Below, piece by piece: positions 1-64,000 of a stretch of DNA of 64,000 nucleotides. How positions within the stretch are numbered: the first letter of the stretch is position 1; every line of letters starts with the position of its first letter. The notes beneath the pieces were generated by a model that had not been told where the DNA came from, ran no database searches, and saw nothing but the letters and a program-made list of their open reading frames with translations. A program made the translations under genes and the position numbers. This DNA comes from Undibacterium paludis (GTDB lineage: Bacteria; Pseudomonadota; Gammaproteobacteria; Burkholderiales; Burkholderiaceae_D), in contig NZ_JAKZHX010000001.1 of assembly GCF_022568815.1 (NCBI RefSeq), positions 124,001 to 188,000 of the forward strand, given 5' to 3'.

Positions 1-1
1 A

Positions 2-379
2 GGCGGTTTGAAGGCGATGAAACTTGGCGGCCTCGACTACCTGGCGCGCCTGTACTGGTACACGGTGGAATTTGGCCTGATCAAGACCAATCAGGGTTTG
101 CGTATTTACGGCGCAGGCATCCTGTCGTCCGGTGGTGAGGTCGAGTATTGTCTGAAACCCGGCACAACTTCACGCCACATCCGTCTTGACATAGAACGCT
201 GCCTGCAAACCCTGTACAAGATAGACAGTTTCCAGGAAACCTATTTCGTCATCGACGACTTCAAGCAATTATTCGATGGCACTGCACCTGATTTCACGCC
301 TTATTACGAGCGTCTGAAACAACTTGATGCCTTGCCAGCCAATACCTTGCTGCCGGGTGAAGTCGAATTGCTGCCATAG
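2..379 (+). CDS. phhA: phenylalanine 4-monooxygenase, C-terminal part (5' end outside window)
   Basis: The visible ~125 residues match the C-terminal half of bacterial phenylalanine hydroxylase, the pterin-dependent, non-heme-iron enzyme that converts phenylalanine to tyrosine in the cytoplasm. The motif LYWYTVEFGLI near the left edge carries the glutamate that binds iron in this family. It is followed by the typical GLRIYGAGILSS stretch and a YFVIDDFKQLF segment. The two histidine ligands lie upstream of the window. Reading is open from base 2, so the gene continues to the left; the TTG and ATG codons near the edge are internal. The stop is TAG at 377-379. A strong hairpin terminator follows about 30 bases on. 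Identification is confident; the upstream part cannot be judged. Confidence 0.93.
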   Translation, partial: GGLKAMKLGGLDYLARLYWYTVEFGLIKTNQGLRIYGAGILSSGGEVEYCLKPGTTSRHIRLDIERCLQTLYKIDSFQETYFVIDDFKQLFDGTAPDFTPYYERLKQLDALPANTLLPGEVELLP

Positions 380-408
380 ATCGATAGAAAAACCGCGACA
401 CTGCCATG

Positions 409-442
409 AAAAAACGGGACATCATCTGATGTCCCGTTTTTT
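409..442. terminator. bidirectional intrinsic terminator between phhA and the DUF2147 gene
   Basis: A perfect inverted repeat (ACGGGACATCA / TGATGTCCCGT) is flanked by an A-tract on the left and a T-tract on the right. It can therefore end transcripts in both directions. It lies exactly between two convergent genes, and the right T-tract overlaps the stop codon of the leftward gene. Confidence 0.93.
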
Positions 443-903
443 CATTTGTGCGCCGTAACGGTATTTGAGACACGTGTCCAGACCTGGCTGCGGCCATCTT
501 CAGGCTTGTCCTTGTAGGGTGTGACCTCCAGTTCTGTCGGGCTCAGCATGCGCATCTGGCAGGTATACATCTGGCCATCGGCACGATTGAATATCTTGCC
601 TGACCAGGTGCCGGATTTGCCTGGAGTAAATCCTTCCATGATAGTCCTGCCCAGCGCAGCGGCTGCGGAAGCATCCAGCGTCTTGCTGACTTTGCCGCAC
701 AGGGCGCCGCCGCAATGACCAATGTCAACCTCGAGTATACCGCTCTGCGTGAGCCAGGTACCGGTAACTGGCTCTTGTTTTGCCGCCTCCTGTATCTGTG
801 CCTCGACGGGTGCCAGATAATAATCAGACAGTCCTGCCTGTTGTGCCTGGGCGGACCAGACGCTCATCAATAAGCTGGCAACTACGATCATTTGCTTTTT
901 CAT
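442..903 (-). CDS. secreted DUF2147 family protein
   Basis: A 153-residue protein with a clear signal peptide (residues 1-20, cleavage after SAQA), so it is expected in the periplasm. The body from about residue 47 has the DUF2147 pattern: a G-x-W start, an IGHC...LCGK core with C64 and C69, then a W-rich beta segment ending near residue 148. A third cysteine is at 115. DUF2147 proteins are small beta-rich secreted proteins of unknown function. The start is supported by AGGAGA seven bases upstream of the ATG. It is a single gene that ends in the shared terminator with phhA. Confidence 0.85.
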   Translation of the reverse strand: MKKQMIVVASLLMSVWSAQAQQAGLSDYYLAPVEAQIQEAAKQEPVTGTWLTQSGILEVDIGHCGGALCGKVSKTLDASAAAALGRTIMEGFTPGKSGTWSGKIFNRADGQMYTCQMRMLSPTELEVTPYKDKPEDGRSQVWTRVSNTVTAHK

Positions 904-1029
904 GTCTATTCTCCTTGGATAGTAGAGGTGATGATGATCATCACGGCCACGCCATTAGACAGGAGCAAGGTATCTGGCAGATGTCAGAAACTGCCCTGTT
1001 TGCATCTTTACATGTGTCAGCGCCATCCA

Positions 1030-1080
1030 GATACACTGAGATACAAAAGATTTTGTCTCCGTCTCGATTTAGGCTATAAA
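1030..1080 (+). promoter_or_regulatory. candidate promoter with OmpR-type direct repeat upstream of the response regulator gene
   Basis: TTGTCT (1053-1058), a 16-base spacer and TATAAA (1075-1080) form a plausible sigma-70 promoter, placing the transcript start about 37 bases before the ATG at 1124. Just upstream lie two GATACA copies at 1030-1035 and 1040-1045, one helical turn apart, the arrangement bound by OmpR-family regulators. Autoregulation by the downstream gene product is an inference. Confidence 0.45.
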
Positions 1081-1123
1081 GCTCAATGAACGAGTCACAG
1101 AGAACGAGCACCAGGCCCTGCAT

Positions 1124-1879
1124 ATGGAAACCACAGAATCCCCGGATCATATCCTTATCGTCGATGACGACGCCGAGATACGTGAGCTGACTGCGCTTTA
1201 CCTGCGCAAGACTGGCAACAAGGTCAGTACCGCTGCCAACGGCAAGCAAATGCGCGCAGCACTTGACGGTGCTGCCGTCGACCTGATCGTACTCGATGTC
1301 ATGATGCCCGGTGAAGATGGCCTGAGTCTGTGCCGCGAATTACGTTCAGGTCCGGACAAGATCATTCCCATCCTCATGCTGACTGCACGCGCAGATGAAA
1401 CGGACCGCGTGGTAGGGCTGGAAATGGGTGCAGACGACTACCTGACCAAACCCTTTGCAGCCCGTGAACTGCTGGCCCGCATCAAGGCGGTATTGCGCCG
1501 CACCCGCATGCTGCCGCCGCATCTGCGTGAGCAAAAGCCGCCAGCCATGTTGCAGTTCGGGGAGTGGCAACTCGATACCCTGGCACGCCATCTGCTTGAC
1601 CGGGGCAATGTCATGGTCACGTTGAGCGGCGCCGAATATCGGTTGCTGCAAGTTTTTGTTGAACATCCGCAGCGGGTACTCAACCGTGACCAGTTGCTGA
1701 ACCTGACCCAGGGGCGCGATGCAGAGTTGTTTGAACGTTCCATAGACTTGCTGGTCAGCCGTTTGCGCCAGCATTTGCGCGACGATGCACGCGAGCCGCG
1801 TTACATCAAGACTGTGCGCAGCGAAGGTTATGTATTTTGCGCTCAGGTGACAGAAGTGAGTGCACAGGCGGAGGCATGA
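1124..1879 (+). CDS. OmpR-family response regulator
   Basis: A 251-residue two-component response regulator. The receiver domain (about 8-125) shows the acidic cluster D14-D16, the phosphoacceptor D58 in VLDVMMPGEDG, and K109 in the LTKPF motif. The C-terminal winged-helix DNA-binding domain (about 145-240) ends in the usual RSEGYVF motif. The gene overlaps the following histidine kinase by an ATGATG junction (stop TGA at 1877-1879), so the two are translationally coupled. The domain style is close to OmpR/RstA-type regulators. The signal and regulon cannot be read from the sequence. Confidence 0.93.
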   Translation: METTESPDHILIVDDDAEIRELTALYLRKTGNKVSTAANGKQMRAALDGAAVDLIVLDVMMPGEDGLSLCRELRSGPDKIIPILMLTARADETDRVVGLEMGADDYLTKPFAARELLARIKAVLRRTRMLPPHLREQKPPAMLQFGEWQLDTLARHLLDRGNVMVTLSGAEYRLLQVFVEHPQRVLNRDQLLNLTQGRDAELFERSIDLLVSRLRQHLRDDAREPRYIKTVRSEGYVFCAQVTEVSAQAEA

Positions 1880-3219
1880 TGCAAACCCTGGAAAGCCTGC
1901 GCTGGCCGCGCACCCTGTTTGGCCGCATCAACCTGATCTTGCTTGGTGCACTGCTGATGGCCTGTGCCCTGTCGTTTGCCTTGTCACAGTGGGACAAGAT
2001 GCAGGTCAGGAAAAACCACATGGTGTATTCAGTCGGCAAAGACGTCGGTAATGCCATCGCCTTTCTCGATCGCCTGCCGGTCAATGAAAGAGGTATCTGG
2101 CTGGACAGGCTGGCGCGTAACAACTATCAATACAGCCTGGAAGCTGCACCGCCGGACGCGAAGGACAGCATAGACATAGATATTGCCAATGAAGCCATCA
2201 GCGCCATCAGGGATAATCTTGAACGTCCGGAAAAAATCGTCATCAGCACACGCATGGAAGGTGATAAAAAAATCCTGCAGCTGCACCTTGCCCTGCGCGA
2301 CGGTGAGCCGCTGACCGTCAGGCTCAGCGCCACTCCGTATACCATACAGTGGAGCATGGTTTTATTACTGTGCCTGCAACTGGTTATACTGATGACGGCA
2401 AGCTGGCTGGCTGTACGTGTGGCAACGCGGCCCCTGTCCATGCTGGCTGACGCTGCCGATGCCATCGTCAAACCAGGTTCCACACCAGAGTTGCCAAGCC
2501 ACGCCCCGCAAGAAGTGTATCGCGCCTGCACGGCCTTCCAGAACATGCAACAGCGCATCGACGTCTACCTGGCAGAACGCATGCAGATACTGGCCGCCAT
2601 CGCCCACGACCTGCAAACCCCGATTACCCGCATGCGCCTGCGCACGGAATTCATGGATGATGATGCCCAGCGCCACAAGATGCAGGCAGACCTGCAAGCC
2701 ATGCAAAAACTGGTGGAACAGGGCCTGGCTTATGCAAAGGTACAAAACCAGTTACAGGCCAGCCAGGAAGCGCTCAGCAAAGTGGCGCTGGACGCACTGG
2801 TAGCCAGCCTGGTACAAGACTACTGTGACACCGGTCAGCCAGTCCGTCTGACAGAAGTGTTCAATCTCAATATGGACACCCAGCCACAGGCTCTTACCCG
2901 CCTGCTTGGCAACCTGATTGATAACGGGCTCAAGTTTGGTGGCGAAGTCGGCGTAATGATGCAAAAGAATGACGGGCAATACGTCAGCATCATCGTGCAA
3001 GACCGCGGACCAGGCATACCGCAGGATCAATGGGCAGCCGTCATGCAACCTTTTGTCCGACTGGAAAGCTCGCGCAATAGCGAAACCGGAGGCGCAGGCC
3101 TGGGTCTCGCCATCGTGGGGCAACTGGCCCTGTCCCTGCATGCCCAATTGCGGTTCGCCAATCTTGAAGGCGGCGGCTTTGCAGTCAGCGTGATACTGCC
3201 GCTGCAAAGCGTGACCTGA
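1879..3219 (+). CDS. EnvZ-like sensor histidine kinase
   Basis: A membrane sensor kinase of about 446 residues, partner of the preceding regulator. Two membrane segments (about 18-37 and 159-179) enclose a ~120-residue periplasmic domain. A HAMP region follows, then a dimerisation helix with H243 in IAHDLQTPITRMRLR. The ATP-binding domain shows an N-box (N345/N349), DRGPGI (375-380) and GGAGLGLAI (404-412). Two adjacent ATGs are possible (1876 and 1879). The GGAGG at 1870-1874 sits better for 1879; the 1876 start would give one more residue. The H-box style puts it in the EnvZ/RstB group. Confidence 0.9.
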   Translation: MQTLESLRWPRTLFGRINLILLGALLMACALSFALSQWDKMQVRKNHMVYSVGKDVGNAIAFLDRLPVNERGIWLDRLARNNYQYSLEAAPPDAKDSIDIDIANEAISAIRDNLERPEKIVISTRMEGDKKILQLHLALRDGEPLTVRLSATPYTIQWSMVLLLCLQLVILMTASWLAVRVATRPLSMLADAADAIVKPGSTPELPSHAPQEVYRACTAFQNMQQRIDVYLAERMQILAAIAHDLQTPITRMRLRTEFMDDDAQRHKMQADLQAMQKLVEQGLAYAKVQNQLQASQEALSKVALDALVASLVQDYCDTGQPVRLTEVFNLNMDTQPQALTRLLGNLIDNGLKFGGEVGVMMQKNDGQYVSIIVQDRGPGIPQDQWAAVMQPFVRLESSRNSETGGAGLGLAIVGQLALSLHAQLRFANLEGGGFAVSVILPLQSVT

Positions 3220-3245
3220 CAAGCCTAAGTATCAGAAACGCCAGA

Positions 3246-4067
3246 TTAAAGCCGCCAGTACAGACCGTCTTCCCGCTGCATCAGGGCATTCACAATGAAC
3301 TCTCTCCGCAATGTCGCAAAGTCTTGATGGAATTGCAGCAGAAAGCTGTTGATCTCTGCTTCCGGATAACGCTTTTCCAGCTGCAGTTGCCCGACCAGCC
3401 AGCGTAAAATCACCAGGCGTTTCTTGCGCTGCTCCGGTATGGCGACCAACCGCCCTTCTTTGACGAAGGACTTCATCACCCGTTGTGTTTCTGCCTCGCT
3501 TGATTCCAGGTCCAGCATGGTCCGGGCAGAGTTCCAGGTGGTGTTGAAACGCTCGGTGCGGCTGCTCTTCAGTCTTTGCTGCGCCAGCGCCTGCCAGGAC
3601 GCACTGCCATAGCCGGCCACCAGGTCACGCCCTATTGCCTGCCATAATGCCGGCTCGCCAGCCAGGTCCATCGCCTGTATGTAATCGGCAGTGACAACAA
3701 AAAACTGGCGGCGATAAGGCAACAGGTAATTGTGTTCATCAAGCTGCAATTGCACTTGCGCTTCGGCATAGCTGGCAAACCAGTGATTGAAAAAAGCACC
3801 AACACCCTGGCCGTGCCAGAAGTCCCCCATATCATCGCCGGCTTTGGCTTCACCACCAAAGATGATGCGCGCATGTTCCCAGTTCTGGAAACCGGCATCG
3901 GCAGCAGCCAGATTCATGCAATGCTTGAGTTGCCAGGCAGTTGGTAATTCCCAGTTGCGCTGACGGCTTAAAATAGTCGCCTGGCGTGTGGCGCCAGCAT
4001 TGCCGCTTTCCAGCAGTTTTTGCAGCAGGCGGGCGCGGGTCTTGATTTCTGTGGTCAGGGCGTTCAT
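3246..4067 (-). CDS. DUF2087 domain protein
   Basis: A 273-residue soluble protein. The last ~75 residues match DUF2087: the pattern GRLxxIP, then RYPEAEINxFL, DFATLRREFI and a terminal REDGLYWR. This domain is often fused to transcriptional regulators and is thought to be winged-helix-like. The first 75 residues have a KHCMNLAAADAGFQNWEHAR segment that I recognise only as a recurring motif in uncharacterised proteins. No signal peptide or membrane segment is visible. The start at 4067 is chosen because CAGGAG lies seven bases upstream; a TTG 18 bases earlier is less likely. Function unknown. Confidence 0.7.
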   Translation of the reverse strand: MNALTTEIKTRARLLQKLLESGNAGATRQATILSRQRNWELPTAWQLKHCMNLAAADAGFQNWEHARIIFGGEAKAGDDMGDFWHGQGVGAFFNHWFASYAEAQVQLQLDEHNYLLPYRRQFFVVTADYIQAMDLAGEPALWQAIGRDLVAGYGSASWQALAQQRLKSSRTERFNTTWNSARTMLDLESSEAETQRVMKSFVKEGRLVAIPEQRKKRLVILRWLVGQLQLEKRYPEAEINSFLLQFHQDFATLRREFIVNALMQREDGLYWRL

Positions 4068-4313
4068 ACGTGCGCTCCTGAACAACAGACTGATGTTAGT
4101 AAAGACAGGGTGAAATACGTAAAAGACAACATGATAGACTCCAGTTCGCTTATCGACGACCCGCTGACGTCAAACGAAACTTGGTTCATCACATTATGGA
4201 AGATGTGTATTTGCAGGGTGAGAGCCTCTTTTGCGGGCAGGCGCCCCTGGGCACCTGAAGCGCGATTGTAGGCCGGTACGCCGATATGGTCAACACCCTG
4301 ATTAACGATGCCC

Positions 4314-4931
4314 TCAATGCATTGCCGGCATGGCCGCCAGCGACACACCGAGCAAGACCAGGATGCTGCCGATAAAGCGGTTCAACATGACTTGCCTGTT
4401 CAACATGGCTGCCCGCAGACCTTGATCAGAAAAAAACAGGGCCACCAGGCTGAACCACAACCAGTGCGCAAACGACATGAACAGGCCGTAGGCAAATTGC
4501 ACGGGCAGACTGGTATCGACCTGTACCACCTGCGTATAAGTGCTGACCACAAACAGGGTTGTCTTGGGATTGAAGGCATTAGTCATGAAACCGGTGCGCA
4601 AGGCTGCCCACGTGCTCAACTGCCGCCCGCCAGCAGTGCCTGCATTGCTCACTGGCCGTGTCGCAAAAGTCTGGTAACCGACATAAATCAGATACATTGC
4701 ACCGATAATCTTGATGACAAAGTACAGTTGCGCTGAACTGGCGATCAGCAAGCCCACTCCCAGCATGGTGTACATCACATGCACCTGCACGCCCAGTGCG
4801 ATGCCGGCAGCAGCCAGCAGGCCGGTGCGGCGGCCATACAGGTAGCTATTCCTGGTCACCATGGCAAAGTCTGCACCCGGACTGATGACAGCCAGGATGG
4901 TGATGATGGCAACGGCGATTAATTCTGTCAT
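4314..4931 (-). CDS. LysE family translocator (amino acid exporter)
   Basis: A 205-residue inner membrane protein with about six hydrophobic segments. The N-terminal motif VISPGADFAMVTRNS (about 15-29) is diagnostic of the LysE/RhtB superfamily, whose members export amino acids or related metabolites by proton exchange. The conserved GAMYLIYVGYQ and FNPKTTLF segments are also present. It is divergent from a LysR-type regulator gene with a palindrome between them, the classic arrangement of lysE/argO with their regulator. The substrate is not predictable. Confidence 0.9.
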   Translation of the reverse strand: MTELIAVAIITILAVISPGADFAMVTRNSYLYGRRTGLLAAAGIALGVQVHVMYTMLGVGLLIASSAQLYFVIKIIGAMYLIYVGYQTFATRPVSNAGTAGGRQLSTWAALRTGFMTNAFNPKTTLFVVSTYTQVVQVDTSLPVQFAYGLFMSFAHWLWFSLVALFFSDQGLRAAMLNRQVMLNRFIGSILVLLGVSLAAMPAMH

Positions 4932-4969
4932 TTCTTGCTCCCCAACAGGCGGTCCTGGTTAAACGGATA

Positions 4970-4988
4970 ATGTGATTTTTATTCACAT
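4970..4988. promoter_or_regulatory. palindrome in the lysE/lysR divergent intergenic region, candidate operator
   Basis: ATGTGA and TCACAT are separated by seven bases between the exporter start (4931) and the regulator start (5068). The position suits a LysR-type operator. It also resembles a CRP half-site pair, but with a spacer of seven instead of six. Which protein binds it is unknown. Confidence 0.4.
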
Positions 4989-5067
4989 GAATGAGTCTAT
5001 TCTCCCGCCTTGGCGCTGCATTGAAAATCGATTTATACTCAGATATATCATTGAGAAAAAATCACAG

Positions 5068-5967
5068 ATGAGCCAACACCTGCCATCCCTGAATGCGATA
5101 CGTGTGTTTGAAGCGGCGGCGCGCCACCTGAGCCTGGTCAGAGCTGCGGAAGAGCTTCATGTCACCCATGGGGCGGTCAGCCGCCAGATCAGGCAGCTCG
5201 AAGAAAACCTCGGCATAGCTTTGTTTGAAAGACGTAACCGCGCCATCTTCCTGACACGCGCCGGCACCCAGTTGCAAGCTACTTGCACGGACATCATGCG
5301 CCAGCTTGAAGCCGGCATAAGGCAGGTCCGTCAGGCCACCATTGCCCTACCCCTGGTCGTCTCATGCGAACCTACCATCGCCATGCGCTGGCTAATACCG
5401 CGCCTGGGCAAATTCAGGCTGCACTATCCCGACCTGGAAATCCATCTGTTTGCAGCCGGTGGCCCAGTCAATTTACAGCAAGGCCATATCGACCTGGCCC
5501 TGCGACGCAATGATTTTGCCTGGGACAGGAGTTATCACTCAGTCGTCGTTGCCCGCGAACTGATCGCCCCGGTCTGCGCGCCGACTTTGCTGCAAAACGG
5601 CGAGTTGATATTTGAGCAGCAACGCTTGCTGCATACCGCGTCCCGGCCCGATGCCTGGCAACGCTGGCAACACGTCAGCCAAAAGACATTGAAGGCAGCG
5701 AGCAGGGCCAGTTATGAACATTTTTACCTGAGCCTGCAAGCCGCCTGCGCCGGCCTGGGTGTGGCGATGGCGTCGGCGTATATGGTGGAAGACGAAATCG
5801 GCAGCGGCCAGTTGCTGGCGCCTTACCCGTTTGTCCCTGACGGCTCTGACTATGTCTTGCTGTCGGCTGTCCCCTTTGCGCAAGACCAGCGTCGTCAGGC
5901 GTTCCTGGCGTGGTTGCAGCAGGAAATGCTGGTGAGCAGCCAGAAAATCAACGCGCAAGATCAATAA
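5068..5967 (+). CDS. LysR-family transcriptional regulator (GcvA-like)
   Basis: A 299-residue regulator. The N-terminal helix-turn-helix is clear: LNAIRVFEAAARHLS, then AAEELHVTHGAVSRQIRQLE and LGIALFERR within residues 8-56. The VTHGAVSRQIR wording is typical of the GcvA group. A periplasmic-binding-protein-like effector domain follows (about 92-295). The ATG at 5068 gives the normal family N-terminus; the reading frame continues 32 codons upstream but without a matching domain. Its 3' end overlaps the end of the convergent acyltransferase gene by seven bases. It probably controls the divergent LysE gene. Confidence 0.88.
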   Translation: MSQHLPSLNAIRVFEAAARHLSLVRAAEELHVTHGAVSRQIRQLEENLGIALFERRNRAIFLTRAGTQLQATCTDIMRQLEAGIRQVRQATIALPLVVSCEPTIAMRWLIPRLGKFRLHYPDLEIHLFAAGGPVNLQQGHIDLALRRNDFAWDRSYHSVVVARELIAPVCAPTLLQNGELIFEQQRLLHTASRPDAWQRWQHVSQKTLKAASRASYEHFYLSLQAACAGLGVAMASAYMVEDEIGSGQLLAPYPFVPDGSDYVLLSAVPFAQDQRRQAFLAWLQQEMLVSSQKINAQDQ

Positions 5968-6824
5968 AAGCCAGGTTCCCCCGGTGGACGGGTCTTGAAG
6001 CGCTTGTGCGCCCAGAAATATTCTGCTGGCGCCTTCATGATCTCTTGCTCGATGAAGGCATTCATGGCGCGCGTGGCAGCCACCATGTCTTCACCGGGAT
6101 AATCAGTCCATGCCTCATGGAAGCTGACCTTCCAGCCACGATAGCCGGGGAGTATGGTGGCAATGACCGGTATCACCTTGGCGCCGGTCGTTGCAGCAAT
6201 GCGCGGCACTGCTGTCAAGGTCGCTGCAGGTACGCCAAAGAAAGGGATGAATTCCGCATCCTTGGCGCCAAAATCCATATCCGGCAGCATGAAGAAAGGC
6301 AGGCCCTCACGCATGGCACGGATAATGGGCTTGACCCCTTCGGCACGGGAAAAAAGTTTGACCGGACGGAAGCGTGAACGCCCCTTGCGCAAGGCGGCAT
6401 CAAACACCTTGCTGCGCTGCTGGGTATAAATCGAACATAACGAGGATTCAAACATCACTGCCACCCCTGCCACATCAAGACTGACAAAATGCGGGCACAT
6501 CAGTATCGTCGGGCCAGACTGAATTGCCGCCATCGGTATGGCGGGGACTATCTGTATCAGTTTTCTCAGGCGTGCTTCCGATGCCCACCAGAGTATGCCA
6601 CGCTCAAGCACGCTGCGCGCATACACCTGGAAGTGGCGTTTGGCGATGGACGACCTTTCCTGCTCATTCAGTTGTGGCAGGCACAGCGACAGATTTTTCA
6701 AGGTGATCAGGCGGCGCTTGCGTATCAATATAAACAATATGCTGCCCACGCCCTCGCCCAGGCGTCCCAGCACAGGCAGGGGCAACCAGTGCAGCAACCA
6801 CATCAAGACCAGCACTGCCCTCAT
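5961..6824 (-). CDS. LpxL/LpxM-type lysophospholipid (lipid A) acyltransferase, second of a pair
   Basis: A 287-residue member of the late lipid A acyltransferase family, which transfers acyl chains from acyl-ACP onto Kdo2-lipid A or related lysolipids at the inner membrane. One N-terminal hydrophobic anchor is visible. The catalytic HX4D motif is H112-D117 in CPHFVSLD. It keeps the family segments MLPDMDFG and the C-terminal PAEYFWAHKRFKTRP. The start overlaps the stop of the upstream paralogue by ATGA, so the two are coupled. The exact acyl position is not predictable; a role as ornithine-lipid or other O-acyltransferase is possible. Confidence 0.88.
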   Translation of the reverse strand: MRAVLVLMWLLHWLPLPVLGRLGEGVGSILFILIRKRRLITLKNLSLCLPQLNEQERSSIAKRHFQVYARSVLERGILWWASEARLRKLIQIVPAIPMAAIQSGPTILMCPHFVSLDVAGVAVMFESSLCSIYTQQRSKVFDAALRKGRSRFRPVKLFSRAEGVKPIIRAMREGLPFFMLPDMDFGAKDAEFIPFFGVPAATLTAVPRIAATTGAKVIPVIATILPGYRGWKVSFHEAWTDYPGEDMVAATRAMNAFIEQEIMKAPAEYFWAHKRFKTRPPGEPGFY

Positions 6825-7681
6825 GCCTGCACCTCGTCAATAGCCGCATCAGGGCCGTCGACACCCTCGGGTTTCTTGTAGCGATTGTAGCTCCAGAAAT
6901 ATTGTGCCGGTGAGTGTGCGATCAGTTTTTCCATGCCACGATTGATGGCGGTGGCCTGCGCGACCGGGTCCATGCCCAATTCCTCCTCAAACGGCACAAA
7001 ACGTATCACATAACCTTTACCACCAGGCAAGCGTTCGGCATAGGTCAGGATAATGGGTGCGCCAGTCATGCCATGCAATTTGGCTGACAGGGTCATGGTA
7101 TAGGCGCGCTTGCCAAAGAATTTGGCCCAGACGCCCTCCCCTTCTTGCGGTACCTGGTCGGGCAGCAGTCCTATGGCCTCGCCCTTCTTGAGCGCTTTGG
7201 CCATGATGCGGACACCTGAGAGATTGGCCGCCGCCAGCAAAAGATTGTCGCGCGCCCTTGCTCCCTCTATCAGCGGTTTCAGGGCGGCCTTGCGTGGCGG
7301 CCGGTACAGCACGGTCAAACGGGTGCGAACAGCGATGCTTTGCGCCACAATTTCAAAGCAACCAAGATGTGGTGTTAAAAATATAATACCTTTTTTGGCA
7401 TCCAGTGCGGCTTGTACCAGTTCCCAGTTTTCTATGCTGGCCGTCTTCAGGACGCGTTCGGGTCTGGCGCACCATATAAAGGGTAATTCGAGGATATTCT
7501 TGCCCGCCTCACGTACAGCCTCATGCAGATGTGCACTGAATCCGGCCCGGCCCATGTTTTCCTTCATGCGCCGACGATAAGAGCCAGACAGCAAATAAAC
7601 AGCCCAACCCAGTACGGCGCCAATAAAATGCAGGACTGACAATGGAAAAATGGAAAGAAAACGAAACAAGGTAACAAGCAT
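6821..7681 (-). CDS. LpxL-type lysophospholipid (lipid A) acyltransferase, first of a pair
   Basis: A 286-residue paralogue of the following gene. It has an N-terminal membrane anchor, the HX4E active-site pair H105-E110 in TPHLGCFE, a LLPDQVP segment and the C-terminal PAQYFWSYNRYKKP. The ATG at 7681 is preferred to a TTG 12 bases upstream because a GAG sits at a suitable distance and the N-terminus then matches the family. Two such genes divergent from metK are typical of Burkholderiales. Together the pair can supply the two secondary acyl chains of lipid A (inference). Confidence 0.88.
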   Translation of the reverse strand: MLVTLFRFLSIFPLSVLHFIGAVLGWAVYLLSGSYRRRMKENMGRAGFSAHLHEAVREAGKNILELPFIWCARPERVLKTASIENWELVQAALDAKKGIIFLTPHLGCFEIVAQSIAVRTRLTVLYRPPRKAALKPLIEGARARDNLLLAAANLSGVRIMAKALKKGEAIGLLPDQVPQEGEGVWAKFFGKRAYTMTLSAKLHGMTGAPIILTYAERLPGGKGYVIRFVPFEEELGMDPVAQATAINRGMEKLIAHSPAQYFWSYNRYKKPEGVDGPDAAIDEVQA

Positions 7682-7863
7682 GATGCCGCTCAAGTATCAG
7701 TGTAAAAAGTAGGGGATATTCGACAGAAAATGCAGAACGAGCGTAAAATATCACACATTGGTAAGCTTTGACCTGCTTATTGACCTCCTTGAGGAAGGTA
7801 TCCAGGCTCATGACAAGCCACCGCCGAGTTAACAGACAACTTGCGAGGCGGTTAATAAAACTC

Positions 7864-7929
7864 GCTAAAGCGTCGCAGGACTCTTCCGACTGCGGCATAA
7901 TTTTTACGGTCATTTTTTTTAGGAGCCTG
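7864..7929 (+). promoter_or_regulatory. structured metK leader: hairpin followed by U-rich tract and ribosome binding site
   Basis: Within the ~250-base gap between the acyltransferase gene and metK, GTCGCAG (7872-7878) can pair with CTGCGGC (7890-7896). Two T-rich runs and a strong AGGAG just before the metK ATG follow. A small CGCTaaAGCG hairpin precedes it. The layout could be an attenuator or a translation control element, but it does not match a SAM riboswitch class I can recognise. Confidence 0.3.
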
Positions 7930-7931
7930 CG

Positions 7932-9113
7932 ATGGCTAATGATTTTCTTTTTACTTCTGAATCGGTATCCGAGGGACACCCGGACAAAGTCGCCGACCAG
8001 ATTTCCGATGCAATCCTCGATGCGATCTTTGAACAGGACCCGCGTTCACGCGTAGCGGCAGAGACCCTGACCAATACCGGTCTGGTTGTTCTGGCTGGTG
8101 AAATCACCACCAATGCCCATGTCGATTATATCCAGGTTGCACGCGATACCATCAAGCGCATAGGCTATGACAATACCGAATATGGTATTGATCACAAAGG
8201 TTGCGCGGTGCTGGTAGCCTACGACAAACAATCGAATGATATCGCCCAGGGCGTTGACCAGGCATCTGATGATCATCTGAACACCGGCGCGGGTGACCAG
8301 GGCCTGATGTTTGGTTATGCCTGTGACGAAACACCGGAACTGATGCCTGCACCGATTTACTATGCGCACCGCCTGGTAGAACGCCAGGCACAATTGCGCA
8401 AGGATGGTCGTCTGCCTTTCCTGCGCCCTGATGCCAAGAGCCAGGTCACCATGCGCTATGTCGATGGCAAACCGCACAGTATCGATACTGTCGTGCTGTC
8501 CACCCAGCACCATCCTGACCAGAGTGAAACTCCGACGAAGATGAAGCAGTCTTTCATTGACGCTGTTATTGAAGAAATCATCAAACCAGTCTTACCTAAA
8601 GAATGGTTGCTGGACACCAAATTCCTGATCAACCCGACCGGCCGTTTCGTGATTGGTGGCCCTCAAGGTGATTGTGGCCTGACTGGCCGCAAGATCATTG
8701 TTGATACCTACGGCGGTGCCTGCCCGCATGGCGGCGGTGCCTTCTCTGGTAAAGATCCTACCAAGGTAGATCGTTCTGCTGCGTATGCTGCCCGTTATGT
8801 CGCCAAGAATATCGTTGCTGCCGGTATCGCCCGTCAGTGCCAGATTCAGGTCGCCTATGCGATTGGCGTTGCCCGCCCGATGAACGTGACTGTCTACACT
8901 GAAGGCACGGGCGTTATCCCTGATGAGCAGATTGCCGCACTGGTCAACGAGCATTTTGACCTGCGTCCGAAAGGCATCATACAGATGCTGGACTTGCTGC
9001 GCCCTATCTACTCCAAGACAGCCGCCTATGGTCACTTCGGTCGTGAAGAGCCAGAATTTACCTGGGAACGTACTGACAAGGCGGCAATATTGCGCGCCGC
9101 CGCAGGTCTGTAA
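7932..9113 (+). CDS. metK: S-adenosylmethionine synthetase
   Basis: A 393-residue methionine adenosyltransferase that makes SAM from methionine and ATP in the cytoplasm. All signature segments are present: [15 protein letters not shown] (13-27), the [12 protein letters not shown] hexapeptide region (119-130) and the glycine-rich [16 protein letters not shown] loop in the C-terminal third. Length and start are typical, with AGGAG before the ATG. It is monocistronic and divergent from the lipid A acyltransferase genes. It supplies the methyl cycle whose other members (ahcY, metF, metC) also lie in this window. Confidence 0.98.
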
Positions 9114-9169
9114 TCTGTCGTAGCCGATGTTGAAATAAGTAGTAAGTGGCACTGGGAGTTGAAGCAAGA

Positions 9170-10087
9170 ATGCAAGGGAAATCGTTGAATAGGAGGTTCA
9201 CTGCATTTTGCTGTAAACAACTTGGTGCCATGAGCACTATCGGTGCAATGGCAGGCCTGATGGCCATACCTTCGGCATGGTCAGCCAGCGCACCAGCCAA
9301 ATTCAAAACCGTTACCGACTGGTGCACGCCACTGGTTACCCGCCTGCCCAAGGTCAGCCTCAACGACTGCAAGAACAGCAAACTGACCCCGACAGGCGCC
9401 AATTCGCTCAATGGTTTCCCGGTTTTATATCGTGATCTGCACTCTGATAGCAGGCATCCGCAAGCGATACGGGTATTGCTGCTGGGCGGCATACACGGCG
9501 ATGAACAGACCGCTTCCTCCATCGTCTTCAAATGGATGGAAAGCATGCAAAAAGCCCCGCTAGAATTCAACTGGCGCGTAGCACCGGTAGTCAATCCCGA
9601 TGGCCTGCTGGCAGCACAACCAAAACGGGTGAATGCGCGCGGCATAGACCTGAACCGCAACTTCCCCACCCCCAACTGGCAAAAAGAAGCACCAGCCTAC
9701 TGGGCGCGTGTCACCCGCAGCGACCCGCGTCGCTACCCTGGCAAGGCACCCATTTCCGAGCCAGAGAGCCGCTGGGTCTACGACACCATAGAAAAATACA
9801 AACCTGACGTCATCATCTCGGTACATGCCCCGTTTGGCGTACTCGACTTTGACGGCCCGGCCACGCCCCCCAACCGTTTCGGCCGCCTGATCTACAACCG
9901 TGTCGGTGTCTACCCTGGTTCACTGGGCAACTATAGCGGCCTGCACAAGGACATCCCGGTCGTCACCATAGAACTGCCCAACGCCACCCAGATGCCCCCT
10001 GATGTCGAAGTACAGCGCATCTGGCAAGACATGCAAAACTGGATAAGACAGAATGTGGCGGCTCCGTTGAAGACAAGCAGCAACTAA
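9170..10087 (+). CDS. secreted M14-family zinc carboxypeptidase / murein peptide amidase-like
   Basis: A ~305-residue metallopeptidase. The N-terminus is a long signal peptide (hydrophobic about 19-36, cleavage near AWS-ASA). Zinc ligands H109 and E112 lie in GGIHGDEQ and H219 in ISVHAP. The family segments VNPDG and RGIDLNRNFP and the catalytic glutamate E268 in VTIELPN are all present. The closest described relatives are MpaA-type enzymes that cut the gamma-D-Glu-meso-Dap bond of murein peptides, but this one carries an export signal, so it probably acts in the periplasm. A GTG start 24 bases upstream is possible. Confidence 0.82.
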   Translation: MQGKSLNRRFTAFCCKQLGAMSTIGAMAGLMAIPSAWSASAPAKFKTVTDWCTPLVTRLPKVSLNDCKNSKLTPTGANSLNGFPVLYRDLHSDSRHPQAIRVLLLGGIHGDEQTASSIVFKWMESMQKAPLEFNWRVAPVVNPDGLLAAQPKRVNARGIDLNRNFPTPNWQKEAPAYWARVTRSDPRRYPGKAPISEPESRWVYDTIEKYKPDVIISVHAPFGVLDFDGPATPPNRFGRLIYNRVGVYPGSLGNYSGLHKDIPVVTIELPNATQMPPDVEVQRIWQDMQNWIRQNVAAPLKTSSN

Positions 10088-10120
10088 CGGACTTTAACAG
10101 TAGAAACAGAAGTGAAGACG

Positions 10121-10142
10121 CTTGTCCGGCGCTCAGGACAAG
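10121..10142. repeat. short inverted repeat between convergent genes
   Basis: CTTGTCC (10121-10127) and GGACAAG (10136-10142) form a seven-base stem with an eight-base loop. It lies between the convergent peptidase and small secreted protein genes. There is no T-tract on either side, so it is not a standard intrinsic terminator. Confidence 0.4.
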
Positions 10143-10230
10143 GCGCAATGACTACCCTGGACACTCAGTGATCTAGTGCGGAGATCATGAGAAAACTTTC
10201 ATCCGACTCCGCCATGGGCGTGATTAAAAA

Positions 10231-10725
10231 TCAGTCCCCCTGCTGCTGCCAGATCGTCTTGCCTGCCTTCAAATAAATCAGGGCACTGGCTGAGCCTTCT
10301 TTCGCCACAACGATGCCATCACTCCGCAATTTGACGGACTTGTCATGATAACTGTGCGGCTGCGATCCCTTGTCTTCGACATACCACATCTCCAGCCATG
10401 AAAAATCATCACCTCCATTGCCAATCGCATGTCCCGCTCCCACGATGACAGGCTTGGTTTTGGCTGGTGACAAAAAGACGAAGCCCTCTTTTTTACTCTT
10501 GCTGTCCTTGACCAGGACCGCCAGGTCTCCTTTGCCAGTACCCAAAAAATTGCCGCGCCAGACAAAGGGATTGAGACGGCTGTTCACCTCTATGGACTCT
10601 TGCCGGGATAAGCCATCAAGCTGCTTGCCTGCCCAATCAGGCAATTGCATCCTGGGTGTCACTTCCTGTGCAAAAGCGATGCTGTTGACAAATAACAGAG
10701 CGACAGACGCAAATTTGAAATTCAT
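10231..10725 (-). CDS. small secreted protein of unknown function
   Basis: A 164-residue protein with a signal peptide (residues 1-19, cleavage after AFA). The mature part is beta-rich, with a GDLAVLVKD segment reminiscent of one blade of an FG-GAP/VCBS-type repeat and a SWLEMWYVED segment. I do not recognise a named family. The start at 10725 is set by AGGAG eight bases upstream; upstream in-frame codons lack a ribosome site. No cysteines are seen in the mature part. It lies alone between a convergent peptidase and the SH3-protein gene. Confidence 0.65.
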   Translation of the reverse strand: MNFKFASVALLFVNSIAFAQEVTPRMQLPDWAGKQLDGLSRQESIEVNSRLNPFVWRGNFLGTGKGDLAVLVKDSKSKKEGFVFLSPAKTKPVIVGAGHAIGNGGDDFSWLEMWYVEDKGSQPHSYHDKSVKLRSDGIVVAKEGSASALIYLKAGKTIWQQQGD

Positions 10726-10851
10726 GGCAAAACTCCTGGTCATGATATAAACGTGTAAGTATCGATTGGATAAAAGCCTGCTGTGCTTCAAGTCATTACT
10801 GCTACTGAATGTTGGTACTGAATACGGCCAACTGCGGTCACTACAAATATT

Positions 10852-12264
10852 TCACCTCAGACTGATGGTCTGCCTCTTCCAGGCAGGGTCTTGCCATTTG
10901 TAGAAAATGCTCAGCGAACCCGGCTTGTCTGCGCCATTTTCAACTTGCAGGCTATCCATGCTGACGACTTCAAAGCTCTTCTTGAATCTGCCTTCGATCT
11001 TGGCCTCACGTGCCACCAGCATCTTGTTGGCGCCTGGCACCCAGCCGGCAAATTCAGCATAACCCAGGTCGGGGTCGCTATTGGCTGGCGGCAGGACATC
11101 GATGATCCAGCCCTGGCTGGTCTGGTGGAACAGCCAGAGCTCGCGCCAGTTTTCCATCGGTTGTACGGCCAGTGTCAGGGCGGTGTTTTGCGCATTGGCA
11201 CGGGCAGAAGCTGCCCAGACCACGCTATAGGTGCAACGTTTTGCCAGCGGGGCTTTGAGGTCATGCTTGGCGTCCGTCAGCATGACACAGGTTTCACCTG
11301 GCTGTCCTGGTGCAGTGACAACATTAAGGCCAGGCCTGGGCTGAACCACAGGTTCGGCAGCCCAGCGTGTCGCACCTGCGCGCACACCGGCATCGGCATA
11401 GGCATAGCCGTCTTCATCGGTGAATTCGTCTTTATTGACAGCGGCCAGTTCAGTCAGGGCGCGGTTGGCGGCTTCTTCAAATTTTTCACCTTTGCGGGCG
11501 CGCTGGAAGGCGATACTGGACCAGACGCCAGCTTTGCGCATGCGTATGCGGTTTTTCTGATACTCAGGCAAATTCAGCATATTGACCTTGTCGAGCACGT
11601 CAGCACGCCACTGGTCCAGGGCATAACGCTCAGCAGGACGCATGGCCGGGTCTATGCAGTCCTGCCGTGTCAGCGCCAGCGCCGCACGGGCCTTCTGGTC
11701 AGGTGTGGCGTTCATGGCCAATACGCGGCGAAAGGCTTCACCGTCGTAACAAAGCTGCATGCGGCCTTCACGTTCATAGCCTTTGATATTGATACCATAA
11801 TTGGCGACCACTTCCAGATGCGCGGCAATGGTGGCTTCATTCTGCTTGGGCTGTTTGCTTGATGCGCGTTTCGCCAGACGCTCTGCCATGCTGCCAAGCG
11901 CATCAAAAGCTTCTGCACCAATGGCATTGGCCGGGGCAGCTTTGAGGTAGGCCGCAGTGTAGCTGATGCCCAGGGACTCTGCACCCGGTGTGTCACGCAG
12001 GAAGCGGATGACAGCCAGACTGTCAGGAGCATCGTCTGGCTGCATGGAAACCAGGCGCACCTGAGATGCCTTGATGTAACCGGCACGTTCGCGCCTGTGG
12101 TCATAGACTTGCAGATAGTCGAGTTTTTCACCGCGGATTTCCAGGCTGTCGCCCTGCCACAGAACGGCCTGTTGCTGCGCCCCATCCTTGGGGGCGGCGC
12201 GCAACTGCGCCTGGTCCTGGGTCACAACAGCCAATACGGCGACAGCAATTGCAATGGCAGACAT
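10852..12264 (-). CDS. SH3-like domain protein, partner of the SPFH protein
   Basis: A 470-residue protein that starts with a short hydrophobic stretch (residues 3-14). A bacterial SH3-like segment follows (about 18-72, with a LWQGDSLEIRGEKLDYLQVYDHRRERAGYIKA-type layout). The middle is helical and charged, and the last third looks beta-rich (MENWRELWLFHQTSQGWIIDVLPP). The SH3 placement suggests binding to cell wall or protein partners in the periplasm, but a cleavable signal is not clear. It begins two bases after the SPFH gene stops, so the two are almost surely co-translated. No function can be named. Confidence 0.7.
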   Translation of the reverse strand: MSAIAIAVAVLAVVTQDQAQLRAAPKDGAQQQAVLWQGDSLEIRGEKLDYLQVYDHRRERAGYIKASQVRLVSMQPDDAPDSLAVIRFLRDTPGAESLGISYTAAYLKAAPANAIGAEAFDALGSMAERLAKRASSKQPKQNEATIAAHLEVVANYGINIKGYEREGRMQLCYDGEAFRRVLAMNATPDQKARAALALTRQDCIDPAMRPAERYALDQWRADVLDKVNMLNLPEYQKNRIRMRKAGVWSSIAFQRARKGEKFEEAANRALTELAAVNKDEFTDEDGYAYADAGVRAGATRWAAEPVVQPRPGLNVVTAPGQPGETCVMLTDAKHDLKAPLAKRCTYSVVWAASARANAQNTALTLAVQPMENWRELWLFHQTSQGWIIDVLPPANSDPDLGYAEFAGWVPGANKMLVAREAKIEGRFKKSFEVVSMDSLQVENGADKPGSLSIFYKWQDPAWKRQTISLR

Positions 12265-12266
12265 GA

Positions 12267-13571
12267 TTATTGACTCTCTTTATTTTCGTTAGCGGTTTCT
12301 GTCTCTGCTTCGGTCGATACTTTTTGCATGCCCTGCCTGTTGTTCCTGCCACTACCCAGCAAGGTGGCACCGATGAAGCTGCCATCCGTTGGCGGCGGGG
12401 CGATGATGACCGAAACCTTGTCCGACAATTTGTCAGCCATGGTTTTTTGTATGAGCAGGGGATGCTTGCTGAGCAAGGCGCCCTCCCTCTCCATCTGCAC
12501 GCTGGCGACCTTGCCTACCAGGTCCTGGCGGTATGCGTCGGCATCGGCAAGCTTGCGACGGGAATCAGCTTCGCCCTGGGCTTCGATGACACGGGCCTGG
12601 GCTGCGCCTTCTGACGTCTTGATGCGTGCCATTTTTTCTGCTTCAGCCTCAAACCTGCGTTGCTCTATCTGTTTTTCCTTGAAAGGCAGTACATGCTTCA
12701 TCGCTTCCTCCTGTGCCTTGGCGGCGATGATCTGTTCTGCTCCGGCAGCTTCTGCCGCTTTTTCACGCTGTATCTTGGCGGCCTCAGCTTCCAGTGCCGT
12801 TTGCTTGACCTGCTTGTCTTTCAATTCCAGGGTATAGCGCATTTTTTCGCTTTCCAGTTCTTCAGCCAGCAGTTTTTCCATGCCGCGCTTATAGTCGGCT
12901 GGCAGATCCACCTTGCCCATGGTGACGCCACGCAGGATGATGCCGTCGGCGGCCAGCCTTGGCTTCAGTTCTGCTTCGATCTGCTTCTGGATATCTGCCC
13001 GCTTGCTGGAAAATATCTCGCGTACCGTGTAGACGGTGAATGCCTTATAGATCACGCCCTGGACGGCTGGCTCGACAATTTCCGCATTGATATTTTCCGG
13101 CAGGCTCCTGGACAGGTTGCTTACCTTGTCCGGGTCCAGTGCATAGCGTATGCTCAGGTCTACCCCCAAAGACAGGCCCTCTACCGACTGGAAAGGGGCC
13201 TCGCCATCAGCGCGGCTGCTACGTGTGGGTTTATATAACTGATCCTGCAGCTTGAACAGGCGCAATTCATGCAGGCCAGGTACGACAATGAGGGAACCGT
13301 CGCGCACCTGATCCGTACCGCCAGTCAACTGATTGATGCGAACAGCCACTTCACCACGCGGTATGCGCTTGATCGGCGGATGCGTGCTGATGGCATACAC
13401 TGCGCCACCAATCAGGCTCAGGACAACCAGGCGATTAAAGGTGGTTTTACTGAACATGCCAGATTCCGACGTCGCCTTGGCCCCGGCCTTGAATCCAGAA
13501 GCACTTTTGCTGAACACGGAAGACAGGGTGGACCTTACAGCTTGTACCAGGGATTTGATACGGTCAGACAT
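12267..13571 (-). CDS. SPFH/prohibitin-family membrane protein
   Basis: A 434-residue band-7 protein. A polar 45-residue N-terminus is followed by one membrane segment (about 46-62) and the SPFH domain (about 66-230, with GEVAVRIN and IYKAFTVYTVREIFSSKR). A long alanine/glutamate-rich coiled coil runs from about 228 to 350 (repeated EAEAAK, EAEKMARIK and EAQGEADSRRKLADADAY). SPFH proteins form ring-like scaffolds that organise membrane domains and proteases. It is the first gene of a two-gene operon with the SH3 protein and is divergent from a two-component pair. Confidence 0.88.
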   Translation of the reverse strand: MSDRIKSLVQAVRSTLSSVFSKSASGFKAGAKATSESGMFSKTTFNRLVVLSLIGGAVYAISTHPPIKRIPRGEVAVRINQLTGGTDQVRDGSLIVVPGLHELRLFKLQDQLYKPTRSSRADGEAPFQSVEGLSLGVDLSIRYALDPDKVSNLSRSLPENINAEIVEPAVQGVIYKAFTVYTVREIFSSKRADIQKQIEAELKPRLAADGIILRGVTMGKVDLPADYKRGMEKLLAEELESEKMRYTLELKDKQVKQTALEAEAAKIQREKAAEAAGAEQIIAAKAQEEAMKHVLPFKEKQIEQRRFEAEAEKMARIKTSEGAAQARVIEAQGEADSRRKLADADAYRQDLVGKVASVQMEREGALLSKHPLLIQKTMADKLSDKVSVIIAPPPTDGSFIGATLLGSGRNNRQGMQKVSTEAETETANENKESQ

Positions 13572-13806
13572 GATAGCTCTCCAATAATGATGGTTTTCTC
13601 AGGGTTATCTGCAGCGGCCTTTGCCCTGCTGCCCTGAAACACATCATGCGCCGCAGGCTGCGGAGCATACAATGCTGGAGCAGGGGCAGATTTTTCCGGG
13701 ACAGGAAGAAGTCTTATTGCCTGTGAAGAAAAACTCACACCTGCCTTATGACTTTTGCCCGGAAAGCGTGGATACTGCTGTTATTGACAAGTCGCCGGAG
13801 TAAAAA

Positions 13807-14547
13807 GTGGTCAAAGTAGCAGTCATCGAAGACGATATGCCCACCAGCAATCAGTTGAAAACCTGGATAGAGGCAGCCAAACCGGGCATACAGGTCGACC
13901 AGTGGTTCAGCCGTGACGATGCGGAGGCAGCGATAAGCCGTGAAAACTATGACCTGGTGGTGCTGGACATAGAACTGGGCCGTGAACGCCATGCCGGTGT
14001 CGCCATTATCAATGCCATCAACAAGCAGCATGCGACGCCGGTGCTGGTGGTGTCGGCCATGCCGGCGACAATCTACCGCAGCATCATGAAGGCGCTTGAT
14101 GCCTGGGATTATCTGCAAAAAGCCACCTTTGAAGAAGCCGATTTCATCGAAACCTTTCTGGAAATCCTGCGCTCGGTCAGAGAGCGCAAGCAGCATAAAG
14201 AAAGCCTGAAAGAGAACGGCAAAGATGCCGCCAAAACCAGCGTCACAGCAGACCAGCTCAGCATGGACCCCTTGCGCCAGCGCACGCCGATCTGGCGCGG
14301 CCAGCGCATCAATCTGCCGCTGACGGCACAGAGAATACTGGCAGCCCTGTTTGCCCAGCGTGGCCAGGTCGTGTCTTATGAAGACCTGTATGAAGTCGTC
14401 AAGAGCGGCCGCAACCGCGACAATATACGCAAACATGTCAGCACCATACGCGATGCTTTCCGTGAAATAGACCCGGATTTTGAATGCATAGAAAACGTCC
14501 CCATGCGCGGCTTCAGATGGGTCGATGACGGTAACGGCAGGACATGA
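13807..14547 (+). CDS. response regulator with winged-helix DNA-binding domain
   Basis: A 246-residue regulator. The receiver domain (about 1-120) has E8-D9-D10, phosphoacceptor D54 in VVLDIELG, and K104 near LQKATF. The C-terminal domain (about 165-242) is of the OmpR trans_reg_C type (SYEDLYEVVKSG, RKHVSTIRDAF, RGFRWVDD). A ~40-residue charged linker joins them. The start is GTG with GGAG just upstream. The stop lies one base before the ATG of the downstream kinase, giving a tight operon. The receiver differs from the standard form by an inserted RERHAG after the D54 loop. Confidence 0.88.
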   Translation: MVKVAVIEDDMPTSNQLKTWIEAAKPGIQVDQWFSRDDAEAAISRENYDLVVLDIELGRERHAGVAIINAINKQHATPVLVVSAMPATIYRSIMKALDAWDYLQKATFEEADFIETFLEILRSVRERKQHKESLKENGKDAAKTSVTADQLSMDPLRQRTPIWRGQRINLPLTAQRILAALFAQRGQVVSYEDLYEVVKSGRNRDNIRKHVSTIRDAFREIDPDFECIENVPMRGFRWVDDGNGRT

Positions 14548-14548
14548 G

Positions 14549-16645
14549 ATGGGCAAGTTCCTGCTTGCTTCTTACCGTCTGCGCATCCTGTTTCGCGGGG
14601 TGTTCCTGTTACTGGCTGTCGCCACAGTCGGCCTGGCACTGTCGGTATTGCAGCAAGAAAAGCAACTGAGCTACAACAATTACCAGGCCAGTTTCAACAA
14701 GACCCGCCAGCAGATATCTGCCACCCTGCGCCACCCTGCTGGTCAGCTGGCACTGTTGAACCCGCCAGCCGAAAACAGCCGGGCGTCTTTGCGTCCACTG
14801 CTGTTGCCCTACTCTGCCATCGATTTTGATGACCAGAACAAGGTGCAGCAGGCCATTGCCATGTCGGGCTGCCTGGTGCAATACGGGAATGCCGGCGCCC
14901 TCTGTAGCGGCATAGGCAATAATCCCTGGGCTGGCGGCTTTATCTATATCGCCGGCAATTTCAATAGCAGCCAACTGGTGTCGCACAAGCGTGGCAATGA
15001 GAGCCTGACGCAGGCCCACAGACTGAAAGTCAGTGTCAGCCTGCGCGGCCAGACCTACCGGTGGATAGCACCGTTTGAAGAAGAAACGGCGCCGGCCCGG
15101 CAAAACCAGGGCAGCCGCGGACGCTGGACTGGTTTCAATGAAAGTGAAGCAAACAGGCCCAATGCCAGGCCCGTACGTGATTTTCGCGGTTGGGCCTGGC
15201 AGCAGGCGATCTGCAACCAGGCCGACCTCGACGACAAGGATGAGGGCTGCCAGAAAAACACCTTCTTTTCCCTGCGCCTGCCCATACCAGTTTTGCAGGA
15301 AGCCCTGTTTGAAAAAAAACGCCCGGTCTGGCCGCCGCAAGACCTGGACCAGATGGAAGTCAGCCTGACCGTACTGCCGCCAGATTCTGAACAACCCTTA
15401 CTGGATAGCAAGAACCTGCCGACTGCCACGCCGTTTTCACTGAAAGACTTGCAAGCGAACCTCATGCCTGGTGAAACCCTGCGCATACGCAAACGCGACG
15501 GGCAGGACAGAGCGGACAAACAGGGCGAACAAGGCAAACCGCCAGGCGACCTGATCAACCTGACAGGCGTAGTAGAACAGGCAGAAGAATCCTGGAATAT
15601 CATCACCCGCCTGATACGCCGCCTGCCGGTTGATGAATACGATATCCCGCTGGAAAGCCGGGAGATCATCAGCACACCGCTGGCCAATTATGACGTCTTG
15701 CTCACCGGTGATGTACGCAGCGTCAGCAAGAGCCTGAGCGTGGTCGCCAGCCGGGTCGCCTGGTTTGTCGGCGCCATGCTGCTGGCGCTGACCCTAGCCT
15801 GGCTGCTGATCGAGGTCAGCATCATACGCCGCATCACCCTGCTGACAAAACGTGCCGTATCGGTCTCGAAGACGGTTAAATCTGCCGGTGATCTCGACCG
15901 CTTCGATGTCAGCGATTTGCGCAGCCCGGACGAACTTGGTGTGCTGGCCAGCTGTCTGCATGACCTGCTCAGGCGAGTCCGCGAAGATGTAGAAAGAGAA
16001 GCCATACGTACCGAGCAAGAGAAAGAAATGTGGCATGCGGTAGGCCATGAAATCATGTCGCCGCTGCAGTCTCTGATGGCCCTGCATGGCAAGCCTGACG
16101 ATCAGAGCAATCGCTATATCAGCCGCATGCAACAGGCGATACGAGTCCTGTATGGAAGTGCGTCACCAAGCGAAGCCTTCCAGTCCACGGTATTGCAGGT
16201 ATCAGAAATCGATATCGCCCTGTTCCTGAAAAACGTGGCCAGCAATGCACCCATGGTAGGCATACCGGATGTCTTCTACCAGGGCGCAGATGAAGTCGTC
16301 ATGGTGAAGGCCGATGAATATTCGCTCGAAGATGTGGTCACACATGTCTTGCGCAATGCCGAGCGCTATCGCCTGCCAGGTACAGCCATCAGCATCACCT
16401 TGCACAGCAGCGAAACAACAGCCACGATCAGCATACACAATAGCGGCCCACACATCCCTGACGACCTGATAGACAAGATATTTGAATACGGCGTGTCTGA
16501 CCAGCATGATTCCGCCGCCAATGGTAATCGCGGACAGGGCCTGTTTGTCGCCAAGACCTATATGGCCAAAATGGGCGGCACCATCAGCGTGCAAAATGTC
16601 AGCGATGGTGTCAACTTCATACTCAGCCTGCAAAGAGGGATTTAG
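14549..16645 (+). CDS. sensor histidine kinase with large periplasmic domain
   Basis: A 698-residue kinase paired with the preceding regulator. A membrane segment (about 10-31), a very large extracytoplasmic domain (about 350 residues) and a second membrane segment (about 390-412) precede the cytoplasmic part. H500 sits in VGHEIMSPLQSL and N603 in RNAERY, and a GQGLFVAKTYM glycine box is near the end. The dimerisation helix is short and the ATP-binding domain is divergent but keeps its boxes. The extracytoplasmic part contains several cysteines and no sensor fold I recognise. The gene is divergent from the SPFH/SH3 operon. Confidence 0.85.
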   Translation: MGKFLLASYRLRILFRGVFLLLAVATVGLALSVLQQEKQLSYNNYQASFNKTRQQISATLRHPAGQLALLNPPAENSRASLRPLLLPYSAIDFDDQNKVQQAIAMSGCLVQYGNAGALCSGIGNNPWAGGFIYIAGNFNSSQLVSHKRGNESLTQAHRLKVSVSLRGQTYRWIAPFEEETAPARQNQGSRGRWTGFNESEANRPNARPVRDFRGWAWQQAICNQADLDDKDEGCQKNTFFSLRLPIPVLQEALFEKKRPVWPPQDLDQMEVSLTVLPPDSEQPLLDSKNLPTATPFSLKDLQANLMPGETLRIRKRDGQDRADKQGEQGKPPGDLINLTGVVEQAEESWNIITRLIRRLPVDEYDIPLESREIISTPLANYDVLLTGDVRSVSKSLSVVASRVAWFVGAMLLALTLAWLLIEVSIIRRITLLTKRAVSVSKTVKSAGDLDRFDVSDLRSPDELGVLASCLHDLLRRVREDVEREAIRTEQEKEMWHAVGHEIMSPLQSLMALHGKPDDQSNRYISRMQQAIRVLYGSASPSEAFQSTVLQVSEIDIALFLKNVASNAPMVGIPDVFYQGADEVVMVKADEYSLEDVVTHVLRNAERYRLPGTAISITLHSSETTATISIHNSGPHIPDDLIDKIFEYGVSDQHDSAANGNRGQGLFVAKTYMAKMGGTISVQNVSDGVNFILSLQRGI

Positions 16646-16651
16646 AAACCC

Positions 16652-17074
16652 TCATGCATTGACGATCAGCTTGCCGCTCATTCCCTCATGTCCATCACCG
16701 CAGAAGTTATCACATAGAAAGTCATACTCGCCCGCCTTGTCGAGATTCAATTGAATATTGATCACCTTGCCCGGCACCAGGTCCATACGCAAATTAAACT
16801 CTGGCAGGTTGAAACCATGCGTAAAATCCAGGGCGCTGAAAGCCAGCACGATACTTTCACCGACCCGGGCTTCTATGCGACTGGGTTCATAGGAAAACTT
16901 TTTCGCCGTTATTGGTATCACCCGTGGCTTTGTGCGTGAGGCCAACGTCTTTTTTGCCGCCCCTTCTGCCATGGCAAGTTCGGCAAATACCAGGCTTGCG
17001 CCGGCCCCCAGTAATGACAAGGACAGGTCCGTACAGAAGAGACGTCTTGATTGGTTCGTTTTCATGTCTGTCAT
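16652..17074 (-). CDS. secreted free-standing CuA-type cupredoxin
   Basis: A 140-residue cupredoxin that looks like the CuA domain of cytochrome oxidase subunit II without the membrane helices. The predicted copper ligands are H86 in DFTHGFNLPEF and C121, C125, H129 and M132 in CDNFCGDGHEGM. The usual glutamate between the two cysteines is N123. The N-terminus has a twin-arginine-like SRRLF followed by a hydrophobic stretch and AMA, so export by Tat or Sec is likely. The ATG overlaps the stop of the phosphoesterase gene (ATGA). It is the last gene of the ECF-controlled operon and probably accepts or donates electrons in the periplasm. Confidence 0.85.
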   Translation of the reverse strand: MTDMKTNQSRRLFCTDLSLSLLGAGASLVFAELAMAEGAAKKTLASRTKPRVIPITAKKFSYEPSRIEARVGESIVLAFSALDFTHGFNLPEFNLRMDLVPGKVINIQLNLDKAGEYDFLCDNFCGDGHEGMSGKLIVNA

Positions 17075-17943
17075 GCCTTTGCTACGGGAAATTCCACCAT
17101 GCTCGATGTCTTGCCATCGACATCAATTTCCCTGAAGCCCAGTCCCTGGAAGGGTTTATCAGCATTCCATGGCAAAGGTGTACGCTTGTCTTGCGAACCG
17201 GGCGCAGGCAGGGGGAAAATCAGGGATTTTGCCGCATGATGGGGAATATGGCCACTCATATGATGATGCTCCTGATGGATGTGACCATAAAACACGGTGA
17301 CATTGGTATAGGGCATCAGCAAGGCAATTGCCTGCGCGCCGTCACGTGTAGCCCAGTCCCATTTGGGTGCCAGATCAAACAGGGGCCTGTGCGTCAGCAC
17401 GACAATGGGTGCGTCTTTCGCCTGTTTTGCCAGATCGGCTTCCAGCCAGGCCAGTTGCTTTTCACCCAGACGAGCGCCTGAGTCGGATACATTATCAAGA
17501 GCAATGAAATGCACACCTTTATGGTCAAAGGCATAGCTGGTCACGCCAAAATATTCTTTAAATGCGGCACCGGCATCGAGGGATGCATCATGTTCGCCCG
17601 GCAAGAAATGTATATTTCTGACTTTCAGGCCACCTATGATTTCTTTAAATTCTGCCATGCGCCGGCGGCGTTCGACCGGGTCATCGGTCGTGTGCGTCAA
17701 GTCACCGGTAAAAACGATAAAGTCAGGCTGTAGTGGCAGGGCATTGACACTCTCGACCGCCTTGCGCAAGGTATTCTTCGCTTCAGGATTGGCGTCGCCA
17801 GCATAGCCCCAATGCACGTCAGAAAGCTGAACGAAATAAAAGTCAGATCCGGTATATGCCTGCACTGAATTGTACAGGCCAGACATGAACACGACGCCAC
17901 CACCAACGGCAGCAAGTTTGAAAAAATTTCTGCGGTCCATCAT
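17071..17943 (-). CDS. Tat-exported calcineurin-like metallophosphoesterase
   Basis: A 290-residue phosphoesterase with a twin-arginine signal (DRRNFFKL, hydrophobic 11-22). The metal-binding motifs are in order: D42-x-H44, GD81 in FTGDLTH, G-E-H118-D, H185 in LTHRP and the GH221-x-H223 motif. The usual GNHD motif is GEHD here, so the asparagine ligand is replaced by glutamate. A histidine-rich stretch (HQEHHHMSGHIPHH) follows the last motif and may bind extra metal. Middle gene of a cytochrome c, phosphoesterase, cupredoxin operon; the substrate is unknown. Confidence 0.88.
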   Translation of the reverse strand: MMDRRNFFKLAAVGGGVVFMSGLYNSVQAYTGSDFYFVQLSDVHWGYAGDANPEAKNTLRKAVESVNALPLQPDFIVFTGDLTHTTDDPVERRRRMAEFKEIIGGLKVRNIHFLPGEHDASLDAGAAFKEYFGVTSYAFDHKGVHFIALDNVSDSGARLGEKQLAWLEADLAKQAKDAPIVVLTHRPLFDLAPKWDWATRDGAQAIALLMPYTNVTVFYGHIHQEHHHMSGHIPHHAAKSLIFPLPAPGSQDKRTPLPWNADKPFQGLGFREIDVDGKTSSMVEFPVAKA

Positions 17944-18016
17944 GATATTTCCTTTAACGTGAATAAATGGTTTTGCCCCTTCCTTGTACCCAGGAACAAT
18001 TCAGCCGCGAATTGGG

Positions 18017-18394
18017 CTAGTGAGATGTACTTGTGATTGTCTTTAAATAGGCAATCAGATCAGCACGCTCCTGGGCAGTCGGAACCGAGACACCCATTTT
18101 TTGACCCGGCACCAGTTTTTCGGGATTGCGTAGCCAGGCATCGAGCAACTTCTCATTCCAGACAAAGCCCGCTTTAGTCAGTGCAGTGGAATAGACATAA
18201 CCATCGACACTGGCTGCTTTGCGTCCAAATACTCCGGCATGGGCAGGGCCCACACCATTGAATTGTGCAGAATGACAAGAAGCACACCTGGCCTGGTAAA
18301 GTATCCTGCCAAGCTGGGGGTCGCCGGCAGCCTGTGCCGCCTGCTGCACTACCAGGCAAACTGTCAGTATCAGTAAATGTATTCGACTATTCAT
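18017..18394 (-). CDS. secreted class I cytochrome c
   Basis: A 125-residue cytochrome with a signal peptide (residues 1-23, cleavage after AQA). One heme site is seen, C37-A-S-C40-H41, and the sixth ligand is probably M100 in GQKMGVS. The fold markers GxGP and LIAYLKT are those of mitochondrial-type class I cytochromes c. The ATG at 18394 gives the signal peptide; the frame is open further upstream without one. It is the first gene of the leftward operon and has its own ECF-type promoter about 75 bases upstream. Expected role is periplasmic electron transfer, perhaps to the CuA protein. Confidence 0.9.
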   Translation of the reverse strand: MNSRIHLLILTVCLVVQQAAQAAGDPQLGRILYQARCASCHSAQFNGVGPAHAGVFGRKAASVDGYVYSTALTKAGFVWNEKLLDAWLRNPEKLVPGQKMGVSVPTAQERADLIAYLKTITSTSH

Positions 18395-18469
18395 GTAATA
18401 CGCCTTAAGCTGGGAACCTGTTCTGTCAGCAATGAAGGCAGCAACAGGCAACAATGCCTTCACAGATGC

Positions 18470-18498
18470 CAATACTCGTCACAGGGCTGGTTTATTCC
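18470..18498 (-). promoter_or_regulatory. ECF sigma factor-type promoter for the cytochrome c operon
   Basis: On the minus strand GGAATAAA (18498-18491), 13 bases, then GAGTATTG (18477-18470). This is the same arrangement as the promoter reading the other way, with 16 bases between GGAAT and GAGT, the usual ECF spacing. The predicted transcript start is about 70 bases before the cytochrome ATG. Confidence 0.7.
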
Positions 18499-18540
18499 GC
18501 AAACCTGTGAAATATTTTTCATTTTTTTTATACTTTCCCG

Positions 18541-18569
18541 GGAATAAATCCACCAGATCTTGAGTCTTG
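18541..18569 (+). promoter_or_regulatory. ECF sigma factor-type promoter for the sigma/anti-sigma operon
   Basis: GGAATAAA (18541-18548), 13 bases, then GAGTCTTG (18562-18569). It shares 8 of 8 bases in the -35 element and GAGT-N-TTG in the -10 element with the divergent promoter, while the spacer between them is mostly different. It lies about 20 bases before the sigma factor ATG, pointing to autoregulation. Confidence 0.7.
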
Positions 18570-18588
18570 ATAGCAAGGACCAATACAA

Positions 18589-19167
18589 ATGGGTGTTTTT
18601 TTGAAAGATGCGCTGACTGCCAAGGAATTTGAACACCTCGTACTGGCACATCTGGACTCGGCATATAATCTGGCGCGATGGCTTACGCGCAATGATCACG
18701 ATGCGCAAGACCTGGTGCAAAATGCCTACCTGAAGGCGTTCAGGTTTCGTGACAGTTATCGCGGTGGCGATGCACGCGTGTGGCTCATGACCATCATCCG
18801 CAATACCTATTACACCAGTCTGCGGGACGACAAGGCCATGGCAGCCGATGTCGGCTTTGATGAAGAAATACATGGCGCGCTTGAAACGGAAAACGCCGAA
18901 TCACACTATACCTACAGCAAAGATCCCGCCAGGGCGGCAGAAGATGGTGATCTGAAAAAAAACATCAATCGCGCGCTGGAGAAATTGCCCCAGGTTTTCA
19001 GGGAAGTATTGATACTCAAAGAAATGGATGATTTCTCTTACAAGGAAATCGCCGAAGTTACAAACATACCGATAGGCACGGTGATGTCACGGCTGGCAAG
19101 GGCAAGAAAGTTGTTGCTGGGATTCTTAAAAAATGAACAGCAAGGGGATGAGCATGGAATGTCATGA
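18589..19167 (+). CDS. ECF-family RNA polymerase sigma factor
   Basis: A 192-residue sigma-70 factor of the extracytoplasmic function group. Region 2 (about 15-80) has the core-binding and -10 recognition pattern DAQDLVQNAYLKAFRF and VWLMTIIRN. Region 4 (about 130-180) has LPQVFREVLILKEMDDFSYKEIAEVTNIPIGTVMSRLARAR. Between them is an acidic linker. AAGGA precedes the ATG. It overlaps the anti-sigma gene by 14 bases. Its promoter and that of the divergent cytochrome operon match each other, so it probably drives both. Confidence 0.95.
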   Translation: MGVFLKDALTAKEFEHLVLAHLDSAYNLARWLTRNDHDAQDLVQNAYLKAFRFRDSYRGGDARVWLMTIIRNTYYTSLRDDKAMAADVGFDEEIHGALETENAESHYTYSKDPARAAEDGDLKKNINRALEKLPQVFREVLILKEMDDFSYKEIAEVTNIPIGTVMSRLARARKLLLGFLKNEQQGDEHGMS

Positions 19168-19909
19168 AATTCAGCAATTGATGTCTTCCTATCTTGATCA
19201 GGAACTCAATACAGAGCAGGCCCTGCAAGCTGGTGAACATATCGCCGGCTGTACCGCCTGCATGGCCGCATTGGAGCAAATGGAAGCTTTGCAGGTAAAT
19301 GTACGTACACATGCCAGCCATTATGCCGCACCAACCGGTCTGCGCTCGCGGATACTGGCCAATGTGGCACAAAAACGCCCGTCAAAATTGCGCAACTGGC
19401 CGTGGGCATGGATCAATCTGGGACTGGCAGGCTTAAGTGCGGCGGCATTTGCTGCAACCCTGGTACTCTACCTGGGGCAGCCTTCTCCTTCACAGACCTT
19501 TGATGATGAGGTGTTGAGCAGTCATTTTCGCTCACTGGCTCCCGGACATCTGCTTGATGTGGTCTCGTCAGACCAGCATACGGTCAAACCCTGGTATGCC
19601 GGCAAGCTCGATTTTTCTCCAGCCGTCGTCGACCTGTCGGTGCAGGGCTACCCCTTGCTGGGTGGACGGATCGATTATCTGGCCGGGCGCCCTGTCGCAG
19701 CCATGGCTTATCAGCGTCACAAGCACATCGTGAATCTGTATTTATTTCCTGACGCGACCGGCAAACCCAACGATATCAGGCTTGACACCAGACGCGGCTA
19801 TCAGCTTGCACAATGGAACCAGGCAGGCATGCGCCACATTGCCGTATCGGACATGAATGGTGATGAGCTGAAGCAGTTTGTCAGTCTCTGGCAACTGGCC
19901 GCAAAATAA
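19154..19909 (+). CDS. zinc-binding transmembrane anti-sigma factor
   Basis: A ~251-residue anti-sigma factor. The N-terminal zinc anti-sigma domain has C3/H4 and the H29-x3-C33-x2-C36 motif (HIAGCTAC). One membrane helix follows (about 85-107), then a ~140-residue periplasmic domain. Such proteins hold the cognate ECF sigma at the membrane and release it on a redox or envelope signal. AAGGGG six bases upstream favours 19154 over in-frame ATGs at 19133 and 19148. The start lies inside the end of the sigma gene, so translation is coupled. The periplasmic part resembles those of ChrR-unrelated, RseA-like sensors only in layout. Confidence 0.9.
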   Translation: MECHEIQQLMSSYLDQELNTEQALQAGEHIAGCTACMAALEQMEALQVNVRTHASHYAAPTGLRSRILANVAQKRPSKLRNWPWAWINLGLAGLSAAAFAATLVLYLGQPSPSQTFDDEVLSSHFRSLAPGHLLDVVSSDQHTVKPWYAGKLDFSPAVVDLSVQGYPLLGGRIDYLAGRPVAAMAYQRHKHIVNLYLFPDATGKPNDIRLDTRRGYQLAQWNQAGMRHIAVSDMNGDELKQFVSLWQLAAK

Positions 19910-20254
19910 TGCAAAAAGCGGCGCACCTTCATCAGGGAGGTCAGCGTTGCGGTGCCTGCCAGTTCTCTTCCGGACAATGAAGTCTGGCAACTGATAAGCG
20001 CATAGAAAAATAGTCGAAATTACATCAATCTGATGTACGCAGCAGTTTTTTTGTAAAACGCAAAACTTCGTTTTGAAGCTGCTGGCAAAACACGTCGCAC
20101 CATCGGAAAGCCTGGATTTAGAATGCTTGGCTGGCATGGTGAACTATTTGCCAACTCGCTGAGTCTATCAACCTGGCTGCAACTCTTTGGTCGTGGCCAG
20201 ACCAGCGACAAAAATAATCAGGCTGAGACCGCCTGTACGACAACAAGGAAAACG
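19910..20254. other. 345-base intergenic region with two stem-loops ahead of the prolyl oligopeptidase gene
   Basis: No gene is seen. TACATCA/TGATGTA form a seven-base hairpin (20021-20037), followed eight bases later by a run of seven T. The latter lies inside a second nested hairpin: CAGCAG (20040-20045) with CTGCTG (20079-20084), and AAAACG (20055-20060) with CGTTTT (20069-20074). The first may end the sigma operon; the second may be a leader structure. The remainder shows nothing notable. Confidence 0.5.
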
Positions 20255-22366
20255 ATGAAACCACAATTGAAACTGATCGCCGCACTATGCCTGCTGAGTG
20301 CAACAGGCCTGGCATTGGCGCAGGCTGAAGACAAGCACCAGTGGCTGGAAGACGTCACCGGTGAAAAAGCCCTGGACTGGGTCAGGGCGCAAAACAAGCT
20401 GACTCGCGGCAAGCTCGACAGTGATGCGAGTTTCGGCAAACTGAAAGCCGACCTGCAAGTCGTTCTTGACTCCAAGGACCGCATCCCCGGCATACGCAAG
20501 ATGGGCGACGCTGTTTACAACTTCTGGATGGATGCAGAGCACCCGCGCGGTGTCTGGCGTAAAACCAGCATGGAAGAATACAAGAAAGCCCAGCCCAAAT
20601 GGGAAGTCGTGCTCGACATCGACGCGCTGGCAAAGGCAGAAAACGAGAACTGGGTCTACAAAGGCAGCCAATGCCGTGAACCCGTCTATGACCGTTGCCT
20701 GATTGAATTGTCACACGGCGGCGCAGACGCGGTCGTCACCCGTGAATTTGACCTGGCCAGCAAGTCTTTCATCAAAGATGGCTTCAATCTGCCAGAAGCA
20801 AAAATGAGTCTGGACTGGCGTGACAAGGACAGCCTGTTTGTCGCCACAGATTTTGGTCCCGGCAGCCTGACCGATTCCGGTTATGCCCGCATCGTCAAGG
20901 AATGGAAGCGCGGTACCAAACTGTCCGACGCAAAAACCCTGCTCGAAGGACAGAAGACGGACATGGGCGTCGGTGCACAATCGAGCGACCACAAGGGCAT
21001 ACATCGTGAACTGGTCAGCCGCCAGGTCACGTTTTATACTTCCGAGCAATTCCTGCGTGAAGGCGACAAGCTGACCAAGCTTGATATCCCGGCCAAGAGC
21101 AATCTGTATTTCTTCGACAAGCAAGCCATTATCACCCCGCGCGAAGCATGGAAGGTCGGTGAAAAGACCTATGCATCCGGCAGTGTACTGGCGATCGATT
21201 TTGACGCTTTCATGAAGGGTGACCGTCAGTTCACCGCCTTGTTTGAACCCAGCGATACTACGTCTTATACTGGCGCCACCGTGACGAAAAATTTTCTTCT
21301 GTTGCAAACGCTGGACAATGTGAAGAGCAATCTGAAAGAATGGAAATTCGACAGCGGCAAGTGGACATCACGCGAAGTCAAATTGCCTACCCTGGGTGCG
21401 GTTGGCGTCAGCGGTATGGATCCCGAAAATTCTGACGACTACCTGCTCAGCTATTCCGACTACCTGACACCAAGTGTCTACATGCTAGCCCATGCCGGTA
21501 ATGATCAGCGCGAATTGCTGAAGTCAGCACCGGCATTCTTCGATGCATCCGCCTATGAGACCGTGCAGAAATTCGCCACCTCCAAAGATGGCACCAAGGT
21601 GCCGTATTTCATGATCAGCCGCAAGGACATGAAGCGCGACAGCAATAACCCTACGCTGCTGTATGGCTATGGTGGTTTCCAGATTTCCATGACACCGTCC
21701 TACTCTGGCGGCCTGGGCAAATCCTGGCTGGAAAAAGGCGGTGTCTATGTCGTTGCCAACATCCGTGGTGGTGGTGAATTTGGTCCGCGCTGGCATCAAC
21801 TGGCCCTGAAAGAAAACCGTCAGCGCGCCTATGACGATTTCGCTGCCGTAGCAGAAGACCTGATCAGCAGCAAAGTCACCAGCAACAAGCATCTGGGCGC
21901 CATGGGCGGTAGTAACGGAGGTTTGCTGGCAGGTGTTGCCCTGACCCAGCGTCCTGACCTGTTCAATGCCATCGTCAGCCAGGTGCCATTGCTGGACATG
22001 CGCCGTTTCAACCAGTTGCTTGCCGGTGCATCGTGGATGGGCGAATATGGCAACCCGGACGTGCCTGCGGAATGGGACTACATCTCCAAATATTCGCCTT
22101 ACCAGAACGTCAAAGCTGGCGTGAAGTATCCGAATGTCCTGTTCATCACCTCAACCCGTGATGACCGTGTGCACCCCGGACATGCGCGCAAGATGGCGGC
22201 CAAGATGCTGGATCAGGGTCACCAGAATGTCTGGTACTACGAAAACATCGAAGGTGGTCACGGTGGTGCTGCCAACAATGCCCAGCGTGCCGACATGAGT
22301 GCGATCACTTATACCTTCCTGTGGAATATGCTCAAGCGTGACAATGACGCTGTTCAAGTTCACTAA
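20255..22366 (+). CDS. secreted prolyl oligopeptidase family serine peptidase (S9A)
   Basis: A 703-residue S9 peptidase with a signal peptide (residues 1-22, cleavage after LAQA). The N-terminal ~400 residues form the beta-propeller lid; the C-terminal alpha/beta-hydrolase domain carries the triad S553 in GGSNGGLLAG, D636 in STRDDRVHP and H669 in EGGHGGAANN. These enzymes cut proline-containing oligopeptides, here probably in the periplasm. The ATG at 20255 has AAGGA in front and gives the signal peptide; an upstream ATG (20123) adds 44 residues with no domain. Single gene, ended by a strong terminator. Confidence 0.95.
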   Translation: MKPQLKLIAALCLLSATGLALAQAEDKHQWLEDVTGEKALDWVRAQNKLTRGKLDSDASFGKLKADLQVVLDSKDRIPGIRKMGDAVYNFWMDAEHPRGVWRKTSMEEYKKAQPKWEVVLDIDALAKAENENWVYKGSQCREPVYDRCLIELSHGGADAVVTREFDLASKSFIKDGFNLPEAKMSLDWRDKDSLFVATDFGPGSLTDSGYARIVKEWKRGTKLSDAKTLLEGQKTDMGVGAQSSDHKGIHRELVSRQVTFYTSEQFLREGDKLTKLDIPAKSNLYFFDKQAIITPREAWKVGEKTYASGSVLAIDFDAFMKGDRQFTALFEPSDTTSYTGATVTKNFLLLQTLDNVKSNLKEWKFDSGKWTSREVKLPTLGAVGVSGMDPENSDDYLLSYSDYLTPSVYMLAHAGNDQRELLKSAPAFFDASAYETVQKFATSKDGTKVPYFMISRKDMKRDSNNPTLLYGYGGFQISMTPSYSGGLGKSWLEKGGVYVVANIRGGGEFGPRWHQLALKENRQRAYDDFAAVAEDLISSKVTSNKHLGAMGGSNGGLLAGVALTQRPDLFNAIVSQVPLLDMRRFNQLLAGASWMGEYGNPDVPAEWDYISKYSPYQNVKAGVKYPNVLFITSTRDDRVHPGHARKMAAKMLDQGHQNVWYYENIEGGHGGAANNAQRADMSAITYTFLWNMLKRDNDAVQVH

Positions 22367-22414
22367 GTAGGCAAACAGGCCAGTGAATCAAATTTGCTGG
22401 TCGTGTTTTAAAAG

Positions 22415-22453
22415 CAAAAAAGCCCGGGATATGTCTGCCCCCGGGCTTTTTTT
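22415..22453. terminator. bidirectional intrinsic terminator
   Basis: AAAAAAGCCCGGG (22416-22428) pairs with CCCGGGCTTTTTTT (22440-22453). The A-tract and T-tract flank the stem, so it serves both the prolyl oligopeptidase gene and the convergent binding-protein gene. Confidence 0.93.
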
Positions 22454-22472
22454 CATCGATTTATTCTGCGCT

Positions 22473-23360
22473 TCAATTCACTTTATCAGAAGGAAAGCGT
22501 ATGGTTTCCTTCAACAAGGCCCCCATGGGCCAGGCCAGGTTCATGTTGTTTGGTTGTATAGGTTTGGTAAACCATTTTTCATACAGCCTGGTGATTTCGC
22601 CTTCGGCCATCATGCGGGCCATCTCTACATCAATGATTTTCTTGAATGCGGCATCGCCTTTGGGCAGCATGATGGCATAGGCTTCAGATGCCAGCGGATC
22701 ACCAGTGATCATGAATCTGGATGGGTCTTTGGCCTTGGCTTTCAGACCAAACAAGATCGCCTCATCCTGGGCAAAAGCGTCTACCTTATTTGTTTCCAGC
22801 ATGCTGAAAGAATCGCCGTGATCCCTGCCTTCGACCAGCTTCATATTCAGGGCGCGCACCTTGTCACGCTCCAGTATGAATTTATCCGTGGAGGTGCCTT
22901 TGGTAAAGACGACTTTCTTACCCTTCAAGTCTGTCCAGTTCTTGATACTTGAACTGCTATTGACCATCATGCGCAAAGTAGAAAAGAAATGCGGTATCGT
23001 GAAGTCAACGACCTTTCTGCGGTCGGCAGTATTACTGGTTGAACCACATTCCATGTCAGCCTGGCCCGATGTCATGGCCTGTATGCGGTTATCTGCCGTC
23101 ACTGGTATAAAATTGATTTTCAGTTGTGGCAACTTCAACTCCTTCTTGAGGGAGTCGACTATTTTTTTGCAGATATCGATGGTGTAGCCAACTGGTGCTT
23201 TGGTATCCGACAAGTAAGAAAATGGCAAAGCTGATTCACGATAGGCGATATTGATGGTCTGGTTTTTCTTGATATGTTCCAAAGTGTCAGCTGATGCCAG
23301 TTGAGCAAGAACGGCGGCAGACGCAAATACGCCAACCTGAAAAATAATGCGCAATTTCAT
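22473..23360 (-). CDS. periplasmic glutamate/aspartate-type ABC transporter binding protein (orphan)
   Basis: A 295-residue solute-binding protein of family 3, close in layout to GltI. It has a signal peptide (residues 1-24, cleavage after ASA). The motifs INIAYRESALPFSY, GYTIDICKKIVDSLK, NRIQAMTSGQADMECG and RRKVVDFTIPHF are all typical. It would bind an acidic or polar amino acid in the periplasm. No permease or ATPase gene is adjacent, so it must either work with a transporter encoded elsewhere or have another use. GGAA lies before the ATG. Confidence 0.9.
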   Translation of the reverse strand: MKLRIIFQVGVFASAAVLAQLASADTLEHIKKNQTINIAYRESALPFSYLSDTKAPVGYTIDICKKIVDSLKKELKLPQLKINFIPVTADNRIQAMTSGQADMECGSTSNTADRRKVVDFTIPHFFSTLRMMVNSSSSIKNWTDLKGKKVVFTKGTSTDKFILERDKVRALNMKLVEGRDHGDSFSMLETNKVDAFAQDEAILFGLKAKAKDPSRFMITGDPLASEAYAIMLPKGDAAFKKIIDVEMARMMAEGEITRLYEKWFTKPIQPNNMNLAWPMGALLKETIRFPSDKVN

Positions 23361-23674
23361 ATGATTTCCTTATGCCCTATATGACAACATTAACTGTCTG
23401 AGCATTTTGCTGGGTGCTGCTGCAAAAGATGTTCAGGTGCAGCCTGAGCTGAACTTGCCTGAATATAAGTGATACGAGAGGGCCAGGTAATCTGGTCCGG
23501 TTATTTGCAAAAGCGCGGGGGTTTTAACAGTGAGGTACCAGATTATATCGTGGTCTGGCCATATTGCGGGAGAGGTAAACCTCTAGGTTTCAATCCAGCT
23601 AATAAGCATGAGTCAGTAAGTTGGCAAAAGACTGTCGCAATGATATGCTTAAAAAACAAAAATGCCGTCAGCGG
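23361..23674. other. 314-base intergenic region, no gene seen
   Basis: Lies between the start of the binding-protein gene and the end of the STAS gene. It should hold the binding-protein promoter, but no element with good match to consensus stands out. No long inverted repeat was found. Confidence 0.5.
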
Positions 23675-24043
23675 TCAGTCTTCTACAACCTTGCGTTGCA
23701 TATCAGCCAGGTAAGCATCGAGTTCAGCGGTACTGGTAAAAATTTCATTCAGGGGTGCTGCGCGGACGATTTCAAACACTTTCTGTACCTGGCGGCTAAG
23801 ATTAACAAAATAAGTTGCACCACCATGATTGCGCATGGTCTTGCGTATTTTGGCCAGGACCCGCAAACCCTCGCTGGAGATAAAGGTTAATGCTTCCATG
23901 CTCACAACCAGGGTTTTTACTTCTTCACTGACGCTATTGGCAAAAAACTGTTCGAGGTCGGCCGCTGTGCTGGTATCGAGGCTGCCCGACAAATCCAGTT
24001 TTGCCGTTGGTAACTGCGTTTCATCTATGGAGATTTCTAACAC
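23675..24043 (-). CDS. STAS-domain anti-sigma factor antagonist
   Basis: A 122-residue single STAS domain (about 3-110). The expected phosphorylation site is S56 or S57 in LTFISSEGLRVL, and the start (LDLSGSLDTSTAADL) is typical of SpoIIAA/RsbV proteins. It lies 23 bases after the SpoIIE-type phosphatase gene in the same direction, so the two form a partner-switch unit. In such systems the phosphorylation state decides which protein the antagonist binds. No sigma factor gene is adjacent, so the output is unknown; a cyclic-di-GMP or biofilm target is possible. Confidence 0.9.
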   Translation of the reverse strand: MLEISIDETQLPTAKLDLSGSLDTSTAADLEQFFANSVSEEVKTLVVSMEALTFISSEGLRVLAKIRKTMRNHGGATYFVNLSRQVQKVFEIVRAAPLNEIFTSTAELDAYLADMQRKVVED

Positions 24044-24066
24044 TGTCTGTCCTCTGTTGTTCAGGT

Positions 24067-26313
24067 TCAGGGTTTGACGAGAAATTTACGTATGTGCAGA
24101 CTATTATGGCCTTGTACATAGTTGTAGTCGATATGATCAGCCAGGGCATTCACCAGATACAGGCCCAGGCCACCTTCCGGGCGATCGGCAAAATCCGTTT
24201 CCAGGTCGGGCTGGCTGATACCTTGCAGGGGATTGTAGGCATGGGAATTATCGACCACGTCGAGCACTACTTCTTTCTCTTGCAAATGCACATCCAGCCG
24301 TATGGACGCCGGGTCCTGGTCTGTCGCACCATGCCTGAGTACATTCACCAGCACTTCTTCTGTAATCAGTTGCAGATCATCGACCACTTCATCACTGACT
24401 TGCTGGGCATGCAACAAGCCCGCCAGGCTGGGCTTGACCTGATCATAGGCAAGCAGCTGACCATTGAGACTGATTTTCCAGTCGGCAAAAGCCGGTTTTC
24501 TTCGTTTGGCCTGAGGATGAAATTGCATGCTTAGTAGTGTCAAATCGTCAAACTGCGGGGCTTGCGCAATAAACTGCTGATGCGCCAGTGTCACTATACG
24601 GATAACGTCTGCTGCAAATGCCGGTGCCTGTTGGCTAATTGTAGTCTGTAATCGGCTTTCTGAGAATTCTTCATTATCCTGGTTCCTGGCTTCAGTGATG
24701 CCATCGGTGTACATGACGACAATATCCTGGCCAAGCAGGCTTATTTCAAACTGCGGGAAACTGGCATCTTCTTCCAGCCCGAGTGCAGGCCCGGTCTCCA
24801 GCGTCAGTTTGCTGACCTGACCATCACGCAATAACAGGGGAGCATCGTGACCGGCACTGGCATATTGCATCTTGCACGTGCTTAAGTCGAGGATGGCAAA
24901 AAACATGGTGACAAAACGGCACTCAGGGTTATTGGCAACCAGCTCGCGATTGACGGCCAGCAGCAATGCGCCAGCAGAACCGCTCTGATGCGCCAGGGTA
25001 CGTATCAGACTGAGCGTACGCGCCATGAGCAGGGCCGCCGGCATGCCCTTGTTCGCCACATCCCCTATCGCCATGCATATGCGGTCCTCTGCCACATGAA
25101 AGTAGTCATACAGGTCACCGCCAACTACCCTGGCCGGTTGCAGCAGAGAACTCATGCTGTAACGCGGGTCCGCCGCTGCTTCGGCACTGGGTAGCATGGC
25201 TTGCTGTATCTGGGCGGCTATGGCCAGTTCACTTTCCATGCGCTGCCGGGCTGCGGTAACTTCCTGCAGTTCCAGGATATGCAGCTTCAATGAGTCACGC
25301 ATGCGCCGGAAAGAGCGCGACAGACGGCCGACTTCGTCGCTGCGCGGTATCTTGACGAGCTCAGTATCCAGGTTGCCCTGGGTAATTTCTTCCGTGCTTC
25401 TGCTCAGGTCGCGCAAGGCTTTTGTGGTATGCCTTGACACCAGGGCAATGGCAATACACATGAGCAACATGTCCTTGCCCATGGACAGGATGATGATCAG
25501 GAAATATTTTTGCAGGTGATGTGTCATCTCTTGCGCAGGCAGTTCAAAACCAAGAACCAGGGGCAGATCGGGCAAATCACTGCTGAGCACGATATCTCTG
25601 TTGTGCGGACTGCCTGCCGTGGCTGATGTGGCCTCAGGCAGGATATCGCCGTTGAGTTTATTACTGACCCTTGCCCGCCCCATGAAGCCCTGGTCCAGGG
25701 CATCGACGACATACAGTTTTTTTTGCAGGTCCAGCAAGACTGTCTGCAAATCGATAAGCAGTGCTACATCCTGCTGGATCAGCTTATCCACCTGGCGCCG
25801 CTTGCAAAAAACCAGATTGTGTTGTCCGGCCGGACTTAACCAATAAGCACTTTCATCTTTCTTATTACATAAGGACAATAAAGCCTGGGCGGCGTCTTTC
25901 TTTCCGGAGCTCAAGGTTTGTCCGTTGTCCATGGAAACAGTCAAACCTGTCCATTGCTCTGCTGCAGGTGATTTGCTGTGTAGCGCAATTTCACGAATGA
26001 ATTGTCTGCTGCTCAATGCATTCCATATTTCTTCGGGATCATTGATATGCGTGCCATCTAACTGCGCCAGGGCCAGCGCATCGTGACTGACCTGGCCGAG
26101 GGCGAAGCGTATCTGCATGGCTTGTGCATCCAGCCTTGACTGGGCAACCTGCCTGACCCAGCCTGTCACCACTTGCTCAAGCAGGGAGCGCATCTGATAA
26201 AAAGATAACCCATATATCAGCAGGGCAGCCATCACACAGGCAAAAACCAGGCGGTAGGTGATACTGGTAAATTGAAGGTACCTTATCTTTATCACAATTG
26301 GCCATTCATACAA
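24067..26313 (-). CDS. membrane SpoIIE-type phosphatase fused to an anti-sigma-like kinase domain
   Basis: A 748-residue signalling protein. Order: membrane helix (about 20-40), extracytoplasmic sensor (about 41-270), second helix (about 271-292), HAMP (about 293-345), PP2C/SpoIIE phosphatase (about 385-598) and a C-terminal RsbW-like HATPase domain (about 615-745). Metal-binding aspartates are D400 (GGDLYD), D418 (GDVANKG), D537 (YTDGITEA) and D589/D590. The kinase domain has an ITEEVLVNVLRHG N-box and GGLGLYLVN. Having phosphatase and kinase in one chain means it can both remove and add phosphate on its STAS partner. The start is a TTG without a good ribosome site; a GTG 18 bases in is possible. 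Confidence 0.88.
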   Translation of the reverse strand: MYEWPIVIKIRYLQFTSITYRLVFACVMAALLIYGLSFYQMRSLLEQVVTGWVRQVAQSRLDAQAMQIRFALGQVSHDALALAQLDGTHINDPEEIWNALSSRQFIREIALHSKSPAAEQWTGLTVSMDNGQTLSSGKKDAAQALLSLCNKKDESAYWLSPAGQHNLVFCKRRQVDKLIQQDVALLIDLQTVLLDLQKKLYVVDALDQGFMGRARVSNKLNGDILPEATSATAGSPHNRDIVLSSDLPDLPLVLGFELPAQEMTHHLQKYFLIIILSMGKDMLLMCIAIALVSRHTTKALRDLSRSTEEITQGNLDTELVKIPRSDEVGRLSRSFRRMRDSLKLHILELQEVTAARQRMESELAIAAQIQQAMLPSAEAAADPRYSMSSLLQPARVVGGDLYDYFHVAEDRICMAIGDVANKGMPAALLMARTLSLIRTLAHQSGSAGALLLAVNRELVANNPECRFVTMFFAILDLSTCKMQYASAGHDAPLLLRDGQVSKLTLETGPALGLEEDASFPQFEISLLGQDIVVMYTDGITEARNQDNEEFSESRLQTTISQQAPAFAADVIRIVTLAHQQFIAQAPQFDDLTLLSMQFHPQAKRRKPAFADWKISLNGQLLAYDQVKPSLAGLLHAQQVSDEVVDDLQLITEEVLVNVLRHGATDQDPASIRLDVHLQEKEVVLDVVDNSHAYNPLQGISQPDLETDFADRPEGGLGLYLVNALADHIDYNYVQGHNSLHIRKFLVKP

Positions 26314-26421
26314 TGAGGAGCGAGACTTGAGGATACTGTATCATTTCTGCCTTTGCCATCATCTGAGGCACTTGCTTTTTTCACATGAAACCAATTTTCG
26401 TCCACATGGTCACAAACTGAT

Positions 26422-28173
26422 ATGAGTTTGTACCAGCTGATTGCCCAATTTATCCGCCTGCACTGGCGCCAGTATGTCGGTGCCGGCCTGATGCTGTCTA
26501 CCATTGCCCTGCTGACCGTATTGATACCACGCCGCGTGGGCAGTGTCATCGATGGCTTGGTGGCTGGCCGCCTGGACCAGACCGGCTTGTTGCAGGAATT
26601 GTCGTGGCTGGCTGTCATGGGCCTGGCAATCTATTTTTTACGGGTGGGCTGGCGTACCCAGTTATTTGCTGCTTCTTACAAGCTGGGCATGCAATTGCGC
26701 ACCCGCCTGTATCAAAGACTGAGCGTGCAGGGTGCAGATTTTTTCCAGCAGCAAAGGACCGGCGACCTGATGGCGCTGGGCACCAATGATGCCGACACCA
26801 TAGAACTGGCCGCTGGCGAAGCGGCGCTGGCCGGTTTTGATGGCAGCACGACCTTTGCCCTGGTCATAGGCATGATGTTGCTTGGCGTGGACTGGCGCCT
26901 GGCATTGGCGGCGCTGCTGCCTTTCCCTTTCATGGCGCTGGCATTCAAACACATCACCAACAAGATTCATGATGCTTCACGCGACTCATTGGAGCGTTTC
27001 AGCAAGCTCAATGAACACGTGCAAGAGAGCCTGGCCGGCGTGCGTACCCTGCGTGCCCTGGGCCTGGAACAGCGCAGTGCTGCCCAGTTTGCCGAACTGG
27101 CTGAACAGGCTTCCGCCGCCAGCCTCAGCTCGCAACGCTGGGAAGCGGCATATGAGCCCGCCGTCGGCCTGACATTGACAGCAGCAGGCTTGCTGACTTT
27201 GAGTGTAGGTGGCTACCTGGTCTGGCAGGGTGAGATGAGCATCGGAACACTGACCAGCTTTTCCATGTACCTGGGTCAGCTTATCTGGCCGATGTTCGCT
27301 GCCGGCTGGGTACTGTCGCTGCTGGAACGTGGCAAGGCGGCCTGGGCCAGGCTGGAGCCGGTACTGACACAGGAGCTCAGCGTCAATGACGATGGTGAAC
27401 TGCACAGCATGCCACAGGGCGAGTTGCGCATGACAGGTATCAGTTTTCATTACCCTGCTCAGGCCAGGGCGGCCTTATCAGATATTCATATCCGTATCGC
27501 TCCAGGGCAAACCCTGGGCATAGTCGGGCCGACCGGGTCAGGCAAGTCAAGCATCATCCGCCTGCTGTTAAGGCAGATAGAAACCGCACAGGGCAGTATC
27601 AGCTGGGGTGGCCATGCGCTGACAGAATACCGCCTGCATGCCTTGCGACAGGCAATCAACTGGGTAGCGCAGGAACCGTTTTTATTTTCAGCGTCGATAG
27701 CTGACAATATCAGCCTGGGCAATCCGGACGCCAGCCGTGCCGATATAGAGCGCGCGGCAAAACTGGCCTCGGTGGATGAAGACATACGACGTTTCCCGCA
27801 TGCTTATGACACCCTGGTTGGTGAACGTGGCGTCACACTGTCAGGTGGACAAAAGCAGCGCGTCGCCATTGCCCGTGCACTGTTGACTGCCAGCCCCTTA
27901 TTGCTGCTCGACGATGCCTTGTCTGCCGTCGATACCCAGACCGAAACCAGCATACTCGCGCACCTGGCAGAACTGCGCCAGGAATACCCTGAACGCAGTG
28001 CCGTCATCGTCAGTCACCGCCTGAGCGCCGTCGTCGATGCAGACCATATCGTGGTCTTGCGCGAAGGGAGAATCGTAGAGCAAGGTCGTCATCAGGCCCT
28101 GCTTGACCTGAATGGCTGGTATGCAACGCAATGGCGTTATCAACAATTGGAAGCAAGCCTGGATGCAGCCTGA
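26422..28173 (+). CDS. ABC exporter half-transporter, first subunit (MdlA-like)
   Basis: A 583-residue fused membrane-plus-ATPase exporter subunit. The membrane domain (about 1-310) has six helices. The ATPase domain has Walker A with K375 in GPTGSGKSS, a signature LSGGQKQR beginning at S474, Walker B ending at D497 (the next residue is D498, where a catalytic glutamate is normal), and the SHRLSA switch. The degenerate D in place of E suggests a non-catalytic site, as in one half of heterodimeric exporters. The stop overlaps the start of the next gene. Substrate unknown; lipid or drug export is likely. Confidence 0.9.
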   Translation: MSLYQLIAQFIRLHWRQYVGAGLMLSTIALLTVLIPRRVGSVIDGLVAGRLDQTGLLQELSWLAVMGLAIYFLRVGWRTQLFAASYKLGMQLRTRLYQRLSVQGADFFQQQRTGDLMALGTNDADTIELAAGEAALAGFDGSTTFALVIGMMLLGVDWRLALAALLPFPFMALAFKHITNKIHDASRDSLERFSKLNEHVQESLAGVRTLRALGLEQRSAAQFAELAEQASAASLSSQRWEAAYEPAVGLTLTAAGLLTLSVGGYLVWQGEMSIGTLTSFSMYLGQLIWPMFAAGWVLSLLERGKAAWARLEPVLTQELSVNDDGELHSMPQGELRMTGISFHYPAQARAALSDIHIRIAPGQTLGIVGPTGSGKSSIIRLLLRQIETAQGSISWGGHALTEYRLHALRQAINWVAQEPFLFSASIADNISLGNPDASRADIERAAKLASVDEDIRRFPHAYDTLVGERGVTLSGGQKQRVAIARALLTASPLLLLDDALSAVDTQTETSILAHLAELRQEYPERSAVIVSHRLSAVVDADHIVVLREGRIVEQGRHQALLDLNGWYATQWRYQQLEASLDAA

Positions 28174-29932
28174 TATCAATACAAAAAAACCTGCAGCCGT
28201 ATCGGAAAAGAAGCAGGCGATACGTCTGCTCATGCATGCAGCCAGCACGGAACACCGTCACCTCTGGCTCGGTGTCCTGTTTCTGTTTATCGCTGCCGGA
28301 CTGGAAGCTGCCGGCCCTTTGCTGGGCAAGGCTTTCATCGACCATTATCTGTTGCCGCACAAATTGGATATGAATATGGTGGCCGGCCTGCTGGCTGCCT
28401 ACATCCTGACGGGCTGGGGCGCCACCTGGCTGCGCTACCTGCAACTGACGCGCCTGGCCGGCGTCGCCATGCGTTCGGTACGCAGGCTGCGTGAACAAGT
28501 GTATGAACATGTGTTGCGTTTGCCCATGGCTTTCTTTGACAAGGCCATCACCGGACAACTGGTCAGCCGGGTGACGAACGACACTGAAGCCGTCAAGAGC
28601 CTGTATGTGCAAGTCCTGTTCGTCATGCTTGACAGCAGCATTGTCGTGATCGGCGCCCTGGCCGCCATGGCCTGGCTGGAGTGGCGGTTGATGCTGGTGG
28701 TAGCCGTGCTGATACCGGCAGTGATCGTCATCGTCTGGTTTTACCAGCGCTGGAGCGCACCTGCGGTCACCCGCGCGCGGCAATTGCGCAGCGAGATCAA
28801 TGCCCAGGTGGCAGAAAGCATCAATGGCATGAGCGCCCTGCAGGCCAGTAACGCCACGCAAAGATTTGGCGAGCGCTTTGCCAGCACCAACCAGCAGCAT
28901 TATGCCGCCAGACTCGATGAGTTGCGCGCCAATTCCTGGCTGTTGCGGCCAGCGCTGGACCTGATGAATTCGCTCTTGCTGGTGGTCGTGATTTTCTGCT
29001 TTGGCCAGCGCAATTTTTCCGGCCTTGAGATAGGCATATTGTATGCCTTCGTCAGCTACATCGCCCGCGTGGTCGAGCCGCTGATACAGATCACCCTGCA
29101 ATTTGGTCAGATACAACAGGCCATCGTCTCGGCAGCCAGGGTCAATACCCTGCTCAATGAACATCAGGCGCCGGTGGCCAGCAGTGATGCCCGGATAGCT
29201 GAAGGTGCGCTGAAACTGGAGCAGGTCAGTTTCGGTTATGACCCGGCCAGACCGGTCTTGCAAGATTTCAACCTGGAGATACCGGCCGGCAGCTTCTATG
29301 GCATTGTCGGCCACACTGGCAGCGGCAAGTCTACCCTGCTCAGCCTCTTGCTGCGTTTTTATATTGCCCAATCCGGCCGCATCAGCATTGATGACCAGCC
29401 GCTCAACAGTTTTTCGGATGAGCACTTCCGCGCCAAGGTGGGCCTGGTGCCGCAGGAACCTTTTTTGCTGGCGGCCAATGCACGTGAAAACATTGCCATG
29501 GGACGCGATATTGCCGAAGCGGACATCATCGCTGCAGCCAAAGCCGCTCATGTCCATGATTTCATCCTGCAACTGGAGCACGGTTACGACACACCGCTGG
29601 GTGAAGGCGGCGCCCGCCTGTCAACCGGGCAAAAGCAATTACTGGCGATTGCCCGCGCCCTGGCCGGCAAGCCGCGCATCCTGTTCCTGGACGAGGCCAC
29701 CTCACATATCGACAGCGAAACCGAACAGGTGGTGCAACTGGCGCTGACAGAATTACGTGGCCAGGTCAGCATCATTGCAATTGCCCACAGGCTGTCGACC
29801 ATCCGTGATGCTGATCGCATCATCGTACTCAATCACGGCAAACTGGCTGAGCAAGGTAGTCATCAAGAATTAATGCAGATGGAACAAGGCATCTACCAAC
29901 GCCTGTACCTGCTGCAAACCCTGGAAGAGTAA
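28163..29932 (+). CDS. ABC exporter half-transporter, second subunit (MdlB-like)
   Basis: A ~589-residue partner of the preceding half-transporter. Membrane domain about 40-340, ATPase domain about 355-585. Walker A holds K389 in GHTGSGKST; Walker B (ILFLDEATS) keeps the catalytic glutamate; the signature is LSTGQKQL. One canonical and one degenerate ATPase site across the two chains is the pattern of heterodimeric exporters. The ATG at 28163 has GGAAG nine bases upstream and overlaps the first gene's end by 11 bases; ATGs at 28112 and 28121 lie deeper in that gene. Confidence 0.9.
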   Translation: MQPDINTKKPAAVSEKKQAIRLLMHAASTEHRHLWLGVLFLFIAAGLEAAGPLLGKAFIDHYLLPHKLDMNMVAGLLAAYILTGWGATWLRYLQLTRLAGVAMRSVRRLREQVYEHVLRLPMAFFDKAITGQLVSRVTNDTEAVKSLYVQVLFVMLDSSIVVIGALAAMAWLEWRLMLVVAVLIPAVIVIVWFYQRWSAPAVTRARQLRSEINAQVAESINGMSALQASNATQRFGERFASTNQQHYAARLDELRANSWLLRPALDLMNSLLLVVVIFCFGQRNFSGLEIGILYAFVSYIARVVEPLIQITLQFGQIQQAIVSAARVNTLLNEHQAPVASSDARIAEGALKLEQVSFGYDPARPVLQDFNLEIPAGSFYGIVGHTGSGKSTLLSLLLRFYIAQSGRISIDDQPLNSFSDEHFRAKVGLVPQEPFLLAANARENIAMGRDIAEADIIAAAKAAHVHDFILQLEHGYDTPLGEGGARLSTGQKQLLAIARALAGKPRILFLDEATSHIDSETEQVVQLALTELRGQVSIIAIAHRLSTIRDADRIIVLNHGKLAEQGSHQELMQMEQGIYQRLYLLQTLEE

Positions 29933-29940
29933 GGAATACC

Positions 29941-32208
29941 ATGAAGAAGTGGATAGCATTCGCCATCAGTATCTGCGTCACCCTGTTTCTGGCAGGCCTG
30001 GCCTTTGTGTATCTGGTGGTCGCTCCCGGCCTGCCATCACTGGAAGCCGTTACCGACTATCGTCCCAAAATCCCGCTGCGCATCTACACGGCAGACAATG
30101 CCCTGATCGGCGAGTTTGGTGAAGAGCATCGTGATTTCGTCCCGATCAAGCAAATCCCGGCGGTCATGAAAAACGCTCTTCTTTCGATTGAAGATGAACG
30201 TTTTTATGAACATGGCGGCATCTCTTTCCGCAGTGCAGCCCGCGCCGTCCTGGCAGATTTGCGCGGTGGCTTTCATCAGGGTGCGTCAACCATCACCATG
30301 CAGGTGGCGCGCAATTTTTTCCTGACCAATGAAAAGTCGTTGCCGCGCAAACTGAAAGAAATCCTGCTGACCTATCGCATAGAAGATGCCCTGACCAAGG
30401 ACCAGATTCTGGAACTGTACATGAACCAGATTTTCCTGGGCCAACGCAGCCACGGTTTTTCCAGTGCAGCCAAAACCTACTTTGGCAAATCGCTCGACCA
30501 GCTGACGCTGGCAGAAGCCGCCATGCTGGCCGGTGTGCCACAAAACCCGGTCAGGCATAACCCCGCTGTCAATTTTGAAAAAACCAAGCAAAGACAGTTG
30601 CTGGTCCTCAAGAACATGGTCAGGAACGGCTTCATCACGGAAGCACAGATGCAGGCTGCCGCGAAAGAAGAAATCAAGGTCATCAAGGGCCAGCAGTTTG
30701 ATGCCCATGCCGACTACATTGCCGAGATGGTGCGCCAGAGCATCTACGCCCAATACAAGGAAGATAGCTACACCAAGGGTATCAAGGTCTACACCACCAT
30801 CAACAAGGCCGAACAGGATGCCGCCTATGAAGCGGTACGTCGCAATGTCATGGCCTATGACCAGCGCCACGGCTACCGCGGCCCGGAAGGCTTTGTCGAG
30901 TTGCCCAAGGATGAAGATGAGCGTGATGAAGTCATTGACGACATCCTGCGCAAACATCCGGACAATGACAGGTTGCAATCAGCCGTCGTCATCCAAACCA
31001 GTACAAAAATGGTCAAGGCAGAATTACGCTCCGGTGAAGACATAGAAATCAGCGGTGAAGGTCTGCGTTTTGCCGCTGCTGCCCTCGGCGACAAAGCCAA
31101 GGCAGGAGTAAAAATACGGGCCGGTGCCGTGATACGCGTGATACAGGACAACAAAAAGAACTGGGCCATCAGCCAGATGCCAGAGGTTGAAGGCGCCTTT
31201 GTCGCCCTCAATGCAGATGACGGTTCCTTCCGCGCCATGGTGGGTGGTTTTGATTTCAACCGCAAAAAATTCAATCATGTCACCAGCGGCTGGCGTCAGC
31301 CTGGTTCTTCCATCAAGCCCTTCATTTATTCTGCGGCGCTGGAAAAAGGCTTTTATCCCGGTACGCTGATCAATGATGTGCAACTGTCGGAAACCACAGA
31401 CAGTAACCTGCGCTGGGACCCGCGCAATGATGACGGTAAATATGACGGCCCGGTCAGCCTGCGCACCGCCCTGGCGCAATCCAAGAACGTGGTGGCAGTC
31501 AGGGTCTTGAAAGCAATCGGTGTGGAACAGGCCAGAGCCTGGTTGCCGCGCTTTGGCTTTGACAAGGACAAACACCAGGCCAACCTGACCATGGCGCTGG
31601 GCACCGGCTCGGTCACTCCCTTGCAACTGGTATCGGCCTATGCCGTCTTCGCCAATGGCGGTTATTCGATCAACCCGTGGCTGATCAGCAAGGTAACGGA
31701 TGGCAAAGGTAACCTGCTGTTTGAAAACAAACCGCCGGCCAGCGCCCAGGAAGATACGCGTGTACTCGACGCCCGCAATGCCTATATCACCGACAGCATG
31801 CTGCGTGAAGTGGTACGCACCGGCACCGGCGCCAGCGCCACCGCAAAGCTGGGCAGGCGTGACCTGGCAGGCAAGACCGGCACCACGAGTGATGCCGTTG
31901 ACGGCTGGTTTGCCGGTTATGCCGGTAACATTGTCGCTGTCTCCTGGATGGGGTATGACGATCCCAAATCGCTGGGCGGCCGCGAATTTGGCTCTACCCT
32001 GGCCCTGCCTATCTGGATAGATACCATGCGCGTCGCGCTGGCCGGCAAGCCGGAAGTGGTACGTGCCGTGCCCGAAGGCATCAGCAATGCCGAAGGCGAC
32101 TGGATGTTCAATGAATTCCTCAACGGCGCCGGTGTCAGAACGCTGGACATGGGCGAAGCAACGCCAGCTGCTGCGACGGGACCTGCGACTGCGCCACCGG
32201 CGCAATAG
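29941..32208 (+). CDS. mrcA: penicillin-binding protein 1A, bifunctional peptidoglycan synthase
   Basis: A 755-residue class A PBP that polymerises and cross-links peptidoglycan in the periplasm. An N-terminal anchor (about 4-28) precedes the glycosyltransferase domain, with catalytic E84 in IEDERFYEHGG and the GASTITMQVARN motif. The transpeptidase domain has S456-x-x-K459 (SSIK), SKN near residue 517 and K645-T-G. An OB-like insert lies between the domains. It follows the ABC exporter gene by eight bases, so may be co-transcribed. A proline/alanine tail ends the protein. Confidence 0.96.
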   Translation: MKKWIAFAISICVTLFLAGLAFVYLVVAPGLPSLEAVTDYRPKIPLRIYTADNALIGEFGEEHRDFVPIKQIPAVMKNALLSIEDERFYEHGGISFRSAARAVLADLRGGFHQGASTITMQVARNFFLTNEKSLPRKLKEILLTYRIEDALTKDQILELYMNQIFLGQRSHGFSSAAKTYFGKSLDQLTLAEAAMLAGVPQNPVRHNPAVNFEKTKQRQLLVLKNMVRNGFITEAQMQAAAKEEIKVIKGQQFDAHADYIAEMVRQSIYAQYKEDSYTKGIKVYTTINKAEQDAAYEAVRRNVMAYDQRHGYRGPEGFVELPKDEDERDEVIDDILRKHPDNDRLQSAVVIQTSTKMVKAELRSGEDIEISGEGLRFAAAALGDKAKAGVKIRAGAVIRVIQDNKKNWAISQMPEVEGAFVALNADDGSFRAMVGGFDFNRKKFNHVTSGWRQPGSSIKPFIYSAALEKGFYPGTLINDVQLSETTDSNLRWDPRNDDGKYDGPVSLRTALAQSKNVVAVRVLKAIGVEQARAWLPRFGFDKDKHQANLTMALGTGSVTPLQLVSAYAVFANGGYSINPWLISKVTDGKGNLLFENKPPASAQEDTRVLDARNAYITDSMLREVVRTGTGASATAKLGRRDLAGKTGTTSDAVDGWFAGYAGNIVAVSWMGYDDPKSLGGREFGSTLALPIWIDTMRVALAGKPEVVRAVPEGISNAEGDWMFNEFLNGAGVRTLDMGEATPAAATGPATAPPAQ

Positions 32209-32230
32209 CAACCTGTCTAGGAAGGCGAAT

Positions 32231-32258
32231 AAAAAAGCCCGCAAATCTCTCTGCGGGC
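32231..32258 (-). terminator. intrinsic terminator oriented leftward
   Basis: GCCCGCA (32237-32243) pairs with TGCGGGC (32252-32258). A run of six A on the left is a T-tract on the minus strand; nothing T-rich follows on the plus strand. So it best stops a leftward transcript, though the only nearby gene on its left reads rightward. Confidence 0.65.
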
Positions 32259-32593
32259 GAATATCCCGACCTTTGGAGGTAAAACACTTCAGGATTGCCG
32301 CATGGTAGTGCTTGCAAATGACATCATGATGACAACAAAGCGCCTGCCCTTGCCCATACGGCTAACTGTAAAACCTGCAAAGTGTCAGGGCAAAAAAAAG
32401 CCCGCGTGATGCGGGCCAAAATCCTTTACCGGTGAAGGGGCAGGATGGTGGTAATTCTTTCAGTTACTGCTTTGCCGGACAAAAATATCCTGATGCAACA
32501 TTTAATCCGGTGAACAGAGTGCAAAGCACCTGTTTATTCCGCGTCTGAAACCTGACCCACATTTTGTAGACTGCTTTGCATCCCTTTACAAAC
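32259..32593. other. intergenic region with two leftward terminators and no annotated leftward gene
   Basis: The gap between PBP1A and the GIY-YIG-type gene runs from 32209 to 32593. It holds a terminator at each of 32231-32258 and 32392-32416. Between them the minus strand could encode a 22-residue peptide (start MGKGRRFVVIMM) or a small RNA, but no clear promoter or ribosome site was seen. The right part should hold the promoter of the rightward gene. Confidence 0.4.
32392..32416 (-). terminator. second intrinsic terminator oriented leftward
   Basis: GCCCGC (32400-32405), loop GTGAT, GCGGGC (32411-32416), with eight A on the left that read as a T-tract on the minus strand. It could end transcripts reading leftward through the GIY-YIG gene from metC. 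Confidence 0.7.
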
Positions 32594-33112
32594 ATGTCGG
32601 GTCAAGAGATGACTACTTCCTACAGTACGCAAAGAAGCCTGCCACGCGAACCGCAATTCATGCACGGGACACCCGGCACTATCTACATCCTGCAAAACGA
32701 TGGCTTGCGCCAGGGTTTATACAAGATCGGTGCAACCCGCCGTTCTGGCGTCTCCAAGGCCATGGAACTCAACCGTGACCAGCAACAAACCATACCGGGC
32801 AGCTACGAATGCGTATTCGAACTGCATACCAAGGATTGCGGCCGTGCCCTGGACGAAATCCTTAAACTGTTTCAACAACATCGCTGCGGCAAACGTAACC
32901 AGGATTTCTATAACCTGGATCTCGACAATGCAGCAGAGAAAATCGCCAACATCATCGCCCTCATCAACCGCCAGGGCATCATCCAGCAACAGCAGACCCT
33001 GAGCATGATGCGCCACCTGATACCTGACGAACCAGAAGTCAGCCATGCTGAAACATTCAGTCCGCCACCACCAGGCCTATTTCGTAAAGCCTTGAACTGG
33101 GTAGCAAGCTAG
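32594..33112 (+). CDS. T5orf172/GIY-YIG superfamily domain protein
   Basis: A ~172-residue protein. The central domain (about 29-125) has the pattern TIYILQNDGLRQGLYKIGAT, then a LN-rich helix, an IPGSYECVF strand and a terminal FYNLDL segment, which match the T5orf172 branch of GIY-YIG proteins. Such domains are found in phage and stress-related proteins, usually with DNA-binding partners. The K-I-G-A-T segment is the core strand. No second domain is present, and it ends in a proline-rich, then amphipathic tail. The start could be at 32609 instead. Convergent with metC. Confidence 0.75.
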   Translation: MSGQEMTTSYSTQRSLPREPQFMHGTPGTIYILQNDGLRQGLYKIGATRRSGVSKAMELNRDQQQTIPGSYECVFELHTKDCGRALDEILKLFQQHRCGKRNQDFYNLDLDNAAEKIANIIALINRQGIIQQQQTLSMMRHLIPDEPEVSHAETFSPPPPGLFRKALNWVAS

Positions 33113-33157
33113 GTTCTTGCTTACCTTGCTTGCTTATTTACTGACTTATTTACTTGA

Positions 33158-34384
33158 TCAGATTACTGCCTTCAGATAATTACGATCGCGTGCAAGGTCC
33201 TGATTCTTGCGCATGGCCATAAAGCCCTGCTCAAGATCGTCCAGCAAATCCTCGACCGCTTCGAGGCCAACATGCAGGCGCAACATCGGTGCAGTCCATT
33301 TGTCCGCATTGACGCTACGGTACGATGCGGGACAAGTCGGCAATATCAGGCTTTCAAAGCCACCCCAGCTAAAACCGATGCCAAACAGGCGTGTTCTGTC
33401 TATCAGTGCTGCCACTTGCTGCTCGGTGATATCTGCACGGAACACGGCTCCCATCAGACCGCAGGCATATTCGGGCTTGAAGTCACGCCTCCATAATGCA
33501 TGGCCGGCGCTGCCAGGCAGCGGGGGATATAAAACCTCGGCCACTTCAGGCTGGTCCTGCAACCAGCGGGCAACAGCATAAGCACTGTCACGGTGGGTCG
33601 CCAGGCGAGACGCCAGGGTACGCAAGCCGCGCAGTGCCAGCGCTGCATCATCAGAACCTATGGTCAGGCCAAGTTGAGCATAGGTCTTGCGCACGCGCTG
33701 GTGTAAGGCTTCTGTGGTCAGGATCGCCCCCATCAAGGCATCTGAATGACCAACGATGTATTTGGTTGCTGCATGAATGGACACATCAATACCCAGATCA
33801 AAAGAATCCCAGCCTATCGGTGTAGCCCAGGTGGAATCAGATACCACCACAGCACCACGCGCATGTGCAGCAGCGGCAATCTCGGGAATGTCCTGCACTT
33901 CAAACGTCAGTGAGCCAGGGGATTCAACAAACACCACCTTGGTATTGGTTTGCATGATGTCGGCGATACCCCGACCTATTAATGGATCGTAATATGTCGT
34001 AGTGACGCCGATCTGTCTGAGAAAACCCTCGCAAAACAGACGTGTAGGGTCATACACGGTATCAACCATCAGCAGATGATCGCCTGGCTGCAACAGGGCC
34101 AGCAGGGTCGTGGTCACTGCCGACAAGCCTGATGGCGTCAGCATGCAGGCGGCTGCACCTTCAGCGGCGCACAAGGCCTGCTCCAGCGCCAGCGTCGTTT
34201 CATTGCCATGACGGCCATAGGCACGGCGGGTGCCGCAGGCATTTTTTAATGCGGCGACATCAGGAAACAGCATGGTCGAGGCCCGTACGATGGGTGGATT
34301 CACCACGGCGGCCTGTTCCTTGCTCTTGCGGCCGGCATGAGTCAGGCGGGTGGCGGTTTGCAATTGTGGTTCGACGAGGTTCAT
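33158..34384 (-). CDS. metC: cystathionine beta-lyase-type PLP enzyme
   Basis: A 408-residue trans-sulfuration enzyme of the Cys/Met metabolism PLP family. The PLP-binding lysine is K208 in SIHAATKYIVGHSD, with D183 in VSDSTWATP binding the ring nitrogen. GAAACMLTPSGLSAV (76-90) forms the phosphate cup. The C-terminal part has the SWGGFESLI motif of MetC-type cystathionine lyases. It would turn cystathionine into homocysteine, feeding the methionine cycle with metF, metK and ahcY. It is divergent from an Lrp-type regulator gene that probably controls it. Confidence 0.9.
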   Translation of the reverse strand: MNLVEPQLQTATRLTHAGRKSKEQAAVVNPPIVRASTMLFPDVAALKNACGTRRAYGRHGNETTLALEQALCAAEGAAACMLTPSGLSAVTTTLLALLQPGDHLLMVDTVYDPTRLFCEGFLRQIGVTTTYYDPLIGRGIADIMQTNTKVVFVESPGSLTFEVQDIPEIAAAAHARGAVVVSDSTWATPIGWDSFDLGIDVSIHAATKYIVGHSDALMGAILTTEALHQRVRKTYAQLGLTIGSDDAALALRGLRTLASRLATHRDSAYAVARWLQDQPEVAEVLYPPLPGSAGHALWRRDFKPEYACGLMGAVFRADITEQQVAALIDRTRLFGIGFSWGGFESLILPTCPASYRSVNADKWTAPMLRLHVGLEAVEDLLDDLEQGFMAMRKNQDLARDRNYLKAVI

Positions 34385-34564
34385 GGCTGTTTCCGTTTCT
34401 GCTGAATGTGCTGATCTTTATCCCCATCCTGGCATAGTCAGGCAGACCATTTTTACGACGGGGATACTACAGAACACATGCTAACAATGGCTCGTAAGAA
34501 ATTTTTACCAATTTATTCAACTAATTGTGCTATTTTTAGAAAAATTTACTACTAATTAAAGATA

Positions 34565-35044
34565 ATGGATAAAATTGATCTAGAAATACTGAATTTATTG
34601 CAGAAAGATTCATCCATCCCGCTGGCTGACCTGGCCCAGGCAGTACACCTGTCCGTGACCCCGTGCTGGCGGCGCATACAGAAACTGCAAGAAGATGGCG
34701 TCATCAAACAGCAGGTCACCCTGTGCGACCCGGTCAAGCTCAACCTGGGCCTGACCGTGATGGTGACCTTGAAGGCAGCCCAGCATAATGAGAAGTGGAT
34801 GCAACGCTTTATTGCAGGTGTCGGCGCAATACCAGAGATCGTCGAAATCCTGCGCATGAGCGGAGACATCGACTACCTGTTGAAGGTTTATGTACCGGAC
34901 ATGGCAGGCTTTGATCAGGTATATAAAAAACTGGTCAAAGTGGCAGACTTGCAGGACGTCAGCTCCAGCTTCGTCATGGAAGTTATCAAGAACACTACTG
35001 CCCTGCCACTGAATTATGCAGTGCTGAAAAGCGGCAAAACCTAA
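34565..35044 (+). CDS. Lrp/AsnC-family transcriptional regulator
   Basis: A 159-residue regulator. The N-terminal helix-turn-helix (about 2-60: IDLEILNLLQKDSSIPLADLAQAVHLSVTPCWRRI) is followed by a RAM/ASNC ligand-binding domain (about 68-145, with GDIDYLLKVYVPD). These proteins bind an amino acid and control genes of its metabolism. It is divergent from metC across a 180-base AT-rich gap, the usual setting for autoregulation and control of the neighbour. The ligand cannot be named; methionine or cysteine fits the context. Confidence 0.92.
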   Translation: MDKIDLEILNLLQKDSSIPLADLAQAVHLSVTPCWRRIQKLQEDGVIKQQVTLCDPVKLNLGLTVMVTLKAAQHNEKWMQRFIAGVGAIPEIVEILRMSGDIDYLLKVYVPDMAGFDQVYKKLVKVADLQDVSSSFVMEVIKNTTALPLNYAVLKSGKT

Positions 35045-35061
35045 TAGACTGTAGCGACTAA

Positions 35062-35121
35062 GAGCATCCTGCCGTACGCGCATTCGCGGCTAAAGCCGCT
35101 CCTGTAAAGGATGACAGGATG
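35062..35121. repeat. REP-like palindromic element
   Basis: GCGGCTAAAGCCGC at 35087-35100 is a compact hairpin similar in shape to bacterial REP elements. It is framed by an outer imperfect pair (CATCCTG to the left, CAGGATG to the right). It lies between the stop of the Lrp gene and the stop of the convergent flavodiiron-like gene. Whether it is repeated elsewhere in the genome cannot be seen here. Confidence 0.5.
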
Positions 35122-35131
35122 GGTTTTCTGC

Positions 35132-35914
35132 TTACCCTCGGAAACGGTAATGCTCCTGCGTAAACAAATCTATTCCACACTGCAGATTCGCAATCCAGTC
35201 CAGAAATGCCATAATCGCCTCCCTTCCCTGAAAGTAGCGCCCATGCTGGGGTACCAGCATATCGACATCCATCTCCCTGACCATATTCGCCCACAGACGG
35301 CAGACCTTGTTGGATACCATATAGCGTTTGTGAAAGCCGCTCATGGTATGGATGTGGTCAAAAAATTCTTGTTTTGTCGTGATCGGCGCTTCTATGTCAT
35401 GCGCATCCACCATGGACGCGCCGACGTCGCCGGAGAACAGGATTTTTGATTTGCTGTCGTAGAACTGGAAATTACCTTCTGCATGCAGGAAATGCGCAGG
35501 CACGGCATGGATGATGGTATCGCGCAAACGCACTGGCATGCCTTCATCGGGTATACCGGTAATACGCCCTTCTGCGCGGTTCAGGTTGCAAAAATGCGGG
35601 ACAAAGCGTGACCACAGTTTGGACACATACAGATTGCAGTCTGTCCCCATCAGCCATTTGTCGAGCGCACCGATGATGTCCGGATCCTGGTGCGAGGCAA
35701 ACAGGTATTTCAATTCTTTTTTGGGCAGATACTTGTGCAAGGCCAGGAGCAAGGAGTTATAGGTCAGGTTACCTGAAGGGTCAATCAGCGCTCCCTCACC
35801 TTCAGACACGATGAGAAACTGGTTGGCCTGAACGGCATGGTCGGCCGTGTCATCCAGTAAATCGTTGAACATCACGCAGATGTGCGTACCATCATTATAA
35901 AGTTCTATTGCCAC
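35132..35914 (-). CDS. flavodiiron-like (ODP) metallo-beta-lactamase-fold protein, single domain
   Basis: A 260-residue protein with the metallo-beta-lactamase fold of flavodiiron proteins but no flavodoxin domain. The first metal motif is H75-x-D77-x-D79 (SHQDPDI); in classical flavodiiron proteins it is HxExDH, so the glutamate is aspartate and the last histidine is isoleucine. H141 or H144, D163 in FSGDVGA and a late QHGRYF histidine complete the site. Such oxygen-binding diiron domains are known as sensors as well as reductases. Single gene with no clear operon partner. Confidence 0.82.
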   Translation of the reverse strand: MAIELYNDGTHICVMFNDLLDDTADHAVQANQFLIVSEGEGALIDPSGNLTYNSLLLALHKYLPKKELKYLFASHQDPDIIGALDKWLMGTDCNLYVSKLWSRFVPHFCNLNRAEGRITGIPDEGMPVRLRDTIIHAVPAHFLHAEGNFQFYDSKSKILFSGDVGASMVDAHDIEAPITTKQEFFDHIHTMSGFHKRYMVSNKVCRLWANMVREMDVDMLVPQHGRYFQGREAIMAFLDWIANLQCGIDLFTQEHYRFRG

Positions 35915-36192
35915 GTAATCCCCGCATGCCCATGAGTTTAAGAGCTCATTCTAGTCAGGCTGGCAATAGACTTCTTGACCTGGATCAAATAAGTCAGGAG
36001 CAGGGTTAAAAAAACAGGACCGATGAAATCTTGTCACCTGAAGGACTGAACGCTGCAGGCAAAGGGTAAAACCATTACACTGGGGCACTTGGTCTGCCCC
36101 GCACCTGTCAGCGACCTGATATGGTCAGATATCCGTTGCAGGGCTCCGTGAAGACTCTCACCTGGTGACAGGCCGTACAGCAACTTATACGC

Positions 36193-37095
36193 ATGATTGA
36201 ACGCATACTTTCCATTATCCTCCCGGTCTTCATCATTATCGGCCTGGGCTATGCCTATGCCAGGCGCAAGGGCGCGGCGGCAGCCAGCGACATGGTAGCC
36301 GTCAACCGCATCAGCATGGATGTGCTGTGCCCCCTGCTGATCTTTACCGCCCTGGCCGGCAAGGATTTTGATGTCGCCCGCAATCTGTGGCTGATACTGG
36401 CCGGATTATTGATCGCACTGGGTTCAGGCCTGCTGGCCTGGCCGGTGGCGCGTCTGCTTGGTTACGACGTACGCAGCTTTGTGCCGCCGATGATGTACAA
36501 CAATTGCGGCAATATGGGTTTACCGCTGGCAGCACTGGCCTTTGGCACCAGCGGTCTGTCTGCCGCCGTTGCGCTGTTTATGGCCTGCAACCTGGTGTAT
36601 TTCACGGTAGGCATACGTATCATCCAGCATGGTCATCCTGACCATCGTGATTCGCCGTGGCGTTTTTTGCTCAGCCCCATGATGTTGGCCATGGCGGCCG
36701 GCATGATCTTTGCAATCTTTCATATCCCCCTGCAGAGTACCCTGTTCCTGGCACTGAAGATGACTGGTGATGCCTGCATACCGATCATGCTGTTTGCGCT
36801 GGGCGTGCGCATGCTCGATATCAATTTCGCCAGCTGGCGCATAGGCATGGCGGGCGCCATCGTCTGCCCGCTGGCAGGTTTGCTGATGGCTGGAATACTG
36901 GAATTTGTCTTGCCGCTAACGCCAACCCAGCGCGGCCAGATGTATCTGTTTGCTGCGCTGCCACCTGCCGTGTTTTGCTTCATGGTGGCAGAGCAATACA
37001 AGCAGGAGCCTGACAAGGTGGCATCTATCGTTTTGCTCGGTAATGCAGCAGCAGTGCTGTTTGTACCGCTGGGTTTGTGGCTGGGTTTGCGCTAG
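36193..37095 (+). CDS. AEC (auxin efflux carrier) family transporter
   Basis: A 300-residue inner membrane protein with about ten hydrophobic segments, full family length. The motif MYNNCGNMGLPL (about 97-108) is diagnostic for the bacterial AEC family, which moves organic acids, malonate or other metabolites. FALGVRML near residue 200 is also conserved. It overlaps the end of the convergent DUF3592 gene by four bases. The ~280-base gap upstream should hold its promoter; no known operator was recognised. Substrate unknown. Confidence 0.92.
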   Translation: MIERILSIILPVFIIIGLGYAYARRKGAAAASDMVAVNRISMDVLCPLLIFTALAGKDFDVARNLWLILAGLLIALGSGLLAWPVARLLGYDVRSFVPPMMYNNCGNMGLPLAALAFGTSGLSAAVALFMACNLVYFTVGIRIIQHGHPDHRDSPWRFLLSPMMLAMAAGMIFAIFHIPLQSTLFLALKMTGDACIPIMLFALGVRMLDINFASWRIGMAGAIVCPLAGLLMAGILEFVLPLTPTQRGQMYLFAALPPAVFCFMVAEQYKQEPDKVASIVLLGNAAAVLFVPLGLWLGLR

Positions 37096-37556
37096 AAAAA
37101 ACGCCAGGCAATATAAGCCGGTATCAGCATTATTGGTCCTGTCAGCAGGGCAAGCCAGGCATAACGGTTCACGCCGGGTATCAGCACACTCAGACCAGGT
37201 TTGTCTGGGTGATAGGCAATGACAACCATACTGCCCTGAGGATATCTGGCAACAATATTCCTGGCGACCCGCTTGTTCGGTCCAATGCCAAAAAATGGAC
37301 GATAACCCTGATAAGCCTGGCCATGGACGCTGTAGTCATACAGCATCTGGAAACTCCATTCTTGTCCAGCTGTATCTTTATACCCCGTCCCCGGACGCCA
37401 GTATCTTTGCAATTTGCATAGACGAACCTTTGCCTGCACGGCAGGCCAGTGCAGGCTTTGACGCGCCCTGAATAATTCAAGGACTGACCAGACCGTGACC
37501 GCCCCGGCCAGGAGCAAGAACACAAGAGTGAAAATAATTCCGGCTGAAATCATCAT
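37092..37556 (-). CDS. DUF3592 membrane protein
   Basis: A 154-residue protein with one membrane helix at each end (about 4-26 and 131-150) enclosing a small beta-rich domain. The pattern W-x-A-V-x-A-K-V, then YDYSVHGQAYQGYR and a RYPQGSMVVIAYHPDKPGLSVL stretch is that of DUF3592. The role of this domain is unknown. A single gene, convergent with the AEC transporter and upstream of a terminator that serves metF from the other side. Confidence 0.82.
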   Translation of the reverse strand: MMISAGIIFTLVFLLLAGAVTVWSVLELFRARQSLHWPAVQAKVRLCKLQRYWRPGTGYKDTAGQEWSFQMLYDYSVHGQAYQGYRPFFGIGPNKRVARNIVARYPQGSMVVIAYHPDKPGLSVLIPGVNRYAWLALLTGPIMLIPAYIAWRFF

Positions 37557-37564
37557 TCTGGCTT

Positions 37565-37600
37565 AAAAAAATCCCCGCCAGATCATCTCTGACGGGGATT
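37565..37600 (-). terminator. intrinsic terminator of the ahcY-metF operon
   Basis: AATCCCCG...CGGGGATT forms a near-perfect stem (37570-37577 with 37593-37600), followed on the minus strand by a T-tract. It lies 26 bases after the metF stop. Confidence 0.85.
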
Positions 37601-37625
37601 ATTGAGAGATGAACAACGATCTATA

Positions 37626-38453
37626 TTAAACCAGTCTTTGCCAGATTGCTGTTGTTGCTGCCGCCTGGTTCAGCGAATAGAAATGCAGGCCGGGCGCGCC
37701 ACCAGCCAGCAGGCGTTCGCACATGGCGGTCACCACGTCCAGACCAAAGGCCTTGATGGATGCGGTATCATCACCATAACTGGCCAGCTTGAGACGTATC
37801 CAGCGTGGTATCTCGGCACCGCACATCTCGGAGAACCGCTGCAATTGCGTGCTGTTGGTGATGGGCATAATGCCCGCCACGATAGGTGCTGTCACACCAG
37901 CCTTACGCGCTTCTTCAACAAAGCGGAAGTAGGCATCGGCATTATAAAAATACTGGGTGATGGCAGCATTGGCGCCTGCATTCATTTTGCGTACAAAACT
38001 GTTCAAATCATCTTGTGGCGAACGCGCCTGGGGATGCATTTCGGGATAGGCAGCCACTTCGATATGGAACCAGTCACCGGTTTCTGCACGGATGAATTCG
38101 ATCAGTTCATTGGCATAACGGAACTCGCCACCCATACCGTAACCGCTGGGCAAGTCACCGCGCAATGCGACCAGGCGGTGAATGTCATTAACCTTGAATT
38201 CGTTCAGGATTGCGCGGATGGATTCACGCGTACCGCCCACGCAGGACAGGTGTGGTGCAGCGTCATGGCCTTCGCGACGTATTTCCATCACGGTATCAAG
38301 CGTACCCTGCTGGGTGGTGCCGCCGGCACCGAAGGTGACAGAAAAATACTTGGGCTTGAGCTCAGCCAGTTTGGCGCGCGTGGCGCGCAACTTCTCTATA
38401 CCTTCCGCCGTCTTGGGCGGGAAAAATTCTATACTGAAATTATGCGTCTTCAT
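37626..38453 (-). CDS. metF: 5,10-methylenetetrahydrofolate reductase
   Basis: A 275-residue MTHFR that makes 5-methyl-tetrahydrofolate for methionine synthesis, using FAD. The family motifs are present: FSIEFFPPKT at the N-terminus with the catalytic glutamate, SVTFGAGGTTQ, the LRGDLP segment and AAYPEMHPQA. Length is usual for bacterial MetF. It overlaps the upstream holin-like gene by 14 bases and belongs to the ahcY operon, so SAH levels sensed by the riboswitch should affect it too. An intrinsic terminator follows. Confidence 0.97.
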   Translation of the reverse strand: MKTHNFSIEFFPPKTAEGIEKLRATRAKLAELKPKYFSVTFGAGGTTQQGTLDTVMEIRREGHDAAPHLSCVGGTRESIRAILNEFKVNDIHRLVALRGDLPSGYGMGGEFRYANELIEFIRAETGDWFHIEVAAYPEMHPQARSPQDDLNSFVRKMNAGANAAITQYFYNADAYFRFVEEARKAGVTAPIVAGIMPITNSTQLQRFSEMCGAEIPRWIRLKLASYGDDTASIKAFGLDVVTAMCERLLAGGAPGLHFYSLNQAAATTAIWQRLV

Positions 38454-38799
38454 CTTTTTTCTGCTGCAACAATAACGTTGAAAGTGCCCAGGAAATCACG
38501 CTGTATAACAAAGCTCCGCCAACAGCCGCCCAAAAGCCGGTGACATGAAAACCGTCCACCATGTTTGCCACACCCCAAAACATCAGCCCATTGACAATAA
38601 AAATGAACAGGCCCAGGCTCAGTACCGTTGCTGGCAATGTGAGTATCAATACGATGGGGCGGATAATGGTATTGACCAGGCCCAGCACAACGGCCACCAC
38701 CAGCGCAGTACCAAAGCTGTCGATTTGTACCGATGAAATCAGATAAGGGATCGCCAGCAAAGCCAGCGCATTGATCAACCAGGTTGCCAGTAAACGCAT
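38440..38799 (-). CDS. YvlD-type phage holin family membrane protein
   Basis: A 119-residue protein with four hydrophobic segments and the pattern LINALALLAIPYLI, LGLVNTIIRPIVLILTLP and LGLFIFIVNGLMFW, that of the holin superfamily IV / YvlD group. It is a chromosomal housekeeping-type gene despite the family name. Its position between ahcY and metF recurs in Burkholderiales, but the function is unknown. It overlaps metF and is separated from ahcY by about 105 bases. Confidence 0.85.
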   Translation of the reverse strand: MRLLATWLINALALLAIPYLISSVQIDSFGTALVVAVVLGLVNTIIRPIVLILTLPATVLSLGLFIFIVNGLMFWGVANMVDGFHVTGFWAAVGGALLYSVISWALSTLLLQQKKDEDA

Positions 38800-38904
38800 A
38801 CATGCTCCTGTCTGTAGATGGTGAGCTGCATCAAGCCGGATGCAACCTCATTGCCTGCTTATCCGGGCCTGCCTTTGGCAAACCCGGACAAGCAGCAAAG
38901 GTGA

Positions 38905-40326
38905 TTAATAACGATAGTGATCAGGCTTGTAAGGGCCTTCTTTTTTCACGCCGATATAGCTGGCCTGTTCATCTGTCAGTACGCTCAGTTGTGCATTGAG
39001 TTTTTTCAATTGCAGACGGGCGACTTTTTCATCCAGGTGTTTAGGCAGGGTATATACACCTACTGGATATTGCGCCGTGTTGGCAAACAATTCGATTTGC
39101 GCAATCGTCTGGTTGGCGAAAGAAGAACTCATGACATAGGATGGGTGGCCAGTACCGCACCCCAGGTTCACCAGGCGGCCTTCTGCCAGCAGGATGATGC
39201 GTTTGCCGTCAGGGAAAATCACGTGGTCAACTTGTGGTTTGATGTTTTCCCAGGTGTATTGCTTCAATGCAGCGACGTCGATTTCATTATCAAAGTGACC
39301 GATGTTGCAAACGATGGCCTGGTCTTTCATCTTCAGCATGTGAGCATGACTGATGACGTGGTAGTTACCTGTGGTTGTCACGAAAATGTCGCCATGTTCA
39401 GCAGCATATTCCATGGTCACGACGCGGTAGCCTTCCATCGCAGCCTGCAACGCGCAAATAGGATCGATTTCCGTGACCCATACCTGAGCAGACAAAGCAC
39501 GCATGGCTTGCGCAGAGCCCTTGCCTACATCACCGTAACCAGCGATAACGGCAACCTTGCCAGCGATCATGACGTCAGTAGCACGTTTGATGCCATCGAC
39601 CAGGGATTCGCGGCAGCCATACAGGTTGTCGAACTTGGATTTGGTGACGGAATCATTGACGTTGATGGCCGGGAATGCCAGCTTGCCGTCTTTGTGCATC
39701 TGGTACAGGCGATGTACACCGGTCGTCGTTTCTTCTGTCACACCCTTGATTTGCGCCAGACGTTTGGAATACCAGGTGCCATCAACAGCCAGATGTTTCT
39801 TGATTGCATTGAACAGACAGACTTCTTCTTCTGAACCAGGGTTGGCCAGCACGGAAATATCTGACTCTGCGCGTGTACCCAGATGCAGCAGCAAGGTTGC
39901 ATCGCCGCCGTCATCGAGAATCATGTTGGAATAACCTCCGTCTTTCCATTCGAAAATACGGTGAGTGAAGTCCCAGTATTCGTCCAGGTTTTCACCCTTG
40001 AAGGCAAATACCGGTGTGCCGCCAGCCGCAATCGCTGCGGCTGCGTGATCCTGTGTAGAGTAAATATTGCAAGATGCCCAGCGTACTTCAGCACCGAGGG
40101 CCAGCAAAGTTTCGATCAGCACGGCAGTCTGGATAGTCATGTGCAGGGAACCGGTGATACGTGCGCCCTTCAAAGGCTGGGATGCAGCGAATTCTTCACG
40201 TATAGCCATCAGGCCGGGCATTTCTGTTTCTGCAATGCGGATTTCCTTGCGGCCCCAGTCAGCCAGACTCAGGTCAGCAACAAAGAAATCTTGAGTATTT
40301 GAAGTGTTTTCTACGACGGCGTTCAT
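38905..40326 (-). CDS. ahcY: S-adenosylhomocysteine hydrolase
   Basis: A 473-residue enzyme that splits S-adenosylhomocysteine into adenosine and homocysteine, recycling the by-product of methylation. The NAD-binding [12 protein letters not shown] motif, the [11 protein letters not shown] stretch with the catalytic lysine, and the terminal KPDHYRY are all present. The ATG at 40326 gives the normal family N-terminus and has AAAGGAGGG just upstream; an open frame continues further but without family match. Its leader holds a SAH riboswitch that should turn the gene on when SAH builds up. Confidence 0.98.
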
Positions 40327-40351
40327 CACGCCCTCCTTTCTGATGAAAAAA

Positions 40352-40426
40352 GTAACGTGAGCGCGGTTATGGATATCCCAAGCCTGGCAAAAACTTGTAG
40401 TTTTCGTCGCAACGCTCCTTGGAAGA
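40352..40426 (-). promoter_or_regulatory. SAH riboswitch in the ahcY leader
   Basis: On the minus strand the leader reads CCAAGGAGCGUUGC, then a small stem (GAAAAC/GUUUUU), GCCAGGCUUGG, and finally GCGCUCACGUUAC. The P1 helix is CCAAG with CUUGG; the pseudoknot helix is GAGCG with CGCUC. These match the known SAH riboswitch consensus found before ahcY in proteobacteria. The ribosome binding site lies about 20 bases downstream. A TATACT -10 element sits just upstream (40432-40437), so the RNA would begin at the riboswitch. Confidence 0.92.
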
Positions 40427-40431
40427 CTTGA

Positions 40432-40437
40432 AGTATA
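40432..40437 (-). promoter_or_regulatory. candidate -10 element of the ahcY promoter
   Basis: TATACT on the minus strand, about seven bases before the first paired base of the riboswitch. No good -35 sequence stands out, so the call rests on position and the -10 match. Confidence 0.5.
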
Positions 40438-40510
40438 GCGCAGCTCGGGATTTTTTTGCTGATTTCTTGTTTTTGCAAAGGATATCAGCGACTGGCTAAT
40501 AACCTTAAAG

Positions 40511-40536
40511 AAATAAAAACGGGGCCAGCAGGCCCC
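40511..40536 (-). terminator. intrinsic terminator of apt
   Basis: GGGGCC, loop AGCA, GGCCCC, with a T-rich tract on the minus strand. It lies 39 bases past the apt stop and upstream of the ahcY promoter, so it separates the two units. Confidence 0.85.
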
Positions 40537-40574
40537 ATCTATAACATCCGGCAACACTCCGTTTGTAACGAATA

Positions 40575-41117
40575 CTAATGCCCTTCAAAATTGCATACAG
40601 TAAACAAGGGCATGCCGCTGTCGCGAATAATTTTTGAACCGCCAAGTTCCGGCAGGTCAACAATGACAGCACCTTCGACGACTGTCGCGCCCAGGCGTTC
40701 CAGCAATTTCTTGCCTGCCATCATGGTGCCGCCGGTTGCAATCAGGTCGTCGATGAGGACGACGCGGTCACCTGTTTTGCAGGCGTCCGAGTGCAATTCC
40801 ACGGTCGCGCTGCCGTATTCAAGCTCGTATTGCTCCGATACGGTATGGAAGGGCAGCTTGCCTTTCTTGCGGATCGGCACGAAACCGAGATTCAGTTCAT
40901 AGGCCAGTACAGAGCCGATGATGAAGCCGCGTGCGTCCAGGCCAGCCACCACATCGATCTTTTCATCCATGTAACGGTGCACAAACATATCGATCAATAC
41001 ACGGAATACTTTAGGATTTTGCAACAAGGGGGTGATGTCACGAAACATGACACCGGCTTGCGGCCAGTTTTCCACAGTACGGATATGTTGCTTAATGTAT
41101 TCGGCCGGATTAATCAT
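40575..41117 (-). CDS. apt: adenine phosphoribosyltransferase
   Basis: A 180-residue purine-salvage enzyme that joins adenine with PRPP to give AMP. The PRPP-binding motif [14 protein letters not shown] is present near residue 120, along with [11 protein letters not shown] and the PIRKKGKLP segment typical of Apt. Adjacent to ahcY, it can recycle adenine that arises from SAH breakdown via adenosine. It is transcribed separately: a terminator stands between it and ahcY. Confidence 0.97.
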
Positions 41118-41149
41118 CTGGCATGTCCCTCAAATTTTAAAATAACCCG

Positions 41150-43132
41150 CTATTTTAACAGCCGCTGCTCTGCTCTTGCGACTGCTTCGGAAGTTCCTCT
41201 GACCACAACCACATCACCATCCTGCAAAATGATGTCATCCTGATGGTCCAGCCTCTGCTTGCCACGCCTGACGGCATGGACATCAACTTCAATTTCGGCA
41301 AATTTCAAGTCTGCCAGATGCTGCCCGAGGCCCTTGGCACGTTCAGTCAGGACGATAGTATGCAGCCGTATCTGCATATTCTCGGGACTGTCAGCAGCAT
41401 CGCTGGCGCCGTGAAAGAAACCACGCAGTGATTCATAGCGTGCATCCCTGGCCATTTGCACCCGGTGCACCACTCGACGTAATGGTATTCCCAGCATCAC
41501 CAGGGCATGCGAAGCCAGCATCAGGCTGCCTTCCATCAGTTCAGGCACGACTTCGGTGGCGCCAGCGGCCCGCAGTTTTTCCAGGTCGACATCATCATGG
41601 CTGCGTACAATCACCGGCAGGCTGGGATTCATCTCATTAACGAAATGCAAGACTTTCAGGGCAGAGGCGGTGCTGGTATAGGTCACCACCAGAGCAGCGG
41701 CACGGTTGATACCGGCAGCCAGCAAGCTTTCGCGCCGGGCGGCATCGCCATACGACACATTGGCGCCGGCAGTCTGCGCTTCCCTGACGCGGTCCGGGTC
41801 CAGGTCCAGTGCATGATAGTCAATGTTTTCTTCAGCCAGGATGCGCGCCAGGCTCTGGCCGCTACGGCCAAAGCCTGCAATGATCACATGCTTTTTGGTG
41901 GACATGGTGCGGGCAGCAATCTGCGTCAGTGCCAGCGACTGCATCATCCATTCATTGGCAGAGAACTTCATGACGATGACATCCGACTTTGCCAGGATAA
42001 AAGGCGAAATCAGCATGGAAATCACCATCGATGCCAGGATCAATTGCACCAGCAAAGGGTCCAGCATTTGCAGCCCGCCTGCCTGGTTCAGCAAAACAAA
42101 GCCGAATTCACCGGCTTGCGCCAGCCCCAGGCCGGTCCGCAAGGCCACGCTGGTGGAATTGCCGAAAGCCTTGGCCAGAGCAGCAATCAGGACCAGCTTC
42201 AGCAGGACCGGCCCCGTCAGCAGCAGCAAGACCATCCAGAAATGATCAAGCACCAGACGCACGTTGAGCAACATGCCGATGGTGATGAAGAACAGGCCAA
42301 GCAAGACATCACGGAACGGTTTGATATCTTCTTCCACCTGGTGGCGATATTCGGTTTCTGAAATGAGCATGCCAGCGACAAATGCCCCCAGCGCCATGGA
42401 CAGCCCGGCTTTCTCGGTCAGCCAGGCGGCCCCCAGGGTCACCAGCAGGAGGTTCAACATGAACAATTCTTGCGAACGGCGCCTGACCACGATGTGGAAC
42501 CAGGCGCGCATGATCTTTTGCCCGACCACCAGCAACAGAACCAGTACCAGCACTGCCTTGCCACTGGCCCAGGCCAGGGTCTGTACGATATCACCAGAAT
42601 TGGACGCCAGCGCCGGTACCAGGATCAGCAGCGGCACCACCGCCAGGTCCTGGAACAGCAGCACACTGATGATCTGCCGGCCATGCAGGCTTTCCAGTTC
42701 CAATCGCTCTGTCAACATTTTTGAAACGATGGCGGTCGACGACATCGCCAGCGCGCCACCCAGGGCAAACGATGCAGCCAGACTGATCTGGAAATATTGT
42801 GGCAACAACTTGCTGGCACCCCAGCCAAACAGCATGGCAGTCAGGATAGTGACCAGCACCTGGGCCATCCCCATTCCAAACACGGCCTTGCGCATGGCCA
42901 TCAGTTTTGACAGCGAAAACTCCAGCCCTATCGAAAACATCAAAAAAACGACGCCAAACTCAGCCAGTTCATGCGTAACAGCACTTTCTTCGGCCACACC
43001 CATGCCATACGGACCAATAAGTATGCCAACGACCAGATAACCGAGCATGGGCGGCAACTGCAGCATGCGGAAGGCAACCACGCCCAATACGGCAGCGGCC
43101 AATAACGATAATGTAATGTCAAGTCCTGTCAT
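41150..43132 (-). CDS. KefB/KefC-type cation:proton antiporter with RCK domain
   Basis: A 660-residue member of the CPA2 family. About twelve membrane helices (1-385) contain the PPMLGYLVVGILIGP and GALAMSSTAIVSKML motifs. A TrkA-N domain (about 410-530, with IIAGFGRSGQSLAR) and a TrkA-C domain (about 570-655) follow. Such proteins exchange potassium or sodium for protons; gated Kef systems respond to glutathione adducts, but I cannot confirm that here. Divergent from kdsD with about 110 bases between. Typical neighbour of apt in this order. Confidence 0.93.
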   Translation of the reverse strand: MTGLDITLSLLAAAVLGVVAFRMLQLPPMLGYLVVGILIGPYGMGVAEESAVTHELAEFGVVFLMFSIGLEFSLSKLMAMRKAVFGMGMAQVLVTILTAMLFGWGASKLLPQYFQISLAASFALGGALAMSSTAIVSKMLTERLELESLHGRQIISVLLFQDLAVVPLLILVPALASNSGDIVQTLAWASGKAVLVLVLLLVVGQKIMRAWFHIVVRRRSQELFMLNLLLVTLGAAWLTEKAGLSMALGAFVAGMLISETEYRHQVEEDIKPFRDVLLGLFFITIGMLLNVRLVLDHFWMVLLLLTGPVLLKLVLIAALAKAFGNSTSVALRTGLGLAQAGEFGFVLLNQAGGLQMLDPLLVQLILASMVISMLISPFILAKSDVIVMKFSANEWMMQSLALTQIAARTMSTKKHVIIAGFGRSGQSLARILAEENIDYHALDLDPDRVREAQTAGANVSYGDAARRESLLAAGINRAAALVVTYTSTASALKVLHFVNEMNPSLPVIVRSHDDVDLEKLRAAGATEVVPELMEGSLMLASHALVMLGIPLRRVVHRVQMARDARYESLRGFFHGASDAADSPENMQIRLHTIVLTERAKGLGQHLADLKFAEIEVDVHAVRRGKQRLDHQDDIILQDGDVVVVRGTSEAVARAEQRLLK

Positions 43133-43204
43133 GACTCCTATTATTGCCGATTTATCGTGTTTTTATCCTGCTTTGAAGCAAACAATATTCACTACGTTAC
43201 AACT

Positions 43205-43239
43205 GGCAAAGTTTTTGCTTTGCCGATTTCGTTTATACT
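43205..43239 (+). promoter_or_regulatory. kdsD promoter region with palindrome and no ribosome binding site
   Basis: GGCAAAG (43205-43211) and CTTTGCC (43218-43224) form a perfect inverted repeat where the -35 element would be. TATACT (43234-43239) is a good -10. The predicted start falls at about the A of the kdsD ATG (43246), and no Shine-Dalgarno is present, so a leaderless transcript is possible. Confidence 0.4.
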
Positions 43240-43245
43240 TCCGGC

Positions 43246-44286
43246 ATGAACGAACTGAATGCACCTCACCCCCATCGACAGCTCGGCAATACGGACACCG
43301 CCGAAGCAGCGACGCGCGCCCTGAGACTGGCTCGCGAAACCTTGCAAATCGAGGCAGATGCCTTGCTGGCTTTACAAAAACGCCTTGGTAACGGCGATGC
43401 CGCCGGTTTTTCCCTGGCGGTCAGCATGTTGCTGGCATGCCACGGTCGCGTCGTGGTTTCCGGTATCGGCAAGTCTGGTCATATTGCACGCAAGATAGCC
43501 GCGACCTTTGCCTCAACCGGTACGCCTTCATTCTTTGTCCACCCTGCTGAGGCCGCCCATGGCGACCTCGGCATGGTGACCCAGCAAGATGTGTTTATTG
43601 CCATTTCCTATTCTGGCGAGGCGTCAGAACTGATGTCCATCCTGCCCATCATCAAGCGACTGGGAGTCAAGCTGATCGCCATGACAGGCAATCCTGAATC
43701 CAGTCTGGGCAAGCTGGCAGACATACACCTTAACCTGCATGTGGATAAAGAAGCCTGCCCGCTAAACCTGGCGCCGACCGCCAGCACTACCGTTACCCTG
43801 GCGCTAGGCGATGCACTGGCGGTTGCCGTGCTGGATGCGCGCGGATTCCGCGAAGAAGACTTTGCCCGTTCCCACCCAGGCGGCTCGCTGGGTCGTCGTC
43901 TGTTGACCCATGTACGCGATGTCATGCGTACCGGTGAGGCCGTACCGCAAGTCGGACCTGAGACCAGCCTGAAAACCGCCTTGCTGGAAATTACCAAAAA
44001 AGGCATGGCGATGACTGCTGTTGTCGACCAGGATAACAAGGTGCTCGGCATTTTCACCGATGGCGACTTGCGCCGCCTGATGGATGGCACGCGTGACTTC
44101 ACCCAGCTGCGCATCGCCGATGTCATGAACACCACTCCCAGACGCATACGTCCGGAACAACTGGCGGTTGAAGCCGTCGAAGTCATGGAAACCTATCGTA
44201 TCAACCAGTTGCTGGTTGCTGACGATCAGGGCAAGCTGCTGGGTGCCCTGCATATCCATGACCTGACCCGTGCCAAGGTAATTTGA
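43246..44286 (+). CDS. kdsD: D-arabinose 5-phosphate isomerase
   Basis: A 346-residue enzyme that turns ribulose 5-phosphate into arabinose 5-phosphate, the first step of Kdo synthesis for LPS. The SIS domain (about 55-195) has GIGKSGHIARKIAATFASTG and the LAPTASTT stretch; two CBS domains fill the C-terminal part. The motif HPGGSLGRRLL links them. It is followed by kdsC with a one-base overlap (TGATG). It begins the Kdo/LPS-export operon kdsD-kdsC-lptC-lptA-lptB-rpoN. Confidence 0.96.
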   Translation: MNELNAPHPHRQLGNTDTAEAATRALRLARETLQIEADALLALQKRLGNGDAAGFSLAVSMLLACHGRVVVSGIGKSGHIARKIAATFASTGTPSFFVHPAEAAHGDLGMVTQQDVFIAISYSGEASELMSILPIIKRLGVKLIAMTGNPESSLGKLADIHLNLHVDKEACPLNLAPTASTTVTLALGDALAVAVLDARGFREEDFARSHPGGSLGRRLLTHVRDVMRTGEAVPQVGPETSLKTALLEITKKGMAMTAVVDQDNKVLGIFTDGDLRRLMDGTRDFTQLRIADVMNTTPRRIRPEQLAVEAVEVMETYRINQLLVADDQGKLLGALHIHDLTRAKVI

Positions 44287-44810
44287 TGAATAGTCCAGTT
44301 GAAAGAGCCAGCAAAATCCGGCTCATGATCTTTGATGTCGACGGCATACTGACCGACGGCGGCCTGCATTTCGGCCCTGAGGGCGAGATGATGAAGTGCT
44401 TTAATGTACTCGATGGCCAGGGCATCAAGCTGTTGCAACAGGCAGGTATCATCACGGCCATCATCAGCGCCAGGCAATCCGCCATTGTGACCAAACGTGC
44501 TACCGACCTGGGCATCAGCCACGTCCGCCAAGGCATCCATGACAAGAAGCTCGCATTTTTGCAATTGCTGGCCGAATTGAACATGACGGAACAGGATTGC
44601 GGCTTTATAGGTGACGATGTGATCGATCTGCCGATACTGACGCGTGTCAGATTTGCTGCCAGCGTACCAAACGGCCATCGTGAAGTACAGCAGCGTGTGC
44701 ATTATGTCACCACAGCCCGCGGCGGCCAGGGTGCCGCCAGGGAAATCTGTGACTTCATTCTGCGGGCACAGGGCAAGTATGAGCAAGCCTTGCAAAATTA
44801 TCTGTCATGA
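44286..44810 (+). CDS. kdsC: 3-deoxy-D-manno-octulosonate 8-phosphate phosphatase
   Basis: A 174-residue HAD-family phosphatase (class C0, without a cap) that removes phosphate from Kdo 8-phosphate. The nucleophile D17 and acid D19 lie in FDVDGILTDG; the lysine loop and the GDDVIDLPIL motif with the final metal aspartates are present. The ATG at 44286 shares its A with the kdsD stop; a TTG three bases earlier is ignored. It overlaps the lptC region, showing tight coupling. Confidence 0.95.
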   Translation: MNSPVERASKIRLMIFDVDGILTDGGLHFGPEGEMMKCFNVLDGQGIKLLQQAGIITAIISARQSAIVTKRATDLGISHVRQGIHDKKLAFLQLLAELNMTEQDCGFIGDDVIDLPILTRVRFAASVPNGHREVQQRVHYVTTARGGQGAAREICDFILRAQGKYEQALQNYLS

Positions 44811-44818
44811 GAGGGCAA

Positions 44819-45454
44819 ATGACCATAGACCGCTTCCGCATCTGGCTGGCCGTTGTGCTGCTGGGCGTCGTCACACTGGGGACCATCTGGGTCATGGAAG
44901 TCATACGCCATTATGCCCAGGATGAGCAAAGCCGCTCCTCGGCCCGCTCTGCGCCTGATTATTATGTGGAAAAATTCAACTTCATCCGCTTGTCCAACAA
45001 TGGCAAGGCAAATTATCACATTACCGGCGACAGCCTGGTCCATCTGCCACGTACTGATAATATAGAAATCCGCAATCCGCAGATCAGCAGCTTTGATGCG
45101 GACAGGCAACCCTTGCACATGCGCGCCAACCTGGCAATCGTATCCCAGAAGTCGCCGACGGCTACGCCCAAGCGAGAGCATGATGAAGTACATTTGTACG
45201 ACAATGTCAGCATGGAAAGACCCGAAGGTCTGAGTTCGCAATTCGTACGTGTCGAATCAGAATACCTGCTGCTATTGCCTGACGACGATGTAGTCAAGAC
45301 TGACAAGCCTATTTCCATCCAGACTGGCAAGCTGAAATCCACGGCAGTGGGCATGCTCGCCAATAATGCAACCCAGCACCTGTCCCTGCTGAGCAAGGTG
45401 CGCATAGAACTCAAGAAGCGTGAGGCCGCCCCGGCAGCTCCGTCCAAGTTATAG
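44819..45454 (+). CDS. lptC: LPS export protein LptC
   Basis: A ~211-residue bitopic inner-membrane protein that passes LPS from the LptB2FG transporter to LptA. One N-terminal helix (about 8-27) is followed by a beta-jellyroll periplasmic domain. Sequence is poorly conserved in this family, so the call rests on this layout plus its place between kdsC and lptA. GAGAGGG lies before the ATG at 44819; an ATG 12 bases upstream overlaps the kdsC stop but lacks a ribosome site. Confidence 0.88.
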   Translation: MTIDRFRIWLAVVLLGVVTLGTIWVMEVIRHYAQDEQSRSSARSAPDYYVEKFNFIRLSNNGKANYHITGDSLVHLPRTDNIEIRNPQISSFDADRQPLHMRANLAIVSQKSPTATPKREHDEVHLYDNVSMERPEGLSSQFVRVESEYLLLLPDDDVVKTDKPISIQTGKLKSTAVGMLANNATQHLSLLSKVRIELKKREAAPAAPSKL

Positions 45455-45469
45455 AAAGTGATTGTGCGT

Positions 45470-46039
45470 ATGAAACATTCTACATTGACTCTTTCCGTTT
45501 TTCGTTTGATCAGCCTCGCCTGCCTGGGGCTGGCATGTGCCCCCATTCATGCAGAAAAAGCTGACAGCACCAAGGAAACCATCATCGAGGCCGGCTACGG
45601 CGAGAGCGACGGCAAGACCAGTGTGCGCCGCCTTTCCAAAGGCGTCTCTCTGGTACGTGGTACGTTGAATGTCAAAGCTGAAAATGCCGTGGTCACAGAA
45701 GCACCCAATGGTGACCAGTTTGTCGTGCTGACGGCGGGCAGCAATCGTAAAGTCACCTTCCGTCAAAAGCGCGATGGCGGTCCCGATCTGTGGGTCGATG
45801 GCGAAGCTGACCGTGCCGAATACAACCAGAGTACAGAGATCGTCAAATTCATTTCCAAGGCCAAGGTTCGCTATCTGGAAGGCAAGCGAGTTACCCAGGA
45901 GCAGGAAGGCGAATACCTGTCTTATGACAGCAAAAATGATGTCTTTATCGGTACCAATTCAACCACTGGCCAACATGTAGAAGGCTCAGGCACCTTGAAA
46001 ATCATCCTGCAACCAAAACCAGAAAAACAGGCTAACTAA
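45470..46039 (+). CDS. lptA: periplasmic LPS-binding protein LptA
   Basis: A ~189-residue protein with a signal peptide (residues 1-28, cleavage near IHA-EK). The rest is an OstA-type beta-jellyroll (RRLSKGVSLVRGTLNVKAENAVV and AEYNQSTEIVKFISKAKVRYLEG) that forms the LPS bridge across the periplasm. It lies between lptC and lptB as expected. The ATG at 45470 gives the signal peptide; a GTG four codons earlier is less likely. Length is normal. Confidence 0.92.
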   Translation: MKHSTLTLSVFRLISLACLGLACAPIHAEKADSTKETIIEAGYGESDGKTSVRRLSKGVSLVRGTLNVKAENAVVTEAPNGDQFVVLTAGSNRKVTFRQKRDGGPDLWVDGEADRAEYNQSTEIVKFISKAKVRYLEGKRVTQEQEGEYLSYDSKNDVFIGTNSTTGQHVEGSGTLKIILQPKPEKQAN

Positions 46040-46040
46040 G

Positions 46041-46793
46041 ATGACAGCAAAGTCCAGTACCTTGCTTGTCAAGGGCTTGCAAAAACGCTATGGCGCACGC
46101 CAGGTGGTCCGTGACGTATCGCTGCTATTGAAAAGCGGTGAAGTCGTCGGTCTGCTGGGCCCGAATGGTGCCGGCAAGACCACCTCGTTCTACATGATAG
46201 TCGGCCTGGTACCGTCCGATGCCGGCGATATCACAATCGACGATGTGAATATCTCGCAGTTGCCCATCCATGAACGTGCGGTACTTGGCCTGTCTTATCT
46301 GCCGCAGGAAGCCTCAGTCTTTCGCAAGCTGACGGTCGAAGACAATATCCGCGCGGTACTGGAATTACAAAGGGACAGCGACGGTAAATTCCTTGGCAGC
46401 AAAAAGATAGAGCAAAGACTGGATGCCTTGCTCGCTGATTTGCAGATAGAAAAAATACGCGAAAGCCAGGCACTGTCCCTGTCCGGCGGTGAACGCCGTC
46501 GCGTCGAGATTGCCCGTGCGCTGGCCACCAATCCTCGTTTTGTCCTGCTCGATGAACCTTTTGCCGGCGTTGACCCGATTGCCGTCATAGAAATACAGCG
46601 TATAGTGCGCTTCCTCAAAGAGCGTGGCATAGGTGTCTTGATTACAGATCATAACGTGCGTGAAACCCTGGGCATCTGCGATCATGCCTACATCATCAAC
46701 CAGGGCGCAGTACTTGCCAGCGGCAAGCCGGACGACATCATACAGAATGAATCTGTACGACGCGTCTATCTGGGGGAACACTTCCGGATGTGA
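46041..46793 (+). CDS. lptB: LPS export ABC transporter ATP-binding protein LptB
   Basis: A 250-residue ABC ATPase that powers LPS extraction from the inner membrane. Walker A is GPNGAGKTT (about 39-47), signature LSGGERRR, Walker [14 protein letters not shown] and the switch histidine in [10 protein letters not shown]. The Q-loop region [11 protein letters not shown] is typical of LptB. It starts one base after lptA and the stop lies 11 bases before the rpoN ATG. Conserved order lptA-lptB-rpoN. Confidence 0.97.
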
Positions 46794-46804
46794 CGGGAAT
46801 CATC

Positions 46805-48289
46805 ATGAAACAAAGCCTGCAACTACGTACTTCACAACATCTGGCATTGACGCCGCAATTGCAGCAATCGATACGATTACTGCAACTGTCCACACTGGAA
46901 TTGCATCAGGAACTCGAAACCCTGCTGGTGGAAAACCCCATGCTGGAAAGGGTCGATGACCCGCTCGACAATGCCGTACGCCTGCTGGCAGACGGCGCCA
47001 TCACAACCAACAATAGTGCGGTTGATGCCGGCATGGAAGCACCGGCTGCCCGTGACGACATCGAGAAACCCGCTGAAACAGGTGACGGAGAAACCATCAT
47101 CAGTAACGACACCACCAGCTCCACAGAGGAAGATTGGGGTTTTGATGATGTCCAGCACGGCAGCAAATCCGGTGATGACGAAGATGGCCGCCCCCAGCTA
47201 GGGGCAGCGCACATTACCCTGCGCGAGTACCTGCAGGAGCAGATGCGCCTGAATCTGCGTGAACCGCGTGACCGCGCCCTGGTCGAGTTGATGATCGATG
47301 CTGTGGATAACAATGGTTACCTGACCGAAACCCTTGATGAAATACATGCCAGTTTGCCACTGGAATTATGCGTAGAGCTTGACGACCTGGAGTTTGCCCT
47401 GAGCATGCTGCAGAGCTTTGATCCGGCCGGTGTCGGTGCGCGCACCCCCTCCGAGTGCCTGGCACTGCAAATCAAGCGCATGCCCAAGGTCGCGTTTGTG
47501 ACACGCAGACTGGCTTTGCAGATTGTGGAAACACAACTGACTTTGTTCGCACAGAAAGATTTCACCAAACTCAAGAAAATTCTTGATTGCGATGACGAGG
47601 ATTTGCGCGATGCACAAACCGTGATACGGCAATGCAAGCCGCGCCCCGGCCTGGCATTTTCTGCCGATGAATCTGACTATGTCGTGCCTGATGTCATTGT
47701 CAGGAAATCTGGCAATGGCTGGCAAGTCCTGCTGAACCAGGATGTCATGCCCCGACTGCGGGTAAGCAGCATGTATGCCAATATCATGAAACAAAGCAAG
47801 GGTGAAGCCGGACTCGGAGCGCAATTGCAGGAAGCACGCTGGCTGATCAAGAACATGCGGCAGCGTTTTGATACGATTTTGCGCGTTGCACAAGCCATCG
47901 TCGAAAGGCAGCGCAACTTTTTCACACATGGTGCTGTTGCCATGCGCCCCCTTGTTTTGCGCGAAATAGCTGATACACTAGGATTACACGAGAGCACTAT
48001 TTCCCGTGTAACGACTCAAAAGTACATGCTGACCCCGCATGGCATGTTTGAGTTGAAATACTTTTTCGGTAGCCATGTCGCGACGGAAACAGGGGGGGAA
48101 GCATCTTCCACCGCGATACGAGCACTCATCAAGCAGTTGATAGGAGCAGAAGACCAGAAAAGCCCACTCTCTGATAGCAAAATTGCAGACATGCTGGGCG
48201 AACAGGGCATGGTAATTGCCCGACGGACAGTTGCCAAATACCGTGAAGCCTTGAAAATCCCCCCAGTGAGCCTGCGTAAATCTTTGTAA
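46805..48289 (+). CDS. rpoN: RNA polymerase sigma-54 factor
   Basis: A 494-residue sigma-54. The N-terminal activator-interacting region ([29 protein letters not shown] pattern, about 1-50) is followed by an acidic linker, the core-binding domain, a helix-turn-helix and the RpoN box [10 protein letters not shown] near the C-terminus. The ATG at 46805 has GGGAA before it and restores the normal start; an in-frame GTG at 46790 adds five residues. Sits downstream of lptB in the usual order and is followed by hpf. Confidence 0.97.
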
Positions 48290-48296
48290 GTAGTCC

Positions 48297-48324
48297 TTGT
48301 AATCACGGTTTGAATTGCTATATA
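48297..48324 (+). promoter_or_regulatory. candidate hpf promoter
   Basis: TTGTAA (48297-48302), 16 bases, then TATATA (48319-48324), about 75 bases before the hpf ATG. An imperfect palindrome (CTCAAGACAA...TTGTTGAG) follows in the leader at about 48333-48356. Suggests hpf can be expressed apart from rpoN. Confidence 0.4.
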
Positions 48325-48397
48325 TGATTTAGCTCAAGACAAATTCCTTGTTGAGAGCGTATCGTTACAGCAAGCAACATCACTATAGGAGCACAGT

Positions 48398-48745
48398 ATG
48401 AATCTCACCATCAGTGGACATCACGTCGAAGTAACTCCTGCAATTCGTGAATATGTACATACTAAACTTGAACGTATCAGGCGACATTTCGACCAAGTCA
48501 TTGATATCGCCGTCATCCTGACGGTGGACAAGCTCCGGGAAAAGGAAAAACGACACAAAGCCGACATCAATTTGCATATCAGTGGTAAAGATATCCATGT
48601 TGAAAGCCTGGCCCATGATCTGTATGCAGCAATTGATGCACTGGTAGACAAACTGGATCGCCAGGTCATCAAGCATAAAGACAAGATACAAAACCACCAG
48701 CACGACGCCATCAAACATATACCTGATCCGGCATCGGCTTCATGA
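48398..48745 (+). CDS. hpf: ribosome hibernation promoting factor, short form
   Basis: A 115-residue HPF/YfiA-family protein that binds the 30S subunit and promotes inactive ribosome dimers in stationary phase. The start [20 protein letters not shown] and the [23 protein letters not shown] segment are diagnostic. It lacks the long C-terminal dimerisation domain, so it is the short type. AGGAG precedes the ATG. Next to rpoN as in most proteobacteria, but the usual ptsN does not follow. Confidence 0.95.
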
Positions 48746-49120
48746 TCCAAAACCCCTGCCCTTATTAACATAAAGGGTTGAGGGCATCCAAAACAAGGAC
48801 GCAACAGCGTCCTTTTTTGTTGGGTGATCGAATGAAAATAATTGATGCCTATCAATCTTTTAAAATGATTGCCCCCATAACAATCCGTATGCGTGTTACA
48901 GCCATTCCTGCGCAGGCAGTAATCTAGTGCCGTTCTTGCATCTGCAAAGTAAATTTTGCGTGCCTGATTTGTTGGCAGACCCGCGACTACACGACGGAAT
49001 CATGAAACCCCAACAACCCGCCCTTACGCCATTTCATCATAAACTTATACACTCCGTGACGACTACGTCCGCCAAAGTTAAAATAACAGCTTCATCCCCT
49101 ACCTTGCATAATCAACCACC
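48746..49120. other. 375-base intergenic region: hpf terminator, then the upstream region of the hydrolase gene
   Basis: No gene was seen. An intrinsic terminator lies at 48791-48820. The rest, up to the ATG at 49121, should hold the promoter of the acyl-CoA gene. A small open frame (48927-49124) has no family match and no ribosome site, and is not called. Confidence 0.5.
48791..48820 (+). terminator. intrinsic terminator after hpf
   Basis: AAGGACGC (48795-48802), loop AACA, GCGTCCTT followed by a T-run. It lies about 50 bases beyond the hpf stop. Confidence 0.92.
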
Positions 49121-50215
49121 ATGAGCGAATTTGTACTTACCTCCGTCAAGAACAACATCGGTTACATCACCCTCGACAGACCCAAAGCGCTCAATTCGCT
49201 TTCGCTGGACATGGTAAGAGCACTGACGGCAACTCTGCTGTCCTGGCAGGCTGATCAGAATGTGCATGCGGTATTCATCTCCAGCAGCAGCGAAAAAGCA
49301 TTTTGTGCCGGTGGTGACATTCGTTTTTTCTATGATGTTGGCACAGCCACGCCCAAAGGCGATTCTGCCCTGCTGGAAGATTTCTTCACTGAAGAATATG
49401 CCTTAAATCATTTAATCCATTTCTACCCCAAACCCTATATCGCACTGATGAATGGCGTGGTCATGGGTGGCGGCATGGGTATCGCCCAGGCTGGCGAAGA
49501 TTGCCGTTTGCGCATCGTTACAGAGCGTACCAAGATGGCCATGCCGGAAGTGAATATTGGTCTTTTCCCTGACGTAGGCGGCGGTTATTTTCTGTCACGC
49601 ACTGAAGGCGAGATTGGTACTTATCTGGGACTGACAGGTGAAATCATCGCTGCAGCCGATGCTATCTACGCAGGGCTGGCGGATGTCTACATTCCCACCA
49701 CAGAAATACCGGCACTGATGACTTTGCTCAGTGAAAGCCAGGCGACGGACCTGCGTCAGACAATACGCAATTTCGCTGCTGCTTTTGCTGATCAGGCAAA
49801 ACCGGATACCAGCAAACTGGCATCACAACATGCCACCATCAACGACATCTTCGCTGGCAATAGTGTTACTGGCATCAGTGAAAGGCTGCAACAGGACAAC
49901 AGCGAGTTTGCCCGGCAAACCCTGGCAACTATGCAAAAACGTTCGCCCCTGCTCATGTCGGTCACACTGGAACAACTGCGCCGCAGTAAAGATATGAACG
50001 TATCAGAATGCCTGCGCATGGAAAGAAACATGGTACGCCATTGCTTCAAGCATGGTGAAGTGCTGGAAGGTGTACGCGCCCTGGTCGTGGACAAAGACAA
50101 TAACCCACGCTGGTCACCTGCGACATTGGCTGAAGTGACAACAGAGCAAGTGACCGGCTTCTTTGCAGAAGCCTGGCCTGTTCATGCACATCCTTTGCGC
50201 CATTTGGAAGGATAA
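49121..50215 (+). CDS. enoyl-CoA hydratase/isomerase family protein, probable 3-hydroxyisobutyryl-CoA hydrolase
   Basis: A 364-residue crotonase-fold enzyme. The oxyanion-hole segments are SSEKAFCAGGDIRFFYD (about 58-74) and MNGVVMGGGMGIA (about 110-122), and a PEVNIGLFPDVGGGYFLSR stretch follows. The long C-terminal part, with SLLEQLRRSK and an RxEY-like MERNMVRHCF stretch, fits hydroxyisobutyryl-CoA hydrolases of valine breakdown rather than short hydratases. This agrees with the branched-chain amino acid transporter a few kilobases away (inference). Single gene. Confidence 0.88.
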   Translation: MSEFVLTSVKNNIGYITLDRPKALNSLSLDMVRALTATLLSWQADQNVHAVFISSSSEKAFCAGGDIRFFYDVGTATPKGDSALLEDFFTEEYALNHLIHFYPKPYIALMNGVVMGGGMGIAQAGEDCRLRIVTERTKMAMPEVNIGLFPDVGGGYFLSRTEGEIGTYLGLTGEIIAAADAIYAGLADVYIPTTEIPALMTLLSESQATDLRQTIRNFAAAFADQAKPDTSKLASQHATINDIFAGNSVTGISERLQQDNSEFARQTLATMQKRSPLLMSVTLEQLRRSKDMNVSECLRMERNMVRHCFKHGEVLEGVRALVVDKDNNPRWSPATLAEVTTEQVTGFFAEAWPVHAHPLRHLEG

Positions 50216-50664
50216 GTTAAACCACTGGCTGATCAGAATTTTGATCAATCGTTGGTCAATACATTTGGGTTCAGGTCATGGTGACCTTGTTTTGATTTTT
50301 GCAGTTGCTTTTGACTTTCCGCATTTCCCATTTTTGTACTGCACAAAAGGGAATCCGCCAACATCTAAGTCGCTTGTAAGCGGCGCTGTGGAGTGCTACA
50401 ACTGCATCGCCTTCTTTTGCTCCCTTTTCTTGGCAACGACGAGAAAAGGGAGTAGCTGCCAGGCTACCCCGGCCTGCAAGCTTAAATAACGTGTGCAGAC
50501 AATTAACAGCCGAACCGCGAAATATCTCCTTGCTTTTCAGAGTGCCTTGATCGACCGCCGGGTGTTGGGCTGATAAACCGTAGCCCAACCTACGAACCCT
50601 CTCAGGAATGACGTTATTATGCGTGCCGTAAATGTAAAAACTGATGGCTTGAAATAAACGTCCA
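50216..50664. repeat. 449-base gene-free region with inverted-repeat elements
   Basis: No gene. CTCCCTTTTCT (50420-50430) and AGAAAAGGGAG (50442-50452) form a perfect 11-base stem with an 11-base loop. TTGGGCT (50565-50571) and AGCCCAA (50582-50588) form another; the phrase around it (GTAGGTTGGGCTACGG on the minus strand) is one I know as a repeated intergenic motif in many proteobacterial genomes. The composition is unlike the adjoining genes, so this may be a composite mobile-repeat remnant. Confidence 0.5.
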
Positions 50665-51609
50665 TCACTTCAACTCAAACACCTTTTTATCTCCCTTAAA
50701 CCATCCCGCCAATCCCGCAATAAACTCCTGCGCTCCATTCCTTTCGGCAGTACGCAAACCATGACTGGCCCCAGGGTATTCTACAAACTGGAAATCTTTC
50801 TCCGGATGCTTCAAGAAATAGTCTCGCAAGGCATGGCCTGATTCTATCGGCACACTCTCATCTTTCTCTCCCATCGCCGCCACCATGGGGATATCCAGCT
50901 TCGCATATACGCTCAATGGATCGGTGAATAAACGACCAGACCAATAGGCATAGGGATGACCAAAGAATTCTTTCCTGAGGCTCTTGCCATCCTTCCTGAT
51001 CTCAGCATAGACATGCAAAAAATAGTCGCGTGAGAACGGTTTTGCGTAGGGCTCTACTCCACGGTCTGCAAAGATCAGGAATTCTTCACTCTGCTTCAAA
51101 CCACCGCTACCTGCCGTCGCCAGCCAGCCTATTTTCTTGCTATCTCTGGCAAGGTAAGGAGCAACAGCGCCGCCTTCAGAAAAACCCAGTACAGCAATGG
51201 AGTGCACTGGCATCTTCTTCAGTTCAGGTTCTTGTTCGACGAATTTCAAATGATCAGACAAACGCTGGTCAAATTTGTCTGCTGCTTTGAATTCATTGCT
51301 GCATTTGCTGCCATCAGCATTTTTTTTGACGCCTGGTTTTTCCAGATAATAGACATTGACAGCTGTAGGATAGCGTTCAAAAAACATAGGCAGGCGCACG
51401 GAAAAATCATCGCATCCTGAACCACTGACCAGGAGTATGGGCGGGCCAGGTTTTGCTGTAGCAACGTCAGATAAATGATAGTAGCGTCTTTGCTTGCCAT
51501 CGATTTTTATTGTGTGCTCCTGCAAAAAGGGAGCTGCCAGACAGGAGGTGCTGAAAAGTGTGGTCAACACCAGAACTGCGCAACTAATTTGTGAAGAGAT
51601 GAATTTCAT
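50665..51609 (-). CDS. secreted alpha/beta hydrolase
   Basis: A 314-residue hydrolase with a signal peptide (residues 1-25, cleavage after LAA). The nucleophile serine is in VLGFSEGGAV, with candidate acid D in GEKDESVP and histidine in PGASHGLR, the order of dienelactone-hydrolase/peptidase S9-like enzymes. It has extra cysteines (SGSGCDDFS and KCSNEF). The substrate is unknown; peptides or esters in the periplasm are likely. The ATG at 51609 gives the signal peptide; open frame continues upstream for 40 codons without one. Downstream of the liv terminator. Confidence 0.75.
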   Translation of the reverse strand: MKFISSQISCAVLVLTTLFSTSCLAAPFLQEHTIKIDGKQRRYYHLSDVATAKPGPPILLVSGSGCDDFSVRLPMFFERYPTAVNVYYLEKPGVKKNADGSKCSNEFKAADKFDQRLSDHLKFVEQEPELKKMPVHSIAVLGFSEGGAVAPYLARDSKKIGWLATAGSGGLKQSEEFLIFADRGVEPYAKPFSRDYFLHVYAEIRKDGKSLRKEFFGHPYAYWSGRLFTDPLSVYAKLDIPMVAAMGEKDESVPIESGHALRDYFLKHPEKDFQFVEYPGASHGLRTAERNGAQEFIAGLAGWFKGDKKVFELK

Positions 51610-51699
51610 ATGCATGCTCAATGGTGATCGATGTAAAACACAGGTAAGCGCAAGCAAGCATGGAAAAATATCATAGTTCAGGCAAGAATTGATGAAGCC

Positions 51700-51731
51700 A
51701 AAAAAGAAAATGGGAAGCAAGCTCCCCATTT
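51700..51731 (-). terminator. intrinsic terminator after the liv operon
   Basis: AAATGGG (51708-51714) pairs with CCCATTT (51725-51731), with a short inner stem AGC/GCT. On the minus strand a T-rich tract (TTCTTTTTTG) follows. It ends the leftward liv transcript 26 bases past livF and keeps it apart from the hydrolase gene. Confidence 0.82.
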
Positions 51732-51756
51732 CTCTTCACTTCATGTGTGGCATTAA

Positions 51757-52485
51757 TCAGTGCTGCGCACCACCTCCCAGATAAGCCGCTTTCACGGCAG
51801 GATCATTCTGCAAACTGGCCGCCGGACCATGTACCGATATCTTGCCATTTTCCAGCACATAACCATAGTCAGCCACCGCCAGTGCCGCAGCGGCAAACTG
51901 CTCCACCAGCAGCATGGTGGTACCCTGCTCTTTCAAGCGGACAATGATGCGAAACACTTCATCAACCAGTATCGGCGCCAGACCCATTGATGGCTCATCA
52001 AGCAAAACCACTTCGGGATTGAGCATGACAGCACGCGCCATGGCCAGCATCTGCTGTTCACCGCCAGACAGCGTACCGGCCAGTTGATTGCGTCGTTCTT
52101 TCAGGCGCGGGAATAATTCCATGGCCTTTTGCAGGTCAATATCGATATCACCACGCGGACGGCTGCGGGTAAAGCGCGGGAAAGCACCCAGCAAAAGATT
52201 ATCAGTGACCGACATGGTGGCAAATACCCGTCTGCCTTCTGGCGAGTGCGCCAGACCGGCTCGCGCTATCTTGTGCGAATCCATGCCTGTCACGTCTTTG
52301 CCGGCCAAAGTGACGGTGCCACCCTTTGGTTTGAGCATGCCGGATATGGCGCGCATGGTTGTGGTTTTTCCGGCACCGTTGGAGCCAATCAAAGTCACGA
52401 CCTTGCCCTTGGGTACATCAAGAGAAATGCCGTGCAAGACTTCGACCTTGCCATAAGCCGCGTGCAAATTTGAAATAGTTAACAT
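51757..52485 (-). CDS. livF: branched-chain amino acid ABC transporter ATP-binding protein LivF
   Basis: A 242-residue ATPase of the high-affinity branched-chain amino acid importer. Walker A is IGSNGAGKTT (about 35-44), signature LSGGEQQML, Walker B VVLLDEPSMGLAP, then VEQFAAAAL. The ATG at 52485 has GAGGAG just upstream; the frame extends 17 codons into the end of the fused LivM-LivG gene. Last gene of the operon binding protein, livH, livMG, livF. Confidence 0.95.
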   Translation of the reverse strand: MLTISNLHAAYGKVEVLHGISLDVPKGKVVTLIGSNGAGKTTTMRAISGMLKPKGGTVTLAGKDVTGMDSHKIARAGLAHSPEGRRVFATMSVTDNLLLGAFPRFTRSRPRGDIDIDLQKAMELFPRLKERRNQLAGTLSGGEQQMLAMARAVMLNPEVVLLDEPSMGLAPILVDEVFRIIVRLKEQGTTMLLVEQFAAAALAVADYGYVLENGKISVHGPAASLQNDPAVKAAYLGGGAQH

Positions 52486-52495
52486 CGTCTTCTCC

Positions 52496-54445
52496 TCAGG
52501 CTGCTGCGGCTGCGCCGCCTTCTGACACACTGCCACCGAGATAGGCTTCGATCACTTTGGGATCTGCCTGCACTGCGGCCGGCTTGCCTTCGGCAATCTT
52601 CTGACCAAAATCAAGTACCGTGACGGTATCGCAAATCGACATGACCACATCCATATGATGTTCAATCAGGATAATGGTGATGCTATGCTCACGTATCTTG
52701 CGTATGATGGCGACCAGTTCCTTGATGTCTGGTGCGGTCAAACCGGCCGCTGGCTCATCGAGCAGCAGCAGTTGTGGGTTGAGTCCCAGTGCACGCCCGA
52801 TTTCCAGCAAGCGCTGTTTGCCATACGGCAGGTTGCGCGCCTCTTCATTGGCCAGATTTGCCAGGCCGACAAATTGCAACAGACTGGCAGCGCGCTCACG
52901 GGCCAGGCGTTCTTCACGCAAGTAACGTGGCGTGTGGAGCATGACATCGAGTACATTACTGCGGAAAGTGTTGTGCAGACCAACCAGAACATTCTCCGTT
53001 GCCGTCATTTCACCAAACAGCTGCACATTCTGGAAAGTCCTGGCAACGCCACCCAGGGCAATTTCTGATGGCGTGCTGCCCGATATCACCTTGCCGGCAA
53101 ATTCGACCACGCCATCAGTAGGCTGATAGATGCCGGTCAAGACATTCATCATGGTGCTTTTACCGGAGCCATTGGGGCCGATCAGTCCATGCACTGTGCC
53201 CTTGTTGATTTGCAGGTCAACCTGGTTGAGCGCCTTCAAACCGCCAAATTGCATCAACAGTTTTCTGCCGCTCAGCAAAACACCGACTCGTGCGTCATTG
53301 GCTTTGACGATGGCGGCACTATCCGTATTTGCAGTATCTTTTGCATCAAGAGTAACGTGAACCTGTCCCTTACCAAGCATACTGTTGACAAAACCAACGA
53401 TGCCATCCTGCAGGTAATACACGACAAACAGGGTCATCAGGCCAAAAATGGTCAGGCGCCAGTCTGTAATATTTTCCAGTCTGTAAGAGAACAAGGCCAT
53501 CGCCACCGTAGCGCCAACCGGCACCAGCAATTCGCGTGCAGTCCTGCGTTTTTTTGCAAACGTTGCAACGCCAGCCAATACGGCAATCACAGCCGCCACA
53601 CTGGCGATCTTGCGGAACAGTTCTATATCCGCCAGCAATGAAGGCAGCATCACCACAATCAATGCACCTATCAGTGAACCTATGCGTGATTTGCGTCCCC
53701 CCATGATCACTGCCAGCAAAAACATGATGGTCAGTTCAAAGTTATAGCTGTTCGGTGAAATGTATTCTTCCGAATAGGCATACAGACTGCCGGCCAGTCC
53801 CGCCAGTGCGGCACTAATGACGAAGGCAATGACCTTGTAACGGTAGACCGATACGCCCATGCAATCCGAGGCGATAGGGCTATCACGCAAGGCCTGGAAG
53901 GCGCGGCCATAATGTGAACGCAGGATGCGGTGAACAAAGATCAGGGCCAGTACCATCATCGCTGCAACCAGGTAGAAGTAACCGGCTTCGCTGAGTTTTT
54001 GCCCGAACAAGACGGGCTTGCTCAACTTGATACCCATGGGCCCTTCCGTCAGGAAGCTCATTTCATTGATCAGTATCTGGATGATGGTGCCAAAAGCCAG
54101 CGTCACCATGGCCAGATAAGGGCCGGTCACGCGCAAGGCTGGTAAAGCCAGCAAGGCGCCAAACACGGCTGTCACGACGATACTGCAGGGAAGCGCAACC
54201 AGGATGGGCAAGCCAAGCTTGAACACCAGGACGCCGGTAGTATAAGAACCTATGCCAAACAGACCCGCATGACCAAGCGAAACCTGGCCGGTATACCCCA
54301 CCACGATATCGAGACCAAACAGCAGGATGGCATAGATCAATATGGTTTCAGCCAGGTGCAGATAATAAGGATTGTTCAATACCATCGGCAACACTGCCAG
54401 TACAACGATGCCCAGCAGTGAAGCTATGAGAGTTTTCTTGTTCAT
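52496..54445 (-). CDS. livM-livG: fused LivM permease - LivG ATPase of the branched-chain amino acid transporter
   Basis: A 649-residue protein joining two usual subunits. Residues 1-300 are a LivM permease (GYTGQVSLGHAGLFGIGSY and SDCMGVSVYRYK motifs, about eight helices). Residues 300-375 add two or three extra hydrophobic segments. Residues 395-645 are a LivG ATPase with K429 in GPNGSGKST, a signature region and LLLLDEPAAGL. The ATG at 54445 has GAGG upstream. It lies nine bases after livH. The fused form is known in some Burkholderiales. One chain would couple membrane and ATPase parts in fixed ratio. Confidence 0.93.
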   Translation of the reverse strand: MNKKTLIASLLGIVVLAVLPMVLNNPYYLHLAETILIYAILLFGLDIVVGYTGQVSLGHAGLFGIGSYTTGVLVFKLGLPILVALPCSIVVTAVFGALLALPALRVTGPYLAMVTLAFGTIIQILINEMSFLTEGPMGIKLSKPVLFGQKLSEAGYFYLVAAMMVLALIFVHRILRSHYGRAFQALRDSPIASDCMGVSVYRYKVIAFVISAALAGLAGSLYAYSEEYISPNSYNFELTIMFLLAVIMGGRKSRIGSLIGALIVVMLPSLLADIELFRKIASVAAVIAVLAGVATFAKKRRTARELLVPVGATVAMALFSYRLENITDWRLTIFGLMTLFVVYYLQDGIVGFVNSMLGKGQVHVTLDAKDTANTDSAAIVKANDARVGVLLSGRKLLMQFGGLKALNQVDLQINKGTVHGLIGPNGSGKSTMMNVLTGIYQPTDGVVEFAGKVISGSTPSEIALGGVARTFQNVQLFGEMTATENVLVGLHNTFRSNVLDVMLHTPRYLREERLARERAASLLQFVGLANLANEEARNLPYGKQRLLEIGRALGLNPQLLLLDEPAAGLTAPDIKELVAIIRKIREHSITIILIEHHMDVVMSICDTVTVLDFGQKIAEGKPAAVQADPKVIEAYLGGSVSEGGAAAAA

Positions 54446-54454
54446 GATCACGCC

Positions 54455-55345
54455 TCAGACTTTCTTGATGGCAGCTTTGCCAAACAACCCGGCTGGCTTG
54501 ACAGCCAGTACGAGCAAGAGCAATACCAGGCCCGGTACTTCCTTATAGCCGGTAGAGACATAAAAACCGGTCAGGGTTTCTGCAATACCGAGTATCAGGC
54601 CACCGACGATGGCACCGACACCTGAAGTCAGCCCGCCGATGATGGCAACCGCAAAAGCCTTGAGGCCCAGTGCAGAACCCATGGTAGCGCCGGTCAGTGT
54701 CAATGGCGCTACGAGTACGCCAGCAAAAGCAGCAGTAGCAGATGACAACGCATAAGAGAAAGTAATCACCATGCTGGTATTGATGCCCATCAGGCCAGCG
54801 GCATCCCTGTCATTCGATGTGGCGACCACGGCCTTGCCATAAATCGATTTACGATTGAAGAATTCAACCGCCAGCATCATGGCCAGGGCACCCAGAACCA
54901 CCACTACCTGCATGGCCTGTACATTCGCGCCCAATATCTGGAACGGCGCCGCCGACAATGGCGAGGGGAAGGTCAGATCATCTTTGCCCCAGATATTTTC
55001 TGCGACATTTTTAAAGATGATAGCCAGTGCGATGGTGGACATGATCCAGCCAAATTCCGATTTGATCTTGATGGCGGGGCGCACACCTATCCATTCCACC
55101 ACCATGCCCTGCAAGGCGCCAAACAGCAGCACCAGCGGTATCATCAACCAATAATTCAAATACGGACCGCCATGGACATTGCCAACGACGCTGAGGCCAA
55201 CCAGAGCTCCGAGCATCAGAGCTTCACCTTGACCGAAATTAAGTGTGCCTGACGTGGCAAAAGTCAGCTGGTAGCCAAAGGCGATGACGGCATAGATCAT
55301 CCCCAAAGCGATACCGCTGAAAACAAGCTGAAGTAAGATTTCCAT
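54455..55345 (-). CDS. livH: branched-chain amino acid ABC transporter permease LivH
   Basis: A 296-residue inner membrane permease with about eight helices. The N-terminal GIALGMIYAVIAFGYQLTFATSGTLNFGQGE stretch (about 11-41) is diagnostic of LivH. RDAAGLMGI and GGLTSGVGAIVGGLILG are also conserved. GGTGGA precedes the ATG at 55345. It works with the fused LivM-LivG, LivF and the binding protein encoded just upstream. Confidence 0.95.
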   Translation of the reverse strand: MEILLQLVFSGIALGMIYAVIAFGYQLTFATSGTLNFGQGEALMLGALVGLSVVGNVHGGPYLNYWLMIPLVLLFGALQGMVVEWIGVRPAIKIKSEFGWIMSTIALAIIFKNVAENIWGKDDLTFPSPLSAAPFQILGANVQAMQVVVVLGALAMMLAVEFFNRKSIYGKAVVATSNDRDAAGLMGINTSMVITFSYALSSATAAFAGVLVAPLTLTGATMGSALGLKAFAVAIIGGLTSGVGAIVGGLILGIAETLTGFYVSTGYKEVPGLVLLLLVLAVKPAGLFGKAAIKKV

Positions 55346-55484
55346 TTTTTCCACCCAATGGAGTGCAGTCCACCAGCCTGCCTGGTTCGCGACCTTGCAG
55401 GGAGCTGGTGATTGCCTGTCTAAAGAAAAGGTCAGTCCCGATATTGGCGACTGACCAGATGGCTAGCTTGAGAGTGTTCCGGCC

Positions 55485-56642
55485 TTATTTGGCAAGAACA
55501 ACCCGCCCGCCCTTGGCTTCGCCCATGACAGGGATGCCCGGTTTGATCGCCTCATGGTCATCATGCGTGAAGGGTTTATCGTAGGTGGTGACAACGCCTT
55601 CCACTTTTTCATTCAGGTTTTCCAGCGCTTCACGTATTTTCACGCCGTCCGTTGAGCCTGCCTGCTTGATGGCGGCTGCCAGCAGGTAAATGGAATCGTA
55701 ACCCTGTGCCGCCGATACTGCGGAAGGCATGCGTTCAGTCTTGTAGGCTTTCTGATAGGCTTCGATGAAGGCCTTGCGTTTTGGTGTGCTGGGGTCCTGG
55801 ATGAAGGTTTGCGGCATCATGGCGCCATCCCCGTTCTTCCCGGCATTGTCGAGGAAGTTACCCATGGAGAGTGTCCAGCTGCCTATCATCGGGACTTTCC
55901 AGCTCAATTTTTCCATGCCGTTGGCAATTTGCGCCAGCTCTGGCCCTATGCCATAAGTCAGTATGGCTTGTGCACCGGCCTGCTTGGCTTTCAAAAGCTG
56001 CGGTGTCATGTCAACATCCTTGATGTTGAATTTTTCTACCACAACAGGTTTGACGCCTTTGGCGTTCAGGGTTTTTTCCAGGTCTTCACGCCCCAATTGA
56101 CCATAGTTGGTGGAGTCCGCCAGAATCGCGACCTTGGTGAACTTGTGCTTGACGAGTGCCGTATCAACGATCATCGATGACTGAATGGTGTCGTTGGCGG
56201 CGGTACGGAAAATGTAGTTATCCTTGTGTTCAGGCGCCACAAACTGCTTGGTCACCACACTGCCGGTCGCCACATTGTTCAGCACCGGGATTTTTGCATC
56301 CTGGTAAAAACGCTGGGAAGCGAGTGCCACACCGGTATTGATGTAGCCAACCGTTGCAACAACTTTTTCCTTGTTGATAAGTTCCTGCGCTACCTGTACG
56401 CCACGTTCATTTTTTGCTTCATCATCACGCTCCACCAATTGCAACTGACGCCCGAGCACTCCGCCTTTGGCATTGATTTCTGCAACGGCCAGCTTGACAC
56501 CGTCACGCATGGATACCCCCATAGGTGCCGAACCACCGGTAAACGGGCCCGCTACACCGATCTTGATGGGTTCTGCTGCATTGCTGGCAGCAGCCAGACC
56601 GATGACAATGGACGCGACGAGGGTTTTGATTTGAAAGGACAT
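55485..56642 (-). CDS. livK: branched-chain amino acid ABC transporter periplasmic binding protein
   Basis: A 385-residue Leu/Ile/Val-type binding protein with a signal peptide (residues 1-22, cleavage after SNA). Typical segments: IKIGVAGPFTGGSAPMG, GGVLGRQLQLVERDD, and a two-lobed type I fold to the end. It binds its ligand in the periplasm and delivers it to LivH/LivM. First gene of the operon. The upstream 395-base gap holds a strong hairpin that may take part in its control. Ligand could also be another amide or aromatic acid. Confidence 0.92.
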   Translation of the reverse strand: MSFQIKTLVASIVIGLAAASNAAEPIKIGVAGPFTGGSAPMGVSMRDGVKLAVAEINAKGGVLGRQLQLVERDDEAKNERGVQVAQELINKEKVVATVGYINTGVALASQRFYQDAKIPVLNNVATGSVVTKQFVAPEHKDNYIFRTAANDTIQSSMIVDTALVKHKFTKVAILADSTNYGQLGREDLEKTLNAKGVKPVVVEKFNIKDVDMTPQLLKAKQAGAQAILTYGIGPELAQIANGMEKLSWKVPMIGSWTLSMGNFLDNAGKNGDGAMMPQTFIQDPSTPKRKAFIEAYQKAYKTERMPSAVSAAQGYDSIYLLAAAIKQAGSTDGVKIREALENLNEKVEGVVTTYDKPFTHDDHEAIKPGIPVMGEAKGGRVVLAK

Positions 56643-57037
56643 ACTGGTCTCCTGATTTTTTATGTGAGTACTTCAAAAAAATAAATTCATGAATTACCGC
56701 CATAAATTATCAGGAAATTAGAAATTTCTCAGACTTCATTCTACTTAAGTAAAACTACGCAAGTCCGATAAAAAAAGTCATCTGTTACTCGCCACTCTGG
56801 AGCGCAAAGCCTTGAATGACAAGGGTTTGCGCATGGGGAAAGTTTTTTAAAGACTAAAAAATGCAAAAAATGAGTTGTAACTGGTGGAAACACTTTCACG
56901 CTAACGATGAAAGATTTTCATACCCAAAGCCAGAAACCGAAAAGATAAGTACCAAAACCGCGACAAAAAGACGATCGTCTGGAGCTGCGGATTGAAATGT
57001 GCAACTATCGAGCCAGCTTGCCTGCAGGTAGCTTCGC
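56643..57037. other. 395-base intergenic region upstream of livK
   Basis: No gene was seen. It is AT-rich near livK and includes the interrupted palindrome at 56802-56832. The part near 57000 has a small AGCT...AGCT inverted repeat, just past the stop of the DUF4197 gene. The livK promoter should lie here. Confidence 0.5.
56802..56832. promoter_or_regulatory. long interrupted palindrome upstream of livK
   Basis: GCGCAAA and TTTGCGC (outer, seven bases), one mismatched position, CCTTG and CAAGG (inner, five bases) and a loop AATGA. It lies 160 bases before the livK start. There is no T-tract, so it is not a terminator; an operator or RNA structure in the leader is possible. Confidence 0.45.
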
Positions 57038-57739
57038 TTACTTCAGCAGACTGAAAACCTTGCTGATGGCTTTGCTTCCGGCGCCAAGCGGATCCTGACG
57101 TATGGACTTTTCTTCTTCCGCTATCATCAGAAAAAGAGCATCCATGGCTTTTTGGGTAACATAGCCTTCAACAGTCGCTTCTTGTTGGGATACTGCTCCA
57201 AATTTTTGAGCCTGCCCCATGATGCCATTGTATTTGGCTGACAGGCCAGCCTTGTCTGTCACACCTTTGACAAGAGGCAAGAATTTGGCGCTTAAAGGCG
57301 CAGAGGTTTTCTCCCGGAAAAAATCAGTCACCGAAGTTTCTCCTCCTGTCAGAATATTCTTTGCATCGGTCAGTGTCATCGATTTGACCGCATTGACCAG
57401 CAGTGGCTTGGCCATGGGCACAGCAGCTTCTGCAGCACGATTCATTGATACCACGAGTTCATCGAGTTGCTGCCCCTTGCCTGTCATCTGCAAAATCGGA
57501 CGCGCTTTTTCCAGAATGGAAGGCAGTTGTATCTTGACCTTCTCATTATTCAAGAAACCATTTTCCACACCGAGTTTGCCTATGGCTGCGGCCGAACCTT
57601 TGTCCAATGCTGCTTTCAAGCCCGTGCTGGCCTCCTGGTTGCTGAGGTCGGCGAACGACATGGCATGTGCTACTGTCACACTGAGTGCAAGGCCGGCGAC
57701 GACGGCCAGACGGAAGAATAAGGCAGAGATGGAAGTCAT
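57038..57739 (-). CDS. DUF4197 secreted protein
   Basis: A 233-residue protein with a signal peptide (residues 1-26, cleavage after AHA). The mature part matches DUF4197: FADLSNQEASTGLKAALDKGS, then VKIQLPSILEKA, MNRAAEAAVPMAKPL, LTGGETSVTDFFRE and the terminal DPLGAGSKAISKVFSLLK. These proteins are all-helical and periplasmic, of unknown function. It has no close operon partner. The start is preceded by AGGAAAAACC. Confidence 0.9.
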   Translation of the reverse strand: MTSISALFFRLAVVAGLALSVTVAHAMSFADLSNQEASTGLKAALDKGSAAAIGKLGVENGFLNNEKVKIQLPSILEKARPILQMTGKGQQLDELVVSMNRAAEAAVPMAKPLLVNAVKSMTLTDAKNILTGGETSVTDFFREKTSAPLSAKFLPLVKGVTDKAGLSAKYNGIMGQAQKFGAVSQQEATVEGYVTQKAMDALFLMIAEEEKSIRQDPLGAGSKAISKVFSLLK

Positions 57740-57875
57740 GGTTTTTCCTGGTTAAATATTGCTATTCTATCCAAGGAAAACCCCTTGTGCGGGCATTAGT
57801 TCGTCAACAAATGTGCCAAAACCAAAACACCCTGTCACTCAGGGATGAGCCATTGCAACCAGCCAGATGCAACAA

Positions 57876-59027
57876 TCAAATATCATCAACCATGTACAGA
57901 CGCCTGTGCTCACGCATGGCGTAGCGGTCAGTCATGCCAGCAATGTAGTCGGCAATTTTCCTCACCTGCTGTTCCTGTCTTTGCTCATCGCTTTTTGCGT
58001 CGTGTACCTGGTAGTCATGCGGCAGCAGATTCGGCTCTTCATGCAGTGCCGAAAATAGTTCGCTGATAGTACGCCTGGCCTTGAAGGTCATACGATTGAC
58101 CTGGTAATGGCGATACAGGTTTTCGAATAAAAACTGCTTGAGGTCCTGTGCCTGCTGGAACATGGTGTCTGAAAAGGCGATCATTCTTTCCATATTGCGT
58201 ACTTCATCAATGGAAGCCGGACCGCAGGCACGTATTTTTTCTGCCGAAGTTTGTATCAGGTCAACGATCAGGGTATTGATCATGCGCCGTATGGTTTCTG
58301 CTATGGCACGACGGCCGCTGATGCCGGGATAGGCCGCATCGACGATGACACGATGGCGGGCATAGATATCAACATGCATCAACTGCGACTCCTGCAAGAG
58401 CCCGGAGCGCAAACCATCATCTATATCGTGATTACTGTAGGCGATGGCATCAGCCAGGTTGGTGACCTGTGCCTCCAGTCCCGGTCGTTTTTTTTCGATG
58501 AAACGCTGACCGACATCACCAAGCAGTCTGGCATTATTGAGCGAACAATGCTTGAGTATGCCTTCACGCGTTTCAAAAGTGAGATTGAGACCGTCAAAAG
58601 CGCCGTAGCGCTCTTCCAGCACATCAACTACGCGCAGGCTTTGCAGATTATGTTCAAAACCGCCAAAGGGCTTCATGCAGGCATTCAAGGCATCCTGGCC
58701 GGCATGGCCAAAGGGGGTGTGCCCCAGGTCATGCGCCAGCGAAATGGCTTCGACCAGGTCTTCATTCAAGCCAAGATTGCGAGCGATCGAGCGGCCGATT
58801 TGAGCCACCTCAAGACTGTGTGTCAGCCGGTTGCGAAACAAGTCGCCTTCGTGATTGACGAAGACCTGGGTCTTGTACTCCAGCCGCCGGAAAGCAGTGC
58901 AATGGATGATGCGGTCGCGGTCGCGCTGGAACTCACTGCGTGATGAAGATGGATCCTCAGCGTGACGCCGGCCTCGCGAGCTGGCGGACTTGGCAGCATA
59001 AGGGGCGAGGTGGGCGTCGGTAAACAT
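57876..59027 (-). CDS. dgt: deoxyguanosinetriphosphate triphosphohydrolase-like HD protein
   Basis: A 383-residue HD-domain dNTPase. The metal motif is seen as H in [11 protein letters not shown], then HD in [16 protein letters not shown] and a later aspartate in YSNHDIDDG. The [29 protein letters not shown]-terminus is typical of the shorter Dgt-like branch. It breaks dNTPs into nucleosides and triphosphate and helps set dNTP pools. It begins five bases after the aroKB stop, as in other Burkholderiales, and so is part of that operon. Confidence 0.93.
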
Positions 59028-59032
59028 GAATT

Positions 59033-60700
59033 TTAATTTGCGATACAGCTACGCAGGGTTGCCAGCAGCATCTCTTGCGGTACCGTTGTAATGACAGCCT
59101 GCCCCAGTGGTCTCAACAGAATGAACTTGATCTTGCCACCTTCATTTTTCTTGTCGACTTCCATCAATTCAAGCCATCGTTCCTCACCCAGGTCAGGAGC
59201 AACCGTAGGCAACCCGGCAGCCTCAACTACTTGCTTGATACGCGTCTTGCTGACGTAATCAATGTAACCCAGGCGGCATGACAGGTCAGCCGCCATGACC
59301 ATGCCACAACCAACAGCTTCGCCGTGCAGCCATTTGCCATAACCGAGACCGGATTCAATGGCATGACCAAACGTATGGCCGAAATTCAGTATTGCCCGCA
59401 GGCCGCCTTCACGCTCATCCTGCCGGACGACATCCGCCTTGATTTCACAGGAGCGCAGGATGGCATGGGTCAGTGCCTTGGGGTCTTTGGCCCGCAGGGC
59501 AGACATATTGGCTTCTATCCAGTCAAAAAACGCTGCGTCAATGATGGCGCCATGCTTGATAACTTCAGCCAGACCAGCCGACAATTCAGCATCAGGCAGG
59601 GTTTGCAGGCTGCTTATGTCAGCAATCACCGCCTGAGGCTGGTAAAAAGCGCCTATCATGTTTTTGCCCAAAGGATGGTTGATGCCGGTCTTGCCACCAA
59701 CAGAAGAATCAACCTGCGACAAAAGCGTCGTGGGAATCTGCACAAAAGGCACACCACGCATATAGGCAGAAGCGGCAAAGCCGGTCATATCGCCGATAAC
59801 GCCGCCACCCAGGGCAAGCAGGGTGGTCTGACGATCACATTTATGCGCAAGCAAAGCATCAAAGATCAGCATCAGGCTGGTCCAGTTTTTTTGCTCTTCA
59901 CCGTCAGGCAGGACCACTGATACGACTTCCTTGCCAGCAGAGCGCAACGCTGCTTCAAGCGCGCCCAGGTAAAGCGGTGCAACCACGGTGTTGGTCACGA
60001 CAACAGTTTTTTTTCCTTTTATCCTAGACGACAGGAAGTCACTATCAGACAGTAGCGCAGTCCCAATGGCGATAGGATAACTGCGTTCACCAAGGTCAAC
60101 ATTGAGGATAGTACCGATGGTGGAAGGGGGACTTGTAGCTGACATGGCGGTTTTGTTTGCGGTAAGTAAAGCATCGGGAACATGGTACAGGTTTTCCTGT
60201 GCCAGTTTGTCGAGTACGGATTGCACCAAAAACTGCACGTTCGGGCGCCCGGTCTCTATGGTGACATGGGCTACCTCCTGGTAGAGAGGTGCGCGCTGGG
60301 CTTCCAGCTCTTCGAGTTTTTTGCGTGGGTCTGCGGTGCGCAGCAAGGGACGATTCTTGTCGTGACGGGTACGTTGCAAAATGCTGTGTATACCGGCGCG
60401 CAAATAAATAACGGTGCCGCGTTCATGCAAAAGCTTTCTGCTCTCTGCATTCAACACTGCACCGCCACCTGTTGCCAAAACAATGTTTTCCTGGGAAGTC
60501 AGATCACGTATGACATCTGCTTCTCTTTGCCGGAAACTGGCTTCACCTTCAATTTCAAAAATCACGGGAATTGAGACACCCGTTCGTGCCTCAATTTCGT
60601 GATCAGAATCAATAAATCGCTTATTGAGTTTTTTTGCCAGGGCCCGGCCAACCGTGGTTTTGCCGGAGCCCATCAGGCCTACGAGAAAAATATTCTTCAA
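59033..60700 (-). CDS. aroKB: fused shikimate kinase - 3-dehydroquinate synthase
   Basis: A 555-residue fusion of two shikimate-pathway enzymes. Residues 1-170 are AroK: Walker [10 protein letters not shown] (8-16), DSDHEIE, FRQREA and ATGGGAV. A ~25-residue linker (about 170-195) leads to AroB from about 195 to the end, with [34 protein letters not shown] and GHTFGHAIE. AroB makes 3-dehydroquinate; AroK phosphorylates shikimate. An internal ATG (residue 183) lies at the place where a separate aroB would begin. In most relatives these are adjacent separate genes. Confidence 0.95.
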
Positions 60701-60730
60701 AACAATACCTAGGTCTACGCTTTCTGAGCA

Positions 60731-60758
60731 ATCCCGCTTTACAGAAGTAAAGGGGGAT
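60731..60758. repeat. hairpin just upstream of aroKB
   Basis: ATCCC and GGGAT (outer) with CTTTAC and GTAAAG (inner), one mismatched base between them and loop AGAA. It lies 31 bases before the aroKB start and past the end of the lipoprotein gene. No T-tract follows on either strand, so it may be an RNA processing or pausing element. Confidence 0.4.
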
Positions 60759-60856
60759 ATTTCTGGTTTGAAGCAAATAAAACCTATTTTGTAGAAATTT
60801 TCCTATTAAAGCAACCTTTAAAAGTCCAGGAATTTATCCGGGACCTCTACGATCCA

Positions 60857-63229
60857 TTAACAGCCAGCACCACCATTGAGATCTTTGATCGTCATGGTAC
60901 TTGTGGTGGAGATATTCAAACTATCCTTGACAGTAATGGTCACTGCAGTGTCCGCAGCCACACAGCGTGTACCCTGAGTACCCAAGCTGACATTGACAGT
61001 ACGACCAGTAAAGCTCAGCGGATTCAAAGGATCAGGGCTGGTACCGGCAACAGTGGACAACACGGTGTTATTGGTAAATACCTGGAATGGGCCGTTACCA
61101 CCGGAGATAGTCAAAGAAATAGTGGCATTATTTGTTTCATTGATATTCCAGACTATCGGACTCAACTGCATGTTCGACGTCTGCGCAGCAACAGTAATGT
61201 CACTAGATACTACTTTTCCTGTCGCATCAGTAACAACAACTGAAGCTGCACCAACCCTTGCCAAAAGGACAGAAATCGTTCCGGCACTATTGAGCACAGC
61301 ACCACTGGTCACTGTTGCATTTGCAGGCACGCTCGAAACAACACTATACGGAGCACTACCGCCATCTACCCGGATGAAAACTGTATCGCCGACAAAGCCA
61401 TTAATTGTAGTTGGAGCAATGTTCAATGTTGCTGCTGGTGCAGATAAAACATTAACAGTCAGCGTAATGGGAGTTCCCACACTATCAACAAGGCGAACAG
61501 TTGATGTACCGGCTACAACACCTGTAATAGTCAATGTACCACCTGTGACAACAGCAGTCGCAACCCTCGTGTCGCTACTAGTTGCAAAATAAGGAGCAGT
61601 ACCACCGCCGACGGTATAAGTTGGAGCAGCGCCTGGAGCAACAGTAATCGTGGCAGGTGCTGAAGTAAACAAAGCTACTGTCGCACCAGAACCCACGCTC
61701 ACTGCGATAGTTACATTACCACCTGCAGCATCTTTTACAACCACATTGGCAGTTCCCGTCGCAACACCTGTAACCGTGAAATTATTCCCACTCAAAACCA
61801 CCGTAACTATGGATGTATTGCTGCTGGCAACGGAATAAGGTGCCGTACCACCACCAATCTGAAATGCCGGACTTGCACCAACGGCAATAGTTACAGCAGA
61901 TGGCGCTGTTGTGAACAGATTATTGACACCTCCAGAACCCAAGGTAACGTTGATACTGAGAGTTGCGCCAGCAGCGTCACGTAAAACGACGACTGCTTTC
62001 CCAGATCCCACGCCAGTCAAAGTCAAACTATTGCCAGACACAGCTGAGGTAACGACTGAAGTATTGCTGCTGGTAGCAGTATAAGGAGCAGTACCGCCGC
62101 CAAGAACATAAGTTCCGCTACCTGCAACAGTCAGCGTAATATCACCAGGAGCGGTCGTATAGAAAGGTGCGCCAGAACCAATTGTTACGTCTATGTTTAC
62201 AGGCGTGCCCAAACTATCTTTAACAGTGACCGTTGTTCTACCTGCTGCAACACCATTAATTGTAAATTTATTACCATTAATACCTACACTGGCGATTTGA
62301 GGATTACCGCTAGTGACTGTATAAATCTGGCTACCCCCACCGATCGTAAAGGTTGGGCTGGAAGTACCAACACCGACTGTCAATATTGCGGGCGCAGAAG
62401 TAAACAAGGCTGCACTCGACCCCACAGTAACCGTAATTTGTACATTGCCAGTACTTGCATCACGAAGAACAATTTTAGATTGACCAACACTGACACCAGT
62501 AACTGTCAACTTATTGTCAGTGATAGTTGCCGTTGCTACAGCAACGTTACTGCTACCGACTGTATAAGGGCCATTACCACCGCCAACAGTATAAGAAGCA
62601 GCAGCGCCAACTCCTATATTGATATCGCCTGCGGCATTCGTGAATAAAGGATCTGTGGAACCGACAACAACATTGACCGATTTAACCCCGCCAATACCAT
62701 CTCTGACAGTCACTACAGCCTTACCACCTGAAACACCGATGATGATAAAGCGATTGCCACTAAACCTGACATCGGCAACAGCGCTATTGCTGGTGGTAAC
62801 GTCATAAACAAGACTACCGCCACCAATTGTATATTCTGGACTTTGTGCGCCGACTCCAACAGTCACATCACTTGGCGCTGTCGTGAACAAATCAATGCCA
62901 GAGCCAACAGTAACGTCAATTTTAACCTCGGCCCCGGCAGCATCTTTGACAGAAATAGTAGCAGCACCACCGCCACCGCCTTTAATAGTCAAAGTCTTAT
63001 CCGAAATCGTAACAATTGCTGCGGCGCTATTACTGCTGGCGGTATAGCCAGGAACACCACCACCTATGGTATAGACCTGGGTTGCACCAGGCGCTATCGT
63101 TATCTTGTCTGCAGCCGTGGTAAACAATTTGGCTGTGCTGGTAGACCCGGCAGAGCCGCCGCCGCCGCCGCAGGCACTAAGGCTAATCAATAAGATCAGT
63201 GCGAATAAACCGCGAATATACTTCATCAT
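60857..63229 (-). CDS. large lipoprotein with seven tandem Ig-like repeats
   Basis: A 790-residue protein. The signal peptide ends in the lipobox LSAC with lipidated C20, then a glycine run GGGGGSAG. Seven close repeats of 79-82 residues start at residues 35, 114, 195, 275, 356, 438 and 520. Each has LFTTAP, a V-G-V-G-type strand, YTIGGG, PYTATSSN, SGNxLTITGV, an aGxAxVxVrDAAG strand and a VTVGSG end. Two diverged units (601-686, 687-790) follow; the last has two cysteines. The pattern is that of bacterial Ig-like folds used in adhesins and S-layer proteins. It lies 79 bases after pilQ and before aroKB, so may be part of the pilus operon. Function unknown. Confidence 0.85.
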   Translation of the reverse strand: MMKYIRGLFALILLISLSACGGGGGSAGSTSTAKLFTTAADKITIAPGATQVYTIGGGVPGYTASSNSAAAIVTISDKTLTIKGGGGGAATISVKDAAGAEVKIDVTVGSGIDLFTTAPSDVTVGVGAQSPEYTIGGGSLVYDVTTSNSAVADVRFSGNRFIIIGVSGGKAVVTVRDGIGGVKSVNVVVGSTDPLFTNAAGDINIGVGAAASYTVGGGNGPYTVGSSNVAVATATITDNKLTVTGVSVGQSKIVLRDASTGNVQITVTVGSSAALFTSAPAILTVGVGTSSPTFTIGGGSQIYTVTSGNPQIASVGINGNKFTINGVAAGRTTVTVKDSLGTPVNIDVTIGSGAPFYTTAPGDITLTVAGSGTYVLGGGTAPYTATSSNTSVVTSAVSGNSLTLTGVGSGKAVVVLRDAAGATLSINVTLGSGGVNNLFTTAPSAVTIAVGASPAFQIGGGTAPYSVASSNTSIVTVVLSGNNFTVTGVATGTANVVVKDAAGGNVTIAVSVGSGATVALFTSAPATITVAPGAAPTYTVGGGTAPYFATSSDTRVATAVVTGGTLTITGVVAGTSTVRLVDSVGTPITLTVNVLSAPAATLNIAPTTINGFVGDTVFIRVDGGSAPYSVVSSVPANATVTSGAVLNSAGTISVLLARVGAASVVVTDATGKVVSSDITVAAQTSNMQLSPIVWNINETNNATISLTISGGNGPFQVFTNNTVLSTVAGTSPDPLNPLSFTGRTVNVSLGTQGTRCVAADTAVTITVKDSLNISTTSTMTIKDLNGGAGC
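61430..63127 (-). repeat. tandem repeat array within the lipoprotein gene (seven units)
   Basis: Seven units of 237-246 bases code for the repeats of the lipoprotein. Units five to seven are the most alike at protein level (all have GGGTAPY). Unit length varies by one to three codons at the joint, after VGSG. This marks growth by duplication of a single domain. Confidence 0.8.
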
Positions 63230-63308
63230 GAAACACCTATATTTTTTACGAATTCAGGAAATCGGTCTGCCATAAATCTATATGACATATATTAAGTACA
63301 AATGACTC

Positions 63309-64000
63309 TTACTGTTTGTTACTGAATTTCTCAGCAATAATTTTGGGAGTAATGAAAATCAGCAATTCAGTCTTGTCATTGGTACGACCTGTAGACTTGA
63401 ACAAATTACCAAACAGCGGCAAATCTCCAAAGAATGGCACTTTTGTCACACTATCACGTTCTGTCTGCTGGAAGATACCACCAAGTACAACTGTCCCGCC
63501 ATTTTCAACTAAAACGATAGTTTTCACTTCCTTGGTGTCAATCGCAAAACCAGCCCTTGTTTCAACCCCAACACTATCCTTGTGTACATCGACGTCAAGG
63601 ATAACATTACCATCCGGGGTAATCTGCGGCGTCACTTCAAGTCTCAAAGAAGCTTTACGGAAGAAAATCGACGTCGCGCCACTTGATGTAGCCACCTGGT
63701 AGGGCAATTCGGTACCCTGCTCGATCGAAGCCTTCAACTGGTCGGCCGTAACCACTCGCGGACTGGAGACGATTTTACCTTTACCATCAGCCTCTAATGC
63801 GGACAATTCCAGATTCAGGAAACGATTTGCCGCAGAAGAAAACAGACTGACTGCCAGACTGCCTGGGTTGAGGCCGTTAATACCTGAAGCAGGCAAACTG
63901 ACAAACTGAGTATTCGGGATATAACTTTGATCAGTAATTTTTGCCTGGCCGGTCTGCTCACCGACACCAAGATAATTACCAGTTAAAGCCACACGCTGAT
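63309..64000 (-). CDS. pilQ: type IV pilus secretin PilQ, C-terminal part (5' end outside window)
   Basis: The visible ~230 residues are the secretin domain of an outer-membrane secretin. Typical features: NLELSALEADGKGKIVSSPRVVTAD, the LEVTPQITPDGNVILDVDVHKDS stretch, NGGTVVLGGIF and PFFGDLPLFGNLFKS, ending with ELLIFITPKI. These match PilQ, the pore through which type IV pili leave the cell. The frame is open to the window edge; the apparent GTG at 63992 is internal. In Burkholderiales pilQ sits just before aroK, as here apart from the inserted lipoprotein gene. Confidence 0.93.
   Translation of the reverse strand, partial: QRVALTGNYLGVGEQTGQAKITDQSYIPNTQFVSLPASGINGLNPGSLAVSLFSSAANRFLNLELSALEADGKGKIVSSPRVVTADQLKASIEQGTELPYQVATSSGATSIFFRKASLRLEVTPQITPDGNVILDVDVHKDSVGVETRAGFAIDTKEVKTIVLVENGGTVVLGGIFQQTERDSVTKVPFFGDLPLFGNLFKSTGRTNDKTELLIFITPKIIAEKFSNKQ

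Follow-up and report, generated by a model that had tools for sequence, protein, structure and literature searches.

Described systems that bear comparison with the locus analyzed here include the ECF sigma factors of group ECF26, for which the available part of PMC6180224 gives a group consensus of GGAATA at -35 and GT at -10. According to the accessible portions of the source reports, the S. meliloti members RpoE1 and RpoE4 are each encoded as a sigma gene followed by that of a membrane anti-sigma factor, are autoregulated and control a small regulon, and RpoE4 drives a redox operon that includes a cytochrome c-like protein and a pseudoazurin (PMC6180224, PMC3511301). In the sections of PMC6527743 at hand, SigE of Starkeya novella is an ECF located beside the sulfite-oxidising redox genes of SorAB, with GGAAT at -35, CGTC at -10 and sulfite as the inducer; SigE targets SorAB without inducing its own promoter. 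For a betaproteobacterial group of sulfite-oxidase ECFs, the same sections report no such consensus.

In the window (i.e., the whole 64 kb stretch of Undibacterium paludis DNA that was analyzed), a sigma gene is likewise followed by that of a putative membrane anti-sigma factor, and the adjacent operon is also redox-like. The sigma factor (192 residues; positions 18589 to 19167, plus strand) contains sigma regions 2 and 4 (PF04542 and PF08281) and only these, within about 190 residues, as expected of an ECF sigma factor; its best NCBIfam match, NF009185, falls below the cut-off. The overlapping anti-sigma gene (258 residues; 19133 to 19909, plus strand) encodes a zf-HC2 domain with HxxxCxxC, one predicted membrane helix at about residues 92-114 and a beta-rich C-terminal domain, the first two being the features by which the cognate anti-sigma factor of an ECF is recognized. 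The HxxxCxxC motif is present in 34 of 52 homologous frames. The helix is taken to lie in the membrane, with the C-terminal domain in the periplasm. In the structural model, helices make up the N-terminal domain, a membrane helix probably follows, and the beta-rich C-terminal domain contains residues that are strongly conserved. A fold search with this model returned weak matches, with RseB first (E 0.012) and none at 0.001 or below, and the modeled C-terminal domain would appear to resemble the RseB/MucB domain weakly.

The operon on the opposite side is encoded on the minus strand. It comprises a small c-type cytochrome with a signal-peptide-like start (18017 to 18394), a metallophosphoesterase (17071 to 17943) and a stand-alone CuA-type cupredoxin (16652 to 17074; CDNFCGDGHEGM), whose gene overlaps that of the phosphoesterase by 4 bases. 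The start of the cytochrome was placed at 18394, and not at the upstream TTG at 18472, because the former agrees with the start of its homologue in U. hunanense (L096). The phosphoesterase begins with Tat-like RRNFF, which we take to be a Tat motif, and carries GEHD in place of GNHD. The proteins of this operon look like periplasmic redox proteins; a prolyl oligopeptidase gene is also among the neighbors of the sigma gene.

The gap between the two operons, 194 bases from the ATG of the cytochrome (18394) to that of the sigma factor (18589), contains two sites that are of ECF type by sequence. The site directed toward the sigma/anti-sigma operon occupies positions 18541 to 18569 of the plus strand, with the -35 octamer GGAATAAA at 18541-18548 and the -10 element GAGTCTTG at 18562-18569. 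The site directed toward the cytochrome c/phosphoesterase/CuA operon occupies 18470 to 18498 of the minus strand, with the same octamer at 18498-18491 and the -10 element GAGTATTG at 18477-18470. The two octamers are identical and face outward. An earlier inspection of the letters (the sequence-only reading) had described a mirrored pair of GGAATAAA-N13-GAGT-N-TTG in a gap of this length, with 16 bases between GGAAT and GAGT, and each of these points proved correct: one exact copy is found on each strand, back to back, and 100 dinucleotide-shuffled versions of the window yielded no match. Genome-wide (6.5 Mb), there are 23 occurrences of GGAAT-N16-GAGT versus 11 of the reversed-pattern control, and the octamer GGAATAAA is present in just two of these 23 matches, namely the window pair; with 15 spacer bases in place of 16, as a control of the spacing, the corresponding numbers are 15 and 8. 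The combination GGAATAAA-N15-GT(A/C)TT occurs exactly twice in the whole genome, both times in this gap. The mirrored sites are real sequence features, far beyond chance expectation.

A close homologue of the sigma factor was found in one of the 35 other Undibacterium genomes tested, that of U. hunanense (G004; 78% identity), and the remaining matches within the genus had E values of 4e-18 or weaker. U. hunanense keeps both promoters. In the alignment with the window, identity extends to all 30 recognition bases (the two -35 octamers, the two GAGT elements and the three bases that follow each), versus 14 of the 26 spacer bases (6 of 13 and 8 of 13), 20 of the 42 bases that separate the two -35 elements, and 31 of 76 in the left leader, gaps being counted as changes. 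The short sigma leader is kept at 17 of 20 positions. The proposal that selection acts on just the contacted bases is thus borne out by the contrast between recognition bases and spacers, but is too narrow with respect to the sigma leader: conservation centers on the recognition bases, and the sigma leader is kept besides.

The comparison was extended to 53 regions upstream of sigma homologues, mostly from Burkholderiales, together with Gemmatimonadota, one member of the Acidobacteriota and one of the Verrucomicrobiota. These regions represent 30 order-wide loci (from 37 matching genomes) and 21 of 34 further loci (L096-L116), two of which hold a second sigma homologue; the 13 loci omitted from the 34 had 29-33% identity. 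Exclusive of the window and U. hunanense, 40 of 51 regions had GGAATA-N17-GT directed toward the sigma gene, 30 had it directed away and 26 had it in both directions; following the removal of one near-duplicate, the numbers were 39, 29 and 25 of 50. Other spacings (13-16 and 18-21) gave 0-4 matches in the 51 regions, and shuffled upstream regions averaged 0.17 and 0.12 matches. The comparison among relatives that had been suggested along with the sequence-only reading thus yielded both sites at a single favored spacing. Elsewhere in the same loci, the site was found in 15 of 1354 strand-windows, some of which may be real sites of other genes. GGAATA and GT were fixed by the search pattern while the remaining bases were free, such that, within this evidence, just the spacing, strand, position and co-occurrence are independent of the pattern. 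The usual -10 element across the relatives is CGGTATT. Of the GAGT motif originally proposed, GT is common to the relatives, while GAGT itself is the Undibacterium form. Seven plasmid-borne homologues were kept outside these counts; five have the site toward the sigma gene and two have it in the opposite direction, and the homologue borne on a Janthinobacterium plasmid carries GAGTCTT, as in the window. Among the plasmid records inspected for gene context, three, as well as pSymA, had no features annotated at the places in question.

The identical, outward-facing octamers could also be viewed as one dyad operator for a dimeric regulator, rather than as parts of two promoters. However, in the 28 loci that have both sites, the -35 elements are separated by anything from 5 to 159 bases, whereas the distance from -35 to GT is fixed, and the -10 bases are conserved along with the -35 element. 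A single operator of fixed geometry is ruled out by this variable separation, and a dyad operator of any kind is considered extremely improbable. A further alternative, that one promoter of the pair is active and the other is a relic, draws on the uneven occurrence of the sites among the 51 relatives: the strict minus site is missing in 21 and the strict plus site in 11. Nevertheless, both sites retain every recognition base in U. hunanense, where the spacers diverge, and of the 30 loci, counting the window and U. hunanense, in which a phosphoesterase or cytochrome gene is divergent, 27 have the plus site, 23 the minus site and 21 both, which renders a relic highly unlikely. These absences also speak against the divergent-promoter reading, as do seven sigma genes that have neither site (L077, L093, L103, L106, L109, L113 and L113b). 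The preferred reading remains that of two divergent promoters.

In four of the Gemmatimonadota loci (L108, L114, L115 and L116), the opposing -35 elements start just 5 bases apart, and the two promoters could therefore hardly be occupied at once.

The co-occurrence of the sites with the sigma gene was examined in 399 genomes of the order, in which presence of the sigma gene was defined by an E value of at most 1e-24. The pattern GGGAATAAA-N15-GT(A/C)TT was found in 14 of 37 sigma-bearing genomes, versus 13 of 362 genomes lacking the sigma gene (one-sided Fisher p = 2.4e-9), a test that is partly circular, as some of the loci tested had also served to shape the pattern. The reversed control pattern gave 10 sites in the 399 genomes, none of them in a sigma-bearing genome. 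Among the sites in sigma-bearing genomes, 12 of 19 are located at the sigma or phosphoesterase locus; in one of these genomes (G414, L245), the phosphoesterase, CuA and sigma genes are arranged in one direction, and the phosphoesterase match is preceded by the site at a distance of about 36 bases. Sites off the locus were found in 6 of 37 sigma-bearing genomes versus 13 of 362 (p = 0.005, uncorrected for genome size), and other species may therefore have extra targets.

This co-occurrence bears on the question of which sigma factor would read the sites. The genome encodes 11 ECF-like matches, i.e., the local sigma factor and ten others, so that crosstalk is possible, and the available parts of the source reports describe promoters shared by RpoE1 and RpoE4 of S. 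meliloti (PMC6180224, PMC6527743, PMC3511301). It might thus be that the sites, though ECF promoters, depend chiefly on one of the ten other ECFs, and that the local sigma factor has a minor or overlapping role. Against this stands the order-wide association of the sites with the sigma gene, as well as the finding that strict sites are at background level in the genus outside the two sigma-bearing genomes (17 sites in 41 Undibacterium genomes, in 34 of which the absence of the sigma gene was tested, versus 17 reversed-control sites in 43). Control mainly by another ECF is therefore judged very unlikely, and reading by the local sigma factor is retained.

Several of the order-wide GGGAATAAA sites adjoin other ECF genes. 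At L250 (G236, contig C150, 43251-43329), a perfect mirrored pair with CGTCTT as the -10 elements separates a DsrE-family gene from the gene of a distant ECF (31% identity), and the same divergent design thus serves other ECFs. The sites at L258 (G296, C139) and L251 (G078) are adjacent to ECF genes of 31-35% identity and probably represent additional promoters of this general type.

It had also been expected that the motif would reveal a regulon genome-wide. This expectation failed: 73 loci of the U. paludis genome, which together contain every match of GGAAT-N16-GAGT and of the two patterns given next, were inspected for their surroundings (some hold the same site, and the window pair is among them), and, judged against reversed controls, no convincing targets emerged beyond the pair. 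GGAATAA-N16-GT gave 33 matches in the genome versus 43 for its reversed control, and GGAATA-N(16-18)-GT(A/C)TT gave 24 versus 7. The latter excess was rejected as a signal of a wider regulon, being unspecific, as several sigma-less Undibacterium genomes are similar in this respect. A reading frame of 200 residues or more covers the site in 49 of the 73 loci. At ten of the others, a frame of 100 residues or more is located on the same strand within 250 bases downstream (L019, L022, L029, L030, L169, L176, L184, L194, L200 and L268), and two of these, L194 and L200, contain the GT(A/C)TT element. None of the ten carries GGAATAAA-N15-GT(A/C)TT, and inspection by eye of the U. hunanense matches listed disclosed no counterparts of them; they are not claimed as targets, although they may be weak ones. 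Within this genome, the regulon thus looks private. The available text of PMC6180224 similarly states that most of the S. meliloti ECFs control few genes.

Taken together, the two sites are, with high confidence, a divergent pair of promoters belonging to the adjacent ECF sigma factor, which would thereby control both its own expression and that of the cytochrome c/phosphoesterase/CuA operon. The original prediction that the sigma factor drives itself and the redox operon finds support in the footprinting of 53 regions, the single spacing, the variable -35 separation and the co-occurrence with the sigma gene, all of which point to this arrangement at the level of sequence. We infer that the sites are in use and that they are read by the local sigma factor rather than by another ECF, and likewise the start sites given below. 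In the proposed circuit, the membrane anti-sigma factor would release the sigma factor, and RNA polymerase carrying the latter would read GGAATAAA at -35 and (G)AGT(A/C)TT at -10 on both strands. Rightward transcription of the sigma/anti-sigma operon would constitute positive feedback together with its own brake, and leftward transcription would yield the cytochrome c - phosphoesterase - CuA operon.

The predicted transcripts would start at about 18575-18576 (plus strand) and about 18464-18463 (minus strand), with leaders of about 14 and 70 bases, respectively, and the plus transcript would begin right at the AAGGA ribosome-binding site. These positions follow the S. meliloti promoters, in which, as given in the accessible part of PMC6180224, transcription of rpoE1 and rpoE4 starts 10 bases past GT and that of sorT, whose spacer is one base shorter, 11 bases past it; the start was taken as the last printed base, on the strength of the lower-case ends and the footnote of the table. 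By this analogy, starts are expected 10-11 bases past GT, instead of the 6-9 bases past GAGT initially suggested.

The most likely guess with regard to the signal would be redox conditions or reactive sulfur at the periplasm, for three reasons. The target proteins have the appearance of periplasmic redox proteins. DsrE and SoxY genes adjoin some of the related ECFs that have the same promoters: in L078, L081, L084, L085 and L088, which contain sigma homologues but no phosphoesterase, DsrE-like proteins are encoded across the promoter region (PF02635 was confirmed in L078, L081, L085 and L088, and DsrE was judged by eye in L084), and L088 also contains SoxY. Finally, RpoE1 and RpoE4 of S. meliloti respond to sulfite, according to the portions of the reports at hand (PMC3511301, PMC6527743).

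Divergent autoregulated ECF promoters represent ordinary regulatory logic, here arranged around little-studied genes, and the GEHD phosphoesterase is of greater interest than the promoters. In the alignment, GEHD of the window enzyme occupies the place of GNHD in Rv0805, the Asn of which is presumably the metal ligand Asn97. All 27 aligned phosphoesterases have the Glu, and GEHD is present in 32 of 33 homologous frames, the remaining one having GEND. The phosphoesterase gene often adjoins a CuA gene, and CxxxCxxxHxxM is kept in 27 of 29 matched CuA frames. Altered metal chemistry is possible for this enzyme. A broader proposal, which is speculative and rather unlikely, is that the ECF switch is widespread and private to a periplasmic redox unit in which the GEHD metallophosphoesterase would work together with the stand-alone CuA protein and cytochrome c. 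The unit would then have a redox-controlled metal centre or carry out oxidative rather than purely hydrolytic chemistry, possibly on reactive sulfur compounds. The phosphoesterase frame of L091 contains an internal stop codon.

A search of the open-licence literature produced no paper on the gene cluster of the window and nothing that looked on topic in tying the phosphoesterase, the cupredoxin or GEHD to sigma factors. The cluster is not described in the available parts of the work on Arcobacter ECFs (PMC3445524) or on Bradyrhizobium EcfQ/EcfF (PMC3420878), and a word search of the accessible text found none of the sought words in PMC8103513 and just "motif" in PMC3817407. For an ECF system of many Burkholderiales and a few members of other phyla, the present analysis provides a well-supported motif for the promoters and a regulon of two operons, in which one reporter could test both the signal and the role of the GEHD phosphoesterase/CuA/cytochrome unit.

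In terms of protein sequence, the window sigma factor is closest among solved structures to SigH of Mycobacterium (5zx2, E 7.2e-25), which we take to be a member of group ECF12, and it also matches E. coli RpoE (E 2.1e-17). The SigH-type anti-sigma factor is a soluble zinc redox switch, whereas the anti-sigma factor of the window has a predicted membrane helix. The match to the ECF26 member RpoE6 of S. meliloti (31% identity, E 2.9e-17) came from another database, such that its E value is only roughly comparable with those for SigH and RpoE. The sigma protein is not assigned to ECF26 here, as it is no closer to RpoE6, the one ECF26 member compared, than to other groups; in the sigma tree, the three reference rows are on long branches. 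EcfR6, the anti-sigma factor of RpoE6, matched the profile of the window anti-sigma factor only weakly and in the N-terminal part (probability 50). The lipoprotein or serine protease gene that adjoins rpoE1/rpoE6-type sigma genes is absent beside the window sigma gene, a feature that the available part of PMC6180224 presents as optional in ECF26.

At the level of the promoters, the window sites fit the ECF26 consensus of GGAATA at -35 and GT at -10. The rpoE1 and rpoE4 promoters of S. meliloti, as printed in the accessible part of PMC6180224, have GGAATA-N17-GT as here, and that of rpoE1 consists of GGAATAAA followed by GTCTT. The shorter spacer of the sorT promoter, and the consensus missing from the betaproteobacterial sulfite-oxidase group, count against the reading of the window sites. 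The enzyme in S. meliloti is the sulfite oxidase SorT, whereas that in the window is a metallophosphoesterase. In our judgment, the type of promoter was already known from the ECF26 consensus, and the sigma system described here is a newly seen instance of its use.
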